Shown: positions 1 through 64,000 of the stretch, one piece after another
Position numbering within the stretch: position 1 is the stretch's first letter
Layout: each line of letters opens with the position of its first letter
DNA from: Streptomyces plumbidurans
GTDB lineage: Bacteria; Actinomycetota; Actinomycetes; Streptomycetales; Streptomycetaceae
Direction: 5' to 3'
NCBI RefSeq assembly: GCF_019857225.1
Contig: NZ_JAFJSY010000035.1
Coordinates: forward strand, 1-64,000
DNA: 64,000 nt
Notes under the pieces: generated by a model
Told to the model about the DNA's origin: nothing
Databases searched by the model: none
Seen by the model: the letters and a program-made list of their open reading frames with translations, nothing else
Program-made: the position numbers and the translations under genes

Positions 1-1386
1 GCCGGCTCCGGCCGGGGTGTGCTGGAGGCGTGCCGGCGCGGACTGGACGTGCTCGACGACCACCGGATGACGCTGGGCGCCTCGGAGCTGCGGGCCCGCG
101 CCACCGCGCAGGGCGCGGAGCTGGCCGCCATGGCCCAGCAGGCGAGCCTCGACTCGGGCAGCCCGCGCCGGCTGCTGACCTGGAGCGAGCGGTGGCGGGC
201 CACCGTCCTGACCGCGCCGCCGACGCGGCCGCCCGCCGACCCGGCGCTGCTCGGCGATCTGACCGCGTTCCGGGAGATCGCCGCCCGCGCGGAGGAAGGG
301 CGCCAGGAGGGCCGCCCGATCCCGGCCCTGGAGCGTGAACAGCGGCGCCTGGAACGGGAGATCCGCTCACGGACCCTGCATCTGCGCGGGGACGCGCCCG
401 GGGACGAGGACCGCTTCGATCCGCGCAGGCTGCTGGAGCGCCTCGGCGAGGTGCGGCTGGTGGAGCTCGCCGTGCTCGACGGGCGGGTGCAGGTGCTGCT
501 GTGCGGGCAGGGGCGGGTGCGGCGGTTCGAGGCGGGGCTGCTCGCCGATGCCGAGGTCGAGGCCGAGCATGTGCAGGCCGGGCTGCGCCGGCTCGCGCAC
601 CCGGGGGCGGAGGCCCGGCTCGCGGTGGTCGAGGCCATGGGCCGCCGCCTGGAGGAGCTGCTGCTCGGCCCGGCCGCCGCGCACCTGGGCTCAGGGCCGG
701 TCGTGGTCGTACCGCCGGGCCGCCTGCACAGCGTGCCGTGGGCGCTGCTGCCGTCGCTGCGCGAGCGGGTGCTGAGTGTGTCGCCGTCGGCGAGCAGCTG
801 GCTGCGGGCCCGCGAGACCGAGCCGCCGCCGAGTGGCCGCCACGTCCTGGTCCGCGGCCCTGGGCTGGCCACCGGCGGAGCGGAGGTGCCCGAACTCGCC
901 GACCGTTACGGCGCTCCGGTCGTGCTGGAGGACGATCACGCGCGCGTGCCGCGGGTCCTGCAGGAACTCGACGGTGCCGCGCTGGCGCATATCGCCGCGC
1001 ACGGCACGTTCCGGGCCGACAGCCCGCTGTTCTCCTCGCTGCGGATGGCCGACGGTCCGCTCATCGTGCACGACTTCGAGCGCCTGGACCGCAGCCCGTA
1101 CCGGATCATCCTGTCCTGCTGCGACACCGCACGGCTCGCCTCCGTCGGTGCGGACGAACTCCTCGGCCTGGTCACCGCGTTGCTGCCGCTCGGCACGGCC
1201 GGAGTGCTGGCGAGCAGCGCGCCGGTCAACGACGAGGCGGTGGTGTCCTTGATGCTCGCGCTGCACAAGGGGCTGAGCGCGGGCCTGTCGCTGGCGGAGG
1301 CGCTGCGGGACGCGCGGGCCGCGCAGCCGGGGGACGCGCTGCACCAGGCAACGGGATGGGCGTTCACAGCGTTCGGTGCGGCCTGA
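1..1386 (+). CDS. CHAT-domain caspase-like protein, 5' truncated by the window edge
   Basis: C-terminal part of a CHAT-domain (caspase HetF-like) protein. The frame is open to base 1, so the true start lies outside the window and the GTG at 19 is probably internal. Both residues of the catalytic dyad are present: His in HIAAHG (near 985-1005) and Cys in LSCCDT (near 1111-1126), so peptidase activity is plausible. The preceding ~230 residues are charged and helical, as in the TPR or linker part of such proteins. No signal peptide or membrane segment is visible, so a cytosolic role is likely. Usual partners would lie upstream of the window; the downstream gene is convergent and unrelated. The substrate is unknown. 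Confidence 0.8.
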   Translation, partial: AGSGRGVLEACRRGLDVLDDHRMTLGASELRARATAQGAELAAMAQQASLDSGSPRRLLTWSERWRATVLTAPPTRPPADPALLGDLTAFREIAARAEEGRQEGRPIPALEREQRRLEREIRSRTLHLRGDAPGDEDRFDPRRLLERLGEVRLVELAVLDGRVQVLLCGQGRVRRFEAGLLADAEVEAEHVQAGLRRLAHPGAEARLAVVEAMGRRLEELLLGPAAAHLGSGPVVVVPPGRLHSVPWALLPSLRERVLSVSPSASSWLRARETEPPPSGRHVLVRGPGLATGGAEVPELADRYGAPVVLEDDHARVPRVLQELDGAALAHIAAHGTFRADSPLFSSLRMADGPLIVHDFERLDRSPYRIILSCCDTARLASVGADELLGLVTALLPLGTAGVLASSAPVNDEAVVSLMLALHKGLSAGLSLAEALRDARAAQPGDALHQATGWAFTAFGAA

Positions 1387-1430
1387 ACTGGCGGGAACAC
1401 AGGCGGCTCTCCCCAAGTTCCGGTGCGTGC

Positions 1431-1490
1431 GAGCTTTTTGAGGGGCGCGGGGAACTGCGCGACCAGCCACAGACAACCCGCACCCGCCGC
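1431..1490. repeat. Streptomyces-type dispersed intergenic element (REP-like)
   Basis: The stretch contains gggcgcggggaactgcgcg followed by accagccac and a CA-rich tail. From memory, this string recurs downstream of many Streptomyces genes; no search was run. The CGCG arms can pair, giving a small hairpin just after the T-run at 1435-1439. It sits 3' of the CHAT gene in a convergent gap. Confidence 0.5.
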
Positions 1491-1540
1491 CGAACCCGAA
1501 CCCACCTCTGCAAACGGCCGGGACGACGCGGTGCGGCGGC

Positions 1541-1570
1541 CTGACCCCTCCCCCGAATACTGGGGGTCAG
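1541..1570. terminator. Bidirectional hairpin between convergent genes
   Basis: An 8-bp perfect inverted repeat (ctgacccc at 1541-1548, ggggtcag at 1563-1570) lies between the CHAT gene and the LAL regulator gene, which converge here. An alternative C5/G5 pairing is nested inside it. No long U-tract follows, as is common in Streptomyces. Confidence 0.5.
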
Positions 1571-1593
1571 ACCGCCGGCTCATGGGGTGCGGC

Positions 1594-3582
1594 TCAGGCC
1601 GGTTGCACCTCCGGCAGCTCGACCAGCCACGGCAGCGCTCCCCGGTCGCTCGCGCCGAGCCGGGCGTAGGCGCTGTAGAGGTGGTTGCCCACCGTGCGGA
1701 TGGACAGGGTGAGCTGTTCCGCGATCTGGCGGTTGCTCAGGCCCGCGGCCGCGAGGGTGACGATCTGCCGCTGGCGGGCGGTCAGTTCGCCCAGGACCAG
1801 GCCGGACAGGGCCGGGGTGCGGGCGCCCTGGCAGCGGCGGGCCAGCGCGACGGCACGCGTGCGTGACGTACGCGCGGCGCGCGGGTCGCGGTGCGCCCGC
1901 GCGGCCTGTGCGTGCGCCTCGGCGGCGAACAGCAGGAACCCGCGCTCCTCCAGAGCCTCGGCCGCCCGGTCCAACGCCGCCCCGTCCTCGCGGGCCAGTG
2001 CGTCCGCGTGCCGCGCGAACACACCGTCGGCCGGGAGGAGTTCGGCGGCCTTCTCCGGAACACCGAGCCGTACGAGGTCGTAGAGCGCAAACGCGGGGTC
2101 GGCGCAGGGGGGTTCGGCCGCCGCAGCGGCACCCGTGCCGTCGGCCGGGAGCAGTTCGGCCGTCCTCTCCGCCGAGACGGTGAGTGTGCCCTCGACCGCT
2201 CCGTCGTCGCCTGTCGCCGCCACTTCCTGCCCGTACCGCTGCACCATCCCGTCGATGGCGGCGCCGATCGCCGCCAGGGCGCCGTCGGCGTCTCCGCGGG
2301 ACGCGGCCAGCCAGGCGGACGGCTCGGGCAGGTCCGGGTAGCCGGCGAGGGCCTCCTGTGCGGTCGTCGCGTCGCCCGACTGCGCGGCGGCCAGGGCGAG
2401 TTCGCGGCGGCAGCGCGCGTCGTGCGGAGCGCCGCGCAGCCCCTCCCTCGCCCAGGCCGCCGCCTCTCGCAGCTCCCCTCTCAGCCGCGAGAACCGTGCG
2501 CGAACGGCGGCGTACCCGGCCGGTACCGCTGCGCCCTCCTGCGCGAGCCACTCCCCCACGGGCGTCGGCAGCGGCCGTACGTCCGCCCGCTCGATCCGCC
2601 CGGTCAGCGCGGCCGACTCGGCGGCGAGAGCCGTCTCGCACCGGTCCGGCGTACGGGCCAGTCGCGCCGCCCGCAGCCGGCCGGCCGCGGCGCGCAGCAC
2701 CGGGCCGTGCAGGGGGTGGGCGAGGCGGACGGTGCCGTGGTCGTCGATGCGGATCAGGCCGTCGGACTCCAGGTCTTCCAGGAGCCGCAGGTCGAGGTCG
2801 TCCATGGGCAGGGGCAGGGGTTCCGCGAACGCGAGCCGTTCGAGCGTCTCCCGTGCCTCGCGGGGGGCTTCGAGGACTGGCGCTGCGTGCTCGCGGACGG
2901 TCGGCGTCACCGGGACCGGTCCGCGCCAGGCCCAGGTGTCCGTCTCGGCGAGGCAGGTGAGCAGGCCGTGCTCGCGCGCCGCGTCCACCAGGTCGCGCAG
3001 CAGCCTGAGATCGCCCCGGCACAGGTGCTGGAGGCGGTTCAGGGTGAGCGGCTCCAGGGTGCCGCCGACGCCTGCCGTGAGCAGTTGTTCGGTCTCCTCG
3101 CGGGGCAGCGGTTCCAGGACCAGGCGTGGGAGCAGTTCTCCGGTCCACAGCCGGGAGATCGCGCCGGGGCACGGGTCGCCGTCCGCGGCGACGACGATCA
3201 GGCGGGTGCGGCCGTGCACGGCGAGCTGGTGCACGAGGGCGGCCGAGGCGTCGTCGAGCAGATGGGCGTCGTCGACCACCAGCAGCCGTACCCCGGAGAG
3301 CAGCTGGACCGCCCGGTGCAGGGAGACCTGCTCGGGCAGCAGGTGGGCGAACGCGGCGAAGGAGAGGTGCCGGGTCTCGGGCGTCCCGGCGGCCCGGGCG
3401 CGGTCGCTGCCCCGCACGGCCTCAGTGACCAGCCGGGTCTTGCCGCTGCCCGTCGGGCCGGTCACCACGATGCCGTGGTGGCCCGCGGTCAGGGACCGGC
3501 GGATCAGTTCGAGCTCGTCCTCACGTCCGGTGAACCGCCAGGGCAGCTCAAGGGTCTTCACCTCGCGTCGCAATGTCGTCAC
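1594..3582 (-). CDS. LAL-type LuxR-family transcriptional regulator with AAA ATPase domain
   Basis: 662-residue regulator. An N-terminal ATPase domain carries Walker A GPTGSGKT at residues 42-49 and a Walker B-like LLVVDD near residue 100. The C-terminal ~65 residues form a LuxR-type helix-turn-helix (LTARQRQIVTLAAAGLSNRQ). At 662 residues it is shorter than the ~900-residue MalT-like members. The GTG start has no clear Shine-Dalgarno, so the mRNA may be leaderless or the start may be off. The gene is divergent from the metalloprotease gene, and the 95-bp gap holds two TGAGT/ACTCA dyads, which suggests it controls itself and that neighbour. The effector is unknown. Confidence 0.85.
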   Translation of the reverse strand: MTTLRREVKTLELPWRFTGREDELELIRRSLTAGHHGIVVTGPTGSGKTRLVTEAVRGSDRARAAGTPETRHLSFAAFAHLLPEQVSLHRAVQLLSGVRLLVVDDAHLLDDASAALVHQLAVHGRTRLIVVAADGDPCPGAISRLWTGELLPRLVLEPLPREETEQLLTAGVGGTLEPLTLNRLQHLCRGDLRLLRDLVDAAREHGLLTCLAETDTWAWRGPVPVTPTVREHAAPVLEAPREARETLERLAFAEPLPLPMDDLDLRLLEDLESDGLIRIDDHGTVRLAHPLHGPVLRAAAGRLRAARLARTPDRCETALAAESAALTGRIERADVRPLPTPVGEWLAQEGAAVPAGYAAVRARFSRLRGELREAAAWAREGLRGAPHDARCRRELALAAAQSGDATTAQEALAGYPDLPEPSAWLAASRGDADGALAAIGAAIDGMVQRYGQEVAATGDDGAVEGTLTVSAERTAELLPADGTGAAAAAEPPCADPAFALYDLVRLGVPEKAAELLPADGVFARHADALAREDGAALDRAAEALEERGFLLFAAEAHAQAARAHRDPRAARTSRTRAVALARRCQGARTPALSGLVLGELTARQRQIVTLAAAGLSNRQIAEQLTLSIRTVGNHLYSAYARLGASDRGALPWLVELPEVQPA

Positions 3583-3589
3583 GGGAGTA

Positions 3590-3642
3590 TGAGTGCGAGT
3601 ACTCAGCCCTGATACAGGGTGACTTGAGTAGCCCCCGACTCA
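3590..3642. promoter_or_regulatory. Two TGAGT/ACTCA dyads, candidate operators of the LAL regulator
   Basis: TGAGT(N6)ACTCA at 3590-3605 and TGAGT(N8)ACTCA at 3625-3642 have centres 36 bp apart in the divergent promoter region. Repeated half-sites of this kind are typical of LuxR-family dimer binding. The assignment rests only on symmetry and position. Confidence 0.4.
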
Positions 3643-3677
3643 GGCGTCCTGACCCCTGTCCACGGCAACCTGTGCGC

Positions 3678-4760
3678 ATGACCGGACGCTACTGCTCGCT
3701 CGCGCAGCAGTCGGCCCCCGCTTTCGCACCGGGGCTGACCGCCGAGCGGCTCAGTGCGCTCATCGGTCAGCGCTCGATGTGGGTCAACGGCACCGTGCTG
3801 CACTACTACTTCTTCGACGGCGAGGACGACTCGGTCATCGCCGTGCCGGGCACGGGACAGTCGCGCCGGGTGTCCTGGGTCGGCGCCGAGGAGCAGCGGG
3901 ACGTGGTGCGTGCCTGCTTCGGCGAGTGGCAGGAACTGGGCATCGGGGTGTCCTTCGTCGAGGTGGGCGACCGTACGGAGGCCGAGCTGCGCATAGGGTT
4001 CCAGCTCGGCGACGGCTCCTGGTCGACCGTGGGCAAGGACTGCCTGCAGGTCGGGCAGAACGATCGGACCATGAACTTCGGCTGGGACCTGACCGCGCCC
4101 GGGGAGCGCGGGACTGCGCTGCACGAGATCGGGCACGCGCTCGGCCTGCTGCACGAGCACCAGAGCCCGTTCGCCGGCATCCACTGGGACGACGAGGCCG
4201 TCTACGCCGAGTTGGCGGGCCCGCCGAACTTCTGGAGCCGGGACAAGACGTTCTTCAACATCCTGCGCAAGCTCGACCCGTCCGAGGTCAACGGCTCCGT
4301 CTGGGACCCGCAGTCGATCATGGAGTTTCCCTTCACGGGCGGACTGATCCTGGAGCCGGAGCAGTTCCGCGCGGGTCTGAACCCGCCCGGTACGCTCTCG
4401 TCGGCCGACAAGGAGTTCGTGCTGCGCTGGTATCCGCCGGCCGCGGACGTGCAGCCTCCCGCCCTTGAGCCCTTCCGGTCGGTGCCGCTGCGGCTGGCGC
4501 CCGGGGAGCAGGCCGACTTCGTGATCGACCCGCCGGAGACCCGCGAGTACACCGTGGGGACCTTCGGCGCCAACGACTCCGTCCTCGTCCTCTTCGAGGA
4601 GCGGGACGGCGAGCCCCGCTACGTCGCGGGCCGCGACGACGGAGGCGAGCCGCACAACGCCACGATGAAGGCCCGGCTGGTCAAGGGCCGCCGCTACTTC
4701 GTCCGTATACGTCTGTACTCCGCGTGGGGTCCGGGGGAGACAGCGGTCATGTGCTGGTGA
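3678..4760 (+). CDS. Astacin-like (M12A-type) zinc metalloprotease without signal peptide
   Basis: 360-residue metallopeptidase. The zinc site HEIGHALGLLHE (residues ~149-160) matches the astacin signature HExxHxxGxxHE, and SIMEF near residue 213 fits the Met-turn, where the usual Tyr appears replaced. The last ~100 residues look like a beta-rich accessory domain (VPLRLAPGEQADFVI onward), similar to PPC-type domains. I chose the ATG at 3678; longer upstream frames run through the promoter. No signal peptide, Tat motif or pro-region is visible, which is odd for this mostly secreted family. It is divergent from the LAL regulator gene, which probably controls it. Confidence 0.8.
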   Translation: MTGRYCSLAQQSAPAFAPGLTAERLSALIGQRSMWVNGTVLHYYFFDGEDDSVIAVPGTGQSRRVSWVGAEEQRDVVRACFGEWQELGIGVSFVEVGDRTEAELRIGFQLGDGSWSTVGKDCLQVGQNDRTMNFGWDLTAPGERGTALHEIGHALGLLHEHQSPFAGIHWDDEAVYAELAGPPNFWSRDKTFFNILRKLDPSEVNGSVWDPQSIMEFPFTGGLILEPEQFRAGLNPPGTLSSADKEFVLRWYPPAADVQPPALEPFRSVPLRLAPGEQADFVIDPPETREYTVGTFGANDSVLVLFEERDGEPRYVAGRDDGGEPHNATMKARLVKGRRYFVRIRLYSAWGPGETAVMCW

Positions 4761-4898
4761 CAGCACACACCGCCTCCCACGCGGTCGGCCGGCCAACAGT
4801 CCGGCGCCGGGGGAGCGGTCGGGGGACGGTTACCTTCGGGGGAGGGAAACCGTCCCCCGACCCATGTCCGCCCCCCTGCATGCGAGGTGGTAGTGCAC

Positions 4899-6416
4899 AT
4901 GCCCCACACACCGTCACGGCGTACCGTCCTGCGCGGAGTCACGCTCACCGGTGCGGCGGTGATCGGCTTCGATCCCGGCGCCCGCAGCTGGGCCACGCCC
5001 GAAGCCGGGTCCGGGTCCGGATCCGAGCCCGGGTCCGCGTCCACGTCCGCGTCCGGCCGGAACCTGGTGGGGATCCCGCCGCTGGACGGCACGCTCGTCA
5101 TGGACGACGCCTCGCTCTCGGCGGCTTCCGAGGACTACGGCCACATCGTGCACCGCCGCCCCGCCGCCGTCCTGCGCCCGGGTTCGGTCCGTGACGTCGT
5201 CGCCATGGTCCGGTTCTGCAACAGACACCGGCTGCCGGTCGCGCCGCGCGGCCAGGGGCATGCCACCAACGGCCAGGCACAGGTGGAGGGCGGACTGGTC
5301 GTCGAGACGGCGACCCTCGCGGACATCGGCCCCGTGCGGCCGCACAGCGCCACCGTCACGGTCGGCGCCGGTGCCCGCTGGAGCGAGGTGGCCAAGGCGG
5401 CGATCGCCCACGGTCTCACCCCGCCCGTCTTCACCGACTACCTCGAACTCTCCGTCGGCGGCACCCTGTCCGTGGGCGGCCTCGGCGGCCAGAGCCACCG
5501 GCACGGCGCCCAGGTCGACAACGTCGCCGAACTCCAGGTCGTCACCGGAGCGGGCGAGTTCGTACGCTGCTCCCCCACCCGGCACCCGGACCTCTTCCAC
5601 GCCGTCCTGGCCGGCCTCGGCCAGTGCGCGATCGTCGTAGGCGCCACCCTGCGCCTGGTCACGGCCCCTCGGACCGTACGGCACTACCTGCTGCCGTACG
5701 ACGACCTGCAGACCTTCCTGGACGACCAGCGGATCCTGGTCCAGGAGGGCCGGTTCGACTACGTCGAGGGCCAGGTCGCGCCGGACGCCGACGGCGCCTT
5801 CCGCGTCCTCACCCTGGAGGCCGCCGCCTACGGCCCGCCGGCCGGCGCCGCGCCGGACGACGCGGTCCTGCTGCGCGGCCTGCGCCACAACCCGTCCGGG
5901 GTCGAGCGCACCGACCGCCCCTACTACGACTTCATCGACCGGCTCGCCCCCGCCGTCGAGGCCCTCAAAGAGGCCGGCCTGTGGACGTACGCCCACCCCT
6001 GGCTCAACCTGCTCCTCCCGGGACGGTCCGCGGCCGCCGTCACGGGCGAGTTGCTGGACGGCCTCACCCCCGACGACGTCGGCCCCGGCGGCGTCGTCCT
6101 CGTCTACCCGCTCCTGCGCGAGCACCTCACCACGCCCCTGTTGCGCGCGCCCCACGACCCGGTGCCGTATCTCTTCGCCGTCCTGCGCACCACGCCACCG
6201 CAGGACACGGCCACCGTCGACCGCCTGCTGACCGCCAACCGCGCGGCCTACGAGGCGGCCGCGGCGGTCGGCGGGACGCAGTACCCGGTCGGCAGCATCC
6301 CCTTCACGCACGCGGACTGGCGCACCCACTTCGGTCCGGCCTGGCCGCAACTGGAGTCGGCGAGACGCACCTTCGACCCGCGCGGGATCATGGTGCCCGG
6401 TCAGGGCATCTTCTGA
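4899..6416 (+). CDS. Tat-exported FAD-binding oxidoreductase, cytokinin dehydrogenase-like
   Basis: 505-residue FAD-linked oxidase of the PCMH/berberine-bridge superfamily. The N-terminus carries a twin-arginine signal (SRRTVLRGVTLTGAAV), so it is folded and then exported. It is followed by a Ser/Gly-rich linker (residues ~33-53) and the FAD domain. RGQGHATNGQ resembles the cytokinin-dehydrogenase-type flavin-binding motif, where His can carry covalent FAD. The ATG at 4899 is preferred because aggtgg at 4885-4890 is well spaced; a GTG at 4887 is in frame. The substrate is unknown (plant cytokinins, sugars and alcohols are known for relatives). It looks monocistronic. Confidence 0.8.
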   Translation: MPHTPSRRTVLRGVTLTGAAVIGFDPGARSWATPEAGSGSGSEPGSASTSASGRNLVGIPPLDGTLVMDDASLSAASEDYGHIVHRRPAAVLRPGSVRDVVAMVRFCNRHRLPVAPRGQGHATNGQAQVEGGLVVETATLADIGPVRPHSATVTVGAGARWSEVAKAAIAHGLTPPVFTDYLELSVGGTLSVGGLGGQSHRHGAQVDNVAELQVVTGAGEFVRCSPTRHPDLFHAVLAGLGQCAIVVGATLRLVTAPRTVRHYLLPYDDLQTFLDDQRILVQEGRFDYVEGQVAPDADGAFRVLTLEAAAYGPPAGAAPDDAVLLRGLRHNPSGVERTDRPYYDFIDRLAPAVEALKEAGLWTYAHPWLNLLLPGRSAAAVTGELLDGLTPDDVGPGGVVLVYPLLREHLTTPLLRAPHDPVPYLFAVLRTTPPQDTATVDRLLTANRAAYEAAAAVGGTQYPVGSIPFTHADWRTHFGPAWPQLESARRTFDPRGIMVPGQGIF

Positions 6417-6445
6417 GGGCGCCGACGACGCGCTGAAGGGCCCGG

Positions 6446-7309
6446 TCAGTGGGCGGCGTGCCGGGCCCAGTCGAGTATCTGTACGGCGGATCCGGCGGCC
6501 TCCAGACCGCGGCAGCGGGCGTGGTGGCGGTGGGCGATGCCGGTGAGGTCGAGGTGGCGGCCGAAGGCCGGGTGGGCGGTCAGGCGGCGGGCGTAGGACC
6601 ACAGGGCCCGATGGTCGGCGATCCGCTGCACCGCCGAGGCGTCGAGGTGGTGCCGGTGCACGGTGTCGAGCTGCACCAGCGCGACCCACAACTCGACGTC
6701 AGCGGCGGTGACTTCGTCGCGGATCATGTACGTTCGCCCGTCGAGCCACCGGTCCAGCGCGCCCAGGGTCTCCAGCAGCCTCGCCAGGGCCGCGTCGCGT
6801 TCTTCCTGCTCCCCGCCGGGAGTTCCGGCGCGCTGTGCCGAGTCCTCGATTCCGTCGGCGCACATCCGCTCGACGGCCTCGATCTCCGACTCCGCGCCGC
6901 ACGGGTAGAGCGAGGGGCCGTCGGCGCCGAAGCGGTGGGCGAGGTCGCGCATGATGTCCGGGGCGTGCGTGCTGACGATCCGTCCGGACCAGTCGTCGCT
7001 GAGCACCGGGGCGGTGGTCGGGCCGGTGTAGCGGTGGGCGCTCGCCTCGTAGAGCGGGCGCAGGACCGAGTGGCCGCCGTCGGCAGTGTCGGGGAGCGCG
7101 GGCAGCAGGGAGGCGGGACAGACGGCGCCGAGGCCGAGCAGGCTGTGGGTGACGGCGATGCGCAGACCGTCGGGACAGGCGGTCGACAGGTGGAGGCGGT
7201 AGCGGCCCGGTACGGCGTAGTGGCCGCTGCGTGCGTCGCTGCCGATCCGGCCCCGGAAGACGGGCGTGGGCCGGGTCGGCGTGTGGGTGGTCAGCGGTAT
7301 GACGGACAT
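6446..7309 (-). CDS. Glutathione S-transferase-fold protein, glutathionyl-hydroquinone reductase-like
   Basis: 287-residue GST-fold protein resembling the Xi-class (YqjG/ECM4) hydroquinone reductases. These use a Cys in a CPWAHR-type motif to reduce glutathionyl- or, in actinobacteria, possibly mycothiol-linked quinols. Here the motif is ACPDGLRIAV (residues ~36-45): Cys is kept but the Trp-Ala-His part is changed, so the thiol specificity may differ. The C-terminal half is the all-helical GST_C domain. The ATG at 7309 has ggggag 5 nt upstream. A leader peptide with cysteine-attenuator features lies 56 bp upstream on the same strand, linking the gene to thiol supply. Confidence 0.75.
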   Translation of the reverse strand: MSVIPLTTHTPTRPTPVFRGRIGSDARSGHYAVPGRYRLHLSTACPDGLRIAVTHSLLGLGAVCPASLLPALPDTADGGHSVLRPLYEASAHRYTGPTTAPVLSDDWSGRIVSTHAPDIMRDLAHRFGADGPSLYPCGAESEIEAVERMCADGIEDSAQRAGTPGGEQEERDAALARLLETLGALDRWLDGRTYMIRDEVTAADVELWVALVQLDTVHRHHLDASAVQRIADHRALWSYARRLTAHPAFGRHLDLTGIAHRHHARCRGLEAAGSAVQILDWARHAAH

Positions 7310-7365
7310 GGTTCTCCCCTGGAGTGGGCGCGGACGTACACGCGGCGGAAGCGACGTCGGGCGGC

Positions 7366-7476
7366 TCAGCCCTGGGGGCTGATCGCGCTGCAGGTGCGCT
7401 GCAGATCGATGTGACGGCGGGAGGTGAGAAGAGGCGAACGGCTCACTCGGACGGTGACCGGCTCCAGGCGCCTCAT
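7366..7476 (-). CDS. Leader peptide (36 aa) of the actinobacterial cysteine-attenuator type
   Basis: A small gene of 37 codons. It starts at ATG 7476 after a good ribosome binding site (tagggaagc) and ends with TGA at 7366-7368. Its C-terminal part reads RRHIDLQRTCSAISPQG, which matches the RRHxDLxR...SAI pattern of actinobacterial leader peptides found upstream of sulfur and cysteine genes, as I recall them. A single Cys codon lies eight codons before the stop. The last codons overlap a small hairpin (agccc/gggct). The next gene on the strand is the GST-fold protein, so stalling at Cys codons probably adjusts its expression. The assignment rests on pattern recognition, reading frame and RBS. 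Confidence 0.75.
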   Translation of the reverse strand: MRRLEPVTVRVSRSPLLTSRRHIDLQRTCSAISPQG

Positions 7477-7711
7477 GCTTCCCTACCTGTTCACTAGGGT
7501 TCCTGTCCGGAGTGTCGGTCCGGCTCGGGTGCGCGTCAAGAGGACCGTCCCGCATCGCGGACAGGTCCGTGGAACGCGCCCCTTCCGTCACGGCCGCATT
7601 TTCCTTTCCCACTGCAACCATCCGGCCCGCACGCGTGTCTCCCGTGGTGGAACTCGCGTTCCCGCACAGTTAGTTCGTCCGCAACCGATGCTTCACCAGA
7701 GGACCCCCCAC
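7477..7711. other. Divergent promoter region, no gene seen
   Basis: About 235 bp between the leader peptide start and the sortase-substrate gene. It must hold the promoters of both. The TAGTGA at 7487-7495 (minus strand) just ahead of the leader RBS is a possible -10 area. I see no coding frame and no strong repeat. Confidence 0.4.
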
Positions 7712-9007
7712 ATGCTCCAGAGCTCTTCCGGACTCCGTCCGCTCCGCAAGACCGCCGGTGCGGTCGGTGCCATCGCCCTGATCGCATTGGGTGCCGCGCC
7801 GGCCGTCGCCGCCGACGACGACCCGTCGGCGGCCGTGACGCTGGGGAAGATCGCGCCCATCGACGGCGTGAAGCCCGGCAGCAGCGTCGACGTACCGGTC
7901 ACGTTCACCAACACGGGCACCGCGGCGGCCGACAAGGTCTGGCTCACGTACACCGTCACCCGCGGCCTGAGCCACACCGAACTGCCCTCCAACTGCCTTC
8001 GCTACGAGATACCCGCCTACGACGAGGCGCCGAGCCGGTCCCAGGCGGTCTGCGAGTTCGACCAGACGGTCAAGGCCGGTGCCGTGTACGCGCCCGAGAA
8101 GGCCCTGACCCTGAAGGTCCTCGACCACGCGCTGTACGACCGGCTGCGGGTCACGGTGGAGACCACTGAGCCCGGCCCCGACGACAACGCGAGCGACCCC
8201 GTGCGCGGCACCGGCCCCGCGGTCAAGCTCGTCGAGCAGCCCGACGCCACCCCGGGCGGACCGCGCGACGACCACCCCGACTGGGACGCCGCCGATGTGA
8301 AGGTGACCGCCGACAACACGGCCGACTTCAAGGTGACGGGCGCCCGGCTGAAGGGTGCCGTCGGGGACACGGTCGCCCTGACGGCGAACTTCACCAACGC
8401 GGGCCCGGCCTGGGTGCTGCGGGACGGCGATGTCTCGGTGACGAAGGTCAGGATCAAGATGCCGGCCGGTACGACGGTGACCAAGGGTGACGGCTTCTGC
8501 GACAAGGTGGCGGCCGGCACCTACGAGTGCGGCACCAGCGAGTCCTGGGAGGACGAGGGCAAGGGCGAGATCTACACCTTCAAGCTGCGGATCGACAAGG
8601 CGGTGCAGGGGGCGAAGGGTTCCGTGGCGCTGACCGGCGAGCCCCGGCCGTTCGACACGAACAAGGCCGACGACACGGCCGCCATCACGCTCGACGTCGC
8701 CGGCAGCGGCGGTTCGACGGGCGGCTCGGGCTCGACCGGCGGCTCGGGCTCGACCGGCGGCTCGGGCTCGACGGGGGGCTCGACCTCGGGCACCGGGTCG
8801 ACGCACGGTTCCACCGGCGGCGGCTCCTCCACCGGGGGCGACTCCACGACGGGCGGCGGCACCTCCGGCTCCACCACCACGGGCGGTGACCTGGCGAGCA
8901 CCGGGTCCGGCGCGACCCTGCCCATCGCGGGAGCGTCCGCCGCGGCGCTCGCCGCCGGCGCGGCCGCCGTCCTGGTGGCGCGGCGCCGCCGGACCGCCGG
9001 GCGGTAG
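7712..9007 (+). CDS. Secreted cell-wall protein with LASTG sortase signal and Gly/Ser/Thr-rich stalk
   Basis: 431-residue surface protein. A Sec signal peptide (LRKTAGAVGAIALIALGAAPAVA) is followed by two beta-rich DUF11-like segments (residues ~35-170 and ~190-320). Next is a low-complexity stalk of GGSGST units encoded by 18-bp repeats at ~8705-8780, then a Thr/Gly-rich stretch. The C-terminus has LASTG, a hydrophobic helix and RRRR, the layout of a class E sortase substrate (LAxTG, as in chaplins and related Streptomyces proteins). ATG 7712 is chosen because agagga lies 8 nt upstream; ATG 7688 is in frame but lacks a good RBS. No sortase gene is in the window. Confidence 0.85.
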   Translation: MLQSSSGLRPLRKTAGAVGAIALIALGAAPAVAADDDPSAAVTLGKIAPIDGVKPGSSVDVPVTFTNTGTAAADKVWLTYTVTRGLSHTELPSNCLRYEIPAYDEAPSRSQAVCEFDQTVKAGAVYAPEKALTLKVLDHALYDRLRVTVETTEPGPDDNASDPVRGTGPAVKLVEQPDATPGGPRDDHPDWDAADVKVTADNTADFKVTGARLKGAVGDTVALTANFTNAGPAWVLRDGDVSVTKVRIKMPAGTTVTKGDGFCDKVAAGTYECGTSESWEDEGKGEIYTFKLRIDKAVQGAKGSVALTGEPRPFDTNKADDTAAITLDVAGSGGSTGGSGSTGGSGSTGGSGSTGGSTSGTGSTHGSTGGGSSTGGDSTTGGGTSGSTTTGGDLASTGSGATLPIAGASAAALAAGAAAVLVARRRRTAGR

Positions 9008-9066
9008 ACGCACTGCCGCCTCTGAACTACGCGGGCCGGTCGGGGACTTGAGGGTTCTCGGCCGGC

Positions 9067-9102
9067 TTTTGCGGTACCGCGACCTTTTGCGGTACCGCGA
9101 CC
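9067..9102. repeat. Perfect 18-bp tandem duplication containing a KpnI-like palindrome
   Basis: The unit ttttgcggtaccgcgacc occurs twice head to tail (9067-9084 and 9085-9102). Each copy contains the 10-bp palindrome gcggtaccgc, so either copy can fold alone or pair with the other. It lies between the convergent sortase-substrate and FAH genes, which suggests a terminator or a slippage product. Confidence 0.7.
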
Positions 9103-9124
9103 CGCACATGGCGGCGTCAGGCCG

Positions 9125-10012
9125 TCACCCCGTCCACTGCTCGGCGGGGGGCTCGTCACTGCCGTGGGCGTCCCGCCAGGAGACAACTGGGTTGCGCAGT
9201 ACGCCGATCCGCTCGATCTCGGCCTCGACGACGTCGCCGGGCTTGAGGTAGTTGGCGAAGGGGTCCTCGGTGCTGGCGGCGACCCCGGCGATGGTGCCGG
9301 TGGTGATGATGTCGCCCGCGCTGTAGGTCTGCGGGGAGTGGTAGGCGATCAGTTGAGGGATCGACACCGACATGCGGGCGGTGTTGGACTTCTGGCGGAT
9401 GTCGCCGTTGACGCGCAGTTCCATGTCCAGGTCGTGCGGGTCGCCGATCTCGTCGGCGGTGACGATGTACGGGCCGATCGGGCAGAACGTCTCGATGGCC
9501 TTCGAGAAGGAGAACACCCCGGACTCCATCTCGCGGCGCTGGATGTCGCGGGCGGTGATGTCGTTGAAGACGAGATAGCCCGCGATGTGCTCGGCCGCCT
9601 GCTCCGCGGAGAAGAAGCGGCCCGGTGTGCCGATGACGACGGCGAGTTCGAGTTCGTAGTCGAGTTCCCGGGTGAGGTTCGCGGGGTACACGATCGGCTC
9701 GTCGGGGCCGATGATCGCGTCGACGTTCTGGAAGAAGACGATGCCCTTGTTGACGGGGTGGGACCAGTCGACGCGGGCCAGGTCCTCGTGGTGTTCGCGG
9801 AAGTTCCCGGCCGTGTGGAAGAACTTCCTGGGCACGATGGGCGCGCGCAGCCGGACGTCGGCGAGCGCGAACGTCCGTCCCGTTTCGGCGACTTGACCCG
9901 CCCGCTCGAAGTACTCCCGCATCGAGGGCACGTCGAACTCCACGACCGTCCCGGAGTCGAGTCGCCCCACCAGTCCCCGTCCGGGCCCCGCGTCGAACGT
10001 CACCAGTTTCAT
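9125..10012 (-). CDS. Fumarylacetoacetate hydrolase (FAH) family protein
   Basis: 295-residue FAH-fold enzyme of the group that cleaves C-C bonds in acylpyruvates or isomerises or decarboxylates oxo-acids from aromatic degradation. The metal-binding region ELDYELELAVVIG (residues ~115-127) supplies the paired Glu ligands. GDIITTGTIAGVA near residue 240 is the conserved late FAH motif. The ATG at 10012 has ggaggtccg directly upstream. The gene is divergent from an SDR gene across 136 bp, so the two probably serve one catabolic step series, possibly sugar-acid or aromatic. The exact reaction cannot be fixed from sequence alone. Confidence 0.8.
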   Translation of the reverse strand: MKLVTFDAGPGRGLVGRLDSGTVVEFDVPSMREYFERAGQVAETGRTFALADVRLRAPIVPRKFFHTAGNFREHHEDLARVDWSHPVNKGIVFFQNVDAIIGPDEPIVYPANLTRELDYELELAVVIGTPGRFFSAEQAAEHIAGYLVFNDITARDIQRREMESGVFSFSKAIETFCPIGPYIVTADEIGDPHDLDMELRVNGDIRQKSNTARMSVSIPQLIAYHSPQTYSAGDIITTGTIAGVAASTEDPFANYLKPGDVVEAEIERIGVLRNPVVSWRDAHGSDEPPAEQWTG

Positions 10013-10148
10013 CGGACCTCCCTGGCTGTCGGCACTCAGCCTGCCCGACATGGCCGCACTCGACGTCAGCAGGGGCAAACTGGCGAGCGTCATCCTCTGT
10101 ACACCCGAACACCCCTGCACACCAAGAGACTTCACGAACGGAGCTGGT

Positions 10149-10928
10149 ATGACCCCCATCCCCCGGCGTTTGACCGGCAAGACCGTCCTCGTCACCGGAG
10201 CGGGCACCGGATTCGGTGCCGAGATAGCCGTGCGGGCCGCGCAGGAGGGTGCGCGGGTCGCCGTCCACTACCGCAACTCGGCCGCCGGCGCCGAGAAGAC
10301 CGTCGCCCGCGTCGAGGGCGTCGGCGGCGAGGCGTTCACCGTGCAGGGCGACATCTCCGTCCACGCCGATGTGATCCGTATGGCCGAGGAGGTCTTCGGC
10401 CGGTTCGGCGGCCTCGACGTGCTGGTCAACAACGTCGGGGACATGGCGGGCGACCAGATGTCCTGGCGGGAGCTGACCGAGGAGTCCATCGACCATGTGC
10501 TCGCCGTGGACGTCAAGGGAACCATGCTGTGCGTGCACGAGTTCGGGTCCCGGATGCTGGAGCAGGGACACGGCGCCATCGTCAACATCGGCTCCACCGT
10601 GATCGTGCGCGGGAGCGCGCGGGCCCCTCAGTACGCCGCCGCCAAGTACGGCATCCTCGGCATCACCAAGTCCTACGCCCAGGCGTTCGCACCGCACGTA
10701 CGGGTCAACACGTTCGCCCCCGGTTTCATCGAGACCGAGACGCTGCTGCAGCGGGCGGACTGGAGGTCCGGGCGGCGGGAGGACATGATTGCCAAGACTC
10801 CGATGGGGCGGATTCCGGGACCGGCCGAAGTCGCGGGCACCGCCCTGTTCCTGGCGACGGATGATGCGGCGCACATGACCGGCGTGTATCTCAATGCCGA
10901 TGGGGGCTTCAACATGCTCGGGGCGTAG
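10149..10928 (+). CDS. SDR family oxidoreductase
   Basis: 259-residue classical short-chain dehydrogenase. It has the cofactor motif TGAGTGFGAEIA (residues ~14-25), NNVGD for the adenine-ring strand, catalytic Ser in NIGSTV, and Tyr-Lys in YAAAKYG. The region after the first strand (HYRNSAAGAEK) favours NADP over NAD. The ATG at 10149 follows ggagctgg. It is divergent from the FAH gene, and its stop is 13 bp from the end of the convergent aldehyde dehydrogenase gene. The substrate is unknown, with sugar alcohols or hydroxy acids most likely. Confidence 0.85.
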   Translation: MTPIPRRLTGKTVLVTGAGTGFGAEIAVRAAQEGARVAVHYRNSAAGAEKTVARVEGVGGEAFTVQGDISVHADVIRMAEEVFGRFGGLDVLVNNVGDMAGDQMSWRELTEESIDHVLAVDVKGTMLCVHEFGSRMLEQGHGAIVNIGSTVIVRGSARAPQYAAAKYGILGITKSYAQAFAPHVRVNTFAPGFIETETLLQRADWRSGRREDMIAKTPMGRIPGPAEVAGTALFLATDDAAHMTGVYLNADGGFNMLGA

Positions 10929-10941
10929 GGCCGCGCGGAGT

Positions 10942-12381
10942 TCAGCGCACCGGCACCGCCAGGTACTGGTACTCCAGGAACTCCTCGATGCCGACCCGGC
11001 CGCCCTCGCGGCCCAGCCCGGACTGCTTGACGCCGCCGAACGGGGCGGCCGGGTTGGAGACGAGGCCCGTGTTGAGGCCGACCATGCCGACCTCCAGGCG
11101 CTCGCTGATGCGAAGGGCGCGGTCCAGGCCCTCGGTGAAGAGGTAGCCGACCAGGCCCCAGGGCGTGTCATTGGCGCGGCTCACCACCTCGTCCTCCTCG
11201 TCGAAGGTCAGGATCGCCGCCACGGGGCCGAAGATCTCCGTCTCCATCAGCCGGCTGCCGGGGTCCACGTCCGTGAGCACGGTCGGCGGGTAGAAGCAGC
11301 CCGGTCCCTCGGGGGTACGGCCGCCGACGAGCAGCCGGGCGCCGCGCTCCAGCGCGTCGGACACCAGCTCCTCGACCTTGGCCCGTCCGGCGGCGTCGAT
11401 CAGGGGGCCGACGTCGACGCCGTCACGGGTGCCGGGGCCGACCACGAGGGCGCCCATCCGGTCGGCGAGGCGCCGGGCGAACTCCTCGACCACGGACCGG
11501 TGGACGAAGAAGCGGTTCGCCGCCGTGCAGGCCTCGCCCATGTTGCGCATCTTGGCGACCATCGCGCCGTCGAGGGCCGCATCGAGGTCGGCGTCGTCGA
11601 AGACGATGAACGGCGCGTTGCCGCCGAGCTCCATCGAGGTCCGTACGACGGTGTCGGCGCACTGCGCGAGCAGCAACCGGCCGACCGCCGTGGAACCGGT
11701 GAAGGAGAGCTTGCGGATCCTGCCGCCGCGCAGCAGGGGTTCGCACACCTCCCCGGCCCGGGAGGTGGTGACGACGTTCAGCACCCCGTCCGGCAGGCCC
11801 GCCTCCTTGAGGATCGCGGCGAGCGCCAGGCTGGAGAGGGGGGTCTGAGGGGCCGGCTTGAGCACCATGGTGCAGCCCGCCGCGATCGCCGGGCCGATCT
11901 TGCGTGTGCCCATGGCGAGGGGGAAGTTCCACGGGGTGATCAGCAAGCAGGGGCCCACCGGGCGGCGGGTGAGCACCATGCGGTTGCGGCCGTCCGGGAG
12001 GGTGCCGTAGCCGCCCTCGATACGGACCGCCTCCTCCGAGAACCAGCGGAAGAACTCGGCGGCGTAGGCGACTTCGCCGCGTGCCTCCGCCAGCGGCTTG
12101 CCCATCTCGGACGTCATCAGACGGGCGAGTTCGTCGGTGCGGTCGAGGATGATCTCGTGGGCGCGGCGCAGGATCTCGCTGCGCGCCCTCGGCGCCGTGC
12201 GCGCCCAATCCTGCTGAGCGTCGACGGCCGCGTCCTCCGCGAGCCGCGCGTCCTTGGGCCCCGCATCGGCGACCCGCGCGAGGATCTCGCCGGTCGCGGG
12301 GTCGTCTACGGCCATGGTGGCGCCGTCCCCGGCGTCCACCCAGGCTCCGCCGATGAACAGCTGCGTAGGGGTGGTGATCAT
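10942..12381 (-). CDS. gabD: NAD(P)-dependent succinate-semialdehyde dehydrogenase-like
   Basis: 479-residue aldehyde dehydrogenase. The catalytic Glu is in MELGGNAPFIV and the nucleophilic Cys in GEACTAANRFF; NFPLAMGTRKI and FTGSTAVGR (NAD contact) are also present. The nearest described family is succinate-semialdehyde dehydrogenase, fitting the upstream class III aminotransferase: GABA to succinate semialdehyde to succinate. The ATG at 12381 has aggaggcaacac in front. Upstream in its frame the DNA stays stop-free through a tandem repeat array up to the aminotransferase stop. That Gly-rich extension is rejected because of the good RBS at the ATG. Glutarate semialdehyde is an alternative substrate. 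Confidence 0.8.
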   Translation of the reverse strand: MITTPTQLFIGGAWVDAGDGATMAVDDPATGEILARVADAGPKDARLAEDAAVDAQQDWARTAPRARSEILRRAHEIILDRTDELARLMTSEMGKPLAEARGEVAYAAEFFRWFSEEAVRIEGGYGTLPDGRNRMVLTRRPVGPCLLITPWNFPLAMGTRKIGPAIAAGCTMVLKPAPQTPLSSLALAAILKEAGLPDGVLNVVTTSRAGEVCEPLLRGGRIRKLSFTGSTAVGRLLLAQCADTVVRTSMELGGNAPFIVFDDADLDAALDGAMVAKMRNMGEACTAANRFFVHRSVVEEFARRLADRMGALVVGPGTRDGVDVGPLIDAAGRAKVEELVSDALERGARLLVGGRTPEGPGCFYPPTVLTDVDPGSRLMETEIFGPVAAILTFDEEDEVVSRANDTPWGLVGYLFTEGLDRALRISERLEVGMVGLNTGLVSNPAAPFGGVKQSGLGREGGRVGIEEFLEYQYLAVPVR

Positions 12382-12543
12382 GTGTTGCCTCCTGCTCGGT
12401 ACGCGACGGGAACTGTCAGTTGAGCGGGCCGGTGCCTGCCACCGGAGGCAGTCCGACCACCTCTCCTCGGCCGGAGGCCCCAGCCGCCGCTCATCGGTCG
12501 ACTCCCCCGGCCATCCCCGCTTCGGCAGGCCGCCCCGGCCGTT

Positions 12544-13314
12544 CCCCCCATCGGCCGGATCCTCCGACCCTCCCCCATCGGCCGGATCCCCCGACCGTCC
12601 CCCATCGGTCCCATGCCCCGACCTTCCCCAACCGACCGGACCCTCCGACCATCCCCCCGCCCCGACGTCCCCGACCGTCCGCCATCGGCCCGATACCCCG
12701 ACCCTCCCCAACCAGCCGCACCCTCCGACCATCCCCCACCCCGACGTCCCCGACCGTCCCCCACCGGCCCGATACCCCGACCCTCCCCAACCAGCCAGAC
12801 CCTCCGACCATCCCCCACCCCGACGTCCCCGACCGTCCCCCACCGGCCCGATACCCCGACCCTCCCCAACCAGCCAGACCCTCCGACCATCCCCCACCCC
12901 GACGTCCCCGACCGTCCCCCACCGGCCCGATACCCCGACCCTCCCCAACCAGCCAGACCCTCCGACCATCCCCCACCCCGACGTCCCCGACCACCCCTCA
13001 CCGGCCCAAACGCCCGGCCAACCCCAATCGACCGGACCGCCCACCCATCCCCCACCAGTCGGCTTCCCCGACCTCCCTCCCCCATCGGACCGCCGCCCCA
13101 CCCCCCACCGACCGGATCCCTCGATTCTCCCCACCGACCGCCCCCGGCCACCCCTCACCCATCGGATCCCCCGGGCAGTCACCACCGGTCGAATCCCCCA
13201 ACACCCCTCATTGGCCGGGCCCCCCGGCCACCCCTCACCCATCGAATCCCCCGGACAGCCCCCACCGGTCGAATCCCCCAACACCCCTCATTGACCGGGC
13301 CCCCCGGCCACCCC
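12544..13314. repeat. Higher-order tandem array (27-bp monomers, 79/80-bp units) between gabT- and gabD-like genes
   Basis: The array is built from degenerate 25-27 bp monomers, C-rich on the plus strand, most ending in ccgacc plus two bases. Three successive monomers (27+27+25) form a 79-bp unit repeated nearly exactly from 12692, 12771, 12850 and 12929. At the other end an 80-bp unit (13235-13314 and 13155-13234) includes the last nine codons and stop of the aminotransferase gene. Neither 79 nor 80 is a multiple of three, so the long open frames through it reflect composition, not coding. The minus-strand RNA of a gabT-gabD transcript would carry many GGG/GGGG runs able to form G-quadruplexes. 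Confidence 0.9.
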
Positions 13315-14556
13315 GACCTCCACCGCCCTCCCCCAAGCCTCCAACCCCTCGTCCACCGCCGTCTCGTCGATCACCAGGGCCGGGATCATCCGTACGACCT
13401 GGTTCCAGGCGCCGCACAGCAGCAGGAGGAGGCCCTCGTTGACGGCGGCGCGCTGTACGCGGGCGGCGGTCTCCGGGTCGGGGCTGCCGTCCTCGGTGAC
13501 GAACTCGCTGGCGAGCATGAGGCCGAGGCCGCGTACGTCGCCGATGGCGGGGGTGCGGTCGGCGACCTCGTGCAGGCCGGCGCGCAGGCGTGCGCCCATG
13601 GCCTCGGCGTTCTCGACGAGCTTCTCGTCGCGTACGACGTCCAGGGTGGCGCACGCGGCCGCGCAGGCCACGGCGTTGGCGCCGTAGGTGCCGCCCTGCG
13701 AGCCCGGCCACGCCCTGCTCATCAGCTCCTCGGGGGCGGCGATCCCGGACAGGGGGAAGCCACTGGCCAGTCCCTTGGCGGTGACGAGGATGTCGGGGGT
13801 GACGCCGAAGTGGTCGTGGCCCCAGAAGCGTCCGGTGCGGCCGACGCCGGTCTGCACCTCGTCGAGGATCAGCAAGAAGCCGTGCCGGTCGGCCCGTTCA
13901 CGCAGGCCTTCGAGGAAGGCACGGTTGGCGGGCACGTAGCCGCCCTCGCCAAGTACCGGCTCCACGATGACGGCGGCGGTGTCGGCGGGCGAGGAGATGG
14001 TCTGCAGGGTGTAGTCGAGTTCCCGGAGGGCGAACCGGGTGGCGGTGTCCTCGTCCCAGCCGTACCGGAAGGCGTCGGGGAACGGGGTGACCACCACTCC
14101 GCTCATCAGTGGCGAGAACCCGGAGCGGAAGCGGACGCCGGAGGTGGTCATCGAGGCGGCGGCGACGGTACGGCCGTGGAAGCCGCCGTGGCAGACCAGG
14201 ACGTTGGGCCGGCCGGTGGCCTGACGGGCCAGCCGCAGTGCGGCCTCGACGGCCTCGCTGCCGGAGTTGCTGAAGAACAGGCTGTCCAGGCCGGCCGGCA
14301 GCACCTCGCCGAGCTTGTCGACGAGCCGGCGCAGCGGCCGGTGCAGCACGGTCGTGTACTGCCCGTGCACGAGCGTGGCCACCTGCTCCTGCGCCGCCGC
14401 CACGACCCTGGGGTGGCAGTGGCCGGTGCTGGTGACACCGATGCCGGCGGTGAAGTCGAGATAGCGGCGGCCGTCCTCGTCGTAGAGGTGGACGCCCTCG
14501 CCCCGGGCGGCCAGCACGGGCGTGGCCTGGCGAAGGTGCGGCGACAGTGCGGTCAT
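13288..14556 (-). CDS. gabT: Class III aminotransferase, 4-aminobutyrate aminotransferase-like
   Basis: 422-residue PLP enzyme of aminotransferase class III. The PLP lysine is in LVTAKGLASGFPLSG (residues ~245-260), the cofactor-ring Asp in LLILDEVQTG, and the phosphate-binding region at NSGSEAVEAALRLARQ. The likely reaction is transfer of the amino group of GABA (or ornithine, beta-alanine or 5-aminovalerate) to 2-oxoglutarate. The ATG at 14556 follows aggaggccacc. Its final codons (GVAGGPGQ) and stop codon form the first unit of the tandem array. It is divergent from a PucR regulator gene and followed by the semialdehyde dehydrogenase gene, so the module is GABA-type catabolism. Confidence 0.8.
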   Translation of the reverse strand: MTALSPHLRQATPVLAARGEGVHLYDEDGRRYLDFTAGIGVTSTGHCHPRVVAAAQEQVATLVHGQYTTVLHRPLRRLVDKLGEVLPAGLDSLFFSNSGSEAVEAALRLARQATGRPNVLVCHGGFHGRTVAAASMTTSGVRFRSGFSPLMSGVVVTPFPDAFRYGWDEDTATRFALRELDYTLQTISSPADTAAVIVEPVLGEGGYVPANRAFLEGLRERADRHGFLLILDEVQTGVGRTGRFWGHDHFGVTPDILVTAKGLASGFPLSGIAAPEELMSRAWPGSQGGTYGANAVACAAACATLDVVRDEKLVENAEAMGARLRAGLHEVADRTPAIGDVRGLGLMLASEFVTEDGSPDPETAARVQRAAVNEGLLLLLCGAWNQVVRMIPALVIDETAVDEGLEAWGRAVEVGVAGGPGQ

Positions 14557-14571
14557 GGTGGCCTCCTGAGC

Positions 14572-14668
14572 CGTACGGGTTGCTTCGTACGGGTTGCTGC
14601 CTACGGCGTGCTTCGTCCCTTCGAGCGTCCCGGCCCCCGCGGCCGCCGACAACGCCTGGACTGTCCAG
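14572..14668. promoter_or_regulatory. Divergent gabT/pucR promoter with direct repeat and dyad
   Basis: A 13-bp direct repeat, cgtacgggttgct, occurs at 14572 and 14586, immediately upstream of the gabT ribosome binding site. A 13-bp palindrome, ctggactgtccag, lies at 14656-14668, flanked by gacaacg and cgttgt arms. These are candidate sites for the PucR-type regulator. No experimentally known site is recognised. Confidence 0.4.
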
Positions 14669-14724
14669 CCGGACGGCGCTGTTCGGACGTTGTGTCAGCC
14701 GCGCCGCGCGGGCAGGTACGCCCT

Positions 14725-16413
14725 ATGCGCGAGAACCAGGTCCCCCTGCCCGAGACCCCCGACCCCCCGAGCCGTCCGCTGACCGTCGCCGACGTGCTGG
14801 CGCTGCCCGTCCTGGCCGCCGGGCAGCCGCAGGTCGTCGCCGGGGTGGGGCGGCTGGACCGGCAGGTCCGCTGGGTGCACATCACCGAGCTGACGGACCC
14901 GGCGTCCTTCCTCAAGGGCGGCGAACTCGTCCTGACCACAGGCATGCCGCTGCCGGACGAGCCGGCGGGCGTGCGCCGATACGTGGACGAGCTCGCCGAC
15001 GTCGGAGCGGCGGCCCTGGTCATCGAGCTGGTACGGCGCTACCACCGCCCGCCCGCCGCGCTCGTGGACGCCTGCCGGGCGCGCGGTCTGCCGCTGGTGA
15101 CGCTCGCCGCCGACGTCAACTTCCTGGAGGTCACCCAGGTCGTCCACGCGCTGCTGCTGGGCAATCAGGCGGACGCGATGCGTCGGACGCAGCGGATCCA
15201 CGAGGCGTTCGGCGCGCTGACGCTGCGGGGTGCGGGGCCCGAGGAGGTGGTGCGGGCGGCGGCGCGGATGAGCGGCCGTACCGTCGTCCTGGAGAACCTG
15301 GTGCACCGGGCCCTGGTCTGCGAGCCCTCCGACTGCACGGTCGAGGAGGCGCTCACCGGCTGGGAGCGGCGCTCCAGGGCGGTGCCGTCCGGCGACCGCG
15401 CCGAGGTGCGCGGTCCCGAGGGCTGGCTCGTCGTGCCGGTGGAGTACCAGGGCGAGCGCTGGGGCCGCGCGGCCATGCTCCCGGCCTCGGCCCGCACCGG
15501 TGCCGAGGCCTTCGGGCCGGAGGACGTCACCGTCCTGGAGCGGACGGCGAACGCCCTGACCGTCGCCCGTCTCATCCACGCCATGCCCTGGGAACGCACC
15601 GCGCACCGGGGCGCCCTGCGCGATCTCGCCGAGCAGCGCCACCACTCCCCCGAGGACGCCCGCGCCCGGATCGCCGCGCTGGGCCTGCCCGTCGAGGACT
15701 GCTCCTTCGTCGCCGTACAAGTCGACGTACGAGCCGTACCTGTCGCCGTACGAGCCTCCGTACGCGTGGACACGCGGGCCGGGGACGGCGACGCGGAGGC
15801 GGAGACGCGGCTGTCCGAGGAGTTGCGGAGCGCCGGGGTCGCGGCCCTCGTCGGGGTGCTGGCCCCCGGTCGGCTCGGTGTCCTGCTCGCCCTGCGTGCC
15901 GGGCAGTCCTGGCGGCCCGCGGTGGAGCGGCTGAGCCGTGGTGCGCTCGCCCTCGACCCGGGGGCGGTGGTGAGCGTGGGCTCCGAGGTCACGGGCCTGT
16001 CCGACGCGGCCCGCTCCTTCCGCGAGGCGGGACGTGTGGCCGCGGCGGCGGTGCCCGGCGAACCGCCGCCCGGGGGCCGGTCCTTCCACGAGCTGTCCGA
16101 CATCGGGCTGCGCCGGCTGCTGTACGCGCTGCGCGAGGACGTGCGCGTCCAGGAGTACGCCGAGCGGTTGCTGGGCCGGCTCGTCGAGCACGACCTGCGG
16201 CACGGCACGGATCTGCTCGCGACCCTGCGCCACTATCTCGACGCGGCGGGCAACAAGACGGTGGCGGCCCGTCGCGGCAATCTGTCCCGGGAGACGGTCT
16301 ACCAGCGGCTGCGGACCATCGAGCGGCTGCTGGACCGGGACCTGGAGTCGGGCGGACAGCGCACCGAACTGCATGTGGCGCTGACCGTCCTCGACGTCCT
16401 GCGATCGCGCTGA
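14725..16413 (+). CDS. PucR-family transcriptional regulator
   Basis: 562-residue activator of the PucR/CdaR type. The N-terminal PucR domain (residues ~18-140) contains VRWVHITELTDPASFLKGGELVLTTG. A GGDEF-like middle part follows, and the C-terminal HTH_30 domain (last ~60 residues) contains AGNKTVAARRGNLSRETVYQ. Relatives activate catabolism of purines or GABA when the pathway amine is present. Being divergent from the gabT-like gene makes that gene the obvious target. The ATG at 14725 is chosen, though only weak SD pairing (gcaggtac) precedes it. The frame stays open far upstream through the repeat array, and that part is not coding. Confidence 0.85.
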   Translation: MRENQVPLPETPDPPSRPLTVADVLALPVLAAGQPQVVAGVGRLDRQVRWVHITELTDPASFLKGGELVLTTGMPLPDEPAGVRRYVDELADVGAAALVIELVRRYHRPPAALVDACRARGLPLVTLAADVNFLEVTQVVHALLLGNQADAMRRTQRIHEAFGALTLRGAGPEEVVRAAARMSGRTVVLENLVHRALVCEPSDCTVEEALTGWERRSRAVPSGDRAEVRGPEGWLVVPVEYQGERWGRAAMLPASARTGAEAFGPEDVTVLERTANALTVARLIHAMPWERTAHRGALRDLAEQRHHSPEDARARIAALGLPVEDCSFVAVQVDVRAVPVAVRASVRVDTRAGDGDAEAETRLSEELRSAGVAALVGVLAPGRLGVLLALRAGQSWRPAVERLSRGALALDPGAVVSVGSEVTGLSDAARSFREAGRVAAAAVPGEPPPGGRSFHELSDIGLRRLLYALREDVRVQEYAERLLGRLVEHDLRHGTDLLATLRHYLDAAGNKTVAARRGNLSRETVYQRLRTIERLLDRDLESGGQRTELHVALTVLDVLRSR

Positions 16414-16597
16414 AGCCGTACCGCGGCAGGGATCGCCGCCCGCGGCGAAGCGTGGCATTCAAGCCAACTGGCGGCCGAAGCAGGCAGGTTGGGGCTGGTG
16501 ATCCGCACGTGTGGGGAGTTGAGGGAATAACGTGGGTGTGTACGACCGGTGTTCGACGGTTCAGTGTTCTCGCACCACGCAGACGCAGGGAGCGCCC

Positions 16598-17413
16598 ATG
16601 TCCCAAGAGGCGGACAACTCCGCGCAGGAGGAACTCTCCAAGATCGACACCTCCGTGCCGCAGTCGGCCCGGATCTGGAACTACTGGCTGGGAGGGAAGG
16701 ACAACTACGAGGTCGACCGGGTGGCCGGTGACGCCTTCCGCGCGATCTTCCCCGGCATCGAGACCGGAGCGCGCGCCGCCCGCTACTTCCTCGCCCGCGC
16801 CGTGCGCCATCTGGCCGCCGAGGAGGGCGTCCGCCAGTTCCTGGACATCGGCACCGGGCTGCCCAACGTGGACAACACCCATGAGATCGCCCAGCGGGTG
16901 GCTCCCGAGTGCCGCATCGTCTACGTCGACAACGACCCGCTGGTCCTGGCGCACGCCCGCGCCCTGCTCACCAGCACCCCGGAGGGCGTCACCAACTACG
17001 TCGACGCCGATCTGCGCGACCCGGACGCCATCGTGCGGGAGGCGAAGCGGACGCTGGACTTCGACCAGCCGATCGGCCTCATGCTGATGGGCATCCTGGG
17101 CCACATAGAGGACTTCGACGAGGCGCGCTCCATCGTGCGCCGGCTGGTGGCCGCGCTGCCGTCGGGCAGCTACCTCGTGCAGTACGACAGCACGGACACC
17201 AGCGAGGCCTACGTCGACGCCATCCGGCAGTACAACGAGGGCGGTTCGCTCCCCTACATCCTGCGCAGCCCCGAGCAGATCGCCCGGTTCTTCGACGGCC
17301 TGGAACTGCTCGAACCGGGCGTGGCCTCGTGCTCGCGCTGGCGTCCCGACGCCGAGGCGTGGGACCTGCCCGAGCAGGTGCACCAGTACGGCGGCGTCGC
17401 CCTCAAGCGCTGA
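16598..17413 (+). CDS. SAM-dependent methyltransferase (DUF574-type, Streptomyces)
   Basis: 271-residue class I methyltransferase of the actinobacterial DUF574/Methyltransf_19 family. SARIWNYWLGGKDNYEVDR (residues ~21-39) is the family hallmark. The SAM motif I is LDIGTGLPN near residue 88, and IVYVDNDPLVLAHARAL is the motif II region. These proteins are abundant in Streptomyces, and substrates are mostly unknown. The ATG at 16598 has agggag 5 nt upstream. Its stop is only 16 bp from the end of the convergent DUF5753 regulator gene. Confidence 0.85.
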   Translation: MSQEADNSAQEELSKIDTSVPQSARIWNYWLGGKDNYEVDRVAGDAFRAIFPGIETGARAARYFLARAVRHLAAEEGVRQFLDIGTGLPNVDNTHEIAQRVAPECRIVYVDNDPLVLAHARALLTSTPEGVTNYVDADLRDPDAIVREAKRTLDFDQPIGLMLMGILGHIEDFDEARSIVRRLVAALPSGSYLVQYDSTDTSEAYVDAIRQYNEGGSLPYILRSPEQIARFFDGLELLEPGVASCSRWRPDAEAWDLPEQVHQYGGVALKR

Positions 17414-17429
17414 AGCCCGCGGGCCCGGG

Positions 17430-18335
17430 TCAGGTCTCCTGAAGGATGCGGTGGAGGATCGTCGGCGTCTCCTCCGGCGATTCGGCCTCGACCACCAGAC
17501 GGTTCATCACGTCCCAGTAGCGCTCGATCTCGGCGGGCCGGTCGGGATACAGGGCCGTGGTGAGCTGCTGGAGGCAGACGACGTCCGGCAGTTGCCCGCC
17601 GGGCAGCCGCAGGATGGTCATGGGCCCGCACTCCGCGGCATGGCCGCCGGCGGTGAACGGCAGGACCTGGACGGTGACTTGCGGGTGCCGGCACATGTCG
17701 ATGAGGTGCCGCAGCTGGGCGCGCATGGTCGCCGCTCCGCCCACCGCACGGCGCAGCGCCGCCTCGTCGATCACGGCCCAGAGCTGGGCCGCGGGCCGCC
17801 GGTGCAAGATCCGCTGCCGGGTCGTCCGCAGCATCACGCGCCGCTCGATCTCCTGAGCGGACGCGCCCGTGTGGGCGAGCCGGAGGGCGGCGCGGGCGTA
17901 GTCGGGGGTCTGCAGCAGGTCGGGCACGCGCTGGACCTCGTAGCAGCGCACGACGCTCGCCGCCTGTTCGGCGCCGAGGAACATCTGCATCCAGCCGGGC
18001 ACCACGTCGGTGTAGTACTGCCACCAGGCGGGAGCGTTGCCCTCTTCGGCGAGCGCCAGCAAGGTGGCCCGCTCGGCCTCGTCCGTGACGCCGTAGAGCG
18101 TGAGCAGATCCGACACGTCACGCTGTTTGAACCCGTGCCGGCCGGCCTCGAGCCGGCTGATCTTGAAGCGGGAGCCGCGGATGGCCTCACCGGCCGCCTC
18201 GCGGGAGATCTCCCGCTCCTCCCGCAGGGCGCGCAGCCGTGCGCCAAGCACGAGACGCGGCACCACGGGGCCCGCTCCGGTCCTGTCCAGGAGTTCGCCG
18301 CGAGTCGGCGTCCGTAACTCTTCTTCACTGCCCAC
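17430..18335 (-). CDS. Helix-turn-helix regulator with DUF5753 (Scr1-type)
   Basis: 301-residue protein: XRE-type HTH (residues ~28-85, LGARLRALREEREISREAAG and ISRLEAGRHGFKQRDV) followed by the DUF5753 domain (WWQYYTDVVPGWMQMFLGAE onward). Such regulators usually pair with a small DUF397 protein; no such partner is adjacent here. The GTG at 18335 is chosen because aaggaga lies just upstream. The frame continues upstream through the tRNA-Pro gene, but that extension is an artefact. The target genes are unknown. Confidence 0.85.
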   Translation of the reverse strand: MGSEEELRTPTRGELLDRTGAGPVVPRLVLGARLRALREEREISREAAGEAIRGSRFKISRLEAGRHGFKQRDVSDLLTLYGVTDEAERATLLALAEEGNAPAWWQYYTDVVPGWMQMFLGAEQAASVVRCYEVQRVPDLLQTPDYARAALRLAHTGASAQEIERRVMLRTTRQRILHRRPAAQLWAVIDEAALRRAVGGAATMRAQLRHLIDMCRHPQVTVQVLPFTAGGHAAECGPMTILRLPGGQLPDVVCLQQLTTALYPDRPAEIERYWDVMNRLVVEAESPEETPTILHRILQET

Positions 18336-18438
18336 AGGAATCTCCTTGCCGAGCCCAGGTCTGCACACAGACAGGCGCTGAAGGCAGCCATCGTAGGGGC
18401 TGTGCGGCGCCGGGCGGCACGAAAGGGGAAGCACGGAA

Positions 18439-18473
18439 AAGGGCCCCCGCGGGCGCTGCCCGCGAAGACCCTT
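18439..18473 (-). terminator. Rho-independent-type terminator of tRNA-Pro
   Basis: On the minus strand, directly after the tRNA, aaggg/ccctt and gcgggc/gcccgc arms form a long hairpin with an AGC loop, followed by TTTTCC. Confidence 0.7.
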
Positions 18474-18480
18474 CGCACCG

Positions 18481-18554
<74 letters not shown>

Positions 18555-18646
18555 GTGCGTCGTGCGCGGTGGACCGCGCGATCGCGCACATCGACCTTAC
18601 CGCACGTGCAGCCGTGTTCTCGCCGGGCCCGGCGGGCACGCGGCGA

Positions 18647-18676
18647 GGGCCGGCCCGGGGTGGTCCGGGCCGGCCC
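18647..18676 (-). terminator. Terminator of the DHA2 MFS gene
   Basis: Perfect 12-bp stem (gggccggcccgg at 18647-18658 with ccgggccggccc at 18665-18676) and a 6-nt loop, 6 bp after the MFS stop codon. It also insulates the tRNA promoter. Confidence 0.7.
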
Positions 18677-18682
18677 CGTGGC

Positions 18683-20134
18683 TCAGCCGCGGCCCGCGGT
18701 CGTGACCGCCTCGGACTGGGTGCCCGCCGGGTCGTCGGCGGATTGCGCCGAGGGCGTCATACGTCCGGTGCGGGCGACCGGGACCAGCAGCGCCGCGAGC
18801 GCTGCGGCCAGGCACAGGACGGCCAGCAGGGCGAAGCCGTGCGTGTAGCCGGAGCCGTAGGGCAGGCCCGAGGGCTGGAGCCGGCCGGTGACCAGGACGC
18901 TGGTGACGGCGGCGCCGATGGAGCCGCCGATGGTGCGGATGTTGGCGTTCATGCCGGTCGCGGCGCCGGTCTGGGAGGCCGGGACGCTGCCGACGATCAG
19001 GTTGGCCATCGAGGCGAAGGCCAGCCCGATGCCGAGGCCGAACACCCCGGAGACCAGGGCGACCTGCCACTGCTGGTCGTGCCAGACGGCGAGCATGCCG
19101 AGGGCCACGGCGCCGAGCGCGGAGCCGGTCGTCAGCAGCCGCTTGGCGCCCACGACCGGTCCCAGCCGCCCGCTGAGGATGCCCGAGAAGAACATGGTCA
19201 CCAGCATGGGCAGCATCAGCAGTCCGGAGGCCGTGACGCTGGCGCCGAAGCCGTAGCCCGCGGAGGTCGGCGTCTGCACGAAGCCGGGCAGGAAGGACCA
19301 CAGGGCGTACATGCCCGCGCCGAACAGCAAGGCCACGGTGTTGGTGGTCCACACCGCGGGCAGCCGCATCACGCGCAGGTCGATCAGCGGGGTGCGGGAG
19401 CGGGCCTCGGCCAGCAGCCACGCGGCGAACAGGACGGCGGCAGCGGCGAACAGGCCGATCACCTTGATCGAGCCCCAGCCCCAGGCGCTTGCCTGGCTCA
19501 GCGGCAGCAGCAGCGCCACCAGCCAGGCCGACAGCAGACCGGCGCCGAGCCAACTGACGCTTCCCTCGGCCCGGTTGGGCGACTCGGGGACGTAGCGCAG
19601 GGCGATCAGCACATTGACCGCGACGACGCCGACGGGGATCCAGAACAGCCAGCGGTAGTCCAGCGCGGACACGATCGGACCGGCGGCGACGATGCCGACA
19701 CCACCGCCCGCGGCGATCACCGCGGACAGGTTGCTGATGCTGCCGGGCACCTCGGAGGGGTCGAACTCGTCACGGATGATCCCGAAGGAGAGCGGGAAGA
19801 GCGCGCCGCCGACGCCCTGGACGACCCGGGCGACGATCAGGACGCCGATGCTCGGGGCGAGCGCGGCCAGCAGACAGCCGAGCAGCACCACCAGCAGTAC
19901 GGCGACGAGGGTGCGCTTCTTGCCGATCAGGTCGCCGACGCGGCCGAGGATCGGGGTGAACACGGAGGCGGACAGAAGATAGGCCGTCATCACCCACGTC
20001 GCTGTGGACTGCGAGGTGTGCAGCGCGTGCTGCACGGTCGGCAGCGCGGGTGCTATCAGCGACTGCAGCATGGCGAACACACCGGCGCCGGTCGCGAGGA
20101 CCGCGAAGGTGAGACGGGTGGACTTGCGGGGCAT
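18683..20134 (-). CDS. MFS multidrug transporter, DHA2 (EmrB/QacA-like) family
   Basis: 483-residue integral membrane protein with about 14 predicted hydrophobic segments, typical of DHA2 proton antiporters. Motif A-like GRVGDLIGKKRTL lies after TM2 (residues ~63-75), and ARVVQGVGGALFPLSFG carries motif B/C features. It probably exports a toxic compound or natural product. The ATG at 20134 follows gagaggcacc. It is divergent from a TetR gene with two operator palindromes in between, the standard substrate-inducible efflux arrangement. A 12-bp-stem terminator follows. Confidence 0.88.
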   Translation of the reverse strand: MPRKSTRLTFAVLATGAGVFAMLQSLIAPALPTVQHALHTSQSTATWVMTAYLLSASVFTPILGRVGDLIGKKRTLVAVLLVVLLGCLLAALAPSIGVLIVARVVQGVGGALFPLSFGIIRDEFDPSEVPGSISNLSAVIAAGGGVGIVAAGPIVSALDYRWLFWIPVGVVAVNVLIALRYVPESPNRAEGSVSWLGAGLLSAWLVALLLPLSQASAWGWGSIKVIGLFAAAAVLFAAWLLAEARSRTPLIDLRVMRLPAVWTTNTVALLFGAGMYALWSFLPGFVQTPTSAGYGFGASVTASGLLMLPMLVTMFFSGILSGRLGPVVGAKRLLTTGSALGAVALGMLAVWHDQQWQVALVSGVFGLGIGLAFASMANLIVGSVPASQTGAATGMNANIRTIGGSIGAAVTSVLVTGRLQPSGLPYGSGYTHGFALLAVLCLAAALAALLVPVARTGRMTPSAQSADDPAGTQSEAVTTAGRG

Positions 20135-20316
20135 GAAGGTGCCTCTCCGAACGAACGGGGTGCGGCCGAGGTTCTCCGGCCACGGTCGTGCGGGCCCGGA
20201 GCGCTGGCTGAGCTGCGCCGGGGACGCCGACGGCCGGGGTGAGCGGTCGCGGAAAGGTGAGGGGCGTGATGCGTGCGGCCGCACGCATCCACGGCGATCG
20301 CACCCGCACTGGTAAA

Positions 20317-20355
20317 GTGGAGGTACCCCTCCACTGTAGCGGAGGTACCCCTCCG
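20317..20355. promoter_or_regulatory. Two tandem TetR-type operators
   Basis: gtggaggtacccctccac at 20317-20334 and cggaggtacccctccg at 20340-20355 share the core ggaggtacccctcc. Their dyad centres are 22 bp apart, about two helical turns, so two dimers could bind on one face. The pair lies between the divergent MFS and TetR genes and overlaps where both promoters must be. Confidence 0.8.
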
Positions 20356-20385
20356 TTTCAACCTCGTCCCGCCCGGGAGGCAGCA

Positions 20386-20961
20386 GTGTCGGCCCAGCAG
20401 TACCCCGTCCAGGCGCTCGTGGCGTCCCGCCGCCCGCACCGCAAGGACGCCGCGCGCAACTACGACGCCCTGCTGGACGCCGCGCGCGAGGCGTTCGCCG
20501 AGCACGGCGCCGATGCCTCCCTGGAGGACATCGCCCGCCGCGCGGGGGTGGGCATCGGCACCCTGTACCGCAACTTCCCCTCCCGCCGCGAACTGTTCGA
20601 GAGCGTGTACGCGAACGACGTCAACGAACTCGTACGGGTCGCCGAGGAGGTCGCCGACCGGGAGCCGTGGGAGGCGCTGACCGCATGGTTCGCGCGTTTC
20701 GCGGGCTACATGGTGACCAAGCGGGCGGTGCGCGAGGCGCTCGACGAGGAGTCCGAGATCTTCGACGCCTGCCGGGAGTCGATGTACGCCGCCGGCGGTC
20801 CGCTGTTCGAGCGCGCGCAACAGGCGGGCGTGGCCCGCAAGGACATGGACTTCGGCGACCTCATCCGCATGGTCGCGGGCATCACCGCCACGGTCTTCAC
20901 CGACGACGCCCAGCGGGACCGGGTGCTGTCCATCGCCCTGGACGGGGTCCGCACCCGCTGA
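20386..20961 (+). CDS. TetR/AcrR-family transcriptional repressor
   Basis: 191-residue repressor. The N-terminal HTH (residues ~25-70) contains SLEDIARRAGVGIGTLYRNFPSRRELF, the canonical TetR recognition helix. The C-terminal ligand domain matches the SbtR-like group (AWFARFAGYMVTKRAVREAL). The GTG at 20386 is chosen because cgggagg precedes it, and the longer in-frame extension would run through the operators. It most likely represses the divergent MFS gene and itself through the two palindromes at 20317-20355. Confidence 0.88.
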   Translation: MSAQQYPVQALVASRRPHRKDAARNYDALLDAAREAFAEHGADASLEDIARRAGVGIGTLYRNFPSRRELFESVYANDVNELVRVAEEVADREPWEALTAWFARFAGYMVTKRAVREALDEESEIFDACRESMYAAGGPLFERAQQAGVARKDMDFGDLIRMVAGITATVFTDDAQRDRVLSIALDGVRTR

Positions 20962-20970
20962 GGGTCCGGC

Positions 20971-21615
20971 TCACGCGCCGAGGTAGCGCAGCACCGCCAG
21001 CACCCGCCGGTTGGCGTCCTCCGACGCCGGCAGGTTCAGCTTGCCGAAGACGGCGGCCACATGCTTCTCCACCGTGCCGGCCGACACCACCAGGGCCTGC
21101 GCGATCGCGGCGTTCGACCGGCCCTCCGCCATCAGCGCGAGGACCTGGCGCTCGCGTGCGGTCAGCGATTCGAGGTCCTCGGTGCGGCGTGCCGCGCCCG
21201 CGAGCTGGGTGACGACCTCGGGGTCGAGGGCCGTACCGCCGTCGGCGACGCGGTTCAGGGCCTCGGTGAACTCGGCGACGTTCGCGACCCGGTCCTTGAG
21301 CAGATAGCCGACGCCCGCCGAGCCCGCGGCCAGCAGTCTGCGCGCGTACTTCGTCTCGATGTACTGGGAGAACAGCAGCACCCCGGTGCCGGGACAGTCC
21401 TGCCGGATGTCGATGGCGGCGCGCAGGCCCTCGTCCGTGTGGGTGGGCGGCATCCGGATGTCGACGACGGCGACGTCCGGCCGGTGCTCGGTCACGGCCG
21501 CCCTGAGCGCGTCCGCGTCCCCGACGGCGGCGCACACCTCATGGCCGCGGTCGGTGAGCATCAGCGCCAGCAACTCCCGCAGGACCGCGGCATCTTCGGC
21601 GATCACGACGCGCAT
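20971..21615 (-). CDS. NarL/LuxR-family response regulator
   Basis: 214-residue response regulator. In the receiver domain (1-120), Asp52 in VVDIRMPP is the phosphorylation site, with acidic residues Glu7-Asp8 and Lys in LLKD. A LuxR-type HTH (LTARERQVLALMAEGRSNAAIAQ) lies at residues ~147-205. The ATG at 21615 is chosen with gagag upstream; a GTG nine bases earlier is possible. It is encoded just after its kinase and probably controls the ABC transporter genes upstream in the same run. Confidence 0.88.
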   Translation of the reverse strand: MRVVIAEDAAVLRELLALMLTDRGHEVCAAVGDADALRAAVTEHRPDVAVVDIRMPPTHTDEGLRAAIDIRQDCPGTGVLLFSQYIETKYARRLLAAGSAGVGYLLKDRVANVAEFTEALNRVADGGTALDPEVVTQLAGAARRTEDLESLTARERQVLALMAEGRSNAAIAQALVVSAGTVEKHVAAVFGKLNLPASEDANRRVLAVLRYLGA

Positions 21616-21654
21616 ACCGGGCACTCTCTCACGACCTGGCCTCCCGACCGGTGC

Positions 21655-22992
21655 TCACGCGTGCGGCGGCAGTGACACCGTCACCGACGTCGGACCGCCC
21701 TGCGGGCTGGTGATGTCCAGGGTGCCGTCGACCGTGCGTACCCGCTGCACCAGCCCCGTCAGGCCGCTGCCCGCACCGACCGTCGCCCCGCCGCGGCCGT
21801 CGTCGGTGACCCGCAGCCGCAGCAGGCCCTCCTCCAGGGAAGCGCGCAGGACCACCCGGCGGGCACCGCTGTGCTTGATGACGTTGGTCAGCAGCTCGGC
21901 GGCGCAGAAGTAGGCGATCGTCTCGATCGCCGGGGTGGGCCGCTCGGGGATGTCCACGGCCAGCTCCACGGGCACGGTGCTGCGTGCCGCCAGGGTCGCG
22001 AGGGCATCGGGCAGGCCGTCGTCCAGCACGGGCGGATGGATGCCGCGGGACAGGTCGCGCAGCTCGGTGAGGGCCTCGGTGGCGTTGGTGTGGGCGGTCT
22101 CGATCAGCCGGCGCAGCCGGTCGGGGTCGGCGACGGGTTCGCCGTCGGCGCCCAGCCGCTCCCTGGCCATGTCGAGGCTCATCGCCAGCGCGACGAGCCG
22201 TACCTGCGCGCCGTCGTGCAGGTCCCGCTCCAGCCGGCGCAGCAGGGCCGCGGAGTCGTCGACGGCGAGGGCGCGGGTCTCCTCCAGGTTCCGTACGCGC
22301 TGGGCGAGTTCGCCCGGGCCCAGCAGCGCCCGGACCAGCCAGCGGTCCACCGCGACGATGCCGCGGGTGACCCACGGCGCCGCGAGCAGGGTGGCGGCGC
22401 CGATCGCGGCGGCCACGAACGTACCGGCGAAGGAGGTGCTGTGCGGGGCGCCGCCGCCGGCCGGGATCGGTGTGATGGTCGGCATGCCCTCCTGACCGGG
22501 GTGCGGACGCTGCGCGAAAACCGCCCAGCGCAGCGGCGCGGACAGATTGAGCAGGCCGGTGACCCACCAGGTCAGGGCGTACCACTGGACGGCCGCGACG
22601 GGCAGCTTGGCCAGGACGTACGCCACCGAGCGCCATCCCGCGGCGTCCCGCAGCCGTGCGTCGAGGCGTGCGAACACCCGTCCCGTGGGCCGCAGTTGAG
22701 GCGGCGGCGCCACCCGCTCCCCCAGCAGGTTCGCCGCCAGGCCGCGATGCGCCGCGGCCAGCGCCCGGGCCAGCCCCGTCGAGACGACCACGAACAGCAG
22801 CCCCAGCACGGCACCGACGAGCGACACGGTGAGCCCGGCACCGAGCGCGAGCAGCACGACGACGAGCACGAACCCCACGAGAGCGAGGGGAAAGCCGGCC
22901 AGGCAGTACGCGGCCTCCCACCAGGCCCGCCGGGTCAGCGGAGCCCGCAGCACGCCCGGCAGCCGCGCCGCCCCCGTATGTGTGTCACGCAT
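21655..22992 (-). CDS. Membrane sensor histidine kinase (HisKA_3, NarL-partner type)
   Basis: 445-residue kinase. Four hydrophobic segments lie in the first ~225 residues (about 35-75, 125-150, 187-215) with a DUF/sensor-type region between them. The HisKA_3 dimerisation domain has phospho-acceptor His259 in ERDLHDGAQVRL. The C-terminal ATPase domain has N-box LLTNVIKHS and G-boxes DDGRGG and GSGLTGL. It partners the response regulator 39 bp downstream. The adjacent ABC transporter genes suggest it senses cell-envelope stress or an antibiotic, as in LiaRS/BceRS-like arrangements. The signal is unknown. Confidence 0.88.
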   Translation of the reverse strand: MRDTHTGAARLPGVLRAPLTRRAWWEAAYCLAGFPLALVGFVLVVVLLALGAGLTVSLVGAVLGLLFVVVSTGLARALAAAHRGLAANLLGERVAPPPQLRPTGRVFARLDARLRDAAGWRSVAYVLAKLPVAAVQWYALTWWVTGLLNLSAPLRWAVFAQRPHPGQEGMPTITPIPAGGGAPHSTSFAGTFVAAAIGAATLLAAPWVTRGIVAVDRWLVRALLGPGELAQRVRNLEETRALAVDDSAALLRRLERDLHDGAQVRLVALAMSLDMARERLGADGEPVADPDRLRRLIETAHTNATEALTELRDLSRGIHPPVLDDGLPDALATLAARSTVPVELAVDIPERPTPAIETIAYFCAAELLTNVIKHSGARRVVLRASLEEGLLRLRVTDDGRGGATVGAGSGLTGLVQRVRTVDGTLDITSPQGGPTSVTVSLPPHA

Positions 22993-23046
22993 GGTCCCAG
23001 TGTCCCGTTCCGGATCGTCGTGCGTGCTGGTCGGGCCGCGTGGTTC

Positions 23047-23838
23047 CTACGCGTCACGGCGTACGAGCAGCCGCCCGCCCGCGCCGAGCGCGACAGCCAC
23101 GTAGAGACACAGCACCGCGAACCCCGTCCATGGGGACAGGCATCCCGCAACCGGCTTGCTCACGGCCAGTGAATTCGCCGCGATCATGGTCGGGAAGAAC
23201 TTCGCGACGGTCATCCCGGTCAGTCCGGCGAGCACCGCGGGGACCACGTACAGCACGCCGACCAGCAGCCCGACGGCCAGGGCGGTGTGCCGCACCACCG
23301 CGCCCAGCGCGAGGCCGAGCAGGCCGACCATCGCGAGGTAGACGCCGGACAGGACGAGGGCCCGCAGCACCCCGGGATCGCCGAGCCCCGGCCGGGGCAC
23401 CGCGTCGGTCAGCACCAGCCGCCCGGCCAGGAAGGTGACGAAGGTGACGGTCTCGCCGACCGCCAGTGTGAGCAGGCCGAGGACTGCGGCCTTGGCGGCG
23501 AGCAGCACCGGCCGGTTCGGGACCGCGGCGAGGGTGGACCTGATCGCGCCGGACGAGTACTCGCCGGTGATCACGAGCACACCCAGCACACCGACGATCA
23601 CCTGGCCGAGTGCGGTCCCGGCCAGGACGTTGTTCACCGGGTCGAAGGTGTCGGCGTGGTCCGCGCTCGGCGCCTTGGTGTTGGCCATCGTGACCACACC
23701 GATGGCGATCATCCCGGCCACGGTGGCGAGCAGCGCCCACAACGTCGAGCGCAGGCTGCTCAGTTTGATCCACTCCATGCGTGCGGCATGTGTGAGCCGG
23801 TAGTGGCCCACGGGAAGCCTCGGCTGTACGGCGCTCAC
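23047..23838 (-). CDS. ABC-2-type transporter permease
   Basis: 263-residue permease with about six membrane segments. ITGEYSSGAIRSTLAAVPNR (residues ~91-110) is characteristic of ABC-2-type permeases linked to Streptomyces drug-exporter-like ATPases. The GTG at 23838 overlaps the ATPase stop by 4 nt (GTGA), so the two are translationally coupled. It works with the upstream-encoded ATPase and is probably regulated by the two-component system encoded immediately downstream. The substrate is unknown. Confidence 0.85.
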   Translation of the reverse strand: MSAVQPRLPVGHYRLTHAARMEWIKLSSLRSTLWALLATVAGMIAIGVVTMANTKAPSADHADTFDPVNNVLAGTALGQVIVGVLGVLVITGEYSSGAIRSTLAAVPNRPVLLAAKAAVLGLLTLAVGETVTFVTFLAGRLVLTDAVPRPGLGDPGVLRALVLSGVYLAMVGLLGLALGAVVRHTALAVGLLVGVLYVVPAVLAGLTGMTVAKFFPTMIAANSLAVSKPVAGCLSPWTGFAVLCLYVAVALGAGGRLLVRRDA

Positions 23839-24578
23839 GGCTGCCTCCTGTGCTCGGCGGGGGCGACGCCCCGGTACTCGGCGCTGCTCCCGGTGATCGC
23901 GAAGAAGGCCTCCTCCAACGACCGCCCGCCGGCGGTCAGTTCGGCGACGCTGGTGTCGGCGAGCAGCCGCCCCTGCCCGATCACGATCAAGTGGTCGGCG
24001 GTGAGGGCCATTTCGCTGATGAGGTGGCTGGAGAGCAGGACGGTGCGCCCCTCGGCCGCCAGGGACTTCATCAGATCGCGGATCCAGCGCACGCCCTGCG
24101 GGTCGAGGCCGTTGACCGGCTCGTCGAAGAGCAGTACGCCCGGGTCGCCGAGCAACGCGGCGGCGATGCCGAGCCGTTGCGCCATGCCGAGCGAGAACCC
24201 GCCGGCCCGTTTGCGGGCCACCTCGGTGAGGCCGACGGTGTCCAGGACGGCACCCACCCGTGAGCGGGGGATGCCGTTGGCCGCGGCCAGTGCCGCCAGG
24301 TGCTTCTCGGCGCTGCGGCCGGGGTGGTGGGTGCGGGCCTCCAGCAGCGCGCCGACCTCGCGCAGCGGCCAGGGCAGCTGGTGGTAGGCCCGGCCGTCGA
24401 TGCGGACGGTGCCCTCGTCGGGGCGGTCCAGGCCCATGATCAGGCGCATGGTGGTGGATTTCCCGGACCCGTTGGGGCCGAGGAATCCGGTGACGGCGCC
24501 CGGCCGGACGTCGAAGCCGAGGCCGTCCACGGCGAGGGTCGGGCCGTACCGCTTGCTGAGACCGCGCGCTTCGATCAT
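23835..24578 (-). CDS. ABC transporter ATP-binding protein (drug-exporter type)
   Basis: 247-residue ATPase. Walker A GPNGSGKST is at 34-42 and Walker B VLLFDEPVNGLD near 150. The signature is FSLGMAQR rather than LSGGQ, as is normal for this ABC-2 subgroup, and the H-loop is in LLSSHLISEM. The ATG at 24578 follows gggagc. It is first in the four-gene run ATPase-permease-kinase-regulator on the minus strand. It probably exports or resists a membrane-active compound; the target is unknown. Confidence 0.88.
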   Translation of the reverse strand: MIEARGLSKRYGPTLAVDGLGFDVRPGAVTGFLGPNGSGKSTTMRLIMGLDRPDEGTVRIDGRAYHQLPWPLREVGALLEARTHHPGRSAEKHLAALAAANGIPRSRVGAVLDTVGLTEVARKRAGGFSLGMAQRLGIAAALLGDPGVLLFDEPVNGLDPQGVRWIRDLMKSLAAEGRTVLLSSHLISEMALTADHLIVIGQGRLLADTSVAELTAGGRSLEEAFFAITGSSAEYRGVAPAEHRRQP

Positions 24579-24694
24579 CGCTGCTCCCTGGTGGCTGCGC
24601 TCATGCCACCGAAGCTATGCGCACGGCCCGGCCCCCGGAACGCGGCTGACCTCCATGTTCACCTGGGGGATTTCCCCCACCCGGCGAGCGTCGG

Positions 24695-26017
24695 TCAGTG
24701 TGCGGTGACCAGTTCCTGGCCGGTGCCGACGCGGGTGCCGGTCCTCGGGGTGCGCAGCGCCGCGACGCCGATGAAGACCATGGACGACAGGCCGGCCAGC
24801 GCGAAGGCGGTGAAGCCCCAGTCGCCGTGGCCCGCGGCGAGCAACTGGCCGCCGAGCCACGGGCCGAAGACGGCGCCGAAGCGGCCCATGCCGGAGGTCC
24901 AGCCGACGGCGGTGGCACGGTTGTCCGGGGTGGAGCGGATGGAGACGGTGGCGTAGATCATCGTCTGGGCGCTGTTGAGGAAGACACCGGTGAGGAAGAC
25001 GACGAGGGTGGTGACGCCCATCGGCAGGTGGACGCTGAGGAGATAGACGCCGACGGCGGTCAGCGCGAACCAGATCGCCGAGATGCGCGGGGCGCCGAAG
25101 CGGTCGGACGCCCGGCCCGCGACCAGCATGCCCACGATGCCGCCGAGGTTGAAGACGACGACGAAGGTCAGCGCGCTGGCGAGTTCGTAGCCCTCGGTGC
25201 GCATCAGGGTGGGCAGCCAGGTGGCGACGCCGTAGACGAGGAGCAGGCCGCCGAAGGAGGCCAGCCAGTACAGCAGGGTCTGGATCCACTCGCGGCCGCG
25301 GAAGAGGCCGAGCAGCGCGTCCCAGCGGTCGGCGGCGGTCTTCTTGCCGGTGACGGCGGGCAGTTGGACCTCGTAGCGGGCGGCCAGGGCGTGCGCCTCG
25401 TCGGTGCGGCCCTTGGCGACGAGGAAGCTCAGCGACTCGGGCAGGAGCTTGATCAGCAGCGGGACGAAGGCGAGCGGGACGACGCAGACCCAGAAGGCGG
25501 CGCGCCAACCGACCGGGTCCACCAGCCACTTGGCCACGTACGCCGAGAGGATGCCGCCCGCGTGGTGCGCGGTCATCAGCAGGCCGATGACGAGGGCGCC
25601 GCGGCCGCGCGGCGCGTAGTCGGAGACCATGCTGATGGCGGTGGGCAGCAGCCCCCCGAGGCCGACGCCCGCCAGGGTGCGGCCGAGACCGAAGACGGCG
25701 ACGCCGCCGGAGACCGCGCAGATCCCGGAGGCCAGCGAGAACAGCGTCACGCACCCGATCATCAGCCTCTTGCGGCCGATCCGGTCCGCGACGGTCCCCG
25801 CGGTCAGGGCGCCGACCAGCATGCCGAAGGTGGCGTAGCTGCCCAGGTCGCCCGCCTGGTCGGCGGTGATGCCGAAGGTCCTCGTCTCCAGCAGGTGCGG
25901 CAGCACCGAGCCGTAGATGAACATGTCGAGGCCGTCGAAGAGCACGGCCAGCCAGCACAGACCGACGACCAGAAGGGCCAGCCTGCTGCCGCGGGCGGAT
26001 GGGGCGAGGGGGGACAT
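24695..26017 (-). CDS. MFS aromatic acid:H+ symporter (AAHS family, benzoate/4-hydroxybenzoate type)
   Basis: 440-residue permease with 12 membrane segments. The AAHS family hallmark DGLDMFIYGSVLP is in TM1 (residues ~28-40). GTVADRIGRKRLM is motif A in the TM2-3 loop. A charged cytoplasmic loop (KGRTDEAHALAARYEV) precedes TM7. Family members import benzoate, protocatechuate, gallate or similar acids. The ATG at 26017 has aggaagaac upstream. It is separated from the ring-cleavage operon by a promoter holding a TTGTCAACAA core shared with the gntR promoter, so uptake and degradation are probably co-regulated. Confidence 0.85.
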   Translation of the reverse strand: MSPLAPSARGSRLALLVVGLCWLAVLFDGLDMFIYGSVLPHLLETRTFGITADQAGDLGSYATFGMLVGALTAGTVADRIGRKRLMIGCVTLFSLASGICAVSGGVAVFGLGRTLAGVGLGGLLPTAISMVSDYAPRGRGALVIGLLMTAHHAGGILSAYVAKWLVDPVGWRAAFWVCVVPLAFVPLLIKLLPESLSFLVAKGRTDEAHALAARYEVQLPAVTGKKTAADRWDALLGLFRGREWIQTLLYWLASFGGLLLVYGVATWLPTLMRTEGYELASALTFVVVFNLGGIVGMLVAGRASDRFGAPRISAIWFALTAVGVYLLSVHLPMGVTTLVVFLTGVFLNSAQTMIYATVSIRSTPDNRATAVGWTSGMGRFGAVFGPWLGGQLLAAGHGDWGFTAFALAGLSSMVFIGVAALRTPRTGTRVGTGQELVTAH

Positions 26018-26054
26018 CGTTGTTCTTCCTCTCGTGCGGGGTGGCTAGACGCTA

Positions 26055-26120
26055 AGGAGCCACGGCTCGACAGTCAACGTTTTTGTCAACAATCTCATCG
26101 ACAATCAAGCCGTGGCTCCT
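26055..26120. promoter_or_regulatory. Promoter of the aromatic MFS gene: 13-bp inverted repeat enclosing a TTGTCAACAA core
   Basis: aggagccacggct (26055-26067) and agccgtggctcct (26108-26120) are perfect inverted repeats. The AT-rich 40 bp between them hold ttgtcaacaa at 26083-26092. On the minus strand, TTGACT and TAGCGT are spaced by 17 bp and form a plausible -35/-10, with one repeat arm between them. The same ten-base core occurs in the gntR promoter at 30449-30458. Confidence 0.6.
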
Positions 26121-26142
26121 GGGCGATCCGAGCCGCGTCCCG

Positions 26143-27093
26143 CTAGGCGACCGGCGGCGTCCCGTGTGTGTGGAAGGACTCGATGGTCTTCAGGCCCCAG
26201 GCCTGGCCCTTCTTGCGCTCCTGTTCGGTCCAGGTGATCAGGGGCCAGTCCGGGGCGAGGACGAGGCGGGTGAGGGGGTTGCACAGTTCGATGCGGTTGC
26301 CGCCCGGCTCGTAGACGTAGAGGAAGAACGTCTGCTGGATGGCGTGCTTGTGCGGGCCCGTCTCGATGAACACGCCGCTGTCGATGGCGAGATCGGCGGC
26401 GCGCAGGACGTCCTCGCGGGTGTCGGTCGCGAAGGCGATGTGATGCAGCCGGCCCTCGGAGCCGGTCCAGTCCTCCGTGTACACGACGTCGTACGACTTG
26501 TTCGTGTACGTCAGCCAACGCGCCGCGATCCGCCCGGAGTCGAGCCGGATCTGTTCCGTGGCCCGGGCGCCGAGCACCTGTTGCTGGAACTCGGCGTTGG
26601 CGAGCACGTCCGCGGCGAGGAAGTTGATGTGGTCCAGGCGGCGTACGCCCACGCCCCGGTTGGGCTTGGCCTGCGGCTGGTTCTTCAGGGCCGGGCGCAG
26701 TTCCGGCGGTGCCTGGTAGTGCTCGCTCTCCCAGTACAGCGCGTGCTCGTGGCCGTCGGGGTCGGTGGTCAGGTACAGCTTGCCCAGGCCCGGTTCGTCC
26801 TCGGCCCAGGTGCCGCTGCCGCCCGCCGCTTCGACCGCCCGGACGCGGCGCTGCAGTGCCTCCTCGCTGGAGGTGCGCAGGGCGAGCCGGCCGAGGCCGG
26901 GCTGCTCGCGCGCGGTGAGGACCAGGCTGTGGTGCTCGTAGTCGTCGAAGGTCCGCAGGTAGACCGTGTCGCCGTCCTGTCCGTTGACCGTGAGGCCGAG
27001 GAAGTCGGTGAAGAAGGCGACGCTGGCGTCCAGTTCGGGGGTGAACAGCTGGGCATGGCCGACGTGGGCGATGTCGCCGCGCGGCGGGGTCAT
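26143..27093 (-). CDS. VOC-fold extradiol ring-cleavage dioxygenase (catechol 2,3-dioxygenase-like)
   Basis: 316-residue two-domain vicinal-oxygen-chelate dioxygenase. The Fe(II) ligands expected in the C-terminal domain are all visible: His in RRLDHINF, His in RLHHIAFATD and Glu in GGNRIELCNP. The length matches catechol 2,3-dioxygenase (~307). It overlaps the GalD-like gene by 4 nt (ATGA) and ends an operon encoding GalB-, GalC- and GalD-like enzymes, which process the product of gallate 4,5-cleavage. Its substrate may therefore be gallate or a related acid rather than catechol. This would be an unusual, non-LigAB solution, and it is inference from context. Confidence 0.82.
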   Translation of the reverse strand: MTPPRGDIAHVGHAQLFTPELDASVAFFTDFLGLTVNGQDGDTVYLRTFDDYEHHSLVLTAREQPGLGRLALRTSSEEALQRRVRAVEAAGGSGTWAEDEPGLGKLYLTTDPDGHEHALYWESEHYQAPPELRPALKNQPQAKPNRGVGVRRLDHINFLAADVLANAEFQQQVLGARATEQIRLDSGRIAARWLTYTNKSYDVVYTEDWTGSEGRLHHIAFATDTREDVLRAADLAIDSGVFIETGPHKHAIQQTFFLYVYEPGGNRIELCNPLTRLVLAPDWPLITWTEQERKKGQAWGLKTIESFHTHGTPPVA

Positions 27094-28202
27094 CGCTGAC
27101 CTCCTTGGTCCTGCGGGGTGTGCGGGGGCAGGGGTGCCGTGGCGGCGGACCGCGGGAAGACGGTGCCGTCGAAGATCTTGCGGGCGGTGCGCACCACGGC
27201 GGTGCGGCGCGCGGAGGGCAGTTCACCGCTCGGGGCGGTGAGGCTGCTCTCGATGTCCAGGAACCCCGTGGGGTGTTCGATACGGACCCGGTCCTCGTCC
27301 GGGTCGACCTGCGCGAGGTCCGCGCCCACGCTGCCCTCGATCCGCAGCCCGGCGGCCACACTGGCCGCGCCGAGCACGCCGATCGACGTGTGGCAGCGGA
27401 CCGGGATGAAGGTGCGGGTGGTGACCGCGCCGCCGCCTTGGGGCGGGGCGAGCAGCGTCAGTTTGGGCACGGTGGTGCCGGAGACGTCGCCGAGACCCAT
27501 CAGCCGTCCGGCCTCCAGCCGGATCTCGCGCAGCCGGTCGGCGAGCGCGGCGTCCTTCTCCAGTTCCGCGGGCGACTCGTAGCCGGTCACCTTCAAGGAC
27601 GTGGCCGCCATGAGCACGGTCGGCATGCCGTTGTCGACGCAGGTCACGGGCACGCCCTGGATCTCGTCGCGGACATGGCCGGTGGGCAGCAGCGGGTTCG
27701 CGCCGGGCGGGAACTCGATCACCACGGCGGCGGCCGTCCCGGGCACGCCGGAGATCTCCGCGTCCCCGGTGTAGTCGACACGGCCGCCCTGGGTCGGGAA
27801 GGTCGCCGTCGCGTAGTCACCGGTGTTGACCATGCGGATGCGGACGGCAGTGTGCTCCTGCCCGGCCGGGACCAGTCCGCGCTCGACGGCGAAGGGGCCG
27901 ACGCCGGCCAGGAGGTTCCCGCAGTTCTGACGGTCGCTCACCTCGGGCCGGTCGACCACGACTTGGAGGAAGAGATAGTCGACGTCGGCCCGCGGATCGG
28001 CCGAGGACGAGACCACGGCCACCTTGCTGGTGAGCGGGTGCGCACCGCCCAGGCCGTCGATCTGGCGCTCGTCGGGACTGCCCATCACGCGCAGCAACAG
28101 GTCGTCGCGCAGGGCCGGTTCGGCCGGCAGGTCACCGGCGAGGAAGTAGGCACCCTTGGAGGTGCCACCACGCATCAGCAGACAGGGCAGCTCCTCGGTC
28201 AC
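27090..28202 (-). CDS. galD: 4-oxalomesaconate tautomerase-like (PrpF/GalD family)
   Basis: 370-residue PrpF-family isomerase. MRGGTSKGAYF (residues ~10-20) and NCGNLLAGVGPFAVE (residues ~93-107) are the two conserved loops of the active site in this family. GalD converts the keto to the enol form of 4-oxalomesaconate during gallate degradation. Adjacent GalC-like and GalB-like genes make that role more likely than 2-methylaconitate isomerisation (PrpF proper). Both ends overlap neighbours by 4 nt, showing translational coupling. The start is the ATG at 28202. Confidence 0.8.
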   Translation of the reverse strand: MTEELPCLLMRGGTSKGAYFLAGDLPAEPALRDDLLLRVMGSPDERQIDGLGGAHPLTSKVAVVSSSADPRADVDYLFLQVVVDRPEVSDRQNCGNLLAGVGPFAVERGLVPAGQEHTAVRIRMVNTGDYATATFPTQGGRVDYTGDAEISGVPGTAAAVVIEFPPGANPLLPTGHVRDEIQGVPVTCVDNGMPTVLMAATSLKVTGYESPAELEKDAALADRLREIRLEAGRLMGLGDVSGTTVPKLTLLAPPQGGGAVTTRTFIPVRCHTSIGVLGAASVAAGLRIEGSVGADLAQVDPDEDRVRIEHPTGFLDIESSLTAPSGELPSARRTAVVRTARKIFDGTVFPRSAATAPLPPHTPQDQGGQR

Positions 28203-28903
28203 GGCCGCTCCCCCTCGTACTCCTCGAACGTCCGGTACTCGACCCCGAGTTCCTTCAGCTTCTCGCGCAACCCGTAGCGGTCCAGTCCCAGTTGGCCGTC
28301 GAGGAACGCGGCGCGCGACTTGGCCTCCTTGACCTCGCGGGCCTCGGACTTCTCGACCGCCTCCCGGGCGCGTTCACGCGGTACGACGACCACGCCGTCG
28401 TCGTCGGCGAGGATCACGTCGCCGGGGCGGATCACCTGGCCGTCCACGGCGACGGGCACGTTGACGGAGCCCCCGGTGGCCTTGACGGTGCCCTGCGCGG
28501 AGACCGCGCGGGACCAGGCGGCGAAGCCCATCTCGCGCAGCTCCTGGGTGTCCCGGATACCGGCGTTGATGACCAGCCCGCGCACTCCCCGCCTGTGCAG
28601 CGCGGTCGCGAACAGCTCGCCGAACATGCCGTCGGTGGACGGGGAGGTGGTGGTGACGACGAGGAAGTCGCCCTCGCCGCACTGCTCGACGGCCGCGTGG
28701 ATCATGAGGTTGTCGCCGGGCCAGCTCAGGACGGTCACCGCGGTGCCCGCGACGCGTACGCCCTGCTGGATGGGCCGGATCCCGGGGCCCAGCAGTCCCG
28801 TACGGCCCATCGCCTCGCTGACCGTGGCCACGCCGAAGCCGGCCAGCGCCTCGACGTCCTTGGCGTCGGCCTTCGGGGGGTTGGTGACGACGACGCCGCT
28901 CAT
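28199..28903 (-). CDS. galC: 4-carboxy-4-hydroxy-2-oxoadipate / HMG aldolase-like (RraA-fold)
   Basis: 234-residue RraA-like protein of the HMG/CHA aldolase class. It splits 4-carboxy-4-hydroxy-2-oxoadipate into pyruvate and oxaloacetate with a divalent metal. VINAGIRDTQEL carries the conserved G...RD pair, and ILADDDGVVVVPRERA is the typical C-terminal motif. The ATG at 28903 follows aggagctggc and overlaps the upstream stop by 4 nt. The GalB- and GalD-like neighbours support the catabolic aldolase role over RNase E regulation (RraA proper), which Streptomyces lineages generally use differently. Confidence 0.82.
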   Translation of the reverse strand: MSGVVVTNPPKADAKDVEALAGFGVATVSEAMGRTGLLGPGIRPIQQGVRVAGTAVTVLSWPGDNLMIHAAVEQCGEGDFLVVTTTSPSTDGMFGELFATALHRRGVRGLVINAGIRDTQELREMGFAAWSRAVSAQGTVKATGGSVNVPVAVDGQVIRPGDVILADDDGVVVVPRERAREAVEKSEAREVKEAKSRAAFLDGQLGLDRYGLREKLKELGVEYRTFEEYEGERP

Positions 28904-29685
28904 GCCAGCTCCTTCGCGATCTGCGGGTAGGGACGCATGTACGCCTCGGCCATGGTCCGGTGGGCCAGACCGAGGTTCGGTCCGGCGTTGCGCCTGAGCT
29001 GCACACCCCGGCGCACGGCGAGGTCCGTGTAGTAGTCCCACAGGTGCTGCTGGGCGCCGAGGCACTCCATCGCCTTGCGCTTGGTGTCCCAGACCTCGGT
29101 GATGTCGAGCAGCACCTGGGGCGTGAAGCCGCACATCTCGGGCTGGTGCGGCTCGAAGTAGAAGACCGGCGGGGCGCCTATGATGTCGCCCTCGCCCGGG
29201 TAGCCGATCGCCTGGGCGAGGATGCGGGCCTGCAGCGCCATGCGGTGGGCGGCCGGGTGGTCGCCGTTGTAGGGGTCCGCGGCCGGGTGGGTGAGCACGA
29301 CGTCGGGCTGGGTCTCGCGGTGGAGGGCCACCAGCCGGTCGGTCAACTCGGCGCTCTCCACCAGGGGATAGTCACCGGCGTCGAAGAAGCGGACCTCGGC
29401 GCCGAGGGTGGCCGCGGCGCGCTCGGCCTCGTCCCGGCGCAGCGCCTTGATCTCCTCCAGCTTCTTGCCCTCGCGCCACGCCTTGGCGGACTCGCCGCGC
29501 TCGCCGAAGGTCAGACAGGCGATGGTGACCTTCTCCCCGCGGGCGGCGGCCAGGGCGATGGCGCCGCCGGCCCGCCACACGAAGTCCCCGGCGTGCGCGG
29601 TGACGACCAGGGTGGAACGTGACGGGGACCGCCCCGCGCGAGCGCCGTCGGGTGGTGGGGAGGCGGGCGCGTTGGCCTGGGTCAT
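28900..29685 (-). CDS. galB: 4-oxalomesaconate hydratase-like (PIG-L/LmbE fold, GalB family)
   Basis: 261-residue PIG-L-fold protein. The motif TAHAGDFVWRAGGAI (residues ~29-43) replaces the deacetylase AHPDDE and matches the variant I recall for GalB hydratases. HPAADPYNGDHPAAH near residue 135 gives further metal ligands. GalB hydrates 4-oxalomesaconate to 4-carboxy-4-hydroxy-2-oxoadipate. The start is the ATG at 29685 with aaggag 9 nt upstream. It is the first structural gene after the GntR regulator gene (60-bp gap), so it is probably transcribed from the gntR promoter. A mycothiol-type deacetylase function is less likely given the changed motif and the neighbours. Confidence 0.78.
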   Translation of the reverse strand: MTQANAPASPPPDGARAGRSPSRSTLVVTAHAGDFVWRAGGAIALAAARGEKVTIACLTFGERGESAKAWREGKKLEEIKALRRDEAERAAATLGAEVRFFDAGDYPLVESAELTDRLVALHRETQPDVVLTHPAADPYNGDHPAAHRMALQARILAQAIGYPGEGDIIGAPPVFYFEPHQPEMCGFTPQVLLDITEVWDTKRKAMECLGAQQHLWDYYTDLAVRRGVQLRRNAGPNLGLAHRTMAEAYMRPYPQIAKELA

Positions 29686-29745
29686 GCTCGAATCTCCTTG
29701 ATGGACGGGTGGGCGCCCGCCTCCCCCGCGTCCGGCGCGGTCGCG

Positions 29746-30396
29746 TCAGTCGCGCAGCGCCTCGATCACGCTGGTGAGGTGGGCGCGGACGGTCGTCTCG
29801 GCCGCCTGCGGATCCCTGGCCCTGATCGCCTCGATCATCGCCAGGTGCTCGTTCAGGGACTGCTGCGGACGGCCCGGCCGAAGCGCCAACTGGAAGCGGT
29901 GGCGCACCAGTTGGGCGTTGAGCCGCTCCAGCAGATCCACGGCCGTGCGCTGCCCCGACAGGTCCCGGACCTTGGCGTGCAGCTGCTGGTTGAGCTCGGA
30001 GTAGGTCACCGGCTCACCGTCGGCCACGGCCTTGGTCATCGCCGTGCCCAGTTCGGTCAGCTCGGCGAGCTGCTCGTCGCCGGCCAGGGTGGCCGCCTTC
30101 GCCGCGCACAGCCCTTCGAGGACCATGCGGCACTCGGTGATGGCGACCGCCTCCTCGACGGTCACCACCCGCACCCGCGAGCCGCGGTTGCGGATCCGCT
30201 CGACGAGGCCCTGGGCCTCCAGATCGATGAGTGCCGCCCGGATGCTGGCCCGTGTCACACCGAACTGCTCGGCGAGTTCGTTCTCCACCAGCCGCTGCGC
30301 CGGTGCCATCTCGCCGTGCAGGATCGCCTGCCGCAGCTGCGTGAACGCATGCTGTTTGGCCTGCTCTCCGGTGCTCGGACGGGCTTGGTTCGGCAT
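29746..30396 (-). CDS. GntR-family regulator (FadR subfamily, FCD domain)
   Basis: 216-residue regulator. The winged HTH (residues ~15-80) contains LVENELAEQFGVTRASIRAALIDLEAQGLVE. The FCD ligand-binding helical domain follows (residues ~90-210). FCD regulators typically sense carboxylic acids of the pathway they control. The ATG at 30396 has gggaggg upstream. Its promoter carries a 24-bp near-perfect palindrome at 30442-30465 whose core recurs upstream of the aromatic MFS gene. It is therefore likely an autoregulated repressor of the gal-like operon and the transporter. Confidence 0.88.
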   Translation of the reverse strand: MPNQARPSTGEQAKQHAFTQLRQAILHGEMAPAQRLVENELAEQFGVTRASIRAALIDLEAQGLVERIRNRGSRVRVVTVEEAVAITECRMVLEGLCAAKAATLAGDEQLAELTELGTAMTKAVADGEPVTYSELNQQLHAKVRDLSGQRTAVDLLERLNAQLVRHRFQLALRPGRPQQSLNEHLAMIEAIRARDPQAAETTVRAHLTSVIEALRD

Positions 30397-30441
30397 CTGT
30401 GCCCTCCCTGAGTGAGTGCCTGTCGAACGTAAATCTAGCCA

Positions 30442-30465
30442 GACAAGATTGTCAACAATTTTGTC
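30442..30465. promoter_or_regulatory. Candidate operator of the FCD-GntR regulator
   Basis: Arms gacaagattgt and acaattttgtc around a central CA form an inverted repeat matching at 10 of 11 positions. The core ttgtcaacaa (30449-30458) also lies at 26083-26092. Read on the minus strand it contains TTGACA, so binding would overlap a -35 element of the gntR-gal operon. Confidence 0.65.
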
Positions 30466-30509
30466 CGCTGTATTGCGGGCACACTGGCGGGCAAAGGGCA
30501 GGGGACAGT

Positions 30510-30604
30510 GGGCAGAGGGCAGAGAGCAGAGGGCAGAGAGCAGAGGGCAGGGGGCAGGGGGCAGGGGGCAGGCTGCCGGGAAGCGCGGGTCAGGCTGCCG
30601 GGAA
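30510..30604. repeat. Heptad microsatellite and 22-bp repeat at the maleylacetate reductase 3' end
   Basis: About nine copies of a 7-bp unit (gggcaga, then gggcagg) run from 30510 to 30572. Next to it caggctgccgggaa is repeated at 30569 and 30591 (22-bp period). The second copy holds the last four codons and stop of the maleylacetate reductase gene, so the first is a duplicate of the gene's tail just past the stop. Confidence 0.85.
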
Positions 30605-31672
30605 CTCCGGCGGGCCGCCCTCGTACGCCGCCCGCAGCACGGCGAGCGCGTCCGCCGCCGAGACCGCGCGCGGATTGGCGTACGCCTGGCCCGCCGTCTG
30701 TGCGGCGGCCTCCGTCAAGTCGGCTTCCTTCAGGCCCAGTTCGGCCAGGCTGCGCGGGGCACCGAGCCGTTCGGCCAGGTCCTTGAGGGCGCGCGGGGCG
30801 TCCGTCGTGTCCAGGGCGCGGGCCAGGGCGGCGGAGGCGTCCGGGACCGCTGGCGCGTTGTAGGCGAGGGAGTAGGGCAGGACCACCGTGTGCGTCTCGG
30901 CGTGCGGCAGACCGAAGGTGCCGCCCAGGACGTGGCACAGCTTGTGGTGCAGGCCCATGGTGGTGGCGCCGAGGCAGGAGCCGCACAGCCAGGCGCCGTA
31001 CAGGGCGCGCCCGCGGGCCTCCTTCGACTCCGGGTCGGCGGCCACCGCGGGCAGGGCGCGCGCCATGGCCCGTACGCCCTCCTCGGCCATCAGCTCGATC
31101 AGGGGCGAGGTGTCGGGGGCGTACAGCCCCTCGACGGCGTGGGCGATCGCATTGATGCCGCTGGTGACGGAGAGCGGCACCGGCAGGGAAAGCGTGAGGT
31201 CGGGGTCGTAGACCACGCTGCGCGGCAGGACCACGGGGTCGCGGCCGGTGCGTTTGACGCCGTGCTCGGTCAGGCCCCAGACCGGGGTCATCTCCGAGCC
31301 GGCGTAGGTGGAGGGCACCGCCATCAGCGACAGGCCGGTGCGCAGGGCTACTGCCTTGCCGAGTCCGATCGAGGAGCCGCCGCCGACCGCCACGCAGCCG
31401 TCGGCGCCCGCCGCGCGGGCCACCTCGACGGCGCGGTCGACCGTCTCGACGGGGACGTGCATCCGGGCGCCGTCGTGCAGGCCCACGCAGGCGGGGCCGA
31501 GCGCGTCGGCGACCGCGCGTGCGGTGGCCGTGCCCCGGCTGCCGCAGACCACCAGCAGCCGGCGCAGTCCGAGCGCGGCGGCCTCGCCGGGGGTCGCGTT
31601 GGTGGCGGCGCCGGAGCGGAAGACGACCCGGACGGGCCGGGACTGGTAGGAGAAGTCGAGCACGTCCTTCAC
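30590..31672 (-). CDS. Maleylacetate reductase
   Basis: 360-residue iron-containing-alcohol-dehydrogenase-fold enzyme reducing maleylacetate to 3-oxoadipate with NAD(P)H. VGGGSSIGLGKAVAL (residues ~95-110) is the nucleotide loop. PSTYAGSEMTPVWG is the hallmark of maleylacetate reductases, and HHKLCHVLGGTFGLPHAETH contains the metal-site histidines. The GTG at 31672 overlaps the stop of the hydroxyquinol dioxygenase gene (GTGA). The pair forms the standard lower hydroxyquinol pathway. The 3' end of the gene is duplicated just downstream. Confidence 0.9.
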   Translation of the reverse strand: MKDVLDFSYQSRPVRVVFRSGAATNATPGEAAALGLRRLLVVCGSRGTATARAVADALGPACVGLHDGARMHVPVETVDRAVEVARAAGADGCVAVGGGSSIGLGKAVALRTGLSLMAVPSTYAGSEMTPVWGLTEHGVKRTGRDPVVLPRSVVYDPDLTLSLPVPLSVTSGINAIAHAVEGLYAPDTSPLIELMAEEGVRAMARALPAVAADPESKEARGRALYGAWLCGSCLGATTMGLHHKLCHVLGGTFGLPHAETHTVVLPYSLAYNAPAVPDASAALARALDTTDAPRALKDLAERLGAPRSLAELGLKEADLTEAAAQTAGQAYANPRAVSAADALAVLRAAYEGGPPEFPAA

Positions 31673-32553
31673 GACCGCTCCAGTACGAGGTCGAAGCGGG
31701 CGTGCCGGAACGGGTTCGCGACGCCGAACTCCTGCGCGAGTGCGGGATCGTCCGTCTCGGCGAACTCCTGCACCAGGCTCGGCTTGACCGCGAACACGGC
31801 GTCGGAGTCCAGGTAGTCACTGCCCGCGACGAAGATGTGCGTGGTCACCGGGGTGTGCCCGGCGGCCGTGGCGATGAAGTGGACGTGGGCCGGGCGGTAG
31901 GGGTGGCGGCCGGTCGCGCGCAGCAGTGCGCCCACCGGGCCGTCCGTCGGGATCGGGTACGGGCTCGGCACACAGGTGCGGAACCAGAAGCGGCCCTCGG
32001 CGTCCGCGGTGAACAGTCCGCGTCCGTTGCCCGGTGGCTGCACGTCCGGGCGCTGGACGTCGTAGAAGCCGTTGCCGTCGGCCTGCCAGACGTCGAGGAG
32101 CGCGCCCGGCAGCGGTGTTCCGTCGCGGGACAGCACCCGGCCGCTGACCACGCAGGGCTCGCCGCCGCCCACCAGGTCGATGTTCGCGCCGAGTTCGCGG
32201 GCCGGGGACTCGGTCATGTGGAAGGGGCCGAGGACCGTCGACTCGGTCGCGCCCGGCGCGCGGTCGCCGTTGATCGTCTCGACCAGCATGGACAGGCCCA
32301 GCACGTCGGACAGGAGGATGAACTCCTGCCGGGTGTCCGTGCAGGTCTGCCCGGTCGCGGTCAGGAAGGCGACGGCCCGCTCCCACTCCTCCTGCGTCAG
32401 CCGCGTCTCGCGCGCGAAGGCGTGCAGATGGCGGATGAGCCCGGAGAGCAGCTCGCGCAGGCGCGGGTCGGCGGCGCCGGCCAGGCTGTTCACCGCTTCG
32501 TCGGTGACGGTCGTGTCCCCGGCGTCGGTGGCGTCTGTGGCGTCGGTGGTCAT
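31669..32553 (-). CDS. Hydroxyquinol 1,2-dioxygenase (intradiol)
   Basis: 294-residue intradiol dioxygenase that opens 1,2,4-trihydroxybenzene to maleylacetate. The Fe(III) ligands (two Tyr, two His) fit the Tyr in SPYPIPTDGPVG and the Tyr/His/His of HPYRPAHVHF. LLDVWQADGNGFYDVQ is conserved in catechol and hydroxyquinol dioxygenases, and the N-terminal dimerisation helices are present. The first residues contain a short ATD repeat. The ATG at 32553 follows gggagccgac. It is coupled to the maleylacetate reductase gene downstream. No gene making hydroxyquinol (for example a resorcinol or 4-hydroxysalicylate hydroxylase) is seen nearby. Confidence 0.9.
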   Translation of the reverse strand: MTTDATDATDAGDTTVTDEAVNSLAGAADPRLRELLSGLIRHLHAFARETRLTQEEWERAVAFLTATGQTCTDTRQEFILLSDVLGLSMLVETINGDRAPGATESTVLGPFHMTESPARELGANIDLVGGGEPCVVSGRVLSRDGTPLPGALLDVWQADGNGFYDVQRPDVQPPGNGRGLFTADAEGRFWFRTCVPSPYPIPTDGPVGALLRATGRHPYRPAHVHFIATAAGHTPVTTHIFVAGSDYLDSDAVFAVKPSLVQEFAETDDPALAQEFGVANPFRHARFDLVLERS

Positions 32554-32579
32554 GTCGGCTCCCTTCCCGGGTGCGCGGT

Positions 32580-33161
32580 TCAACCGAACCAGACGATGAG
32601 CCGTACGTGCTCGTCGCCCCGCTCGGCCGCGAGGTCCCGCATGGCGCTCCACACCTCCGCCCAGCATCCCTCGTCCGGCGGGGCGAGCATCCGGGCGGTC
32701 AGGACCACCGGCCGGTACACCGCGCCGTCCAGGTGCACCTCGGTGCCGGGCGGCCACTCCGGCGGCGCCAGGTGCAAGCCTCCCCCGTAGGCCGCGCCGG
32801 CGGCCTCGCGCAGGGTGGGCGTCACCCGTACCAGGTGCTCTCCCTCGGGATCGGACCGGTGCGTCCAGTACCAGGCGGGCCGCGAGGCGAGCGGCTCGTC
32901 CCAGTCGACCGCGCCGGCCTCGGCCCAGGTGACATGCGTGTGGTTGTGCTGGTGATCGCCGAGCGCATGTTCCCGTACCGGATCCGAGACGTCGTCCGGC
33001 AGTCCGCGGTCGGCGAACAGCGGGCGCTCCACGTCTCCCGTCCCGCGCACGCCGAACAGACACTCCCAGGCGACGTAGTCCCGGGGCGGCCGGAAGTCGA
33101 GCAGGTCGAACTCCATCTGCCAGCGTCCGTCGGCCGAGCGACTTTCGATGGCTCCATCCAT
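32580..33161 (-). CDS. Uncharacterised protein encoded upstream of hydroxyquinol dioxygenase
   Basis: 193 residues, family not recognised. No signal peptide or membrane segment. The protein is acidic and Trp/His-rich (DHQHNHTHVTW near residue 85; WYWTH near 107), which suggests a soluble beta-rich, possibly metal-binding fold. The start is probably ATG 33161, with GTG 33173 as an alternative; neither has a strong SD. The stop is 26 bp from the dioxygenase start on the same strand, so it may be co-transcribed and serve the hydroxyquinol pathway. The palindrome ggttcaaccgaacc at 32577-32590 overlaps its stop. Confidence 0.6.
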   Translation of the reverse strand: MDGAIESRSADGRWQMEFDLLDFRPPRDYVAWECLFGVRGTGDVERPLFADRGLPDDVSDPVREHALGDHQHNHTHVTWAEAGAVDWDEPLASRPAWYWTHRSDPEGEHLVRVTPTLREAAGAAYGGGLHLAPPEWPPGTEVHLDGAVYRPVVLTARMLAPPDEGCWAEVWSAMRDLAAERGDEHVRLIVWFG

Positions 33162-33423
33162 GTCGGTCCCCACGCGGCAGACCTTATGGCAGGAAGGCGG
33201 GTCCGTGACGCCATCATGCGACGATCTCTTCGGCCCCGGCCACGATCACGGCGAGCGACGCGTCCATCACGCCGATGGGTACGGCCACCGGCCCGGGGCG
33301 GGTTCGCGGTGCTGTTCCGGGGCGTCGGTACGCGGCGGACGCGACGAAGTGTCCCGTCACCTGGGCCGATACCGCGCACAGTGTCCAGGCCCGCCCGGCG
33401 GGCGGTCTCGTTAGGGTCGCGCC

Positions 33424-33777
33424 ATGACCGACAGCACCCACAGCTTCGCCGTACGCGTCGCGGACGCCGAACTCGAACCGGAACCCCTCGACCCCGGGCA
33501 GATCGTCTCCGGGACACCCGAGGTGACCGGCAAGGTCGTGTGGGAGTCGGCCGACGGCCGGCAGCTGCGCGGGATCTGGCAGATCACCCCGGGCGTCGTC
33601 ACCGACACCGAGGCCGACGAGCTGTTCGTGGTGGTCAGCGGGTCGGCGACGATCGAGGTCGAGGGCGGACCGACGCTGACGGTGGGCCCCGGGGACATGG
33701 CGGTGCTGCGCGAGGGCGATCGCACGACGTGGACCGTGCACGAGACCCTTCGGAAGGTGTACGCCATCAATCTGTGA
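33424..33777 (+). CDS. Small cupin-domain protein (DUF861-like)
   Basis: 117-residue single-domain cupin. WQITPGVVTDTEADELFVVVSGSATIEVEG and GPGDMAVLREGDRTTWTVHE correspond to cupin motifs 1 and 2. The first motif lacks the usual two His residues, so metal binding is doubtful. Such proteins resemble (S)-ureidoglycine aminohydrolase-like or sugar-binding cupins; no function can be assigned. The ATG at 33424 follows the weak SD-like stretch gttagggtcgcgcc. It is convergent with the LacI gene, and the ~260 bp upstream hold no recognised gene. Confidence 0.75.
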   Translation: MTDSTHSFAVRVADAELEPEPLDPGQIVSGTPEVTGKVVWESADGRQLRGIWQITPGVVTDTEADELFVVVSGSATIEVEGGPTLTVGPGDMAVLREGDRTTWTVHETLRKVYAINL

Positions 33778-33822
33778 ACGGGGTCGACCGTGCGGGGGAC
33801 CCGGCCGTCAACGGGAGCGTGC

Positions 33823-34827
33823 TCATCCCTCCGGCGGCGGTGCCGTCGTCCCGCGGATCTCCAACGTCGGTGCGGTCAAGTGCAGTTGCCCCGCTCCCCC
33901 GGGCCGTTCGAAGCGATCCAGCAGACAGCGGGCGGCGCGCCGGCCGACCTCGTGCCCGGCGTTGTCGACGGTGGTCAGCCAGACGTGCCGCAGTCGGGAG
34001 ATGCTCGTGTTGTCGTAGCCGACGACGGACACGTCCCGCGGGACACGCAGTCCCAGCTCCTCGGCGGCCGAGAGCGCGCCGACGGAGGCGATGTCGTTGA
34101 CGGCGAACAGGGCGGTGGGCCGCTCGGGGCGGCTGAGCAGCCGGACGGTGGTGCGGTAGCCGCCCTCCTCGGTCATGTCGCTCGGCTCGACCAGGGCCAG
34201 GTCGGCGCGGCCGTGCGCCGCCATCGTCGCCTCGAAGCTGCGTCTGCGCAGGTCGCCGACGGCGCCGTAGCCCGCGATGTGCGCGATGCGCCGGTGGCCG
34301 AGCCCGATGAGGTGCTCGGTGACGAGCCGGGCGCCGCGCTCGTCGTCGCACGCCACGACGTCCACGCCGGGCGGGACCGGCTCACGGGCGCCCGCAACGA
34401 CGACCGGGAGCCGTTCGGCGGCCGCGCCCAGGGCGGCCGGGTCGGGCAGGGTGCCGACGACGACCAGGCCGTCCACGCGCAGGTCCAGGAGCGGTTGGGC
34501 GGGGTCCTGGCCGGTGCGGCGGTTGAGCCGGGCGTCCGCGAGGAGCATCCGCAGGCCGCTGTCGTGCAGCAGCGGGTTGAGGCCGTCGAGCAGGTCGACG
34601 AACCAGGGGTTGCGCAGATCATTGAGGAGCACGCCGACGGTGCGCGTGCGCTGCTCGCTGAGGGCGCGCGCCGCTTCGTTGGGGCGGTAACCGAGTTCGC
34701 GCGCCGCCCGCAGCACGGCGTCCCGCTTCTCCGGCCGCACCTGGCCCGAGCCGCGCAGCACGAGCGAGACCAGCGACTTCGACACCCCGGCCCGTTCGGC
34801 CACGTCGCGGATCGTCGGCGATTTCAT
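33823..34827 (-). CDS. LacI-family transcriptional regulator
   Basis: 334-residue LacI/GalR repressor. The N-terminal HTH (TIRDVAERAGVSKSLVSLVLRGSGQV) and hinge helix (NEAARALSEQRTRTVGVLL) precede a periplasmic-binding-protein-like sensor domain (~60-330). It is divergent from a Gfo/Idh/MocA dehydrogenase gene. The 122-bp gap has two TGGACCG-type palindromes, one 5 bp upstream of its own start, which implies autoregulation. The effector is probably the sugar or cyclitol handled by the dehydrogenase. Confidence 0.88.
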   Translation of the reverse strand: MKSPTIRDVAERAGVSKSLVSLVLRGSGQVRPEKRDAVLRAARELGYRPNEAARALSEQRTRTVGVLLNDLRNPWFVDLLDGLNPLLHDSGLRMLLADARLNRRTGQDPAQPLLDLRVDGLVVVGTLPDPAALGAAAERLPVVVAGAREPVPPGVDVVACDDERGARLVTEHLIGLGHRRIAHIAGYGAVGDLRRRSFEATMAAHGRADLALVEPSDMTEEGGYRTTVRLLSRPERPTALFAVNDIASVGALSAAEELGLRVPRDVSVVGYDNTSISRLRHVWLTTVDNAGHEVGRRAARCLLDRFERPGGAGQLHLTAPTLEIRGTTAPPPEG

Positions 34828-34831
34828 GGCC

Positions 34832-34936
34832 TGGACCGTTCCATGAGCCGGCCGGGCTTGTCAAAGGGTCCGGGGAGGGTTGACAGCTGCGGAATCGGGC
34901 CTTCAGGGTGGCGTGGACAGGTTGTGGACCGGTCCA
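34832..34936. promoter_or_regulatory. Pair of LacI-type operators in the divergent promoter
   Basis: TGGACCGTTCCA at 34832-34843 (one mismatched base pair) and TGGACCGGTCCA at 34925-34936 (perfect 12-bp palindrome) have centres 93 bp apart. The first overlaps the lacI 5' leader and the second precedes the dehydrogenase RBS (agagggg at 34939-34945). Looping repression of both genes is plausible. Confidence 0.7.
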
Positions 34937-34949
34937 AAGAGGGGCTGTC

Positions 34950-36110
34950 ATGGTGGATTCGCTCGGTGTCGCCGTCGTCGGGTTCGGCTGGATGGGCCGG
35001 GTGCACACCCAGGCGTACGCCCGCCTCCTGCACCACTACCCGCGACTGGGGCTGCGCCCGCAGCTGGTGACCGTCGCCGAGGAGGTGCCGGGCCGGGCCG
35101 AGGAGGCCGCCGCGCAGTTCGGCTTCGCCTCCACCACTCGCGACTGGCGCGAGGTCGCGAAGGACCCGCGCGTGCAGGCGGTGTCCATCACGGCCCCGAA
35201 CTTCCTGCACCGTGAGATCGGCGTCGCGATGGCCGAGGCGGGCAAGCACATCTGGATCGAGAAGCCGGTCGGGCTGAGCACGGCGGACGCGCGGGCGGTG
35301 GCCGACGCGGTCGCCGGGGCGGGCGTCCAGGGCGCCGTCGGCTTCAACTACCGCAACGCGCCCGCCGTCGAGACGGCCCGCGACCTCATCTCCTCGGGCG
35401 CGATCGGCCGGGTCACCCACATCCGCATCCGCCTGTTCAGCGACTACGCCGCCCACCCCGAGGGCGCCCTGACCTGGCGCTACGAGAAGCAGCGCGGCGG
35501 CAGCGGCGTACTGGGCGACCTCGCCTCGCACGGCGCGGACCTCGCCCGCTTCCTGCTCGGCGACATCGAGTCCCTGACGGCCGACACGGCCGTGTTCATC
35601 CCCGAGCGGGCCCGCCCCACCGGCGCCACGGCGGGCCACACCCGCGCCACCGGCGGCGAGCTGGGCCCGGTCGAGAACGAGGACTACGTGAACTGCCTGC
35701 TGCGCTTCGCCTCCGGCGCCCGCGGCGTCCTGGAGGCCTGCCGGGTCTCGGTCGGCGAGCAGAACAACTACGGCTTCGAGGTGCACGGCACCGAGGGCGC
35801 CGTCTTCTGGGACTTCCGCCGGATGAACGAACTCGGAGTCAGCCGCGGCACGGGCTACCAGGACCAGCCGGTCAGCACGGTGTACGTCGGCCCGGGCGCG
35901 GGCGAGTTCGGCGCGTTCCAGCCGGGCGCGGCGAACGCCATGGGCTACGACGACCTGAAGGTGATCGAGGCCGAGCGCTTCGTACGCTCGATCGCGGAGA
36001 GCACACCGTACGGCGCCACCCTGCGGGACGCCGTGCACAGTGCCGCCGCGGTGGAGGCGATGGTGCGATCGGCCGAGAGCGGCGCCTGGGTCAACGTCCC
36101 GGGGGCGTGA
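34950..36110 (+). CDS. Gfo/Idh/MocA-family oxidoreductase
   Basis: 386-residue NAD(P)-dependent sugar/cyclitol dehydrogenase. The Rossmann motif GFGWMGRVHTQAY is near residue 11, catalytic Lys in EKPVGLS, and the Asp/His pair in GDLASHGADLARFLLG. The ATG at 34950 is set by agagggg upstream. It is divergent from and probably regulated by the LacI protein. Its last 39 codons and stop are the first unit of a 139-bp tandem repeat continuing into the intergenic space. The substrate is unknown; inositols or their oxidised derivatives are the best guess from neighbouring genes. Confidence 0.82.
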   Translation: MVDSLGVAVVGFGWMGRVHTQAYARLLHHYPRLGLRPQLVTVAEEVPGRAEEAAAQFGFASTTRDWREVAKDPRVQAVSITAPNFLHREIGVAMAEAGKHIWIEKPVGLSTADARAVADAVAGAGVQGAVGFNYRNAPAVETARDLISSGAIGRVTHIRIRLFSDYAAHPEGALTWRYEKQRGGSGVLGDLASHGADLARFLLGDIESLTADTAVFIPERARPTGATAGHTRATGGELGPVENEDYVNCLLRFASGARGVLEACRVSVGEQNNYGFEVHGTEGAVFWDFRRMNELGVSRGTGYQDQPVSTVYVGPGAGEFGAFQPGAANAMGYDDLKVIEAERFVRSIAESTPYGATLRDAVHSAAAVEAMVRSAESGAWVNVPGA

Positions 36111-36390
36111 CGCACTTGGCTGCCAGCAGCCGGCGGAGAGCACACCGTACGGCACCATCCTGCGGGATGCCGTGCGCAGTGCCGCCGCGGTGGAGGCGAT
36201 GGTGCGGTCGGCCGCAAGCGGCGCCTGGGTCAACTTCCTGGGGGCGTAACGCACTTGGCTGCCAGCAGCCAGCGGAGAGCACACCGTACGGCGCCACCCT
36301 GTGGGACGCCGCGCCAAGTGCCGCCATAGTGCGAGCGGCGCCTGGGTCAACGTCCCGGGGGCGTGACGCACTTGGCGGCCAGCAGTCGGA
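35994..36390. repeat. 139-bp tandem repeat made of the 3' ends of two convergent genes
   Basis: Copies start at gcggagagcaca: 35994, 36133 and 36272 (period 139; the third has a net 22-bp deletion), with a partial fourth start near 36367. Copy 1 is the C-terminal coding end and TGA of the Gfo/Idh gene; copy 2 has TAA and copy 3 TGA at the matching place. Read on the minus strand, each junction carries the final codons of the convergent hydrolase gene, so the unit contains both gene tails. Confidence 0.9.
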
Positions 36391-36967
36391 CGCCGGCGAC
36401 GAGGGCATCGACGACCGGACGCGGCGGGTTGTCCGGGACCTCCGGATCCCAACCGGGCCTGCGGGTACGGGCCGACAACGGGAGCTCGACCTGAACGCCG
36501 CCGCGGCGGGGCAGGTTCACCGGGTTCCTGGCGTGCACGCCGCGCAGGGAGGCCGGGATCGCGGCGAGGTCGGTGACCGGGTCGAACTCGGGCCGCAGGG
36601 CGCTCAGGCCGGAGGCGAGCAGATGTGCCGCCGGGCGGTTGGCGCCGCCGAGGAAGATGGACCGCGGCGTCGCCCGTCGCCTGTGGCCGTGCAGCGAGAC
36701 CGCGACCGTGACATGGGACAGGAACATCCGCAGCAGGTCGCAGTGATCGACCGCCATGCGCGCGGAGGGGATGTGCACCGGCTCCGGCACTCCCGGCTGG
36801 GTGAAGACCAGACTGGTGGCGCCGCAGCGCTCGGCCACGGACCGGGCCAGCTCGGCCGTGCCGCCCTCGTTGCTGCCGTGCAGCGCGAGCAGGCCCACCT
36901 CGCCGCCCGTGGTGAGCGTGGCGAGCAGCCGGACGCCCTCGATCTCCACGAGTTCCGTCCTCGTCAT
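36347..36967 (-). CDS. Poly-gamma-glutamate hydrolase-like amidohydrolase (phage PGA-hydrolase fold)
   Basis: 206-residue zinc hydrolase resembling the poly-gamma-glutamate hydrolase/N-formylglutamate amidohydrolase-like group. LLALHGSNEGGTAELA (residues ~28-43) gives the first His/Glu ligands and VAVSLHGHRRR (near 100) the second His region. No signal peptide. The ATG at 36967 has gaggagagggttc upstream, and this RBS itself lies in an 18-bp tandem duplication. The final 13 codons (ending KCVTPPGR) belong to the 139-bp repeat. The physiological substrate is unknown, and it may release gamma-linked glutamate or act on cell-wall-like peptides. Confidence 0.65.
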   Translation of the reverse strand: MTRTELVEIEGVRLLATLTTGGEVGLLALHGSNEGGTAELARSVAERCGATSLVFTQPGVPEPVHIPSARMAVDHCDLLRMFLSHVTVAVSLHGHRRRATPRSIFLGGANRPAAHLLASGLSALRPEFDPVTDLAAIPASLRGVHARNPVNLPRRGGVQVELPLSARTRRPGWDPEVPDNPPRPVVDALVAGVRLLAAKCVTPPGR

Positions 36968-36971
36968 GAAC

Positions 36972-37886
36972 CCTCTCCTCAACCCGTGGCCTCTCCTCAA
37001 CCCCTGGCCCCCGGCTCAGCCCGCGGCCCCGACTCAACCCGCGGCCCGCGGCTCAACCCACAACTCTGGACTCACCCCGCGGCCCGCCGCTCATCCCGCG
37101 CCCATCTCCTCAGCACGCGTCCTCTCTTCAACCCACGCCCCCGGCTCAGCCCGCGACCCGCCGCTCACCCGCAACCCTGGGCTCACCCTGCGGCCCGCCG
37201 CTCACCCGCAACCCTGGGCTCACCCCGCGGCCCGCCGCTCATCCCGCGCCCATCTCCTCAGCACGCGTCCTCTCTTCAACCCACGCCCCCGGCTCAGCCC
37301 GCGACCCGCCGCTCACCCGCAACCCTGGGCTCACCCTGCGGCCCGCCGCTCACCCGCAACCCTGGGCTCACCCCGCGGCCCGCCGCTCATCCCGCGCCCA
37401 TCTCCTCAGCACGCGTCCTCTCTTCAACCCACGCCCCCGGCTCAGCCCGCGACCCGCCGCTCACCCGCAACCCTGGGCTCACCCCGCGGCCCCGGCTCGA
37501 CCCGCGGCCCGCCGCTCAATCCGCGCACAACTCCTCAGCCGACGTCCACTCCTCGGCCCGCATCCTCTCCTCAGCCACGACCCGGCTCAGCCCGCGACCC
37601 GCCGCTCAGCCCGTGCCCCCAGCTCAAACCGCGCCCATCTCCTCAACCCGCGTCCACTCCTCAACCCACAACCCCCGACTCACCCAGCGACCCGCCGCTC
37701 AACCCGCAACCCTGGGCTATCCCCGCGGCCCGCCGCTCAACCCGCGCCCACCTCCTCAACCCGCATCCCCTCCTCAACCACAACCCTCGGCTCACCCCGC
37801 AACCCCCGACTCACCCCGCACCCCCCAGCTCACCCCGCAACCCCCAGCTCACCCCGCAACCCCCAGCTCACCCCCCAACCTGCGGC
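36972..37886. repeat. Higher-order tandem array (19-bp monomers, 148-bp units) downstream of LacI
   Basis: Monomers of 17-19 bp mostly start CTCA on the plus strand. Eight consecutive monomers (19+19+17+19+18+19+18+19) make a 148-bp unit that begins at 37090, 37238 and 37386 (third copy partial). Near the LacI end, agctcaccccgcaaccccc repeats about five times from ~37810 to 37886, and the first copy covers the LacI stop codon. At the other end cctctcctcaaccc units of 18 bp (36972, 36990) include the RBS of the hydrolase gene. There is no believable coding in the 900 bp. Confidence 0.9.
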
Positions 37887-38899
37887 GGCATGTTGTAAGG
37901 CGTCACCACCTGGATCGCCGAGGGAAGCGTAGGTCCCGCGGGTGGCAGGGCGCCGTGTGCGCGCATGACGGTGTGGCAGGCCTCGCGCATGTCCTGGCGT
38001 AGGTCGTGGTGGAGGACGGCGGAGATGCGGTCCGTGTGCAGCAGGCGGGTGTTGTCGTGGTCGAGGTCGTGCGCGACGAACACGGCGCACTCGCGGCCGA
38101 GGTCCTCGAAGGCGCGCAGGGTGGCGATGTTGCCGCCGCCGATGGAGTAGACGGCGCGGATGTCCGGGTCGCGTTCGAGGGCGGCGCGGACCAGGTCGTA
38201 CTGGGTGGCGTCCAGGCCCTGTCCCTCGGCGATCTCGACCAGCGTGCGCTGCGGGTGGCGGGTGCGCATGACACTGCGGAAGCCCATCTCGCGCTCCTCC
38301 TCGTTGCGGAAGAAGCCGCTGCTGAGACTGGTGAGCACATTGCCGGGGCGCTCGCCCAGCCACTGGCCCATGAGGTAGGCGGCGGTCGCGCCGGCCGCGC
38401 GGTTGTCGATGCCGACGTAGGCGAGGCGTGCGGTGGCGGGCAGGTCCGTGAACAGGGTGACGACGGGGATGCCCGCCTCGGCGAGCCGGCCCACGGCGGC
38501 CGTGATCTCGGGGACGTCCGGCGCCTTGAGGATCACGCCCTGCGAGCCGCGCCGGGCGATCCGGTCCAGGGCGGCGGTCAGCTCCGCCACCGGGCCCGTC
38601 TCACGGAAGTGGAAGCGCGAGCGCACCACGGCTGGGTGCAGCCCGGGCAGCTCCGCCTCCAGGGCGGCGCGTACGGCGGTGGAGAACCGCTCCGGCGCCT
38701 GCATCACGATGTCGATCATGAAGGTGCGGCCGACGAGCCGGACCTGGGTGCGCTGCCGGTCGAGGTCGGCGATGGCCTGCTGGACCTCCCGCGCGGTGCT
38801 CTCGCGCACTCCGCCCCTGCCGTTGAGGACCCGGTCCACGGTCGCCTCGCTCAGGCCCGCCTGACGTGCGATCTCCCGGATCGGGAAGGGGTGGCCCAT
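37868..38899 (-). CDS. LacI-family transcriptional regulator with sugar-binding sensor domain
   Basis: 343-residue LacI-type regulator. The HTH (PIREIARQAGLSEATVDRVLNGRGGV) is at residues ~6-31, followed by a periplasmic-binding-protein-like domain resembling ribose/inositol ABC binding proteins (DDVRAVYSIGGGN-like region, PYNMP end). The ATG at 38899 follows aaggagcgacgg. It is divergent from the PhyH-SDR-Idh operon, and a perfect 12-bp palindrome TTGTCATGACAA lies between them. Its stop codon is the first unit of a tandem array. The effector is probably the cyclitol or sugar degraded by the divergent operon. Confidence 0.87.
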   Translation of the reverse strand: MGHPFPIREIARQAGLSEATVDRVLNGRGGVRESTAREVQQAIADLDRQRTQVRLVGRTFMIDIVMQAPERFSTAVRAALEAELPGLHPAVVRSRFHFRETGPVAELTAALDRIARRGSQGVILKAPDVPEITAAVGRLAEAGIPVVTLFTDLPATARLAYVGIDNRAAGATAAYLMGQWLGERPGNVLTSLSSGFFRNEEEREMGFRSVMRTRHPQRTLVEIAEGQGLDATQYDLVRAALERDPDIRAVYSIGGGNIATLRAFEDLGRECAVFVAHDLDHDNTRLLHTDRISAVLHHDLRQDMREACHTVMRAHGALPPAGPTLPSAIQVVTPYNMPPQVGG

Positions 38900-38963
38900 C
38901 CGTCGCTCCTTGCCTCGGCTCTTGAGGGGTTTTTGATGGCACCGTGCTGGTTGTTCGACAGGT

Positions 38964-38975
38964 TTGTCATGACAA
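38964..38975. promoter_or_regulatory. LacI-type operator, perfect palindrome
   Basis: TTGTCATGACAA is a perfect 12-bp palindrome in the 141-bp divergent gap between the lacI and PhyH genes. It is the best candidate site for this LacI protein. No second identical copy was found in the window. Confidence 0.6.
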
Positions 38976-39040
38976 GAATGGCAGGGCGCGTCAGGACTGT
39001 CACCGAGCAGTGCGCGGCACCTCCGACCGAAGGAACGACG

Positions 39041-40204
39041 ATGTCCCCCACCTCCGTGGAACTCCGTGCCTGGCTGTCCGAGCAGGACTGCGACCTGGCC
39101 GAGCTGCGCCGGCTGGTCGAGCGCACCACCGATGTCGCCGACTACGCGCATGCCTCCGCGGTGGAGCAGGGCGTCCTGATCTACGACAGCGAGCGGCTGC
39201 GCGCGGCCGAGCCGCGCCCCGTGCGGGCCGAGCTGGTCCGGGCGCTCACGCAGGGGCCGGGCATCGTGGTGTTCCGGGGCGCGTTCCCCGAGCCGTCCGT
39301 TGTCGACCGGCTCAGCGCGGTGTTCGACGCGCTGATCGCCGAGCAGCGCGCCTCGGGCGCGGCCGCCGGGGACCACTTCGCCAAGCCGGGCGCCAACGAC
39401 CGGGTGTGGAACGCGCTGGAGAAGGCGGCCCTCCACGACCCCGAGGCGTTCGCCGACTACTACGCCAACGACATCCTGGCGCTGGTCTCGGCGGCCTGGC
39501 TCGGTCCCGGCTACCAGGTCACCTCACAGGTCAACGTGGTCAATCCGGGCGGCGCGGCGCAGACCGTGCACCGGGACTACCACCTGGGATTCCTGTCGAA
39601 CGAGGCGGCGGCCGCCTACCCGGCCCACGTGCACGCCCTCTCCCCCGTGCTCACCCTCCAGGGCGCGGTCGCGCACTGCGACATGCCGGTGGAGTCCGGG
39701 CCGACGCTGTATCTGCCGTACTCGCAGCAGTACGAGCCCGGCTATCTGGCCTGGCGGCTGCCCGAGTTCCAGGCGTACTTCGACGAGCACCACGTCCAGC
39801 TCCCGCTCGCCAAGGGCGACGCGGCCTTCTTCAACCCGGCGGTGTTCCACGCGGCCGGCACCAACCGCTCCGCGGACATCCGGCGCACGGCCAATCTGCT
39901 GCAGGTGTCCTCGGCGTTCGGGCGGGCCATGGAGACGGTGGACCGCGAGGCCGTGGCGGGCGCGGTCTTCCCCGTGCTGCTCGCGCGCAGGGCCGAGGGC
40001 GCGGGCGAGGACTGGCTGGAGAACGTGATCGCCGCGAGCGCCGAGGGCTACCCCTTCCCGACCAACCTCGACAGCGATCCGCCGGCCGACGGCCTCGCCC
40101 CGCCCTCGCAGGCGGACGTCGTACGGCGCGCACTGCGCGAGACATGGACTCCCGAGGCGCTACGGCGCGAGCTGCGGGCCGGCGCCGGTCGCCGGGAAAG
40201 CTGA
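39041..40204 (+). CDS. Phytanoyl-CoA dioxygenase (PhyH) family Fe(II)/2-oxoglutarate oxygenase
   Basis: 387-residue PhyH-family oxygenase. The facial triad is visible as His-x-Asp in VHRDYHLGF (residues ~179-187) and the distal His in FHAAGTNRS (~270); the Arg in the latter may bind 2-oxoglutarate. It would hydroxylate or oxidatively cleave a small molecule with O2 and 2-oxoglutarate. The ATG at 39041 follows aaggaacgacg. It is first in an operon with an SDR gene (14-bp gap) and a Gfo/Idh dehydrogenase gene (44-bp gap), divergent from a LacI gene. That setting suggests hydroxylation or demethylation of a sugar or cyclitol before oxidation. Confidence 0.8.
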   Translation: MSPTSVELRAWLSEQDCDLAELRRLVERTTDVADYAHASAVEQGVLIYDSERLRAAEPRPVRAELVRALTQGPGIVVFRGAFPEPSVVDRLSAVFDALIAEQRASGAAAGDHFAKPGANDRVWNALEKAALHDPEAFADYYANDILALVSAAWLGPGYQVTSQVNVVNPGGAAQTVHRDYHLGFLSNEAAAAYPAHVHALSPVLTLQGAVAHCDMPVESGPTLYLPYSQQYEPGYLAWRLPEFQAYFDEHHVQLPLAKGDAAFFNPAVFHAAGTNRSADIRRTANLLQVSSAFGRAMETVDREAVAGAVFPVLLARRAEGAGEDWLENVIAASAEGYPFPTNLDSDPPADGLAPPSQADVVRRALRETWTPEALRRELRAGAGRRES

Positions 40205-40218
40205 GAGGACAGGGACGC

Positions 40219-40995
40219 ATGGGACTTCTGGACGACAAGGTCGTGCTCGTCAACGGCGGCAGTCAGGGCGTGGGCGCCGCCGTGGCGCGGGCGGCGGTCC
40301 GCGAGGGCGCGGTCGTGGCGCTGACCGGGCGCCGCCCGGCACCGGGCGAGGCGCTGGTCTCCGAGCTGACGGCCGAGGGCGGCAAGGCGATGTTCATCCG
40401 CGCCGACCTCGCGGACGCCGGGCAGGCGGGCACCGCCGTGGGCGACGTGGTCGCGGCGTACGGACGGATCGACTGCCTGGTCAACTCCGCGGGCCTGACG
40501 TCCAGGGGCACGCTCCTGGACACCACGCCCGAGCTGTTCGACCAGCACGTCGCGATCAACCTCAAGGCGCCGTTCTTCGCGATGCAGGCCGCCGTCGCCG
40601 ACATGGTCTCCCGCAAGGCGCCCGGCACGATCGTCAACATCATCACGTCGTCGGCGCACGGCGGGCAGCCGTTCCTGGCGCCGTACGTCGCCGCGAAGGC
40701 GGGTCTGATCGGCCTGACCCGCAACGCGGCGCACGCGCACCGCTGGGACCGCATCCGGATCAACGGGCTCAACATCGGCTGGACCGAGACCGAGGGCGAG
40801 GACGCGACCCAGAAGAAGTTCCACGGCGCCGACGACGAGTGGCGGGAGCAGGCCGCGGCGAAGCTGCCGATGGGCAAGCTCGGCCAGCCGGACGAGATCG
40901 CCGACTTCGTGGTCCTCCTGCTGTCCGACCGCTCCGGCGTGGTCACCGGATCGGTGATCGACTGGGACCAGAACGTGCTCGGCGGCCTCGACTGA
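40219..40995 (+). CDS. SDR family oxidoreductase
   Basis: 258-residue short-chain dehydrogenase. The cofactor loop NGGSQGVGAAVARA is at ~13-26, NSAGL follows strand 4, the catalytic Ser is in NIITSSAHGG, and Tyr-Lys in YVAAKAGLIGL. The loop after strand 2 (TGRRPAP) favours NADP(H). The C-terminal SVIDWDQNVLGG is common in sugar-acting SDRs. The ATG at 40219 has gaggacaggg ahead. It is the second gene of the PhyH operon, presumably oxidising the hydroxylated product. Confidence 0.85.
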   Translation: MGLLDDKVVLVNGGSQGVGAAVARAAVREGAVVALTGRRPAPGEALVSELTAEGGKAMFIRADLADAGQAGTAVGDVVAAYGRIDCLVNSAGLTSRGTLLDTTPELFDQHVAINLKAPFFAMQAAVADMVSRKAPGTIVNIITSSAHGGQPFLAPYVAAKAGLIGLTRNAAHAHRWDRIRINGLNIGWTETEGEDATQKKFHGADDEWREQAAAKLPMGKLGQPDEIADFVVLLLSDRSGVVTGSVIDWDQNVLGGLD

Positions 40996-41039
40996 GAACC
41001 GGTCACGACAACCGCACCCTCTCTAGGAGCAACACCCTC

Positions 41040-42044
41040 ATGCGTATCGGAATCCTCGGCCTCGGCCGTATCGGCGCCTTCCACGCCGAGACCCTGTCCG
41101 GACTCGACGCGGTCGAGTCGCTCGTCCTCACCGACCCGTTCGCGGACGCCGCCAAGACGGCCGCGGAGCGGTTCGGCGGCGAGGTCGTGGACTCGCCGGA
41201 GGCGCTGCTGGCCGCCGGTGTGGACGGCATCGTGGTCGCCGCCGCGACGGATGCCCACCCCGCGCTGATCCTGGCCGGGGTGCAGGCCGGCATCCCCGTC
41301 TTCTGCGAGAAGCCGGTCGCGAGGACCATGGCCGAGGGCGTGCAGGTGCTCAAGGCCGTCGAGGGCACGGACGTGCCGATCCAGATCGGCTACAACCGCC
41401 GCTTCGACGCCGGCTTCGTCGCCGCCCGCGCCGCCGTGCAGAGCGGTGAGCTGGGCAAGCTGCACACCGTACGGTCGACGACGCTGGACCCGGCGCCCCC
41501 GCCGGCCGCGTACATCGCCGCCTCCGGCGGCATCTTCCGCGACTGCTCGGTGCACGACTTCGACATCATCCGCTGGGTGACCGGCCGCGAGGTCGTCGAG
41601 GTGTACGCCGTCGGCGGCAACCGCGGCGCCGAGTACATCAAGGAGGCGGGCGACGCCGACACCACCGGCGCGATCCTCACCCTCGACGACGGCACGATCG
41701 CGGTGGTCTCCAACTCCCGCCACAACGCCCGGGGTCACGACGTCCGCATGGAGCTGCACGGCTTCGCCGACTCCATCGCGGTCGGTCTGGAGGACAGGCT
41801 GCCGCTGCGCTCCGTCGAGCCCGGCGTGACCTTCCCGGCCGGCACGCCGTACGACTTCTTCATGGACCGCTTCTCGGCGGCCTACCGCGCCGAACTCACC
41901 GCGTTCACCGAGGTCGTCGCCGGAAAGCGCCCGTCTCCCTGCACGGTCGCCGACGCCCTGGAGGCCGGCTGGATCGCGGACGCCTGCACGCTGTCGCTGC
42001 ACGAGCACCGGCCGGTGACGATCGCCGAGGTCCGCACCGCCTGA
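41040..42044 (+). CDS. Gfo/Idh/MocA oxidoreductase, inositol 2-dehydrogenase-like
   Basis: 334-residue dehydrogenase close to the IolG group (myo-inositol to scyllo-inosose). GLGRIGAFHAETL is the Rossmann motif (residues ~7-19), CEKPVART carries the catalytic Lys, and RDCSVHDFDIIRWVTG the Asp/His pair typical of IolG. The ATG at 41040 follows taggagcaacaccc. It is the third gene of the PhyH-SDR operon, ended by a 16-bp-stem hairpin. The true substrate may be another cyclitol, because a second IolG-like gene is next to the sugar transporter. Confidence 0.83.
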   Translation: MRIGILGLGRIGAFHAETLSGLDAVESLVLTDPFADAAKTAAERFGGEVVDSPEALLAAGVDGIVVAAATDAHPALILAGVQAGIPVFCEKPVARTMAEGVQVLKAVEGTDVPIQIGYNRRFDAGFVAARAAVQSGELGKLHTVRSTTLDPAPPPAAYIAASGGIFRDCSVHDFDIIRWVTGREVVEVYAVGGNRGAEYIKEAGDADTTGAILTLDDGTIAVVSNSRHNARGHDVRMELHGFADSIAVGLEDRLPLRSVEPGVTFPAGTPYDFFMDRFSAAYRAELTAFTEVVAGKRPSPCTVADALEAGWIADACTLSLHEHRPVTIAEVRTA

Positions 42045-42058
42045 CGGTGCCTCAGTCC

Positions 42059-42103
42059 CTCGTGCTCCGGGCGCTGGGCGGCCTCCGGCGCCCGGAGCAC
42101 GAG
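42059..42103 (+). terminator. Strong hairpin terminator after the PhyH-SDR-Idh operon
   Basis: A perfect 16-bp stem (arms at 42059-42074 and 42088-42103; ctcgtgctccgggcgc with its complement) with a 13-nt loop, 15 bp after the stop codon. No U-tract. Confidence 0.75.
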
Positions 42104-42145
42104 AGTGTGTGAACCACCACGTTGCCCCTGACGGCCGGGAGCGCG

Positions 42146-42172
42146 GGATCTCCTCGTACCACCATGAGATCC
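42146..42172. promoter_or_regulatory. Dyad upstream of the FAD oxidoreductase operon
   Basis: ggatctc at 42146-42152 and gagatcc at 42166-42172 form a perfect 7-bp inverted repeat with a 13-bp spacer, 34 bp before the start codon. It is a possible operator; no regulator is assigned. Confidence 0.35.
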
Positions 42173-42205
42173 ACTCATGCCCCGACCGACCGAGGAGTGA
42201 CGAGA

Positions 42206-43522
42206 ATGAACAGCGCCGTGACGGCCCGGCCAGGACCCCGCAGTGTGATCGTCGTGGGCGCCGGACCAAGCGGGCTCTCGGCGGCACGCGAACTGGAGCG
42301 TGCCGGGCACCGGGTGACGGTCCTGGAGGAGCAGGACGCGGTCGCCGGGAAGTGCCAGAGCGTGACCGTCGACGGCCTCGCCCACGACCTGGGCGGCCAC
42401 ATATGCACCAACCGCTATGAGCGTACGGCGCAGTTGATGACGGAGCTGGACGTGGCGACGGAGCGCACCACCCGCTACCGCGTCCTCGACGTCGAGGGCG
42501 GCACCGCGTCCCGGCAGGCCATGTCATTCCTGCGGGACGAGGCCTTCGCACGCTACCGGGCCCTGCGTGAGCGGGAGTTCCCACGCATCGCCGAGTCCGG
42601 GCTCGCCCACTCGGCGCGTGCGCTCGCCGCACCCGTCGCCGAGTGGATCGCCGAACACGGCATGGAGGCCATGGCCGAGTCGTTCGGCACCGGCTACACG
42701 GCGGCCGGGTACGGCTATCTCGACGACGACGTGCCCGCGCTGTACTTCGTCAAGTACGCGGAGATGACCGGGCTGTTGGCCGGCGGTCCCGAACTGCTCG
42801 GCCACACGGGCGCGTTCACCGTCACGGGCGGGTTCGCCACGCTCTGGCGCCGGGTCGCCGCCGAGCTGAAGGACGTGCGCTGCTCGATGCGCCTACGGTC
42901 GGTCGAACGGCGCGCGGAGGGGGTGCGGGTGCACACGGACTCAGGCACCCTGGAGGCGGACGACCTGCTGCTCGCCGTCACCCTGGACCGCATCCTGCCG
43001 GTCCTGGACGCCACCCCCGAGGAGCAGGACCTCGCCGGGCGGATCCGCAGCAACGCCTACCACACCACCGTCGCCACCGCCTCCGGCCTGCCCGGTGACG
43101 CCTTCTACTTCCTCGACCGGCACACCGCGCGCCGCGAGGAGCGGGGCCACTGCGTCTCGTACCACCACCGCTACCCGGACAGCGAGGTGCGGACCTTCTA
43201 CTCCTACGGCCGCCCCCGCGACGTCGCGGCGCTGCTGCGCGAGGATGTGGCACGCCTCGGCGGGCGGCTCGGGGACGTGCATCTGCACCAACCCTGGGCG
43301 TTCATGCCGCACTTCGGCAGTGCCGACCTCGAAGACGGCGCCCTGGACCGGCTGGAGGCGCTGCAGGGCCGCGGCCACACGTACTACGCCGGCGGGCTGC
43401 CCGCCTTCGAGCTGGTCGAGTGTGCCGTCGCCCACGCCCAGGACCTCGTCCGCCGCCACTTCCCGCCCGCGGACGGCACACTGACCCTGCAGGAACGGAC
43501 CAAGGAGGAACGCACGTCATGA
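42206..43522 (+). CDS. FAD-dependent oxidoreductase (amine oxidase/protoporphyrinogen oxidase-like fold)
   Basis: 438-residue flavoprotein. The N-terminal dinucleotide motif VIVVGAGPSGLSAARELERAG (residues ~14-34) is followed by the GG-type region DLGGHICTN, and the C-terminal FAD-contact end is YYAGGLPAFELVECAVAHA. NAD(P)-binding Rossmann_8 family. The ATG at 42206 has gaggag 8 nt upstream. Its stop overlaps the next Gfo/Idh gene (ATGA), so the two enzymes are made together and probably act in sequence. The substrate is unknown; amino-sugars, amino-cyclitols or a prenyl/aromatic compound are all possible. Confidence 0.75.
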   Translation: MNSAVTARPGPRSVIVVGAGPSGLSAARELERAGHRVTVLEEQDAVAGKCQSVTVDGLAHDLGGHICTNRYERTAQLMTELDVATERTTRYRVLDVEGGTASRQAMSFLRDEAFARYRALREREFPRIAESGLAHSARALAAPVAEWIAEHGMEAMAESFGTGYTAAGYGYLDDDVPALYFVKYAEMTGLLAGGPELLGHTGAFTVTGGFATLWRRVAAELKDVRCSMRLRSVERRAEGVRVHTDSGTLEADDLLLAVTLDRILPVLDATPEEQDLAGRIRSNAYHTTVATASGLPGDAFYFLDRHTARREERGHCVSYHHRYPDSEVRTFYSYGRPRDVAALLREDVARLGGRLGDVHLHQPWAFMPHFGSADLEDGALDRLEALQGRGHTYYAGGLPAFELVECAVAHAQDLVRRHFPPADGTLTLQERTKEERTS

Positions 43523-44535
43523 GCGAACCGGTCGGCGCACCCTTGCGCATCGGCGTCCTCGGCGCCGCACGGATCACCGAGCGCGCCCTGATCGACCCGG
43601 CCCGCGCGGGCGGCCACCGAGTGGTCGCGGTGGCCGCCCGCGACCGCTCCCGCGCCGAGGCCTTCGCCGCCGAGCACGGCGTGGAACGGGGCGTGGACTC
43701 GTACGCCGATCTGCTCGCCGACCCCGAGGTCGAGGTCGTCTACAACCCGCTCGCCAACGGTCTGCACGGCCCGTGGAACCTCGCCGCCCTCGCGGCCGGC
43801 AAGCACGTCCTGAGCGAGAAGCCGTCGGCGAGCAACACCGAGGAGGCCGCCGAGGTGCGCGAGGCGGCGGCGAAGGCCGGCACGGCGTTCATGGAGGGGT
43901 TCCACTACCTCTTCCACCCGCTCACCCGCCGGCTGCACGAACTCCTCGCGAGCGGTGAACTGGGCGAGCTGCGGCGGGTGGAGACCATGGTCGCGATCCC
44001 GGCGCCCGCGGACTCCGACCCACGCTGGTCCCTGCCGCTGGCCGGTGGCGCCATGATGGACCTCGGCTGCTACGGCCTGCACGCGGCGCGGATGCTGGCG
44101 CCCTGGGCGGGCGGCGCCCCGCGGCTCGTCTCCGCGCGCGGCGGGGAGCGGGCGGGCGCTCCCGGCGTCGACGAGTGGCTGGACGCCGATCTGGAGTTCC
44201 CGAACGGGGCCACCGCGAGCGCGCGCTGCCACATGGCGTACGACGAGCTGGAGATGAGCTGCCGGATCGTCGGCAGCCTCGGTGAGGCGCTGGCCCCGAA
44301 CTACGTCCTGCCCCAGCTGGACGACCGGATCGTGGTGCGCACGACGGCGGGCGAGCGGACGGAGCGGCTGGGCACCAGGTCGTCGTACACGTACCAGCTG
44401 GAGGCGTTCGCCGCGCATGTGCGGCAGGGCTCCGCGCTGCCGCTGGGCGCGGACGACGCGCTGGCGTCGATGACCCTGATCGACGCGTGCTATCGGTCGG
44501 CCGGGTTCGAACCTCGGCCGCGCACCCGGCTGTAG
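43519..44535 (+). CDS. Gfo/Idh/MocA oxidoreductase (GFOR / dihydrodiol dehydrogenase-like)
   Basis: 338-residue dehydrogenase. The Rossmann motif GVLGAARITERALI is at ~12-25, Lys in SEKPSASN, and the catalytic region GGAMMDLGCYGLHAARML has Asp and Tyr rather than Asp/His, which is the glucose-fructose-oxidoreductase or trans-dihydrodiol-dehydrogenase variant. The ATG at 43519 overlaps the preceding stop and follows aaggaggaacgc. It is translationally coupled to the FAD oxidoreductase. This is the third of four members of this superfamily between 34.9 and 46.1 kb, each with a different active-site signature. Confidence 0.82.
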   Translation: MSEPVGAPLRIGVLGAARITERALIDPARAGGHRVVAVAARDRSRAEAFAAEHGVERGVDSYADLLADPEVEVVYNPLANGLHGPWNLAALAAGKHVLSEKPSASNTEEAAEVREAAAKAGTAFMEGFHYLFHPLTRRLHELLASGELGELRRVETMVAIPAPADSDPRWSLPLAGGAMMDLGCYGLHAARMLAPWAGGAPRLVSARGGERAGAPGVDEWLDADLEFPNGATASARCHMAYDELEMSCRIVGSLGEALAPNYVLPQLDDRIVVRTTAGERTERLGTRSSYTYQLEAFAAHVRQGSALPLGADDALASMTLIDACYRSAGFEPRPRTRL

Positions 44536-44579
44536 CGCCGGACGCAGGGCGCGGCCATGGCTCTGAGAGGATCGGAGCC

Positions 44580-45047
44580 ATGGCCGTACGCATCACCCCC
44601 GCCACCGTCACCGACATCCGTCAGGTCGTCGCCGACCACTCCCGCTACTGGGGGGAGCGCGACCTGCGGAGCCTCCATCTGCTCGCGCTGGTGCAGGAGT
44701 TCGGTGAGACGTGCCTGGTCGCCCGTTCCGCGGACGAGGGCGATGACGGTGATGACGGCGGCGTCCTCGGCTATCTGATCGGCTTCGTCACCCCCGACCG
44801 CACCGGCTATGTGCATCTGGTCGCGACGCGGGACGACGCCCGCGGCACGGGCCTGGGGCGCGAGCTGTACGCCGCCTTCACCGAGGCGGCGCGGCGGCAG
44901 GGAGCGGTCCGGCTGAAGGCGATCACGAGCACCGGCAACGCGGGCTCCGTGGCCTTCCACCGCAGTCTCGGTTTCGAGGTGCGCACGGAGGAGGACTACA
45001 ACGGCCCCGGCGAGACCCGGGTCGTGTTCCGGCGGGCGCTCAGCTGA
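44580..45047 (+). CDS. GNAT-family N-acetyltransferase
   Basis: 155-residue acetyltransferase. The acetyl-CoA loop [16 protein letters not shown] (residues ~82-97) is intact, as is the C-terminal [12 protein letters not shown]. The acceptor is unknown. The ATG at 44580 has gagaggatcggagcc upstream. It overlaps by 8 nt, tail to tail, with the convergent dehydrogenase gene. An acidic Asp/Gly run ([10 protein letters not shown], ~52-61) interrupts the usual beta2-beta3 region. Confidence 0.82.
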
Positions 45048-46065
45048 CCGCGTACAGCGCGGGCCGCTGCACCAGCTCCACCTCGGCCCGGCCGCCGTCC
45101 CGCAGCGACCGCACGCCCGCCTCGCACACCGCCGCCACCGCGTAGCCGTCCCAGACGCTGGGGCCGACGACCTCGCCGCGGCGGGTGGCGTCGACCCAGG
45201 CCTGGACCTCGTGGTCGTAGGCGTCGGCGAAGCGTTCGACGAAGTCCTGGGCGATGGTGCCGCCCCAGCGGCCTGCCATGTTGGTGACCATGGCGTGGCC
45301 TTCGCCGATGCGGGCGGTGCCGCGTTCGCAGACCACCTCGGCCTGGACCTGGTAGCCGAAGCCGCAGTTGACGAAGATCTCGGTGTCGACGATCGCGCCG
45401 CCGTCGGTCTCGAACAGCACGAACTGCGGGTCCTGCACGGCCTCGGGCGCGTTCGCGGACGGTGTCGGGCGCAGCACCGTGACGCCGGTGATCTCCTGTC
45501 CGAGCAGCCAGCGCGTCACGTCCATCTCATGCACGACGGAGTCGTTGATGAGCATCTCACTCGTCCAGCCGGGCGGGGAGGCGAGGTTGCGGTGCCGGTT
45601 GTGCAGCAGCAGCGGGCGGCCCAACTGGCCGGTGTCCAGAAGGGACTTGAGCTTCAGGTACTCGGCGTCGTAGCGCCGCATGAAGCCGACCTGGACCCGG
45701 CGCCTGCCGAGTCGCAGCTCCGCCTCCAGCACGCGCAGCGCGGAGGCCGCGTCCGGGGTGAGCGGCTTCTCGCACAGCACGGGAAGGTCGCGGGCGAACG
45801 CCGCCAGCAGGGCCGCCTCGTGGGCGGGGCCAGGGGAGGCGATCAGGACGGCGTCCACGTCGGCGTCCGCGATGGCCGCGGCCGGGTCGGTGTGGGCGGT
45901 GCAGCCGTCGACGCGGGCCGCCACGGCCTTCGCGCGTTCGGCGTCGACGTCCACGACCGCGGTCACCCGGGCGCCGCTGATGACCTGCTGGATACGGCGG
46001 ACATGGTCGGCGCCCATCTTGCCGGCGCCGACGACGGCGACTTTCAGCGTTCCGAGCGAAGCCAT
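45040..46065 (-). CDS. Gfo/Idh/MocA oxidoreductase, inositol 2-dehydrogenase-like
   Basis: 341-residue dehydrogenase. [13 protein letters not shown] is the Rossmann motif (~13-25), CEKPLTPDA the catalytic Lys, and [17 protein letters not shown] the Asp/His pair. It is encoded downstream of a sugar ABC transporter operon in the same direction (120-bp gap), which makes it the most likely myo-inositol dehydrogenase (IolG) of the iol locus. The start is the ATG at 46065 (aaggggg upstream). The 3' end overlaps the convergent GNAT gene by 8 nt. Confidence 0.83.
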
Positions 46066-46185
46066 GCTGGTCCCCCTTCGGGTGGTCGGGCGCCGGGTGG
46101 GTCCGGCGCCGCAGGACCTCGGAACCGGACGCCCCAGGAGCCGGCCGCCGAGCCGGCCCTGACGCGTTCCAGGGCGCCCGTCACG

Positions 46186-47103
46186 TCATGCCTTTCCTTC
46201 CGGACCGCCCGCCGCGAGGGGTGCGGTGAGGTCTTCCCGCTCCGGGAGCCCCTTCACGTCGACGCCGCTGACCTGTGACAACTCGTGCTTGAGCGCGGCC
46301 AGTTCGGCGCCGCCGGCCATGTGGTTGGTGAGTTCCTCCAGGCTGACCTGGGCGCGGGAGGCGGACAGTTCCATGGTGCCCAGGCGCAGCACGCTGAAGT
46401 GGTCGCCGACCATGTAGGCGTGGTGCGGGTTGTGGGTGATGAAGATGACGCCCAGACCGCGGTCGCGGGCGGCGGCGATGTACTTCAGCACCACTCCGGA
46501 CTGCTTGACGCCGAGGGCGGCGGTGGGCTCGTCCAGGATGAGGACGCGGGCGCCGAAGTAGACGGCGCGGGCGATGGCCACGCACTGGCGCTGGCCGCCC
46601 GACAGGGTGCCGATGGGCTGCTCCAGGTCGTTGAGGACGATGCCCATCTCGCGCAGCTCGTGGTCGGCGGTCCGCTTCATCCGCTCGATGTCCAGGCGGC
46701 GTACCGGCCATGGCCCCTTGGTCATCTCGGAGCCGAGGAAGAAGTTGCGCCACACCGGCATCAGCGGGACGGTCGCCAGGTCCTGGTAGACGGTGGCGAT
46801 GCCCTTGTCGAGGGCGTCGCGCGGGCTGGAGAAGCGCACCGGGGCGCCGTCGACGAGGAACTCGCCCTCGGTGTGCTGATGCAGCCCGGAGATGATCTTG
46901 ATCAGGGTGGACTTGCCGGCGCCGTTGTCGCCGAGCACGCAGGTGACCTGGCTGGGGCGGACCTGGAGGTCGACGCCGTGCAGGGCACGGATGTTGCCGT
47001 AGGACTTGCCCGCGTTGCGCAGCTCGACGAGCACGCCGTCCTCGCCCTGGGGCCCGCTGTCCGGGATGATCTCGCCGTGGGTTTCGGGGTTCTTTTCTTT
47101 CAC
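46186..47103 (-). CDS. Sugar ABC transporter ATP-binding protein (single-domain, FrcA-like)
   Basis: 305-residue ATPase with one nucleotide-binding domain, unlike the two-domain ~500-residue RbsA/XylG type. Walker [10 protein letters not shown] is near residue 59, the signature is LSGGQRQ, Walker [13 protein letters not shown], and the H-loop [12 protein letters not shown]. The C-terminal ~40 residues are a charged tail. The GTG at 47103 follows ggaggtga, which overlaps the permease stop. It energises uptake with the permease and binding protein encoded just upstream, probably for inositol or ribose-like sugars. Confidence 0.88.
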
Positions 47104-47107
47104 CGGG

Positions 47108-48187
47108 TCACCTCCGGGTCATGGTGCGCTGGACCCACAGATTGATCAGGACGGCGCCGAGCAGCATCACGCCGAGGAAGGCCTTGAACCAGTCGGGGTT
47201 CCAGCCGGCGTAGACGATGCCCTGCTGCACCATGCCGAACATGAAGGCGCCGAAGACCGGGCCGATCGCGGTGCCGAAGCCACCGGTCAGCAGACAGCCG
47301 CCGATCACCGCGCCGGAGATGTAGATGAGCTCCTGGCCCACCCCTTCGCCGGACTGCACGGTGTTGAACGAGAACAGCTGGTGCATGCCCACGAACCAGG
47401 CGCCGAAGCCGACAAGCATGAACAGCGAGATCTTGGTGAACGCCACCGGCACACCGACGGCGCGCGCGCTGTCCTGGTTGCCGCCGACCGCGAAGGTCCA
47501 GTTGCCGTACTTGGTGCGCATCAGCACCCACGTGGCGATGATCGCGAACAGCAGCCACCAGAACACGGTGATCTTGACCTGGACGCCGCCGATGTCGAAG
47601 GACGACGCGAAGACCTTTCTGGCCTGGTCGAAGCCGTCCATGTCGCTGATGTCGTCGGTGGCGACGTTTCCGGTGACCAGCTTGGTCACCGCGAGGTTGA
47701 CGCCCTGGAGGATCAGGAAGGTGCCCAGGGTGACCAGGAAGCTGGGCAGTCCGGTCTTGACGACCATCCAGCCGTTGAAGAAGCCGATCGCCAGCGAGAC
47801 GACCAGCGCGGCGATGACGCCGACCCACACGTTGAGCGTCAGCTGGTAGGCGAGCATGCTCGCGGTCAGCGCCGAGGTGATCACCCCGACACCGGCGGAC
47901 AGGTCGAACTCGCCGCCGATCATCAGCAGCGCCACCGGGATGGTCACGATGCCGAGGGTCGACGACTGGTACAGGATGTTCGCCATCGAACTGCCGTCAC
48001 GGACCGGCGGCGCGGCGATCAGGAAGAACACGTACACCGCGACGGCACCGAGGAAGACGCCCACCTCGGGCCGGGCCAGGATCTTGACGAGCAGCGATCG
48101 TTGGCCCGTGCGGCCGTCGGCCTGCCGGGGGCCGGAGGCCGGCGGTGTCTTCACCGCCGGCTCAGCGTGTTGGGTCATACTCGTCAC
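47108..48187 (-). CDS. Sugar ABC transporter permease (RbsC-like)
   Basis: 359-residue permease with about ten membrane segments. [21 protein letters not shown] (residues ~88-108) is the conserved RbsC/XylH motif, and [14 protein letters not shown] and [15 protein letters not shown] (the EAA-like loop) are typical. The GTG at 48187 overlaps the binding-protein stop by 4 nt; an ATG at 48178 is an alternative. It forms the channel for the sugar delivered by the lipoprotein, in an operon with binding protein, ATPase and possibly the downstream dehydrogenase. Confidence 0.88.
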
Positions 48188-49203
48188 CGGGTGCCCTTCG
48201 CGGCGAACTTGGCGACGGCCTCGACATTGCTCTTGTCGACGAAGGCCGGTCCGGTCAGCACGGGCTGCTCACCGCCGCCCATGTAGTTGCCGTTGTTCTT
48301 GTAGAGCCACAGCGAGTCGATCGCGAGGTAGCCCTGCAGATACGGCTGCTGGTCCACCGCGAACTGGATCGTGCCCTTGCTGATGGCGCTGGTGAGGTTC
48401 TTGTTGAGGTCGAAGGTGGCGATCTTCGCCTTGCTGCCCGCGTCGGACACCGACTGCACGGCGGTCAGCGCGAAGGGCGCGCCGAGCGTGGCGACGTAGT
48501 CGATGGAGGAGTCCTGCTTGAGCTTGGCGGTGATCGTCGACTTCACGGACGGCATGTCGGTGCCGTTGACGTTGAGCACCTCGCTCTTGCCGGAGAAGGT
48601 CTTCTTCAGGCCGTCGCAGCGCTGCGTCAGACCGACGTTGCCCTGCTCCTGCACGACACAGATGACGTGCTTGGCGCCGACCTCGTTGAGCTTCTTGCCG
48701 AACGCCTCGCCGGCCACGGACTCGTCCTGGCCGAAGAACTCCATCAGGCCGAGCTTCTTCCAGTCGCTCACGCCGGAGTTGAGGCCCACGACGGGTATGT
48801 TGGCCGACTTCGCCTTGCCGATGGCGCCCTTGAGGGCGTCGGGCTTGGCGAGGGTGACCGCGATGCCGTCGACCTTCTGGTCGACCGCGTTCTGCACCAG
48901 GTTGGACTGGTTGCCGGCGTTCGGGTCGGCCGAGTAGACGAGCTTGATGTTGTCCTTGGCCGCGGCGGCCTCGGCGCCCTTGCGGACGATGTCCCAGAAG
49001 GTGTCGCCGGGCGACTGGTGCGTGACCAGGGCGACGGTCATCCGGGGCGTGGTGGCCTTGCCCGCGGAGGCGTTGCCGCCGCCCTCCTCGGACTTCTTGC
49101 CCCCAGAGCTGCTGGAGCAGCCGGCGAGGGTCAGGGCGGCTGCCGCGGCCACCGCGACAACGGGAAGGAGTCTGCGGGAGCGGGAATGAGAAACGCGGTC
49201 CAT
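48184..49203 (-). CDS. Sugar ABC transporter substrate-binding lipoprotein
   Basis: 339-residue extracytoplasmic binding protein. The signal peptide ends in the lipobox LTLAGC (Cys ~29), followed by a Ser/Gly/Lys-rich linker. The periplasmic-binding-protein type 1 fold includes VALVTHQSPGDTFWDIVRKG, VDGIAVTLAKPDALKG and VQEQGNVGLTQRCDGL, as in ribose/inositol/galactose-binding proteins. The ATG at 49203 has aggaaag upstream. It is the first gene of the transporter operon, divergent from the iol operon, so myo-inositol is the most likely ligand. Confidence 0.88.
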   Translation of the reverse strand: MDRVSHSRSRRLLPVVAVAAAAALTLAGCSSSSGGKKSEEGGGNASAGKATTPRMTVALVTHQSPGDTFWDIVRKGAEAAAAKDNIKLVYSADPNAGNQSNLVQNAVDQKVDGIAVTLAKPDALKGAIGKAKSANIPVVGLNSGVSDWKKLGLMEFFGQDESVAGEAFGKKLNEVGAKHVICVVQEQGNVGLTQRCDGLKKTFSGKSEVLNVNGTDMPSVKSTITAKLKQDSSIDYVATLGAPFALTAVQSVSDAGSKAKIATFDLNKNLTSAISKGTIQFAVDQQPYLQGYLAIDSLWLYKNNGNYMGGGEQPVLTGPAFVDKSNVEAVAKFAAKGTR

Positions 49204-49343
49204 CTTTCCTGGCACCTCACTGTGCGTTGCGGGGAAAGGAGAAGGGGATCACGAAGATCCGAACCCGGGATCTTGGCATGCCCCGGTCGTGCGCCGCAAA
49301 CGCGGCTGTCGGCCTGGGACGGGATCAAACCCCTGGCCGGGTC

Positions 49344-49434
49344 CGCTGTCAATACTTTGTTAAGACATCATTTCACCGTCAGGTCCGAATGTAAGTACAA
49401 ACTATTGACAGCGCCACCCTTCGAGAACTACACC
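49344..49434. promoter_or_regulatory. Divergent promoter of the sugar transporter and iol operons with 11-bp inverted repeat
   Basis: cgctgtcaata (49344-49354) and tattgacagcg (49403-49413) are perfect 11-bp inverted repeats separated by 48 bp. Each arm gives TTGACA reading outward (plus strand 49405-49410; minus strand 49353-49348). TACACC at 49429 is a possible plus-strand -10 with an 18-bp spacer, and TTTGAT a possible minus-strand -10 with a 17-bp spacer. The AT-rich middle contains ttgttaagaca, a possible regulator site. The region 49204-49557 holds no gene. Confidence 0.6.
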
Positions 49435-49557
49435 TGGGATGCGGCAGCTTCTACTCGCAGCCTAAGGCGCCTGACCTGTAGGTACCCACCGGGGAGCTGG
49501 ACTTCTTCGCCATCGGCCCGTGTCGCCTGCCGTGCCACCCCCTGAACGGAGCTCGTC

Positions 49558-50436
49558 TTGACCATCAGCATCCCCGATCTCGTCTCGGTCAGGGTCCGGC
49601 ACCCCGAGGCCGTGGCCGAGGCGGCAGCCCGCCGTACCCGCAGACCGCTGATGGGCGCATCCGGCCGGCTGATGATCGTGGCCGCCGACCACCCGGCCCG
49701 CGGCGCCCTCGGCGTCGCGGGCCACCGGCTCGCCATGGCCAACCGCGCCGAGCTCCTGGAGCGGGTGTGCATCGCGCTGTCCCGGCCGGGCGTGGACGGG
49801 GTGCTGGCCGGCGCCGACATCCTCGACGACCTGCTCCTGCTCGGCGCTCTGGAGAACAAGGTCGTCGTGGGCTCGCTCAACCGCGGCGGCCTGCAGGGCG
49901 CCCGCTTCGAACTCGACGACCGCTTCACCGGCCACCGCCCCGAGGACGTCGAGCGGCTGCGTTTCGACGCGGGCAAACTGCTGCTGCGCATCGACTACGA
50001 CGACCCCGGCTCGCTGACCACGCTGGAGTCCGCCGCCCGCGCGGTCGACGACATGGCCGCCCGCCGCCTCCCCCTGTTCATCGAGCCGTTCATCTCCCGC
50101 CGGATCGACGGGAAGGTCAAAAACGACCTGTCCGCCGAGGCGGTCACCCGGTCCGTCGCCATCGCCTCGGGCCTGGGCGGCACCTCCGCCTACACCTGGC
50201 TCAAGCTCCCCGTCACCGAGAATCCGGACGACATGGCCGAAATGATGGAGACCTCGACCCTGCCGGCCGTCCTGCTCGGCGGTGAGGTGGGCGAGGACCA
50301 GGACGGCGCGTACGAGCGCTGGCGCAAGGCGCTCGGCCTGCCCACCGTGCAGGGTCTGGTGGTGGGCCGGTCGCTGCTCTACCCGGCCGAGGGCAGCGTG
50401 GAGAGCGCGGTGGACACGGCCGTCGGCCTGTTGTGA
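49558..50436 (+). CDS. (Beta/alpha)8-barrel aldolase-like protein of the iol locus
   Basis: 292-residue protein of the DeoC/LacD-like aldolase superfamily group found in actinobacterial iol clusters (a Corynebacterium iol-locus family). MIVAADHPARGALGV (residues ~39-53) resembles the phosphate-binding start of class I aldolases. LLLRIDYDDPGS and the Lys in TSAYTWLKLPVTEN are possible active-site strands, the Lys fitting a Schiff-base role. It could cleave 2-deoxy-5-keto-gluconate-6-phosphate to malonic semialdehyde and DHAP (the IolJ role), but this is inference. The start is TTG 49558, set by ggagct upstream. First gene of the iol operon. Confidence 0.75.
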   Translation: MTISIPDLVSVRVRHPEAVAEAAARRTRRPLMGASGRLMIVAADHPARGALGVAGHRLAMANRAELLERVCIALSRPGVDGVLAGADILDDLLLLGALENKVVVGSLNRGGLQGARFELDDRFTGHRPEDVERLRFDAGKLLLRIDYDDPGSLTTLESAARAVDDMAARRLPLFIEPFISRRIDGKVKNDLSAEAVTRSVAIASGLGGTSAYTWLKLPVTENPDDMAEMMETSTLPAVLLGGEVGEDQDGAYERWRKALGLPTVQGLVVGRSLLYPAEGSVESAVDTAVGLL

Positions 50437-50463
50437 CCCGGTGTTGTGACACGGAGGAACGCA

Positions 50464-51357
50464 ATGACGTATCACCTGCCCGCAGGCAAGGCCCTCGGCG
50501 GCCCCTACGTCGTGGACGTCTCGCCCGAGAAGGCCGGCTGGGGCTACTCCAGCCTGCGCGTCCTGGAGCTGCCGCCGGGCGGCACGCACAGCTTCGACAC
50601 CGGCGACAGCGAGTGGATCGTGCTCCCGCTCAGCGGAAGCTGCACGGTGTCGAGCGCCGACGACTTCGGCCATGAGACCTTCGAACTCACCGGCCGCGAC
50701 AGCGTGTTCAGCGGCGTGAGCGACTTCGCCTACGTACCGAGGGACGCCCGTACGACGGTCTCGTCCACCGTCGGCGGACGGTTCGCGCTCACCGGGGCGC
50801 GCTGCACCCGCAGGCTGCCCGCCCGCTACGGTCCGGCCTCGTCCGTGCCGGTGGAGCTGCGCGGCACCGGGAACTCCTCGCGGCAGGTCAACAACTTCGG
50901 TGCGGCGGGCGTCTTCGAGTGCGACAAGCTCATCGCGGTCGAGGTGATCACCCCGGGCGGCAACTGGTCGTCCTTCCCGCCGCACAAGCACGACGAGCAC
51001 CGGCCCGGCGAGGAGTCCGTGCTCGAAGAGATCTACTACTTCGAGTTCGCCGCCCACGAGGGCATCCCCGGCCTCGGCTACCAGCGCGTCTCCCCCTCCG
51101 GCAACGGCCGGGGCACCGACGTCCTGGCCGAGGTGCGCGGCGGGGACGTCGTCCTGATCCCCGACGGATGGCACGGGCCGTCCATGGCGGTGCCCGGCCA
51201 CCACATGTACTACCTCAACGTCATGGCGGGCCCCGAGCCCGAGCGCACCTGGCTGATCTGCGACCACCCGGACCACGCCTGGGTCCGCGACACCTGGCCC
51301 GAGCAGCCGGTCGACCCCCGACTCCCCCTCTACACGGCACCGGAGACGTCCCTATGA
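50464..51357 (+). CDS. iolB: 5-deoxy-glucuronate isomerase
   Basis: 297-residue bicupin of the IolB family, converting 5-deoxy-glucuronate to 2-deoxy-5-keto-gluconate. SSFPPHKHDEHRPGEESVLEEIYYFEF (around residues 178-204) supplies the His/His/Glu metal ligands, and DVVLIPDGWHGPSMAVPGHHMYYLN the final His. The length matches the family (~270-300). The ATG at 50464 has ggaggaacgc upstream. Its stop overlaps the iolD start (ATGA). It functions in the cytosolic inositol pathway together with IolD and IolA encoded downstream. Confidence 0.92.
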   Translation: MTYHLPAGKALGGPYVVDVSPEKAGWGYSSLRVLELPPGGTHSFDTGDSEWIVLPLSGSCTVSSADDFGHETFELTGRDSVFSGVSDFAYVPRDARTTVSSTVGGRFALTGARCTRRLPARYGPASSVPVELRGTGNSSRQVNNFGAAGVFECDKLIAVEVITPGGNWSSFPPHKHDEHRPGEESVLEEIYYFEFAAHEGIPGLGYQRVSPSGNGRGTDVLAEVRGGDVVLIPDGWHGPSMAVPGHHMYYLNVMAGPEPERTWLICDHPDHAWVRDTWPEQPVDPRLPLYTAPETSL

Positions 51358-53231
51358 GCGCACCCACCCGCCGCCTGACCGTCGCGCAGGCCCTGGTGCG
51401 GTTCCTGTCGGTCCAGTACACCGAGCGCGACGGCGTACGCCACCGGCTGATCGCGGGCACCTGGGGCATCTTCGGCCACGGCAACGTCGCCGGGATCGGC
51501 CAGGCATTGCTGGAGGCCGGCGAGGACACGATGCCGTACCATCAGGGCCGCAACGAACAGGCCATGGTGCACGCGGCCGTCGGCCACGCCCGCCAGCTCG
51601 ACCGGCTGTCCGCACAGGCGGTCACCACGTCCATCGGCCCCGGCGCCACCAACCTGGTCACCGGCGCCGCCCTGGCGACGATCAACCGCATCCCGGTCCT
51701 GCTGCTGCCCGGCGACTACTTCGCCACCCGGCCGGCCGACCCGCTGCTGCAGCAGCTGGAACACCCGACCGAGGCGGACGTGTCGGTCAACGACACCCTG
51801 CGGCCGGTCTCCCGCTACTTCGACCGCGTCACCCGCCCCGAGGCCCTGATCCCCTCGGCCCTGAACGCGATGCGGGTCCTAGCCGACCCGGCCGGGACCG
51901 GCGCGGTCACCCTGGCCCTCCCCCAGGACGTGCAGGCCGAGGCGTACGACTGGCCCGAGGAGTTCTTCGCCGAGCGCGTGTGGCACGTACGGCGTCCCGC
52001 GCCCGACGCGGCCGAGCTGGCCGAGGCGCTGCGCGCGATCCGGGCCGCCCGGCGCCCGCTGATCGTGGCGGGCGGCGGAGTCCACCACAGCCGGGCCGAG
52101 GAGGCGCTGAAGGCCCTGGTGGACGCCACCGGCATCCCGGTCGCCTCCACCCAGGCGGGCAAGGGCTCGCTGCGCCACGACCACCCGGCCGACCTCGGCG
52201 GCATCGGCCACACCGGCACGGCGGTCAGCGACGACATCGCGCGCACCGCCGACCTGGTGATCGGCGTCGGCACCCGCTACAGCGACTTCACCACCGCCTC
52301 GGGCACCCTCTTCCAGCACCCGGACGTACGGTTCGTGAACCTCAACATCGCCGCGTTCGACGCGCACAAGCTCGCGGCGCGCACGCTCGTCTGCGACGCG
52401 CGCACCGGCCTGCGGGCGCTCCTCGAAGGGCTCGCGGACCACCGTGTCGACAGCGCGTACGAGGCCGAGTACCGCGCGGGCAAGGGGCGTTGGGAGCAGG
52501 TCGTCGAGGCGGCCTACGCGGCCGACGACGAGCATGCCGTGCCGACCCAGACGCAGGTGCTGGGTGCGCTGGACGCGGTCGTCGGCGACGACGACGTGGT
52601 GATCAACGCGGCAGGATCGCTCCCGGGCGACCTGCACAAGCTCTGGCGGGCGCGCAGCCCGCGCCAGTACCACCTGGAGTACGGCTACTCCTGCATGGGC
52701 TACGAGATCCCGGCCGCGATCGGCGTGCAGCAGGCCACGCCCGACACCCCGGTGTGGGCGCTGGTCGGCGACGGCACGTATCTGATGATGCCGACGGAGA
52801 TCGTCACGGCCGTCCAGGAGGGCCTGCCGGTCAACCTCGTCCTCCTGCAGAACCACGGCTACGCCTCCATCGGCGGCCTGTCCGAGTCGGTCGGCGGCGA
52901 GCGCTTCGGCACCGCCTACCGCTATCGCGCGGCCGACGGCAGCTTCACCGGCGCCCCGCTGCCCGTCGACCTCGCGGCCAACGCGGGCAGCCTCGGCATG
53001 GAGGTGCTGCGCGCCAAGACGGTCCGAGAACTGCGCGAGGCGCTCGCCGCGGCCCGCGCCTCGGACCGCCCCACCTGCGTCTACGTCGAGACCGGCACCG
53101 CGGGCCCGGCCGCTCCCCCGGCCGAGGCCTGGTGGGACGTGCCGGTCGCCGAGACCGCCTCCCGCGAGGCCGCCGTACGGGCCCGCGAGGAGTACGACCG
53201 GCACTCCGCGGACCGACGACGCCACCTCTGA
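51354..53231 (+). CDS. iolD: 3D-(3,5/4)-trihydroxycyclohexane-1,2-dione hydrolase
   Basis: 625-residue thiamine-diphosphate enzyme that hydrolytically opens the cyclohexanedione ring to 5-deoxy-glucuronate. The activating Glu is in PYHQGRNEQAMVHAAVG (residues ~60-76), the central domain is FAD/Rossmann-like, and the ThDP site starts at VGDGTYLMMPTEI and ends near NHGYASIGGL (GDG...N motif). The length fits IolD (~620-640). Coupled to iolB by a 4-nt overlap. The substrate comes from the IolE reaction, but no iolE gene is in the window. Confidence 0.92.
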   Translation: MSAPTRRLTVAQALVRFLSVQYTERDGVRHRLIAGTWGIFGHGNVAGIGQALLEAGEDTMPYHQGRNEQAMVHAAVGHARQLDRLSAQAVTTSIGPGATNLVTGAALATINRIPVLLLPGDYFATRPADPLLQQLEHPTEADVSVNDTLRPVSRYFDRVTRPEALIPSALNAMRVLADPAGTGAVTLALPQDVQAEAYDWPEEFFAERVWHVRRPAPDAAELAEALRAIRAARRPLIVAGGGVHHSRAEEALKALVDATGIPVASTQAGKGSLRHDHPADLGGIGHTGTAVSDDIARTADLVIGVGTRYSDFTTASGTLFQHPDVRFVNLNIAAFDAHKLAARTLVCDARTGLRALLEGLADHRVDSAYEAEYRAGKGRWEQVVEAAYAADDEHAVPTQTQVLGALDAVVGDDDVVINAAGSLPGDLHKLWRARSPRQYHLEYGYSCMGYEIPAAIGVQQATPDTPVWALVGDGTYLMMPTEIVTAVQEGLPVNLVLLQNHGYASIGGLSESVGGERFGTAYRYRAADGSFTGAPLPVDLAANAGSLGMEVLRAKTVRELREALAAARASDRPTCVYVETGTAGPAAPPAEAWWDVPVAETASREAAVRAREEYDRHSADRRRHL

Positions 53232-53260
53232 ACTCCCCGTACGCGAAAGGCACTTGCACC

Positions 53261-54754
<1,494 letters not shown>

Positions 54755-54787
54755 GGTTTCATCAGTTCTATGCAGGGAGGTACGCCC

Positions 54788-55570
54788 ATGGCGAGGACCG
54801 GCGCCGGCGCACGTACCGCGACGGCCGCTGCCGACTCGATGGACTTCGCCCTGGACCGGGCCAGTCCGGTGCCGCTGTACTACCAGCTCGCCCAGCAACT
54901 GGAGGCGGCGATCGAGCACGGCGTCCTCGCCCCGGGCAACCTCCTGGGCAACGAGATCGATCTCTCCACCCGCCTCGGCCTGTCCAGACCGACCGTGCGC
55001 CAGGCCATCCAGTCCCTGGTCGACAAGGGGCTGCTGGTGCGCCGCCGCGGCGTCGGCACGCAGGTGGTGCACAGCCAGGTCAGGCGACCGCTCGAACTCA
55101 GCAGCCTCTACGACGACCTGGAGGCCGCGGGCCAGGGGCCCAGCACCCGGGTGGTGCGCAACGAGCGCCGGCCGGCCGGCCCCGACGTCGCGGCCGCGCT
55201 CGGCATCGCGGAGGGCAGCGAGGTGGTCGTCCTGGAGCGGCTGCGGCTGACCCACGGCCAGCCGGTCGCCCTCCTGGTCAACTATCTGCCCGCGACCCTG
55301 CTCGACCTCGACACCGCGCGGCTGGAGGCGACGGGCCTGTACCGGATGATGCGCGCCGCCGGCATCACCCTGCACAGCGCCCGCCAGACCGTCGGCGCCC
55401 GCTCCGCCACCGCCGAGGAGGCCGAGCGCCTCGAAGAGGACGAGGGCGCCGCGCTGCTGACCATGCAACGCACCGCGTACGACGACACGGGACGCCCGGT
55501 GGAGTACGGCTCGCACATCTACCGTGCCTCGCGCTACGCCTTCGACTTCCAGCTGCTGGTCAGCCGGTGA
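54788..55570 (+). CDS. GntR-family regulator (HutC subfamily, UTRA domain), likely iol regulator
   Basis: 260-residue regulator. The winged HTH (residues ~30-95) contains GNEIDLSTRLGLSRPTVRQAIQSLVDKGLLVRR, followed by a UTRA ligand-binding domain (~110-255, LERLRLTHGQPVALLVNYLP). The ATG at 54788 has cagggaggtacgccc upstream. It lies 33 bp after iolA on the same strand, so it is probably in the operon and autoregulatory. A plausible target is the inverted repeat at 49344-49413 in the divergent promoter. The inducer is probably an inositol derivative. Confidence 0.85.
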   Translation: MARTGAGARTATAAADSMDFALDRASPVPLYYQLAQQLEAAIEHGVLAPGNLLGNEIDLSTRLGLSRPTVRQAIQSLVDKGLLVRRRGVGTQVVHSQVRRPLELSSLYDDLEAAGQGPSTRVVRNERRPAGPDVAAALGIAEGSEVVVLERLRLTHGQPVALLVNYLPATLLDLDTARLEATGLYRMMRAAGITLHSARQTVGARSATAEEAERLEEDEGAALLTMQRTAYDDTGRPVEYGSHIYRASRYAFDFQLLVSR

Positions 55571-55613
55571 CGCGGCGGCCCGGGGCGCCTGCCCAACTGC
55601 CCTTCCGCGTCGG

Positions 55614-56549
55614 TCACTCCGCCGTCCAGGGCCGCAGCTTCTCCGGGTTGCGCACGGCCCAGATGTGACTGATCCGGTCGCCCGCGAGGTCGAAGGCCAT
55701 CACCGCCACGGTCACCCCGTCCTGCTCGGCCACCAGCCCGGGCTGTCCGTTGACATGGCGCTCCAGGAGGGTCATGTCCGGTGCCAGGTCGCGGAGTTCG
55801 ACCAGGTAGCGGGCGATCGGCTCGGCGCCCTCGACCGGGTGGAGCGCGGCGCTGACCACGCCGCCACCGTCGCCGACCGCCGTGGCGCCGGGATCGAGGA
55901 CGCCGATGAGGGCGTCGATGTCCTTGGCCTCCCACGCCTGTTTGAAGGCCCTGACGACATCGGCACGCCGGACAGCAGGAGTCGCGGGCGTCTGTGAGGC
56001 GCGGATACGGCGCCGGGCCGACGAGGCCAGCTGACGGCAGGCAGCGGGGGTCCGCCCAACGATCTCGGCGACGTCGGCGAAGGGGTAGCGGAAGACGTCG
56101 TGCAGCACGAACGCCACGCGCTCGGCCGGGGTCATCGACTCCAGCACCACGAGGAAGGCCATGGTGAGCGACTCGTCGAGGGTGACCCGGTCGGCCGGGT
56201 CCGCTCCGCCGCCGCCCGACCATCCTGTGATCCACTCCGCGCGGTCGGGCAGCGGCTCCGGGATCCATTCGCCGACGTAGCTCTCGCGCCGGGCCCGCGC
56301 CGAGCGGAGCAGATCGAGGCAGATGCGGCCGGCGACCTTCGTCAGCCAGGCGCCGGGCGAGGCGATCGCCCGCTGGTCCTGCGCCGACATGGCGTACCAG
56401 CGGGCGTACGTCTCCTGCACGACGTCCTCGGCGTCGGCCAGCGAGCCGAGGAGCCGGTAGGCGAGATTGATCAGCTGCCGGCGCTCGCTCATGACCGCGT
56501 CCAGGCCCGAGTCGAGCGGGCCGTCTCCTGGCTCGGACCGGCTGGTCAT
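55614..56549 (-). CDS. SigJ-like ECF sigma factor with C-terminal SnoaL-like domain (ECF41 type)
   Basis: 311-residue ECF sigma factor. Region 2 contains LINLAYRLLGSLADAEDVVQETYARWY (residues ~25-51); the region 4 HTH is FRYPFADVAEIVGRTPAACRQLASSARRR (~150-180). A ~115-residue SnoaL-like C-terminal extension follows, typical of the ECF41/SigJ group, where the domain modulates activity and replaces a separate anti-sigma factor. The ATG at 56549 has gggaggtgccgcacc upstream. It is divergent from the yceI gene (174-bp gap), which may be a target. Convergent with the gntR gene. Confidence 0.88.
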   Translation of the reverse strand: MTSRSEPGDGPLDSGLDAVMSERRQLINLAYRLLGSLADAEDVVQETYARWYAMSAQDQRAIASPGAWLTKVAGRICLDLLRSARARRESYVGEWIPEPLPDRAEWITGWSGGGGADPADRVTLDESLTMAFLVVLESMTPAERVAFVLHDVFRYPFADVAEIVGRTPAACRQLASSARRRIRASQTPATPAVRRADVVRAFKQAWEAKDIDALIGVLDPGATAVGDGGGVVSAALHPVEGAEPIARYLVELRDLAPDMTLLERHVNGQPGLVAEQDGVTVAVMAFDLAGDRISHIWAVRNPEKLRPWTAE

Positions 56550-56723
56550 GGTGCGGCACCTCCCTCGGTCGCATCCGTGCGCACCGCTGTGCCCACATCT
56601 GTCCGACGAGACAGCGCCGTGAAGTGTGAGCCGTGGCCCGGCAGCATCCCGCACCTCACATTCCGGGGGGCTGTGTCGTCGTACGGATCGAGACGACTGG
56701 GATCAGTTTGGGAGCTATCTGCC

Positions 56724-57263
56724 ATGACTACCACGATCAACGCCGGCGGCGAGCTGACCGGCGACTACGTTCTCGACCCCGCCCGCACCCGGATCGGCTT
56801 CGCCGCCCGGGCGATGCTGCTCGGCAAGGTGCGCGGGCACTTCGACGACTTCGAGGGCAGCGCCCATCTGGACGGCGACGACCCGTCGAGGTCCGACGTA
56901 CGGCTGGTGATCCGGAGCCACAGCATCCAGACCCGCAACGAGAAGCGCGACGACCATCTGCGCGGCGGCGACTTCCTCGCCGCGGACGAGCACCCGGCCA
57001 TCGTGTTCGCCTCGACCGGGGTGGAGCGGATCACCGGGACCGACTTCAGGGTCACCGGTGATCTCACACTCCGCGGTGCGACCGGACCGGTCACCGTGGA
57101 CCTCCGGCTGACCGACGCCGAGAGCGACGCACCGGGCGGCTCCCGCGTCGGCTTCACGGGCAGGGCGACGATCGACCGCACGGACTGGGGCATCACCTGG
57201 GGGCGGGGCATGATCGGCAGGAAGGTGACGCTGGAGTTCGAGGTCGCGGCGACCCGTCCGTAG
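56724..57263 (+). CDS. YceI-family lipocalin-like protein
   Basis: 179-residue YceI-domain protein. The fold is a beta-barrel that binds isoprenoids or other amphiphiles. LDPARTRIGFAARAMLLGKVRGHFDDFEG (residues ~18-46), RDDHLRGGDFLAADEHPAIVF and FTGRATIDRTDWGITWGRGM are the conserved strands. No signal peptide, so cytosolic, as for many Streptomyces copies. The ATG at 56724 has gggagctatctgcc upstream. It is divergent from the SigJ-like gene and may be regulated by it. Confidence 0.9.
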   Translation: MTTTINAGGELTGDYVLDPARTRIGFAARAMLLGKVRGHFDDFEGSAHLDGDDPSRSDVRLVIRSHSIQTRNEKRDDHLRGGDFLAADEHPAIVFASTGVERITGTDFRVTGDLTLRGATGPVTVDLRLTDAESDAPGGSRVGFTGRATIDRTDWGITWGRGMIGRKVTLEFEVAATRP

Positions 57264-57288
57264 TGGGACGGACCGTCGGTGCCGTCGG

Positions 57289-59151
57289 TCAGGGGGCCGT
57301 CGTGGCGGCACTGGTCGGGACGTCCGGGTCCGGGGCGCTGTCCTTTGCGTCCGAGTCCGGGCCTTCCGCCAGGAAGCCGCCCGACTGGTGCCGCCACAGC
57401 TTCGCGTAGGCGCCCTCGGATGCGAGCAGTTCCTGGTGGGTCCCCTGCTCGACGATCCGGCCGCGGTCGAGGACGACGAGCCGGTCCATGGTGGCGACCG
57501 TGCTCAGCCGGTGTGCCACCACCAGCGCCGTACGCCCCTCCATGAGCCGCCACAGCGCCGCCTGCACGAGGATCTCGCTCTCGGAGTCCAGCGCACTGGT
57601 CGCCTCGTCCAGCAGCAGGATCGGCGCGTCCCGCAGGATCGCCCTGGCCAGCGCGACCCGCTGGCGCTGGCCGCCGGAGAGCTTGATGCCGCGCTCGCCC
57701 ACCATCGTCTCGAAGCCGTCCGGCAGCGCGTCGGCGAACTCCGTGACGTGGGCCGCCTCGGCCGCGCGGCGGATCTCGGCGTCGGTGGCGTCGGGCCGGG
57801 CGAAGGCGATGTTCTCCCGCAGGGTGCGGTGGAACATCGCCGGATCCTGCGGAACGTAGGCGATCAGCCCGCGCAGGTCGCTCTGGCGCAGCCGGCTGAT
57901 GTCCTGGCCGCCGATCAGGATGCGGCCGCCGTCGATGTCCGTCATGCGCAGCAGCAGCCGCGTCAGCGTGGTCTTCCCGCCGCCGGACCGGCCGACGAGG
58001 CCGATCTTCGTCCCGGCGGCCACGTCCAGGTCGAGGCCCTCGAAGAGCGGGTCCCCGCCGCCGTGGGCGAAGTTCACCCGCTCGAAGCGGACGTCGGCGG
58101 GCCCGGGCGGCAGCGGCTCGGGCGACTGCGGGTCGAGCACGGTGGGCTCGACCAGCAGCAGTTCGGTGAACTGGGCGGCCTCCGTCATCGAGCTCTCCAG
58201 ACGGCGGTAGATCTGGTTGAACTCGAACATGATCTTCGTGGCGTTGGTGTAGTACGTGAAGGCCACGACCACGGCCTCGACCCCGTGCTCGCCGCCGCCG
58301 AGCGCGACCGCGAGCAGCAGGCCCAGCACGTTGGTCAGTACGGACATCGGTGCGACGAGGGTGTCGATGCGCAGGTTGCCGTAGTCCCACGACTTCAGCA
58401 TGAGCCGTCGCGCGTGGGCGACGCGGCGCCGGTGCTCGGCAGCCTCGCGGCGTTCGGCCGCGAACGCCCGGACGGTGTCCATGTTCATCAGGCTGTCGGC
58501 GACATGGCCCGACACCTGGGCGAGGGCCTCCTCGCGCTTGTTGACGAGTGCCTGGCGGCGCCGGATCAGTGGCGCGACGCACACCGCCGTCAGCAGGATC
58601 ATCGTCAACAGGCCGACGACGAGCAGCGGTTCGTAGCGCCACAGCACCACCGAACCGAACACCAGCGGCACCAGGCTGCCCATGATGTTGAACGTCAGGG
58701 TGTCGGCGAACTCCTCGAAGCGGGAGGCGAAGCTCAGCACGCGCTTGGTCAGCGCTCCCGCGAAGTTGTCGTGGAAGAACGTCGCGTCCTTGGCGAACAG
58801 TTCGTCCATGCCGACCACATACAGATGCTCGACGCCGAGGGCGTCGAGGCGGTTCAGACAGTGCAGTCCGATGCGCCACAGCCCCTCCGACAGGAGCAGG
58901 ACGCCGGCGAAGGCGAGAACGTAGGGGAGGTTGGCGCGGATGCCGCCGCCGGCGCCCCCGGCGATGCGGCCGACGATTTTCGCGACGATCAGCGGCGCGA
59001 TGTACGACAGCCCGATGTTGCCCAGCGCCGGCATCAACATGCCGGGCACCGTCAGCAGCCGAAGCCGGGCCAGTTCCCGTCCGTAGTAGCGAAGCGCGAG
59101 GAGCACGGGGCCCCGGCGCGGTGGAGCCTCGCGCGAGTCAGGTAATCCCAT
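57289..59151 (-). CDS. ABC exporter, fused permease and ATPase
   Basis: 620-residue half-transporter. Six membrane segments lie in residues ~25-320 and the ATPase domain from ~360: Walker A GRSGGGKTT, Q-loop YVPQDPAM, signature LSGGQRQR, Walker B ILLLDEATSALD and H-loop VVAHRLST. The fold is that of type IV exporters (MsbA/BmrA-like) acting as homo- or heterodimer; the substrate is unknown. The ATG at 59151 is preceded by a weak SD (aggatcggg). No second half-transporter gene is adjacent. The C-terminal ~30 residues are acidic and probably disordered. Convergent with the yceI gene. Confidence 0.88.
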   Translation of the reverse strand: MGLPDSREAPPRRGPVLLALRYYGRELARLRLLTVPGMLMPALGNIGLSYIAPLIVAKIVGRIAGGAGGGIRANLPYVLAFAGVLLLSEGLWRIGLHCLNRLDALGVEHLYVVGMDELFAKDATFFHDNFAGALTKRVLSFASRFEEFADTLTFNIMGSLVPLVFGSVVLWRYEPLLVVGLLTMILLTAVCVAPLIRRRQALVNKREEALAQVSGHVADSLMNMDTVRAFAAERREAAEHRRRVAHARRLMLKSWDYGNLRIDTLVAPMSVLTNVLGLLLAVALGGGEHGVEAVVVAFTYYTNATKIMFEFNQIYRRLESSMTEAAQFTELLLVEPTVLDPQSPEPLPPGPADVRFERVNFAHGGGDPLFEGLDLDVAAGTKIGLVGRSGGGKTTLTRLLLRMTDIDGGRILIGGQDISRLRQSDLRGLIAYVPQDPAMFHRTLRENIAFARPDATDAEIRRAAEAAHVTEFADALPDGFETMVGERGIKLSGGQRQRVALARAILRDAPILLLDEATSALDSESEILVQAALWRLMEGRTALVVAHRLSTVATMDRLVVLDRGRIVEQGTHQELLASEGAYAKLWRHQSGGFLAEGPDSDAKDSAPDPDVPTSAATTAP

Positions 59152-59272
59152 CCCGATCCTGTGTCTTGGTGGCAGCGGCCAGGCGGAGCTATGGAGTGTC
59201 CCGCGACGGCACCCACCGTGTCCAAGCGTTTTCTCTCCGTCACGTTGCCGCGTGGCCGCCGGCGGACACGAC

Positions 59273-59305
59273 AAAGGCCGCTTTCCCGTGATGGGAAAAC
59301 GGCCT
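59273..59305 (-). terminator. Terminator of tRNA-Pro copy 2
   Basis: On the minus strand after the tRNA, aggccgttttccc pairs with gggaaagcggcct (one mismatch) around an ATCAC loop, followed by TTTG. Confidence 0.7.
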
Positions 59306-59325
59306 CCGACCTGCCATCGAGCTGG

Positions 59326-59399
<74 letters not shown>

Positions 59400-59501
59400 A
59401 TGCGCTTCGCGTGGTGAACCACGTGATCGCGCGGACAGTACTTTACCCCACGTCGGGGCCCGCCCTCGAAGCGGGCGGCGGGGGCGCGCGACAATCGGTG
59501 C

Positions 59502-60035
59502 ATGGCAGGGACATCCTCAGCAGACGCGGGCCGGCCGGTGGCCGCCCGGGACCGGGACGGCGAGGGGCGGGCGCGCAATGCCCGGCCGCGGGACGGGCTC
59601 GGGCGGCCGCTGCCGTACGGCGCGGGCGGTGTGGACCGGCAGCCCGAGGGCGTCGTACGCACACCGGACCGGACGGTCGCCGAGGCGCAGGAGTTGCTGG
59701 ACGCGGGCAAGCCCTTCCATGCGCACGAGGTGTTCGAGGACGCCTGGAAGTCGGGCCCGCAGGAGGAGCGGACCCTGTGGCGGGGCCTGGCGCAGCTCGC
59801 CGTGGGGCTCACCCATGCCGCCCGGGGCAATGTGACGGGCGGCGCCCGGCTGCTGCGGCGGGGCGCCGGGGCCGTCCAGGAGTGGGCGGCGGAATCGGGG
59901 CAGCCGCGGCCGTACGGGATGGATCTGGCGGGACTGGCCGACTGGGCGCGCGGGCTGGCGGGCGAGGTGGAAGGCGGTGGCCCGGCTGTCGACGCCGCGG
60001 CCCGGGCCCCTCGGCTGCGGGGCCGGACCCCCTAG
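59502..60035 (+). CDS. DUF309 domain protein
   Basis: 177-residue protein. Residues ~60-150 form the DUF309 helical domain: FHAHEVFEDAWKSGP followed by LWRGLAQLAVGLTHAARGN matches the conserved HEVxExxW pattern. The first ~55 residues are Arg/Gly-rich and probably disordered. The function of the family is unknown, though it is structurally helical and small. The ATG at 59502 has a weak upstream SD. It lies 36 bp before cobF on the same strand and may be co-transcribed with it. Confidence 0.8.
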   Translation: MAGTSSADAGRPVAARDRDGEGRARNARPRDGLGRPLPYGAGGVDRQPEGVVRTPDRTVAEAQELLDAGKPFHAHEVFEDAWKSGPQEERTLWRGLAQLAVGLTHAARGNVTGGARLLRRGAGAVQEWAAESGQPRPYGMDLAGLADWARGLAGEVEGGGPAVDAAARAPRLRGRTP

Positions 60036-60071
60036 ACCGGCACTGTCAGTGGCGTACGGCAGACTCGGGGT

Positions 60072-60857
60072 GTGCGAAAGATTCATGTCATCGGTATCGG
60101 CGCGGGCGACCCCGAGCAGCTGACGCTGCAGGCGGTCAGGGCGCTGCGGAGCACGGACGTGTTCTTCCTGCTCGACAAGGGCGAGGCGAAGGACGACCTG
60201 ACGCGGCTGCGCCGGGACATGCTGGACGCGCACATACCGGACCCGGGGTCGTACAGGGTGGTCGAGGCGCGCGATCCGGAGCGGGACCGCACGGCCGGGG
60301 GCGCGGCCTACTCCCCCGCCGTCGGTGACTGGCGCAGCGCCCGCGCGGACATCTACGAGCGGCTGATCGCCGAGGAGCTGGGCGAGGACGAGAGCGGCGC
60401 GTTCCTGGTGTGGGGGGATCCGGCGTTGTACGACAGCACGCTCGGGATTCTCGAGGAGGTGCGCGAGCGCGGCGGTGTCGGTTTCGAGTACGACGTCGTG
60501 CCGGGCATCAGCAGTGTCTCGGCGCTGGTCGCGCGGCACCGCACGGGGCTCAACCGGGTGGCCCGGCCCGTGCAGATCACCACCGGGCGGCGGCTGTCCG
60601 AGGGCTTCCCGCAGAACGTGGACGACGTCGTGGTGATGCTGGACGCGCACCAGACGTTCCGGCAGTACGCCGAGGAGGACATCGACATCTACTGGGGTGC
60701 CTACATCGGCACTCCGGACGAGATACTCGTCTCCGGGCCGATCGGCGAGGCCGGGCCGCGGATCGAGCGGCTGCGGGCCGAGGCGCGCGAGCGCAAGGGG
60801 TGGATCATGGACACCTATTTGCTGCGGCGCCGCCCCGAGCGCCGTCCCGAGGCATAG
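60072..60857 (+). CDS. cobF: Precorrin-6A synthase (deacetylating)
   Basis: 261-residue SAM-dependent tetrapyrrole methyltransferase of the aerobic cobalamin pathway: C-1 methylation of precorrin-5 with loss of acetate. VIGIGAGDPEQLTLQAVRAL (residues ~6-25) is the family N-terminus, FLVWGDPALYDSTL the SAM-binding GDP motif, and VVPGISSVSALVARH the conserved late motif. The GTG at 60072 has gactcgggg upstream. Its TAG stop begins a four-copy 20-bp tandem repeat. The convergent cobK gene encodes the next reductase step. Confidence 0.9.
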   Translation: MRKIHVIGIGAGDPEQLTLQAVRALRSTDVFFLLDKGEAKDDLTRLRRDMLDAHIPDPGSYRVVEARDPERDRTAGGAAYSPAVGDWRSARADIYERLIAEELGEDESGAFLVWGDPALYDSTLGILEEVRERGGVGFEYDVVPGISSVSALVARHRTGLNRVARPVQITTGRRLSEGFPQNVDDVVVMLDAHQTFRQYAEEDIDIYWGAYIGTPDEILVSGPIGEAGPRIERLRAEARERKGWIMDTYLLRRRPERRPEA

Positions 60858-60934
60858 CCGTCGCCGGGCACGCGTAGTCGTCGCCGGGCAGGCGTAGTCG
60901 TCGCCGGGCAGGCGTAGTCGTCGCCGGGCGCGGC
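60855..60934. repeat. 20-bp tandem repeat beginning at the cobF stop codon
   Basis: Four units start at 60855, 60875, 60895 and 60915. Units 2 and 3 are tagtcgtcgccgggcaggcg exactly; unit 1 has two changes and unit 4 diverges at its end. Every unit begins with TAG, and in unit 1 that TAG is the cobF stop codon. Confidence 0.92.
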
Positions 60935-60947
60935 AACCACGCGCGGC

Positions 60948-61694
60948 TCAGGGCGAGTTGAGCCCCAGCCGCGCCAGCACCCCCGCCACGTCCGGCACCG
61001 CGCTCACCCCGTCCGGCAGGGGCGGGCGGCCTACCACCACGACGGGCAGGGCGAGTTGGCGTGCGGCCGTGAGTTTGGCGGCTGTCGCCGCTCCCCCGCT
61101 GTCCTTCGTCACGAGCACGTCGATCAGGTGCTCGCGCAGCAGCGCCGTCTCGTCGGCCACCGTGAACGGGCCGCGGGCGAGCAGCAGTTCGGTGTGCGGT
61201 GGCATCGGTGGCTCGGGGGGCTCCACCGACCGTACGACGAAAAGCAGGTCCGCCAGATGCGCGAAGGCCGCGAGCCCGAGGCGGCCGGTGGTCAGGAGGA
61301 CCCGGGAGCCGAGGCGCGGCAGCAGGTCCGCGGCGGCGGAGAGCGACGGGACCGTGTGCCAGCGGTCGCCGGGGCCCGGCCGCCAGCCCGGGCGGCGCAG
61401 CACGACCGCGGGCACGCCGCTCGCCGCCGCGGCCCGCGCCGCGTTCGCGGTGATCTGCTCGGCGAAGGGATGCGTGGCGTCGACGAGGACGTCCACGCGC
61501 TGTTCGCGCAGCCAGTCCGTCAGCCCCCGGACTCCGCCGAAGCCTCCGACGCGTACGTCCCCCGCCAGTGCGCCCGGCCGGTTCACGCGTCCCGCGAGGG
61601 AGGTCGTGACGTGCACGCCGGGGCGTGCCGCGAGCGCGGCGGCCAGTTCACGGGCCTCGGCGGTGCCGCCGAGGATCAGGACGTGGGGGGACAT
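60948..61694 (-). CDS. cobK: Precorrin-6A reductase
   Basis: 248-residue CobK/CbiJ reductase, reducing precorrin-6A (or the cobalt form) with NAD(P)H. VLILGGTAEARELAAALAARPGV is the N-terminal Rossmann start (residues ~5-27), VLVDATHPFAEQITANAARA the family signature near 75-95, and VTKDSGGAATAAKLTAARQL the C-terminal signature. The ATG at 61694 is chosen, although SD pairing is poor. Convergent with cobF across 90 bp of tandem repeat; both act in the corrin ring phase of vitamin B12 synthesis. The other cob genes are not in the window. Confidence 0.9.
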   Translation of the reverse strand: MSPHVLILGGTAEARELAAALAARPGVHVTTSLAGRVNRPGALAGDVRVGGFGGVRGLTDWLREQRVDVLVDATHPFAEQITANAARAAAASGVPAVVLRRPGWRPGPGDRWHTVPSLSAAADLLPRLGSRVLLTTGRLGLAAFAHLADLLFVVRSVEPPEPPMPPHTELLLARGPFTVADETALLREHLIDVLVTKDSGGAATAAKLTAARQLALPVVVVGRPPLPDGVSAVPDVAGVLARLGLNSP

Positions 61695-61908
61695 GGGGCG
61701 AGCGTACGAGGTCGCACTCCGCGGGGAGAGCGCAGGGCCCGCCTCGCCTCGCCCCGCCTCCACCCCCCGTCACGGGCACCGTTCGTGGGCCGCGGTGCCG
61801 CCGAACACTATGAACACAACGGTCAGAGCATGGTTCGCGGCCGCCCCCGCTCCCTAGCATCGCCGCCGACGGCGCGACGGCGCGCCGACGAGGACGAGGA
61901 GCAGCGTC

Positions 61909-63363
61909 TTGGACAGATCGAGAACGCGCGCACTGATCCGCGCGGCGAACCGCCGGCGGCGTACGGGAGTACTGGCCGTCCTGGCGGCCACGGTCTCCAC
62001 CGCACTGGTCGGCGCGGTGCCCGCCCGGGCGACCGCGCCGCCGCCGGCGGCCGCCACCTGCCCGGCCGAACTGGCGGGCAAGGCCACGTGTTACACGGGC
62101 CAGGACGCCAACGGCGCGTACTACGCGATCGCCGTCCCCAAGGACTGGAACGGCTCCCTCGTCGTGCACGCGCACGGCGGCCCCGACCTCGGCGCCGGCT
62201 CCGACCCGCAGCGCAGCGTCGACGACCTGGCCCGCTGGTCGGTGATGGTGGACGAGGGGTATGCCTGGGCGGGTTCGTCGTACCGCAGGGGCGGATACGG
62301 CACGCGGATGGCCGCCGAGGACACCGAGAACGTGCGCCGGCTGTTCGTCGAGCGGTTCGGCAAGCCGAAGCGGACGTATGTGCACGGCCAGTCGTGGGGC
62401 GGGGACGTCGCCGCGAAGGTCGTCGAGACGTACGGACGCAAGAACGGTCCCTACGACGGGGCGCTGATCACCAGCGGTGTCCTGGGCGGCGGTTCGCGGG
62501 GCTACGACTACCGGGTGGACCTGCGCGTGGTCTACCAGTACTACTGCCACAACCATCCCCGCCCGACCGAGGTGCAGTACCCCCTCTGGGAGGGGCTGCG
62601 GGCCGGGTCGACGATGACGACGGCGGGGCTGCGGGCCCGTCTGCAGGAGTGCACGGGCTATGCCTCGGCCCCCGAGGAGCGCACGGCGCTGCAGCAGCGC
62701 AACCTCGACGACATCCTGGCCGTCACGCGTATCCCCGAGCGCACGCTGGAGTCGCACTTGCGGTTCGCGACCTTCACGTTCCGGGACATCGTGCACGACC
62801 GGCTCGGCGGCCGTAACCCGTTCTCCAACGAGGGCGTGTGGTACTCCGGTTCGCACGACGACAAGGCGCTGAACGCCGGTGTCGAGCGGTTCTCCGCCGA
62901 CCCGAGTGCCGTGCGCGATCTGTCCTACGACAGCGATCTCACCGGCAAGGTGTCCATCCCGGTGCTGACGATGCACGCGATCGACGATCCGACGGCGTTC
63001 GTGGAGCACGAGGCGGCCTACCGGGCGACCGTCGAGGGTGCGCACCGGGAGCGTTATCTGGTGCAGTCGTTCACCGACGAGCACGAGCACAGCCAGCTGA
63101 GCAACTCCGAGTACGCCAACTCGATCACCGCGCTGGACAGTTGGGTGCGCACCGGGCACAAGCCGACGCCCCAGTCGCTCGCGGACTCGTGCGGCGCGTT
63201 CGACCGGACGTACGGCACGGGCTGCTTCTACGAGCCCGGCTTCCACCCCTCGCCCTACGCCACGCGCGTCCGGCCGCGGCCGGGCGGGCTGCGGTGGCCC
63301 GCCATGTCGGCGGCGCAGGAGAAGAAGTGGAGCAGGATCGACGGGGTCGGGATCGCCCCGTAG
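61909..63363 (+). CDS. Secreted alpha/beta-hydrolase
   Basis: 484-residue exported hydrolase. The long N-region (RSRTRALIRAANRRRRTG) and hydrophobic core (VLAVLAATVSTALVGAVPARA) form a signal peptide. The nucleophile elbow GQSWGG (near residue 160), acid in HAIDDPTAF (~360) and His in DEHEHSQL (~388) give a plausible catalytic triad. Several Cys (ATCPAEL, ATCYTG, YYCHNH, CGAFDRTYGTGC) suggest disulfides. The substrate is unknown (esterase or peptidase-like). The start is TTG 61909 with a gaggag RBS. A 13-bp-stem terminator follows. Confidence 0.8.
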   Translation: MDRSRTRALIRAANRRRRTGVLAVLAATVSTALVGAVPARATAPPPAAATCPAELAGKATCYTGQDANGAYYAIAVPKDWNGSLVVHAHGGPDLGAGSDPQRSVDDLARWSVMVDEGYAWAGSSYRRGGYGTRMAAEDTENVRRLFVERFGKPKRTYVHGQSWGGDVAAKVVETYGRKNGPYDGALITSGVLGGGSRGYDYRVDLRVVYQYYCHNHPRPTEVQYPLWEGLRAGSTMTTAGLRARLQECTGYASAPEERTALQQRNLDDILAVTRIPERTLESHLRFATFTFRDIVHDRLGGRNPFSNEGVWYSGSHDDKALNAGVERFSADPSAVRDLSYDSDLTGKVSIPVLTMHAIDDPTAFVEHEAAYRATVEGAHRERYLVQSFTDEHEHSQLSNSEYANSITALDSWVRTGHKPTPQSLADSCGAFDRTYGTGCFYEPGFHPSPYATRVRPRPGGLRWPAMSAAQEKKWSRIDGVGIAP

Positions 63364-63399
63364 CGATGCGGTCCAGCGATGCGGTCGAGCCGACACGCG

Positions 63400-63430
63400 A
63401 AGGGCGGCCTCCTGCCGGGAGGCCGCCCTT
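63400..63430. terminator. Bidirectional terminator between the hydrolase gene and rpmJ
   Basis: Perfect 13-bp stem, aagggcggcctcc (63400-63412) with ggaggccgccctt (63418-63430), and a 5-nt loop, placed between convergent genes. The A-start and T-end allow use on both strands. Confidence 0.85.
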
Positions 63431-63456
63431 GCGTGGCTCGTCGGCTGCGCGGCTCG

Positions 63457-63579
63457 TCAGCCCTGGCGGGCCTTGAAGCGCGGGTCCTTCTTGTTGATGA
63501 CGAAGACCCTGCCGCGGCGGCGGACCACCTGGGCCCCGGGCTTGGCCTTCAGCGAGTGCAGTGAATTGCGCACCTTCAT
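63457..63579 (-). CDS. rpmJ: 50S ribosomal protein bL36, zinc-free paralogue
   Basis: 40-residue protein, [15 protein letters not shown] at the N-terminus and [14 protein letters not shown] at the C-terminus. The zinc-binding Cys/His set of the standard bL36 is missing: there are no Cys residues, and [10 protein letters not shown] occupies that region. This is the C-minus form made under zinc limitation. The start at 63579 follows aggagag. Third gene of the rpmG-rpmE-rpmJ run on the minus strand, 25 bp after rpmE. In Streptomyces such genes are Zur-repressed; the expected promoter lies beyond the window. Confidence 0.93.
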
Positions 63580-63604
63580 GGTTCGGCTCTCCTGGTCGCG
63601 TCTC

Positions 63605-63862
63605 TCAGTCGCGGGTCGCGGTGCGGCCGTAGCGGCGCTCGAAGAGCTCCACGCGGCCGGCGGTGTCCAGGACCCGTGACTTGCCGGTGTAGAAGGGGTG
63701 GCTCGCCGACGAGATCTCCACGTCGATGAGCGGGTAGGTGTGGCCGTCCTCCCACTCGATCGTCTTCGACGAGTCGGCGGTGGAACGGGTGAGGAACGCG
63801 GCGTTCGCGGCGCGGTCGCGGAAGACCACGAGGCGGGAGTCGGGGTGGATGCGGGGCTTCAT
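63605..63862 (-). CDS. rpmE2: 50S ribosomal protein bL31, type B (zinc-free)
   Basis: 85-residue type B bL31. [16 protein letters not shown] and [28 protein letters not shown] match the RpmE2 form, and the CxxC zinc motif of type A is absent. It replaces the zinc-containing paralogue on the ribosome when zinc is scarce, releasing zinc from the old copy. The ATG at 63862 has ggaggtaacccc upstream. It is 46 bp after the rpmG stop. Confidence 0.94.
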
Positions 63863-63908
63863 GGGGTTACCTCCTCGGTGCCCTGTGCGGCGGGCGGCAC
63901 GTATTCGT

Positions 63909-64000
63909 TCAGCGCTCCTCGCGGAACGCGACGTGCTCGCCGGCCACCGGGTCGTACTTGCGCAGGACCAGTCGGTCGGGGTTGTTCCGGCGGTTCTTGC
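63909..64000 (-). CDS. rpmG: 50S ribosomal protein bL33, zinc-free paralogue (partial, cut by window edge)
   Basis: The last 30 residues are visible, including [18 protein letters not shown] and ending FREER before TGA at 63909-63911. They match the C-terminus of bL33, and no Cys pair is seen in the visible part where the standard protein has one. The first ~24 codons and the promoter lie to the right of the window. First known member of the bL33-bL31-bL36 operon. Confidence 0.9.

Follow-up and report, generated by a model that had tools for sequence, protein, structure and literature searches.

The window, i.e. the whole stretch of 64,000 nucleotides of Streptomyces plumbidurans DNA that was analysed, contains four minus-strand genes in the order galB, galC, galD and a gene for a two-domain VOC dioxygenase, with a 4-nt overlap at each joint (28900-28903 between galB and galC, 28199-28202 between galC and galD, 27090-27093 between galD and the VOC gene). 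A GntR gene flanks this operon upstream and an aromatic-acid-type transporter gene downstream. Gene positions and overlaps had been described in an earlier note and were seen again here. The features are:

24695..26017, minus strand: MFS transporter, aromatic acid/H+ symport type, 440 aa, probable uptake gene (TIGR00895)
26143..27093, minus strand: VOC-fold (type I) extradiol dioxygenase, 316 aa, proposed gallate 4,5-dioxygenase (TIGR03211, 324.1 bits, cut-off 320.2)
27090..28202, minus strand: galD, 4-oxalomesaconate tautomerase, 370 aa (NF033377, 492.5 bits, cut-off 440)
28199..28903, minus strand: galC (NF006731, 329.9 bits, cut-off 179; PDB 3noj)
28900..29685, minus strand: galB, PIG-L-family 4-oxalomesaconate hydratase, 261 aa (PDB 5cgz, E 2.2e-78; Pfam PIG-L)
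29746..30396, minus strand: GntR/FCD-family regulator, 216 aa, probable operon regulator (Pfam GntR and FCD)
30443..30464, no strand assigned: probable operator, a 22-bp palindrome that precedes the GntR gene (exact match, 0 expected)

By homology (NCBIfam and PDB matches), all three Gal pathway enzymes GalB, GalC and GalD are present, in agreement with the earlier assignment. GalB scored above the cut-off of no NCBIfam model, and its top solved relative, 5cgz, is a 4-oxalmesaconate hydratase. GalC passes NF006731 and stays under the cut-off of TIGR02798 (292.8 against 304.5). The galD gene, which matches the (4E)-oxalomesaconate isomerase 6p3j, is the sole copy above the NF033377 cut-off genome-wide. 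For the transporter, TIGR00895 is the best NCBIfam match at 288.4 bits, under its cut-off of 418.55. In 50 of 68 loci the palindrome core TTGTNNACAA lies upstream of the GntR gene, against 0.04 expected from shuffling, and the rest of the genome holds a single further palindrome site, with 1 mismatch. Neither the ligJ/ligI stretch nor the one with the tannase gene contained the palindrome, and a promoter and terminator scan found nothing.

Gallate is a plant tannin acid, and the known gallate dioxygenases belong to a protein family other than VOC. The VOC protein has the two VOC domains and the 2-His-1-Glu iron ligands of type I extradiol enzymes. His155, His218 and Glu269 align with the iron-binding residues of homoprotocatechuate 2,3-dioxygenase (HPCD), and they are invariant in 33/33 rows of one alignment and 11/11 of another, which bears out the full iron ligand set claimed earlier. 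The second-sphere catalytic His of such enzymes is lacking: in the alignment Tyr201 occupies the position of HPCD His200, the second-sphere catalytic residue. Tyr stands at this position in all 27 compared rows of the VOC group and His in 3/3 distant rows; the lineage, mostly with Tyr for the catalytic His, occurs in Actinomycetota, Pseudomonadota and Deinococcota. The HPCD of Brevibacterium fuscum shares the two VOC domains and the 2-His-1-Glu ligands at 26-30% identity, but carries His200 in place of Tyr201. A structure predicted from the single sequence was of poor quality (pLDDT 43.6) and was set aside; the structure model used (pLDDT 84.5) aligns with AphC (7q2a) at TM 0.87. AphC and RHA1 3lm4 are the top structural matches (TM 0.87-0.88, 41-42% identity, metal ligands shared), although AphC, solved with 4-ethylcatechol, has His where the VOC protein has Tyr201. 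The nearest solved sequence (364 bits), PDB 9wgj, which carries the deposited name catechol 1,2-dioxygenase, also has Tyr at this position; it was absent among the Foldseek results.

Of the 76 related loci that could be used, 67 keep the order galB-galC-galD-VOC, and because all of these have galB, galC and galD ahead of the VOC gene, the arrangement is not due to chance. A GntR gene lies close to 71 of the 76 and an aromatic-acid-type transporter close to 44, and the only clusters present in most loci are VOC, galB, galC, galD, GntR and AAHS. A tannase gene occurs in 6/80 loci. Outside this arrangement, nine opened alphaproteobacterial plasmid loci show the order galB-VOC-galC-galD, one with tannase adjoining; in the Agrobacterium operon a tannase gene follows directly. 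Among 18 opened plasmid loci with VOC identity of at least 50%, galB, aldolase and galD lie nearby in 12, and a thirteenth has aldolase, galD and ligJ. The five without a galD link come from Roseomonas, where the VOC gene adjoins LigAB, Methylobacterium, where it adjoins ligJ, Thermus, which is without galD, and Pantoea At-9b and Chimaeribacter, whose flanks contain none of these genes. Nine opened GalB plasmid loci hold a VOC gene in one case, GalA in one, LigAB in two and none of these within the stretch in five. In Pantoea, the position that GalA takes in P. oryzihabitans is filled by a VOC gene, together with galBCD and a transporter gene. DUF6282-galB-galC-VOC-DUF1932 cassettes also occur among the VOC-lineage loci. 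The DUF1932 protein was not taken to be a LigC substitute, because DUF1932 is likewise found close to GalA in P. oryzihabitans and adjoins galBCD in Pantoea At-9b.

A whole-genome PF02900 search found no LigAB, GalA or DesB-type ring cleaver of the LigB superfamily; its single match is nearest to 4,5-DOPA dioxygenases and YgiD. The absence of LigAB noted earlier thus extends to the whole genome, and a LigAB/GalA gene elsewhere, which would have spoken against the proposal, was not found. No convincing LigC was found in the genome either (with one query, best match 38% over 140 residues, 66 bits), whereas a LigAB-bearing Streptomyces gave a 71% match. The earlier note had also set protocatechuate 4,5-cleavage aside since no LigC or LigI gene adjoins the operon. 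This is correct for the neighbourhood, but for LigI the argument fails genome-wide, as ligI (on contig C68, away from the operon) and ligJ are present on another contig. Here ligI is the gene for PDC hydrolase and ligJ that for the other 4-oxalomesaconate hydratase. The genome further contains protocatechuate 3,4-dioxygenase genes (on contig C137) and, elsewhere, a tannase gene.

Across 101 sampled Streptomyces, 24 carry the VOC gene and 20 carry galB, every one of these being VOC-positive. While 16 of the 24 are without ligI, it is present in all four VOC-positive genomes that lack galB, compared with 4/20 of those with galB (70/10626 = 0.0066, post hoc), and in three of the four ligJ lies beside it. 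One genome, G014, is without both galB and galC, and ligJ was not found within the stretch examined.

Taken together, the replacement of a LigB-fold GalA by a VOC-fold type I extradiol dioxygenase in a gallate catabolic operon is given a probability of roughly three in four. A VOC enzyme that makes 4-oxalomesaconate (OMA) would fit the linkage of the VOC group to galBCD in both Actinomycetota and Pseudomonadota, the replacement of GalA in Pantoea, the tannase neighbours of some loci, the galB/ligJ pattern described and the failure to find LigAB or LigC in the genome; the same linkage, swap, neighbours and pattern support the earlier proposal that a VOC enzyme replaces GalA for a gallate-type acid. 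For an OMA-making VOC enzyme, gallate would be the plainest substrate. Gallate would be imported by the transporter and bound to Fe(II) of the VOC enzyme via two adjacent hydroxyls; cleavage of the C4-C5 bond would yield OMA, which GalD would tautomerise and GalB hydrate, and GalC would split the hydrated product, giving pyruvate and oxaloacetate. The palindrome at 30443-30464 may be the site from which the GntR protein controls transcription. Several points run counter to this reading: the VOC protein scores above the cut-off of a catechol 2,3-dioxygenase model, five of the 18 plasmid loci are without the galD link, only one of the nine GalB plasmid loci has a VOC gene, G014 is without galB and galC, and ligI and ligJ would allow other routes to OMA.

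One such route, considered unlikely, would start from 3-O-methylgallate derived from syringate as the main substrate, with the product passing through PDC or CHMOD to OMA via LigI or an esterase. Besides both genes being in this genome, ligI lies near the VOC gene in a MAG of Nocardioides and on a plasmid of Agrobacterium, and other gallate and 3-O-methylgallate cleavers overlap in substrate in the available parts of two reports (PMC6888825, PMC12481942). However, most VOC-positive Streptomyces do without ligI, tannase adjoins several loci, and the related loci showed no conserved neighbouring gene for a demethylase or esterase. Protocatechuate 4,5-cleavage, in which the semialdehyde would reach OMA through a dehydrogenase and LigI, was at first strengthened by ligI and ligJ. 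Also in its favour, related VOC genes occur in cassettes that hold galB and galC but no galD; in Thermus, a 4-hydroxybenzoate monooxygenase is close by. Protocatechuate 4,5-cleavage was later judged quite improbable, because no convincing LigC was found, 3,4-dioxygenase genes are at hand and ligI is missing from most VOC-positive Streptomyces; the presence of galD in the operon also speaks against it.

An ordinary catechol 2,3-dioxygenase that sits in the operon by happenstance would fit the equivalog score (TIGR03211) and the catechol dioxygenase names of nearby PDB chains. This reading is rejected as very improbable because the galBCD linkage is conserved, recurring in two phyla, and no catechol meta-cleavage lower-pathway genes were among the conserved neighbours. 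GalB, GalC and GalD enzymes are not known to act on catechol products, and the VOC protein has Tyr where AphC and HPCD have His. Beyond the gallate operon, it is a speculative and rather doubtful idea that in the VOC lineage 4,5-cleavage of ring-carboxylated catechols was invented a second time, with gallate as substrate where galD is present and a protocatechuate-type acid in the DUF6282/DUF1932 cassettes, in which the DUF6282 and DUF1932 proteins would then serve as new lactonase and dehydrogenase stand-ins.

If gallate is indeed the substrate, about a quarter of the sampled Streptomyces and various rhizobia would be gallate degraders, several proteins currently called catechol 2,3-dioxygenase would carry the wrong name, and the change from His to Tyr would be a natural test of the role of the catalytic His in extradiol enzymes. 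No report of a VOC gallate dioxygenase was found in the open-access literature searched, including the available parts of PMC9867520, PMC8431788, PMC5065237, PMC13039779 and PMC4250580. In the accessible text of a survey from 2025 on syringate and gallate routes, only desB, ligAB and galA were scored as gallate ring cleavers (PMC12314914). Aspergillus niger provides no VOC precedent, as its gallate candidates in the accessible text belong to PF00775, PF02900 and PF04444 and include no VOC enzyme; a 17-fold deletion of candidate genes retained growth on gallic acid (PMC10512348).

In Pseudarthrobacter Sphe3, the cluster for protocatechuate 4,5-cleavage (ligJ, ligK, ligI, a fused LigAB and a Gfo/Idh gene) contains a LigB-fold dioxygenase and a Gfo/Idh gene that is read as ligC, both of which the operon here is without, while the steps from OMA to pyruvate are in common. 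Pseudomonas putida KT2440 has a gal pathway (GalA, GalD, GalB, GalC) that shares homologues of GalB, GalC and GalD as well as an aromatic-acid-type transporter, and judging from excerpts of PMC12314914 and PMC10512348, OMA is the expected common intermediate. Whereas KT2440 uses a LigB-superfamily GalA and the regulator GalR, a VOC-fold enzyme and a GntR regulator are found here.

The proposed gallate operon comprises four genes on the minus strand of the window, with a regulator gene upstream and a transporter gene downstream:

30396-29746, minus strand, GntR regulator
29685-28900, minus strand, galB (closest solved hydratase, 5cgz)
28903-28199, minus strand, galC (above the curated cut-off)
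28202-27090, minus strand, galD (above the curated cut-off)
27093-26143, minus strand, VOC dioxygenase
26017-24695, minus strand, MFS transporter (top NCBIfam match an aromatic acid/H+ symporter model, under its cut-off)

The earlier note had described 4-nt overlaps at all three joints within the galB-galC-galD-VOC run, and the gene coordinates bear this out. The VOC protein, to which a Streptomyces spinosisporus protein is 96% identical, lies narrowly above the catechol 2,3-dioxygenase model (324.1 against a cut-off of 320.2). Its closest solved chain is 9wgj, and its predicted model (33 aligned rows, pLDDT 84.5) matches AphC with a TM of 0.87. His155, His218 and Glu269 align with the iron-binding residues of homoprotocatechuate 2,3-dioxygenase and are unchanged throughout both VOC alignments, in agreement with the full Fe ligand set claimed before. 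Tyr201 aligns with His200 of the same enzyme, changes of which alter its chemistry and which, judging by PDB titles, has often been varied. Tyr occupies this position in 27/27 galBCD-type rows (a label assigned by us, under which some of the rows lack part of the set: L098, L116, L126 and L140), in 6/7 DUF6282-type rows and in 2/4 other close rows, while all three distant VOC rows carry His. On a 41-protein VOC tree, one change each accounts for the galBCD-type and the DUF6282-type label, but the branch that divides them is weak (75/84; 73% of 200 bootstrap trees). Public records call VOC genes of this group bphC, catechol 2,3-dioxygenase and the like, even between galB and galC (L211:6989-7954; L055, L056, L058).

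Among the best 80 of at least 573 confirmed loci in Actinomycetota, four were cut off upstream, leaving 76. In 67 of these, galB, galC and galD all lie upstream of the VOC gene; six lack galB only, one has galD only, one lacks galD, and in one, a Nocardioides MAG, galD, ligJ, galC and ligI are scattered farther upstream. GntR was found near 71/76 loci and a transporter near 44/76. Neighbour clustering of the same best 80 added no gene shared by most loci; the cluster ranking next, of a Gfo/Idh-type protein (window 34908-36110), is present at 24 loci, in Streptomyces only, and the LigC query gave no match to the window's copy. Tannase-family genes lie within 6/80 loci, and the queries used gave no LigAB-type match in any of the 80. 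Just upstream of the operon (30590-33063) are genes read as a maleylacetate reductase-like iron-containing dehydrogenase and a hydroxyquinol 1,2-dioxygenase-like intradiol dioxygenase; since matches to the reductase lay near the operon at just a few of the 80 loci, it is not a conserved partner.

An exact 22-bp palindrome (30443-30464; 0 expected) is a putative operator. Its core lies upstream of GntR in 50/68 loci; elsewhere in the genome the shortened palindrome has one site only, with one mismatch, and searches of the ligJ/ligI and tannase stretches gave no site. A CT-rich degenerate repeat (CCCTGCCCTCTGCTCTCTGCC-like, 30480-30589) has the reductase gene on one side and the GntR promoter region on the other.

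Eighteen hand-chosen plasmid loci in Pseudomonadota and other phyla, with VOC proteins of at least 50% identity, were opened (L151 was reached via GalB). galB, the aldolase gene and galD are nearby in 12/18, nine of these 12 in the order galB-VOC-galC-galD, and one locus has the aldolase gene, galD and ligJ. The remaining five depart from this pattern: Roseomonas (LigAB adjacent), Thermus (galB and galC without galD), Methylobacterium (ligJ), and Pantoea sp. At-9b and Chimaeribacter, with nothing of the galBCD set in the flank. The Pantoea sp. At-9b strain carries its VOC gene on one plasmid and galBCD on another (L202, L155). A tannase gene comes directly after an Agrobacterium plasmid operon. 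P. oryzihabitans combines galBCD with GalA and a transporter, and Pantoea piersonii combines galBCD with a transporter and a VOC gene. A reverse search via GalB gave nine plasmid loci with one VOC gene, one annotated GalA and two LigAB; at the other five no ring cleaver was recognised in the stretch. As only one of the nine had a VOC gene, GalB alone is no predictor of it. A second cassette without galD, DUF6282-galB-galC-VOC-DUF1932 in varying order (L056:6965-11631, Thermus oshimai plasmid; L157-L161 and L163, genomes of the same phylum), possibly encodes a protocatechuate-type route. Both where the ring cleaver is a VOC enzyme and where it is not, a DUF1932 (6-phosphogluconate-dehydrogenase-like) gene turns up repeatedly in the vicinity of galBCD (L055, L057, L059, L151, L155, L203-L206, L209).

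Across 101 Streptomyces genomes, VOC proteins of at least 76% identity occur in 24 (two more at 40-45%), and galB in 20, all among these 24. The PDC hydrolase gene ligI is present in 19 (8/24 VOC-positive, 11/77 others): in 4/4 VOC-positive genomes without galB (G014, G052, G053, G055) against 4/20 with it, a pattern with a probability of 70/10626 = 0.0066, calculated by hand, chosen after the fact and drawn from related genomes. The other OMA (4-oxalomesaconate) hydratase gene, ligJ, adjoins ligI in G052, G053 and G055; the stretch retrieved from G014, whose VOC operon also lacks galC, did not show it. In the six VOC-negative genomes in which ligI has no LigB neighbour, the ligI module always includes the aldolase gene ligK; in the VOC-positive genomes with ligI it does so in 1/8, G052, whose VOC operon lacks galC. 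Such exchange of OMA hydratase and aldolase is expected if the VOC product is OMA. In Streptomyces, ligJ and ligI stand together with an MFS gene of the aromatic-acid type (L187-L192; own genome L177:8340-11696), and with ligK as well in VOC-negative genomes. The stretches retrieved gave no match to a dioxygenase or to ligC, and the set looks like a stand-alone module for PDC uptake and breakdown.

An alternative is that the VOC enzyme serves protocatechuate 4,5-cleavage, which the earlier note had considered unlikely with no LigC or LigI gene beside the operon. That local absence holds, but it does not exclude this pathway, since ligI and ligJ are present on another contig of this genome (C68), which favours the alternative. 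Against it, no convincing LigC was found (best match 38% over 140 residues, versus 71% in a LigAB-bearing Streptomyces), adjacent intradiol dioxygenase genes read as pcaHG are present on contig C137, and most VOC-positive Streptomyces (16/24, two of the 16 less than 80% complete) lack ligI. PcaHG can convert gallate to PDC in Acinetobacter and Pseudomonas (PMC12481942), so a share of the gallate might here also be routed via PDC, LigI and LigJ. The claim that no LigAB gene is present extends to the whole 8.64-Mb genome: GalA was not found, the sole PF02900 match having 4,5-DOPA dioxygenases and YgiD as nearest relatives. A tannase/feruloyl-esterase-family gene is also present (344 bits).

In the established pathway, LigB-superfamily enzymes open the gallate ring to yield OMA, which GalD, GalB and GalC then process (PMC10512348, PMC12314914, PMC6888825). 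A review's section on type I enzymes lists substrates that include catechol, homoprotocatechuate and 2,3-dihydroxybenzoate "among others", with gallate unnamed (PMC4250580), and no report of a VOC gallate dioxygenase was found in the open-access literature searched. Compared with this established route, the operon probably (roughly three chances in four) encodes a gallate pathway whose ring cleaver is a non-orthologous VOC-fold enzyme, gallate being the predicted substrate of that enzyme.
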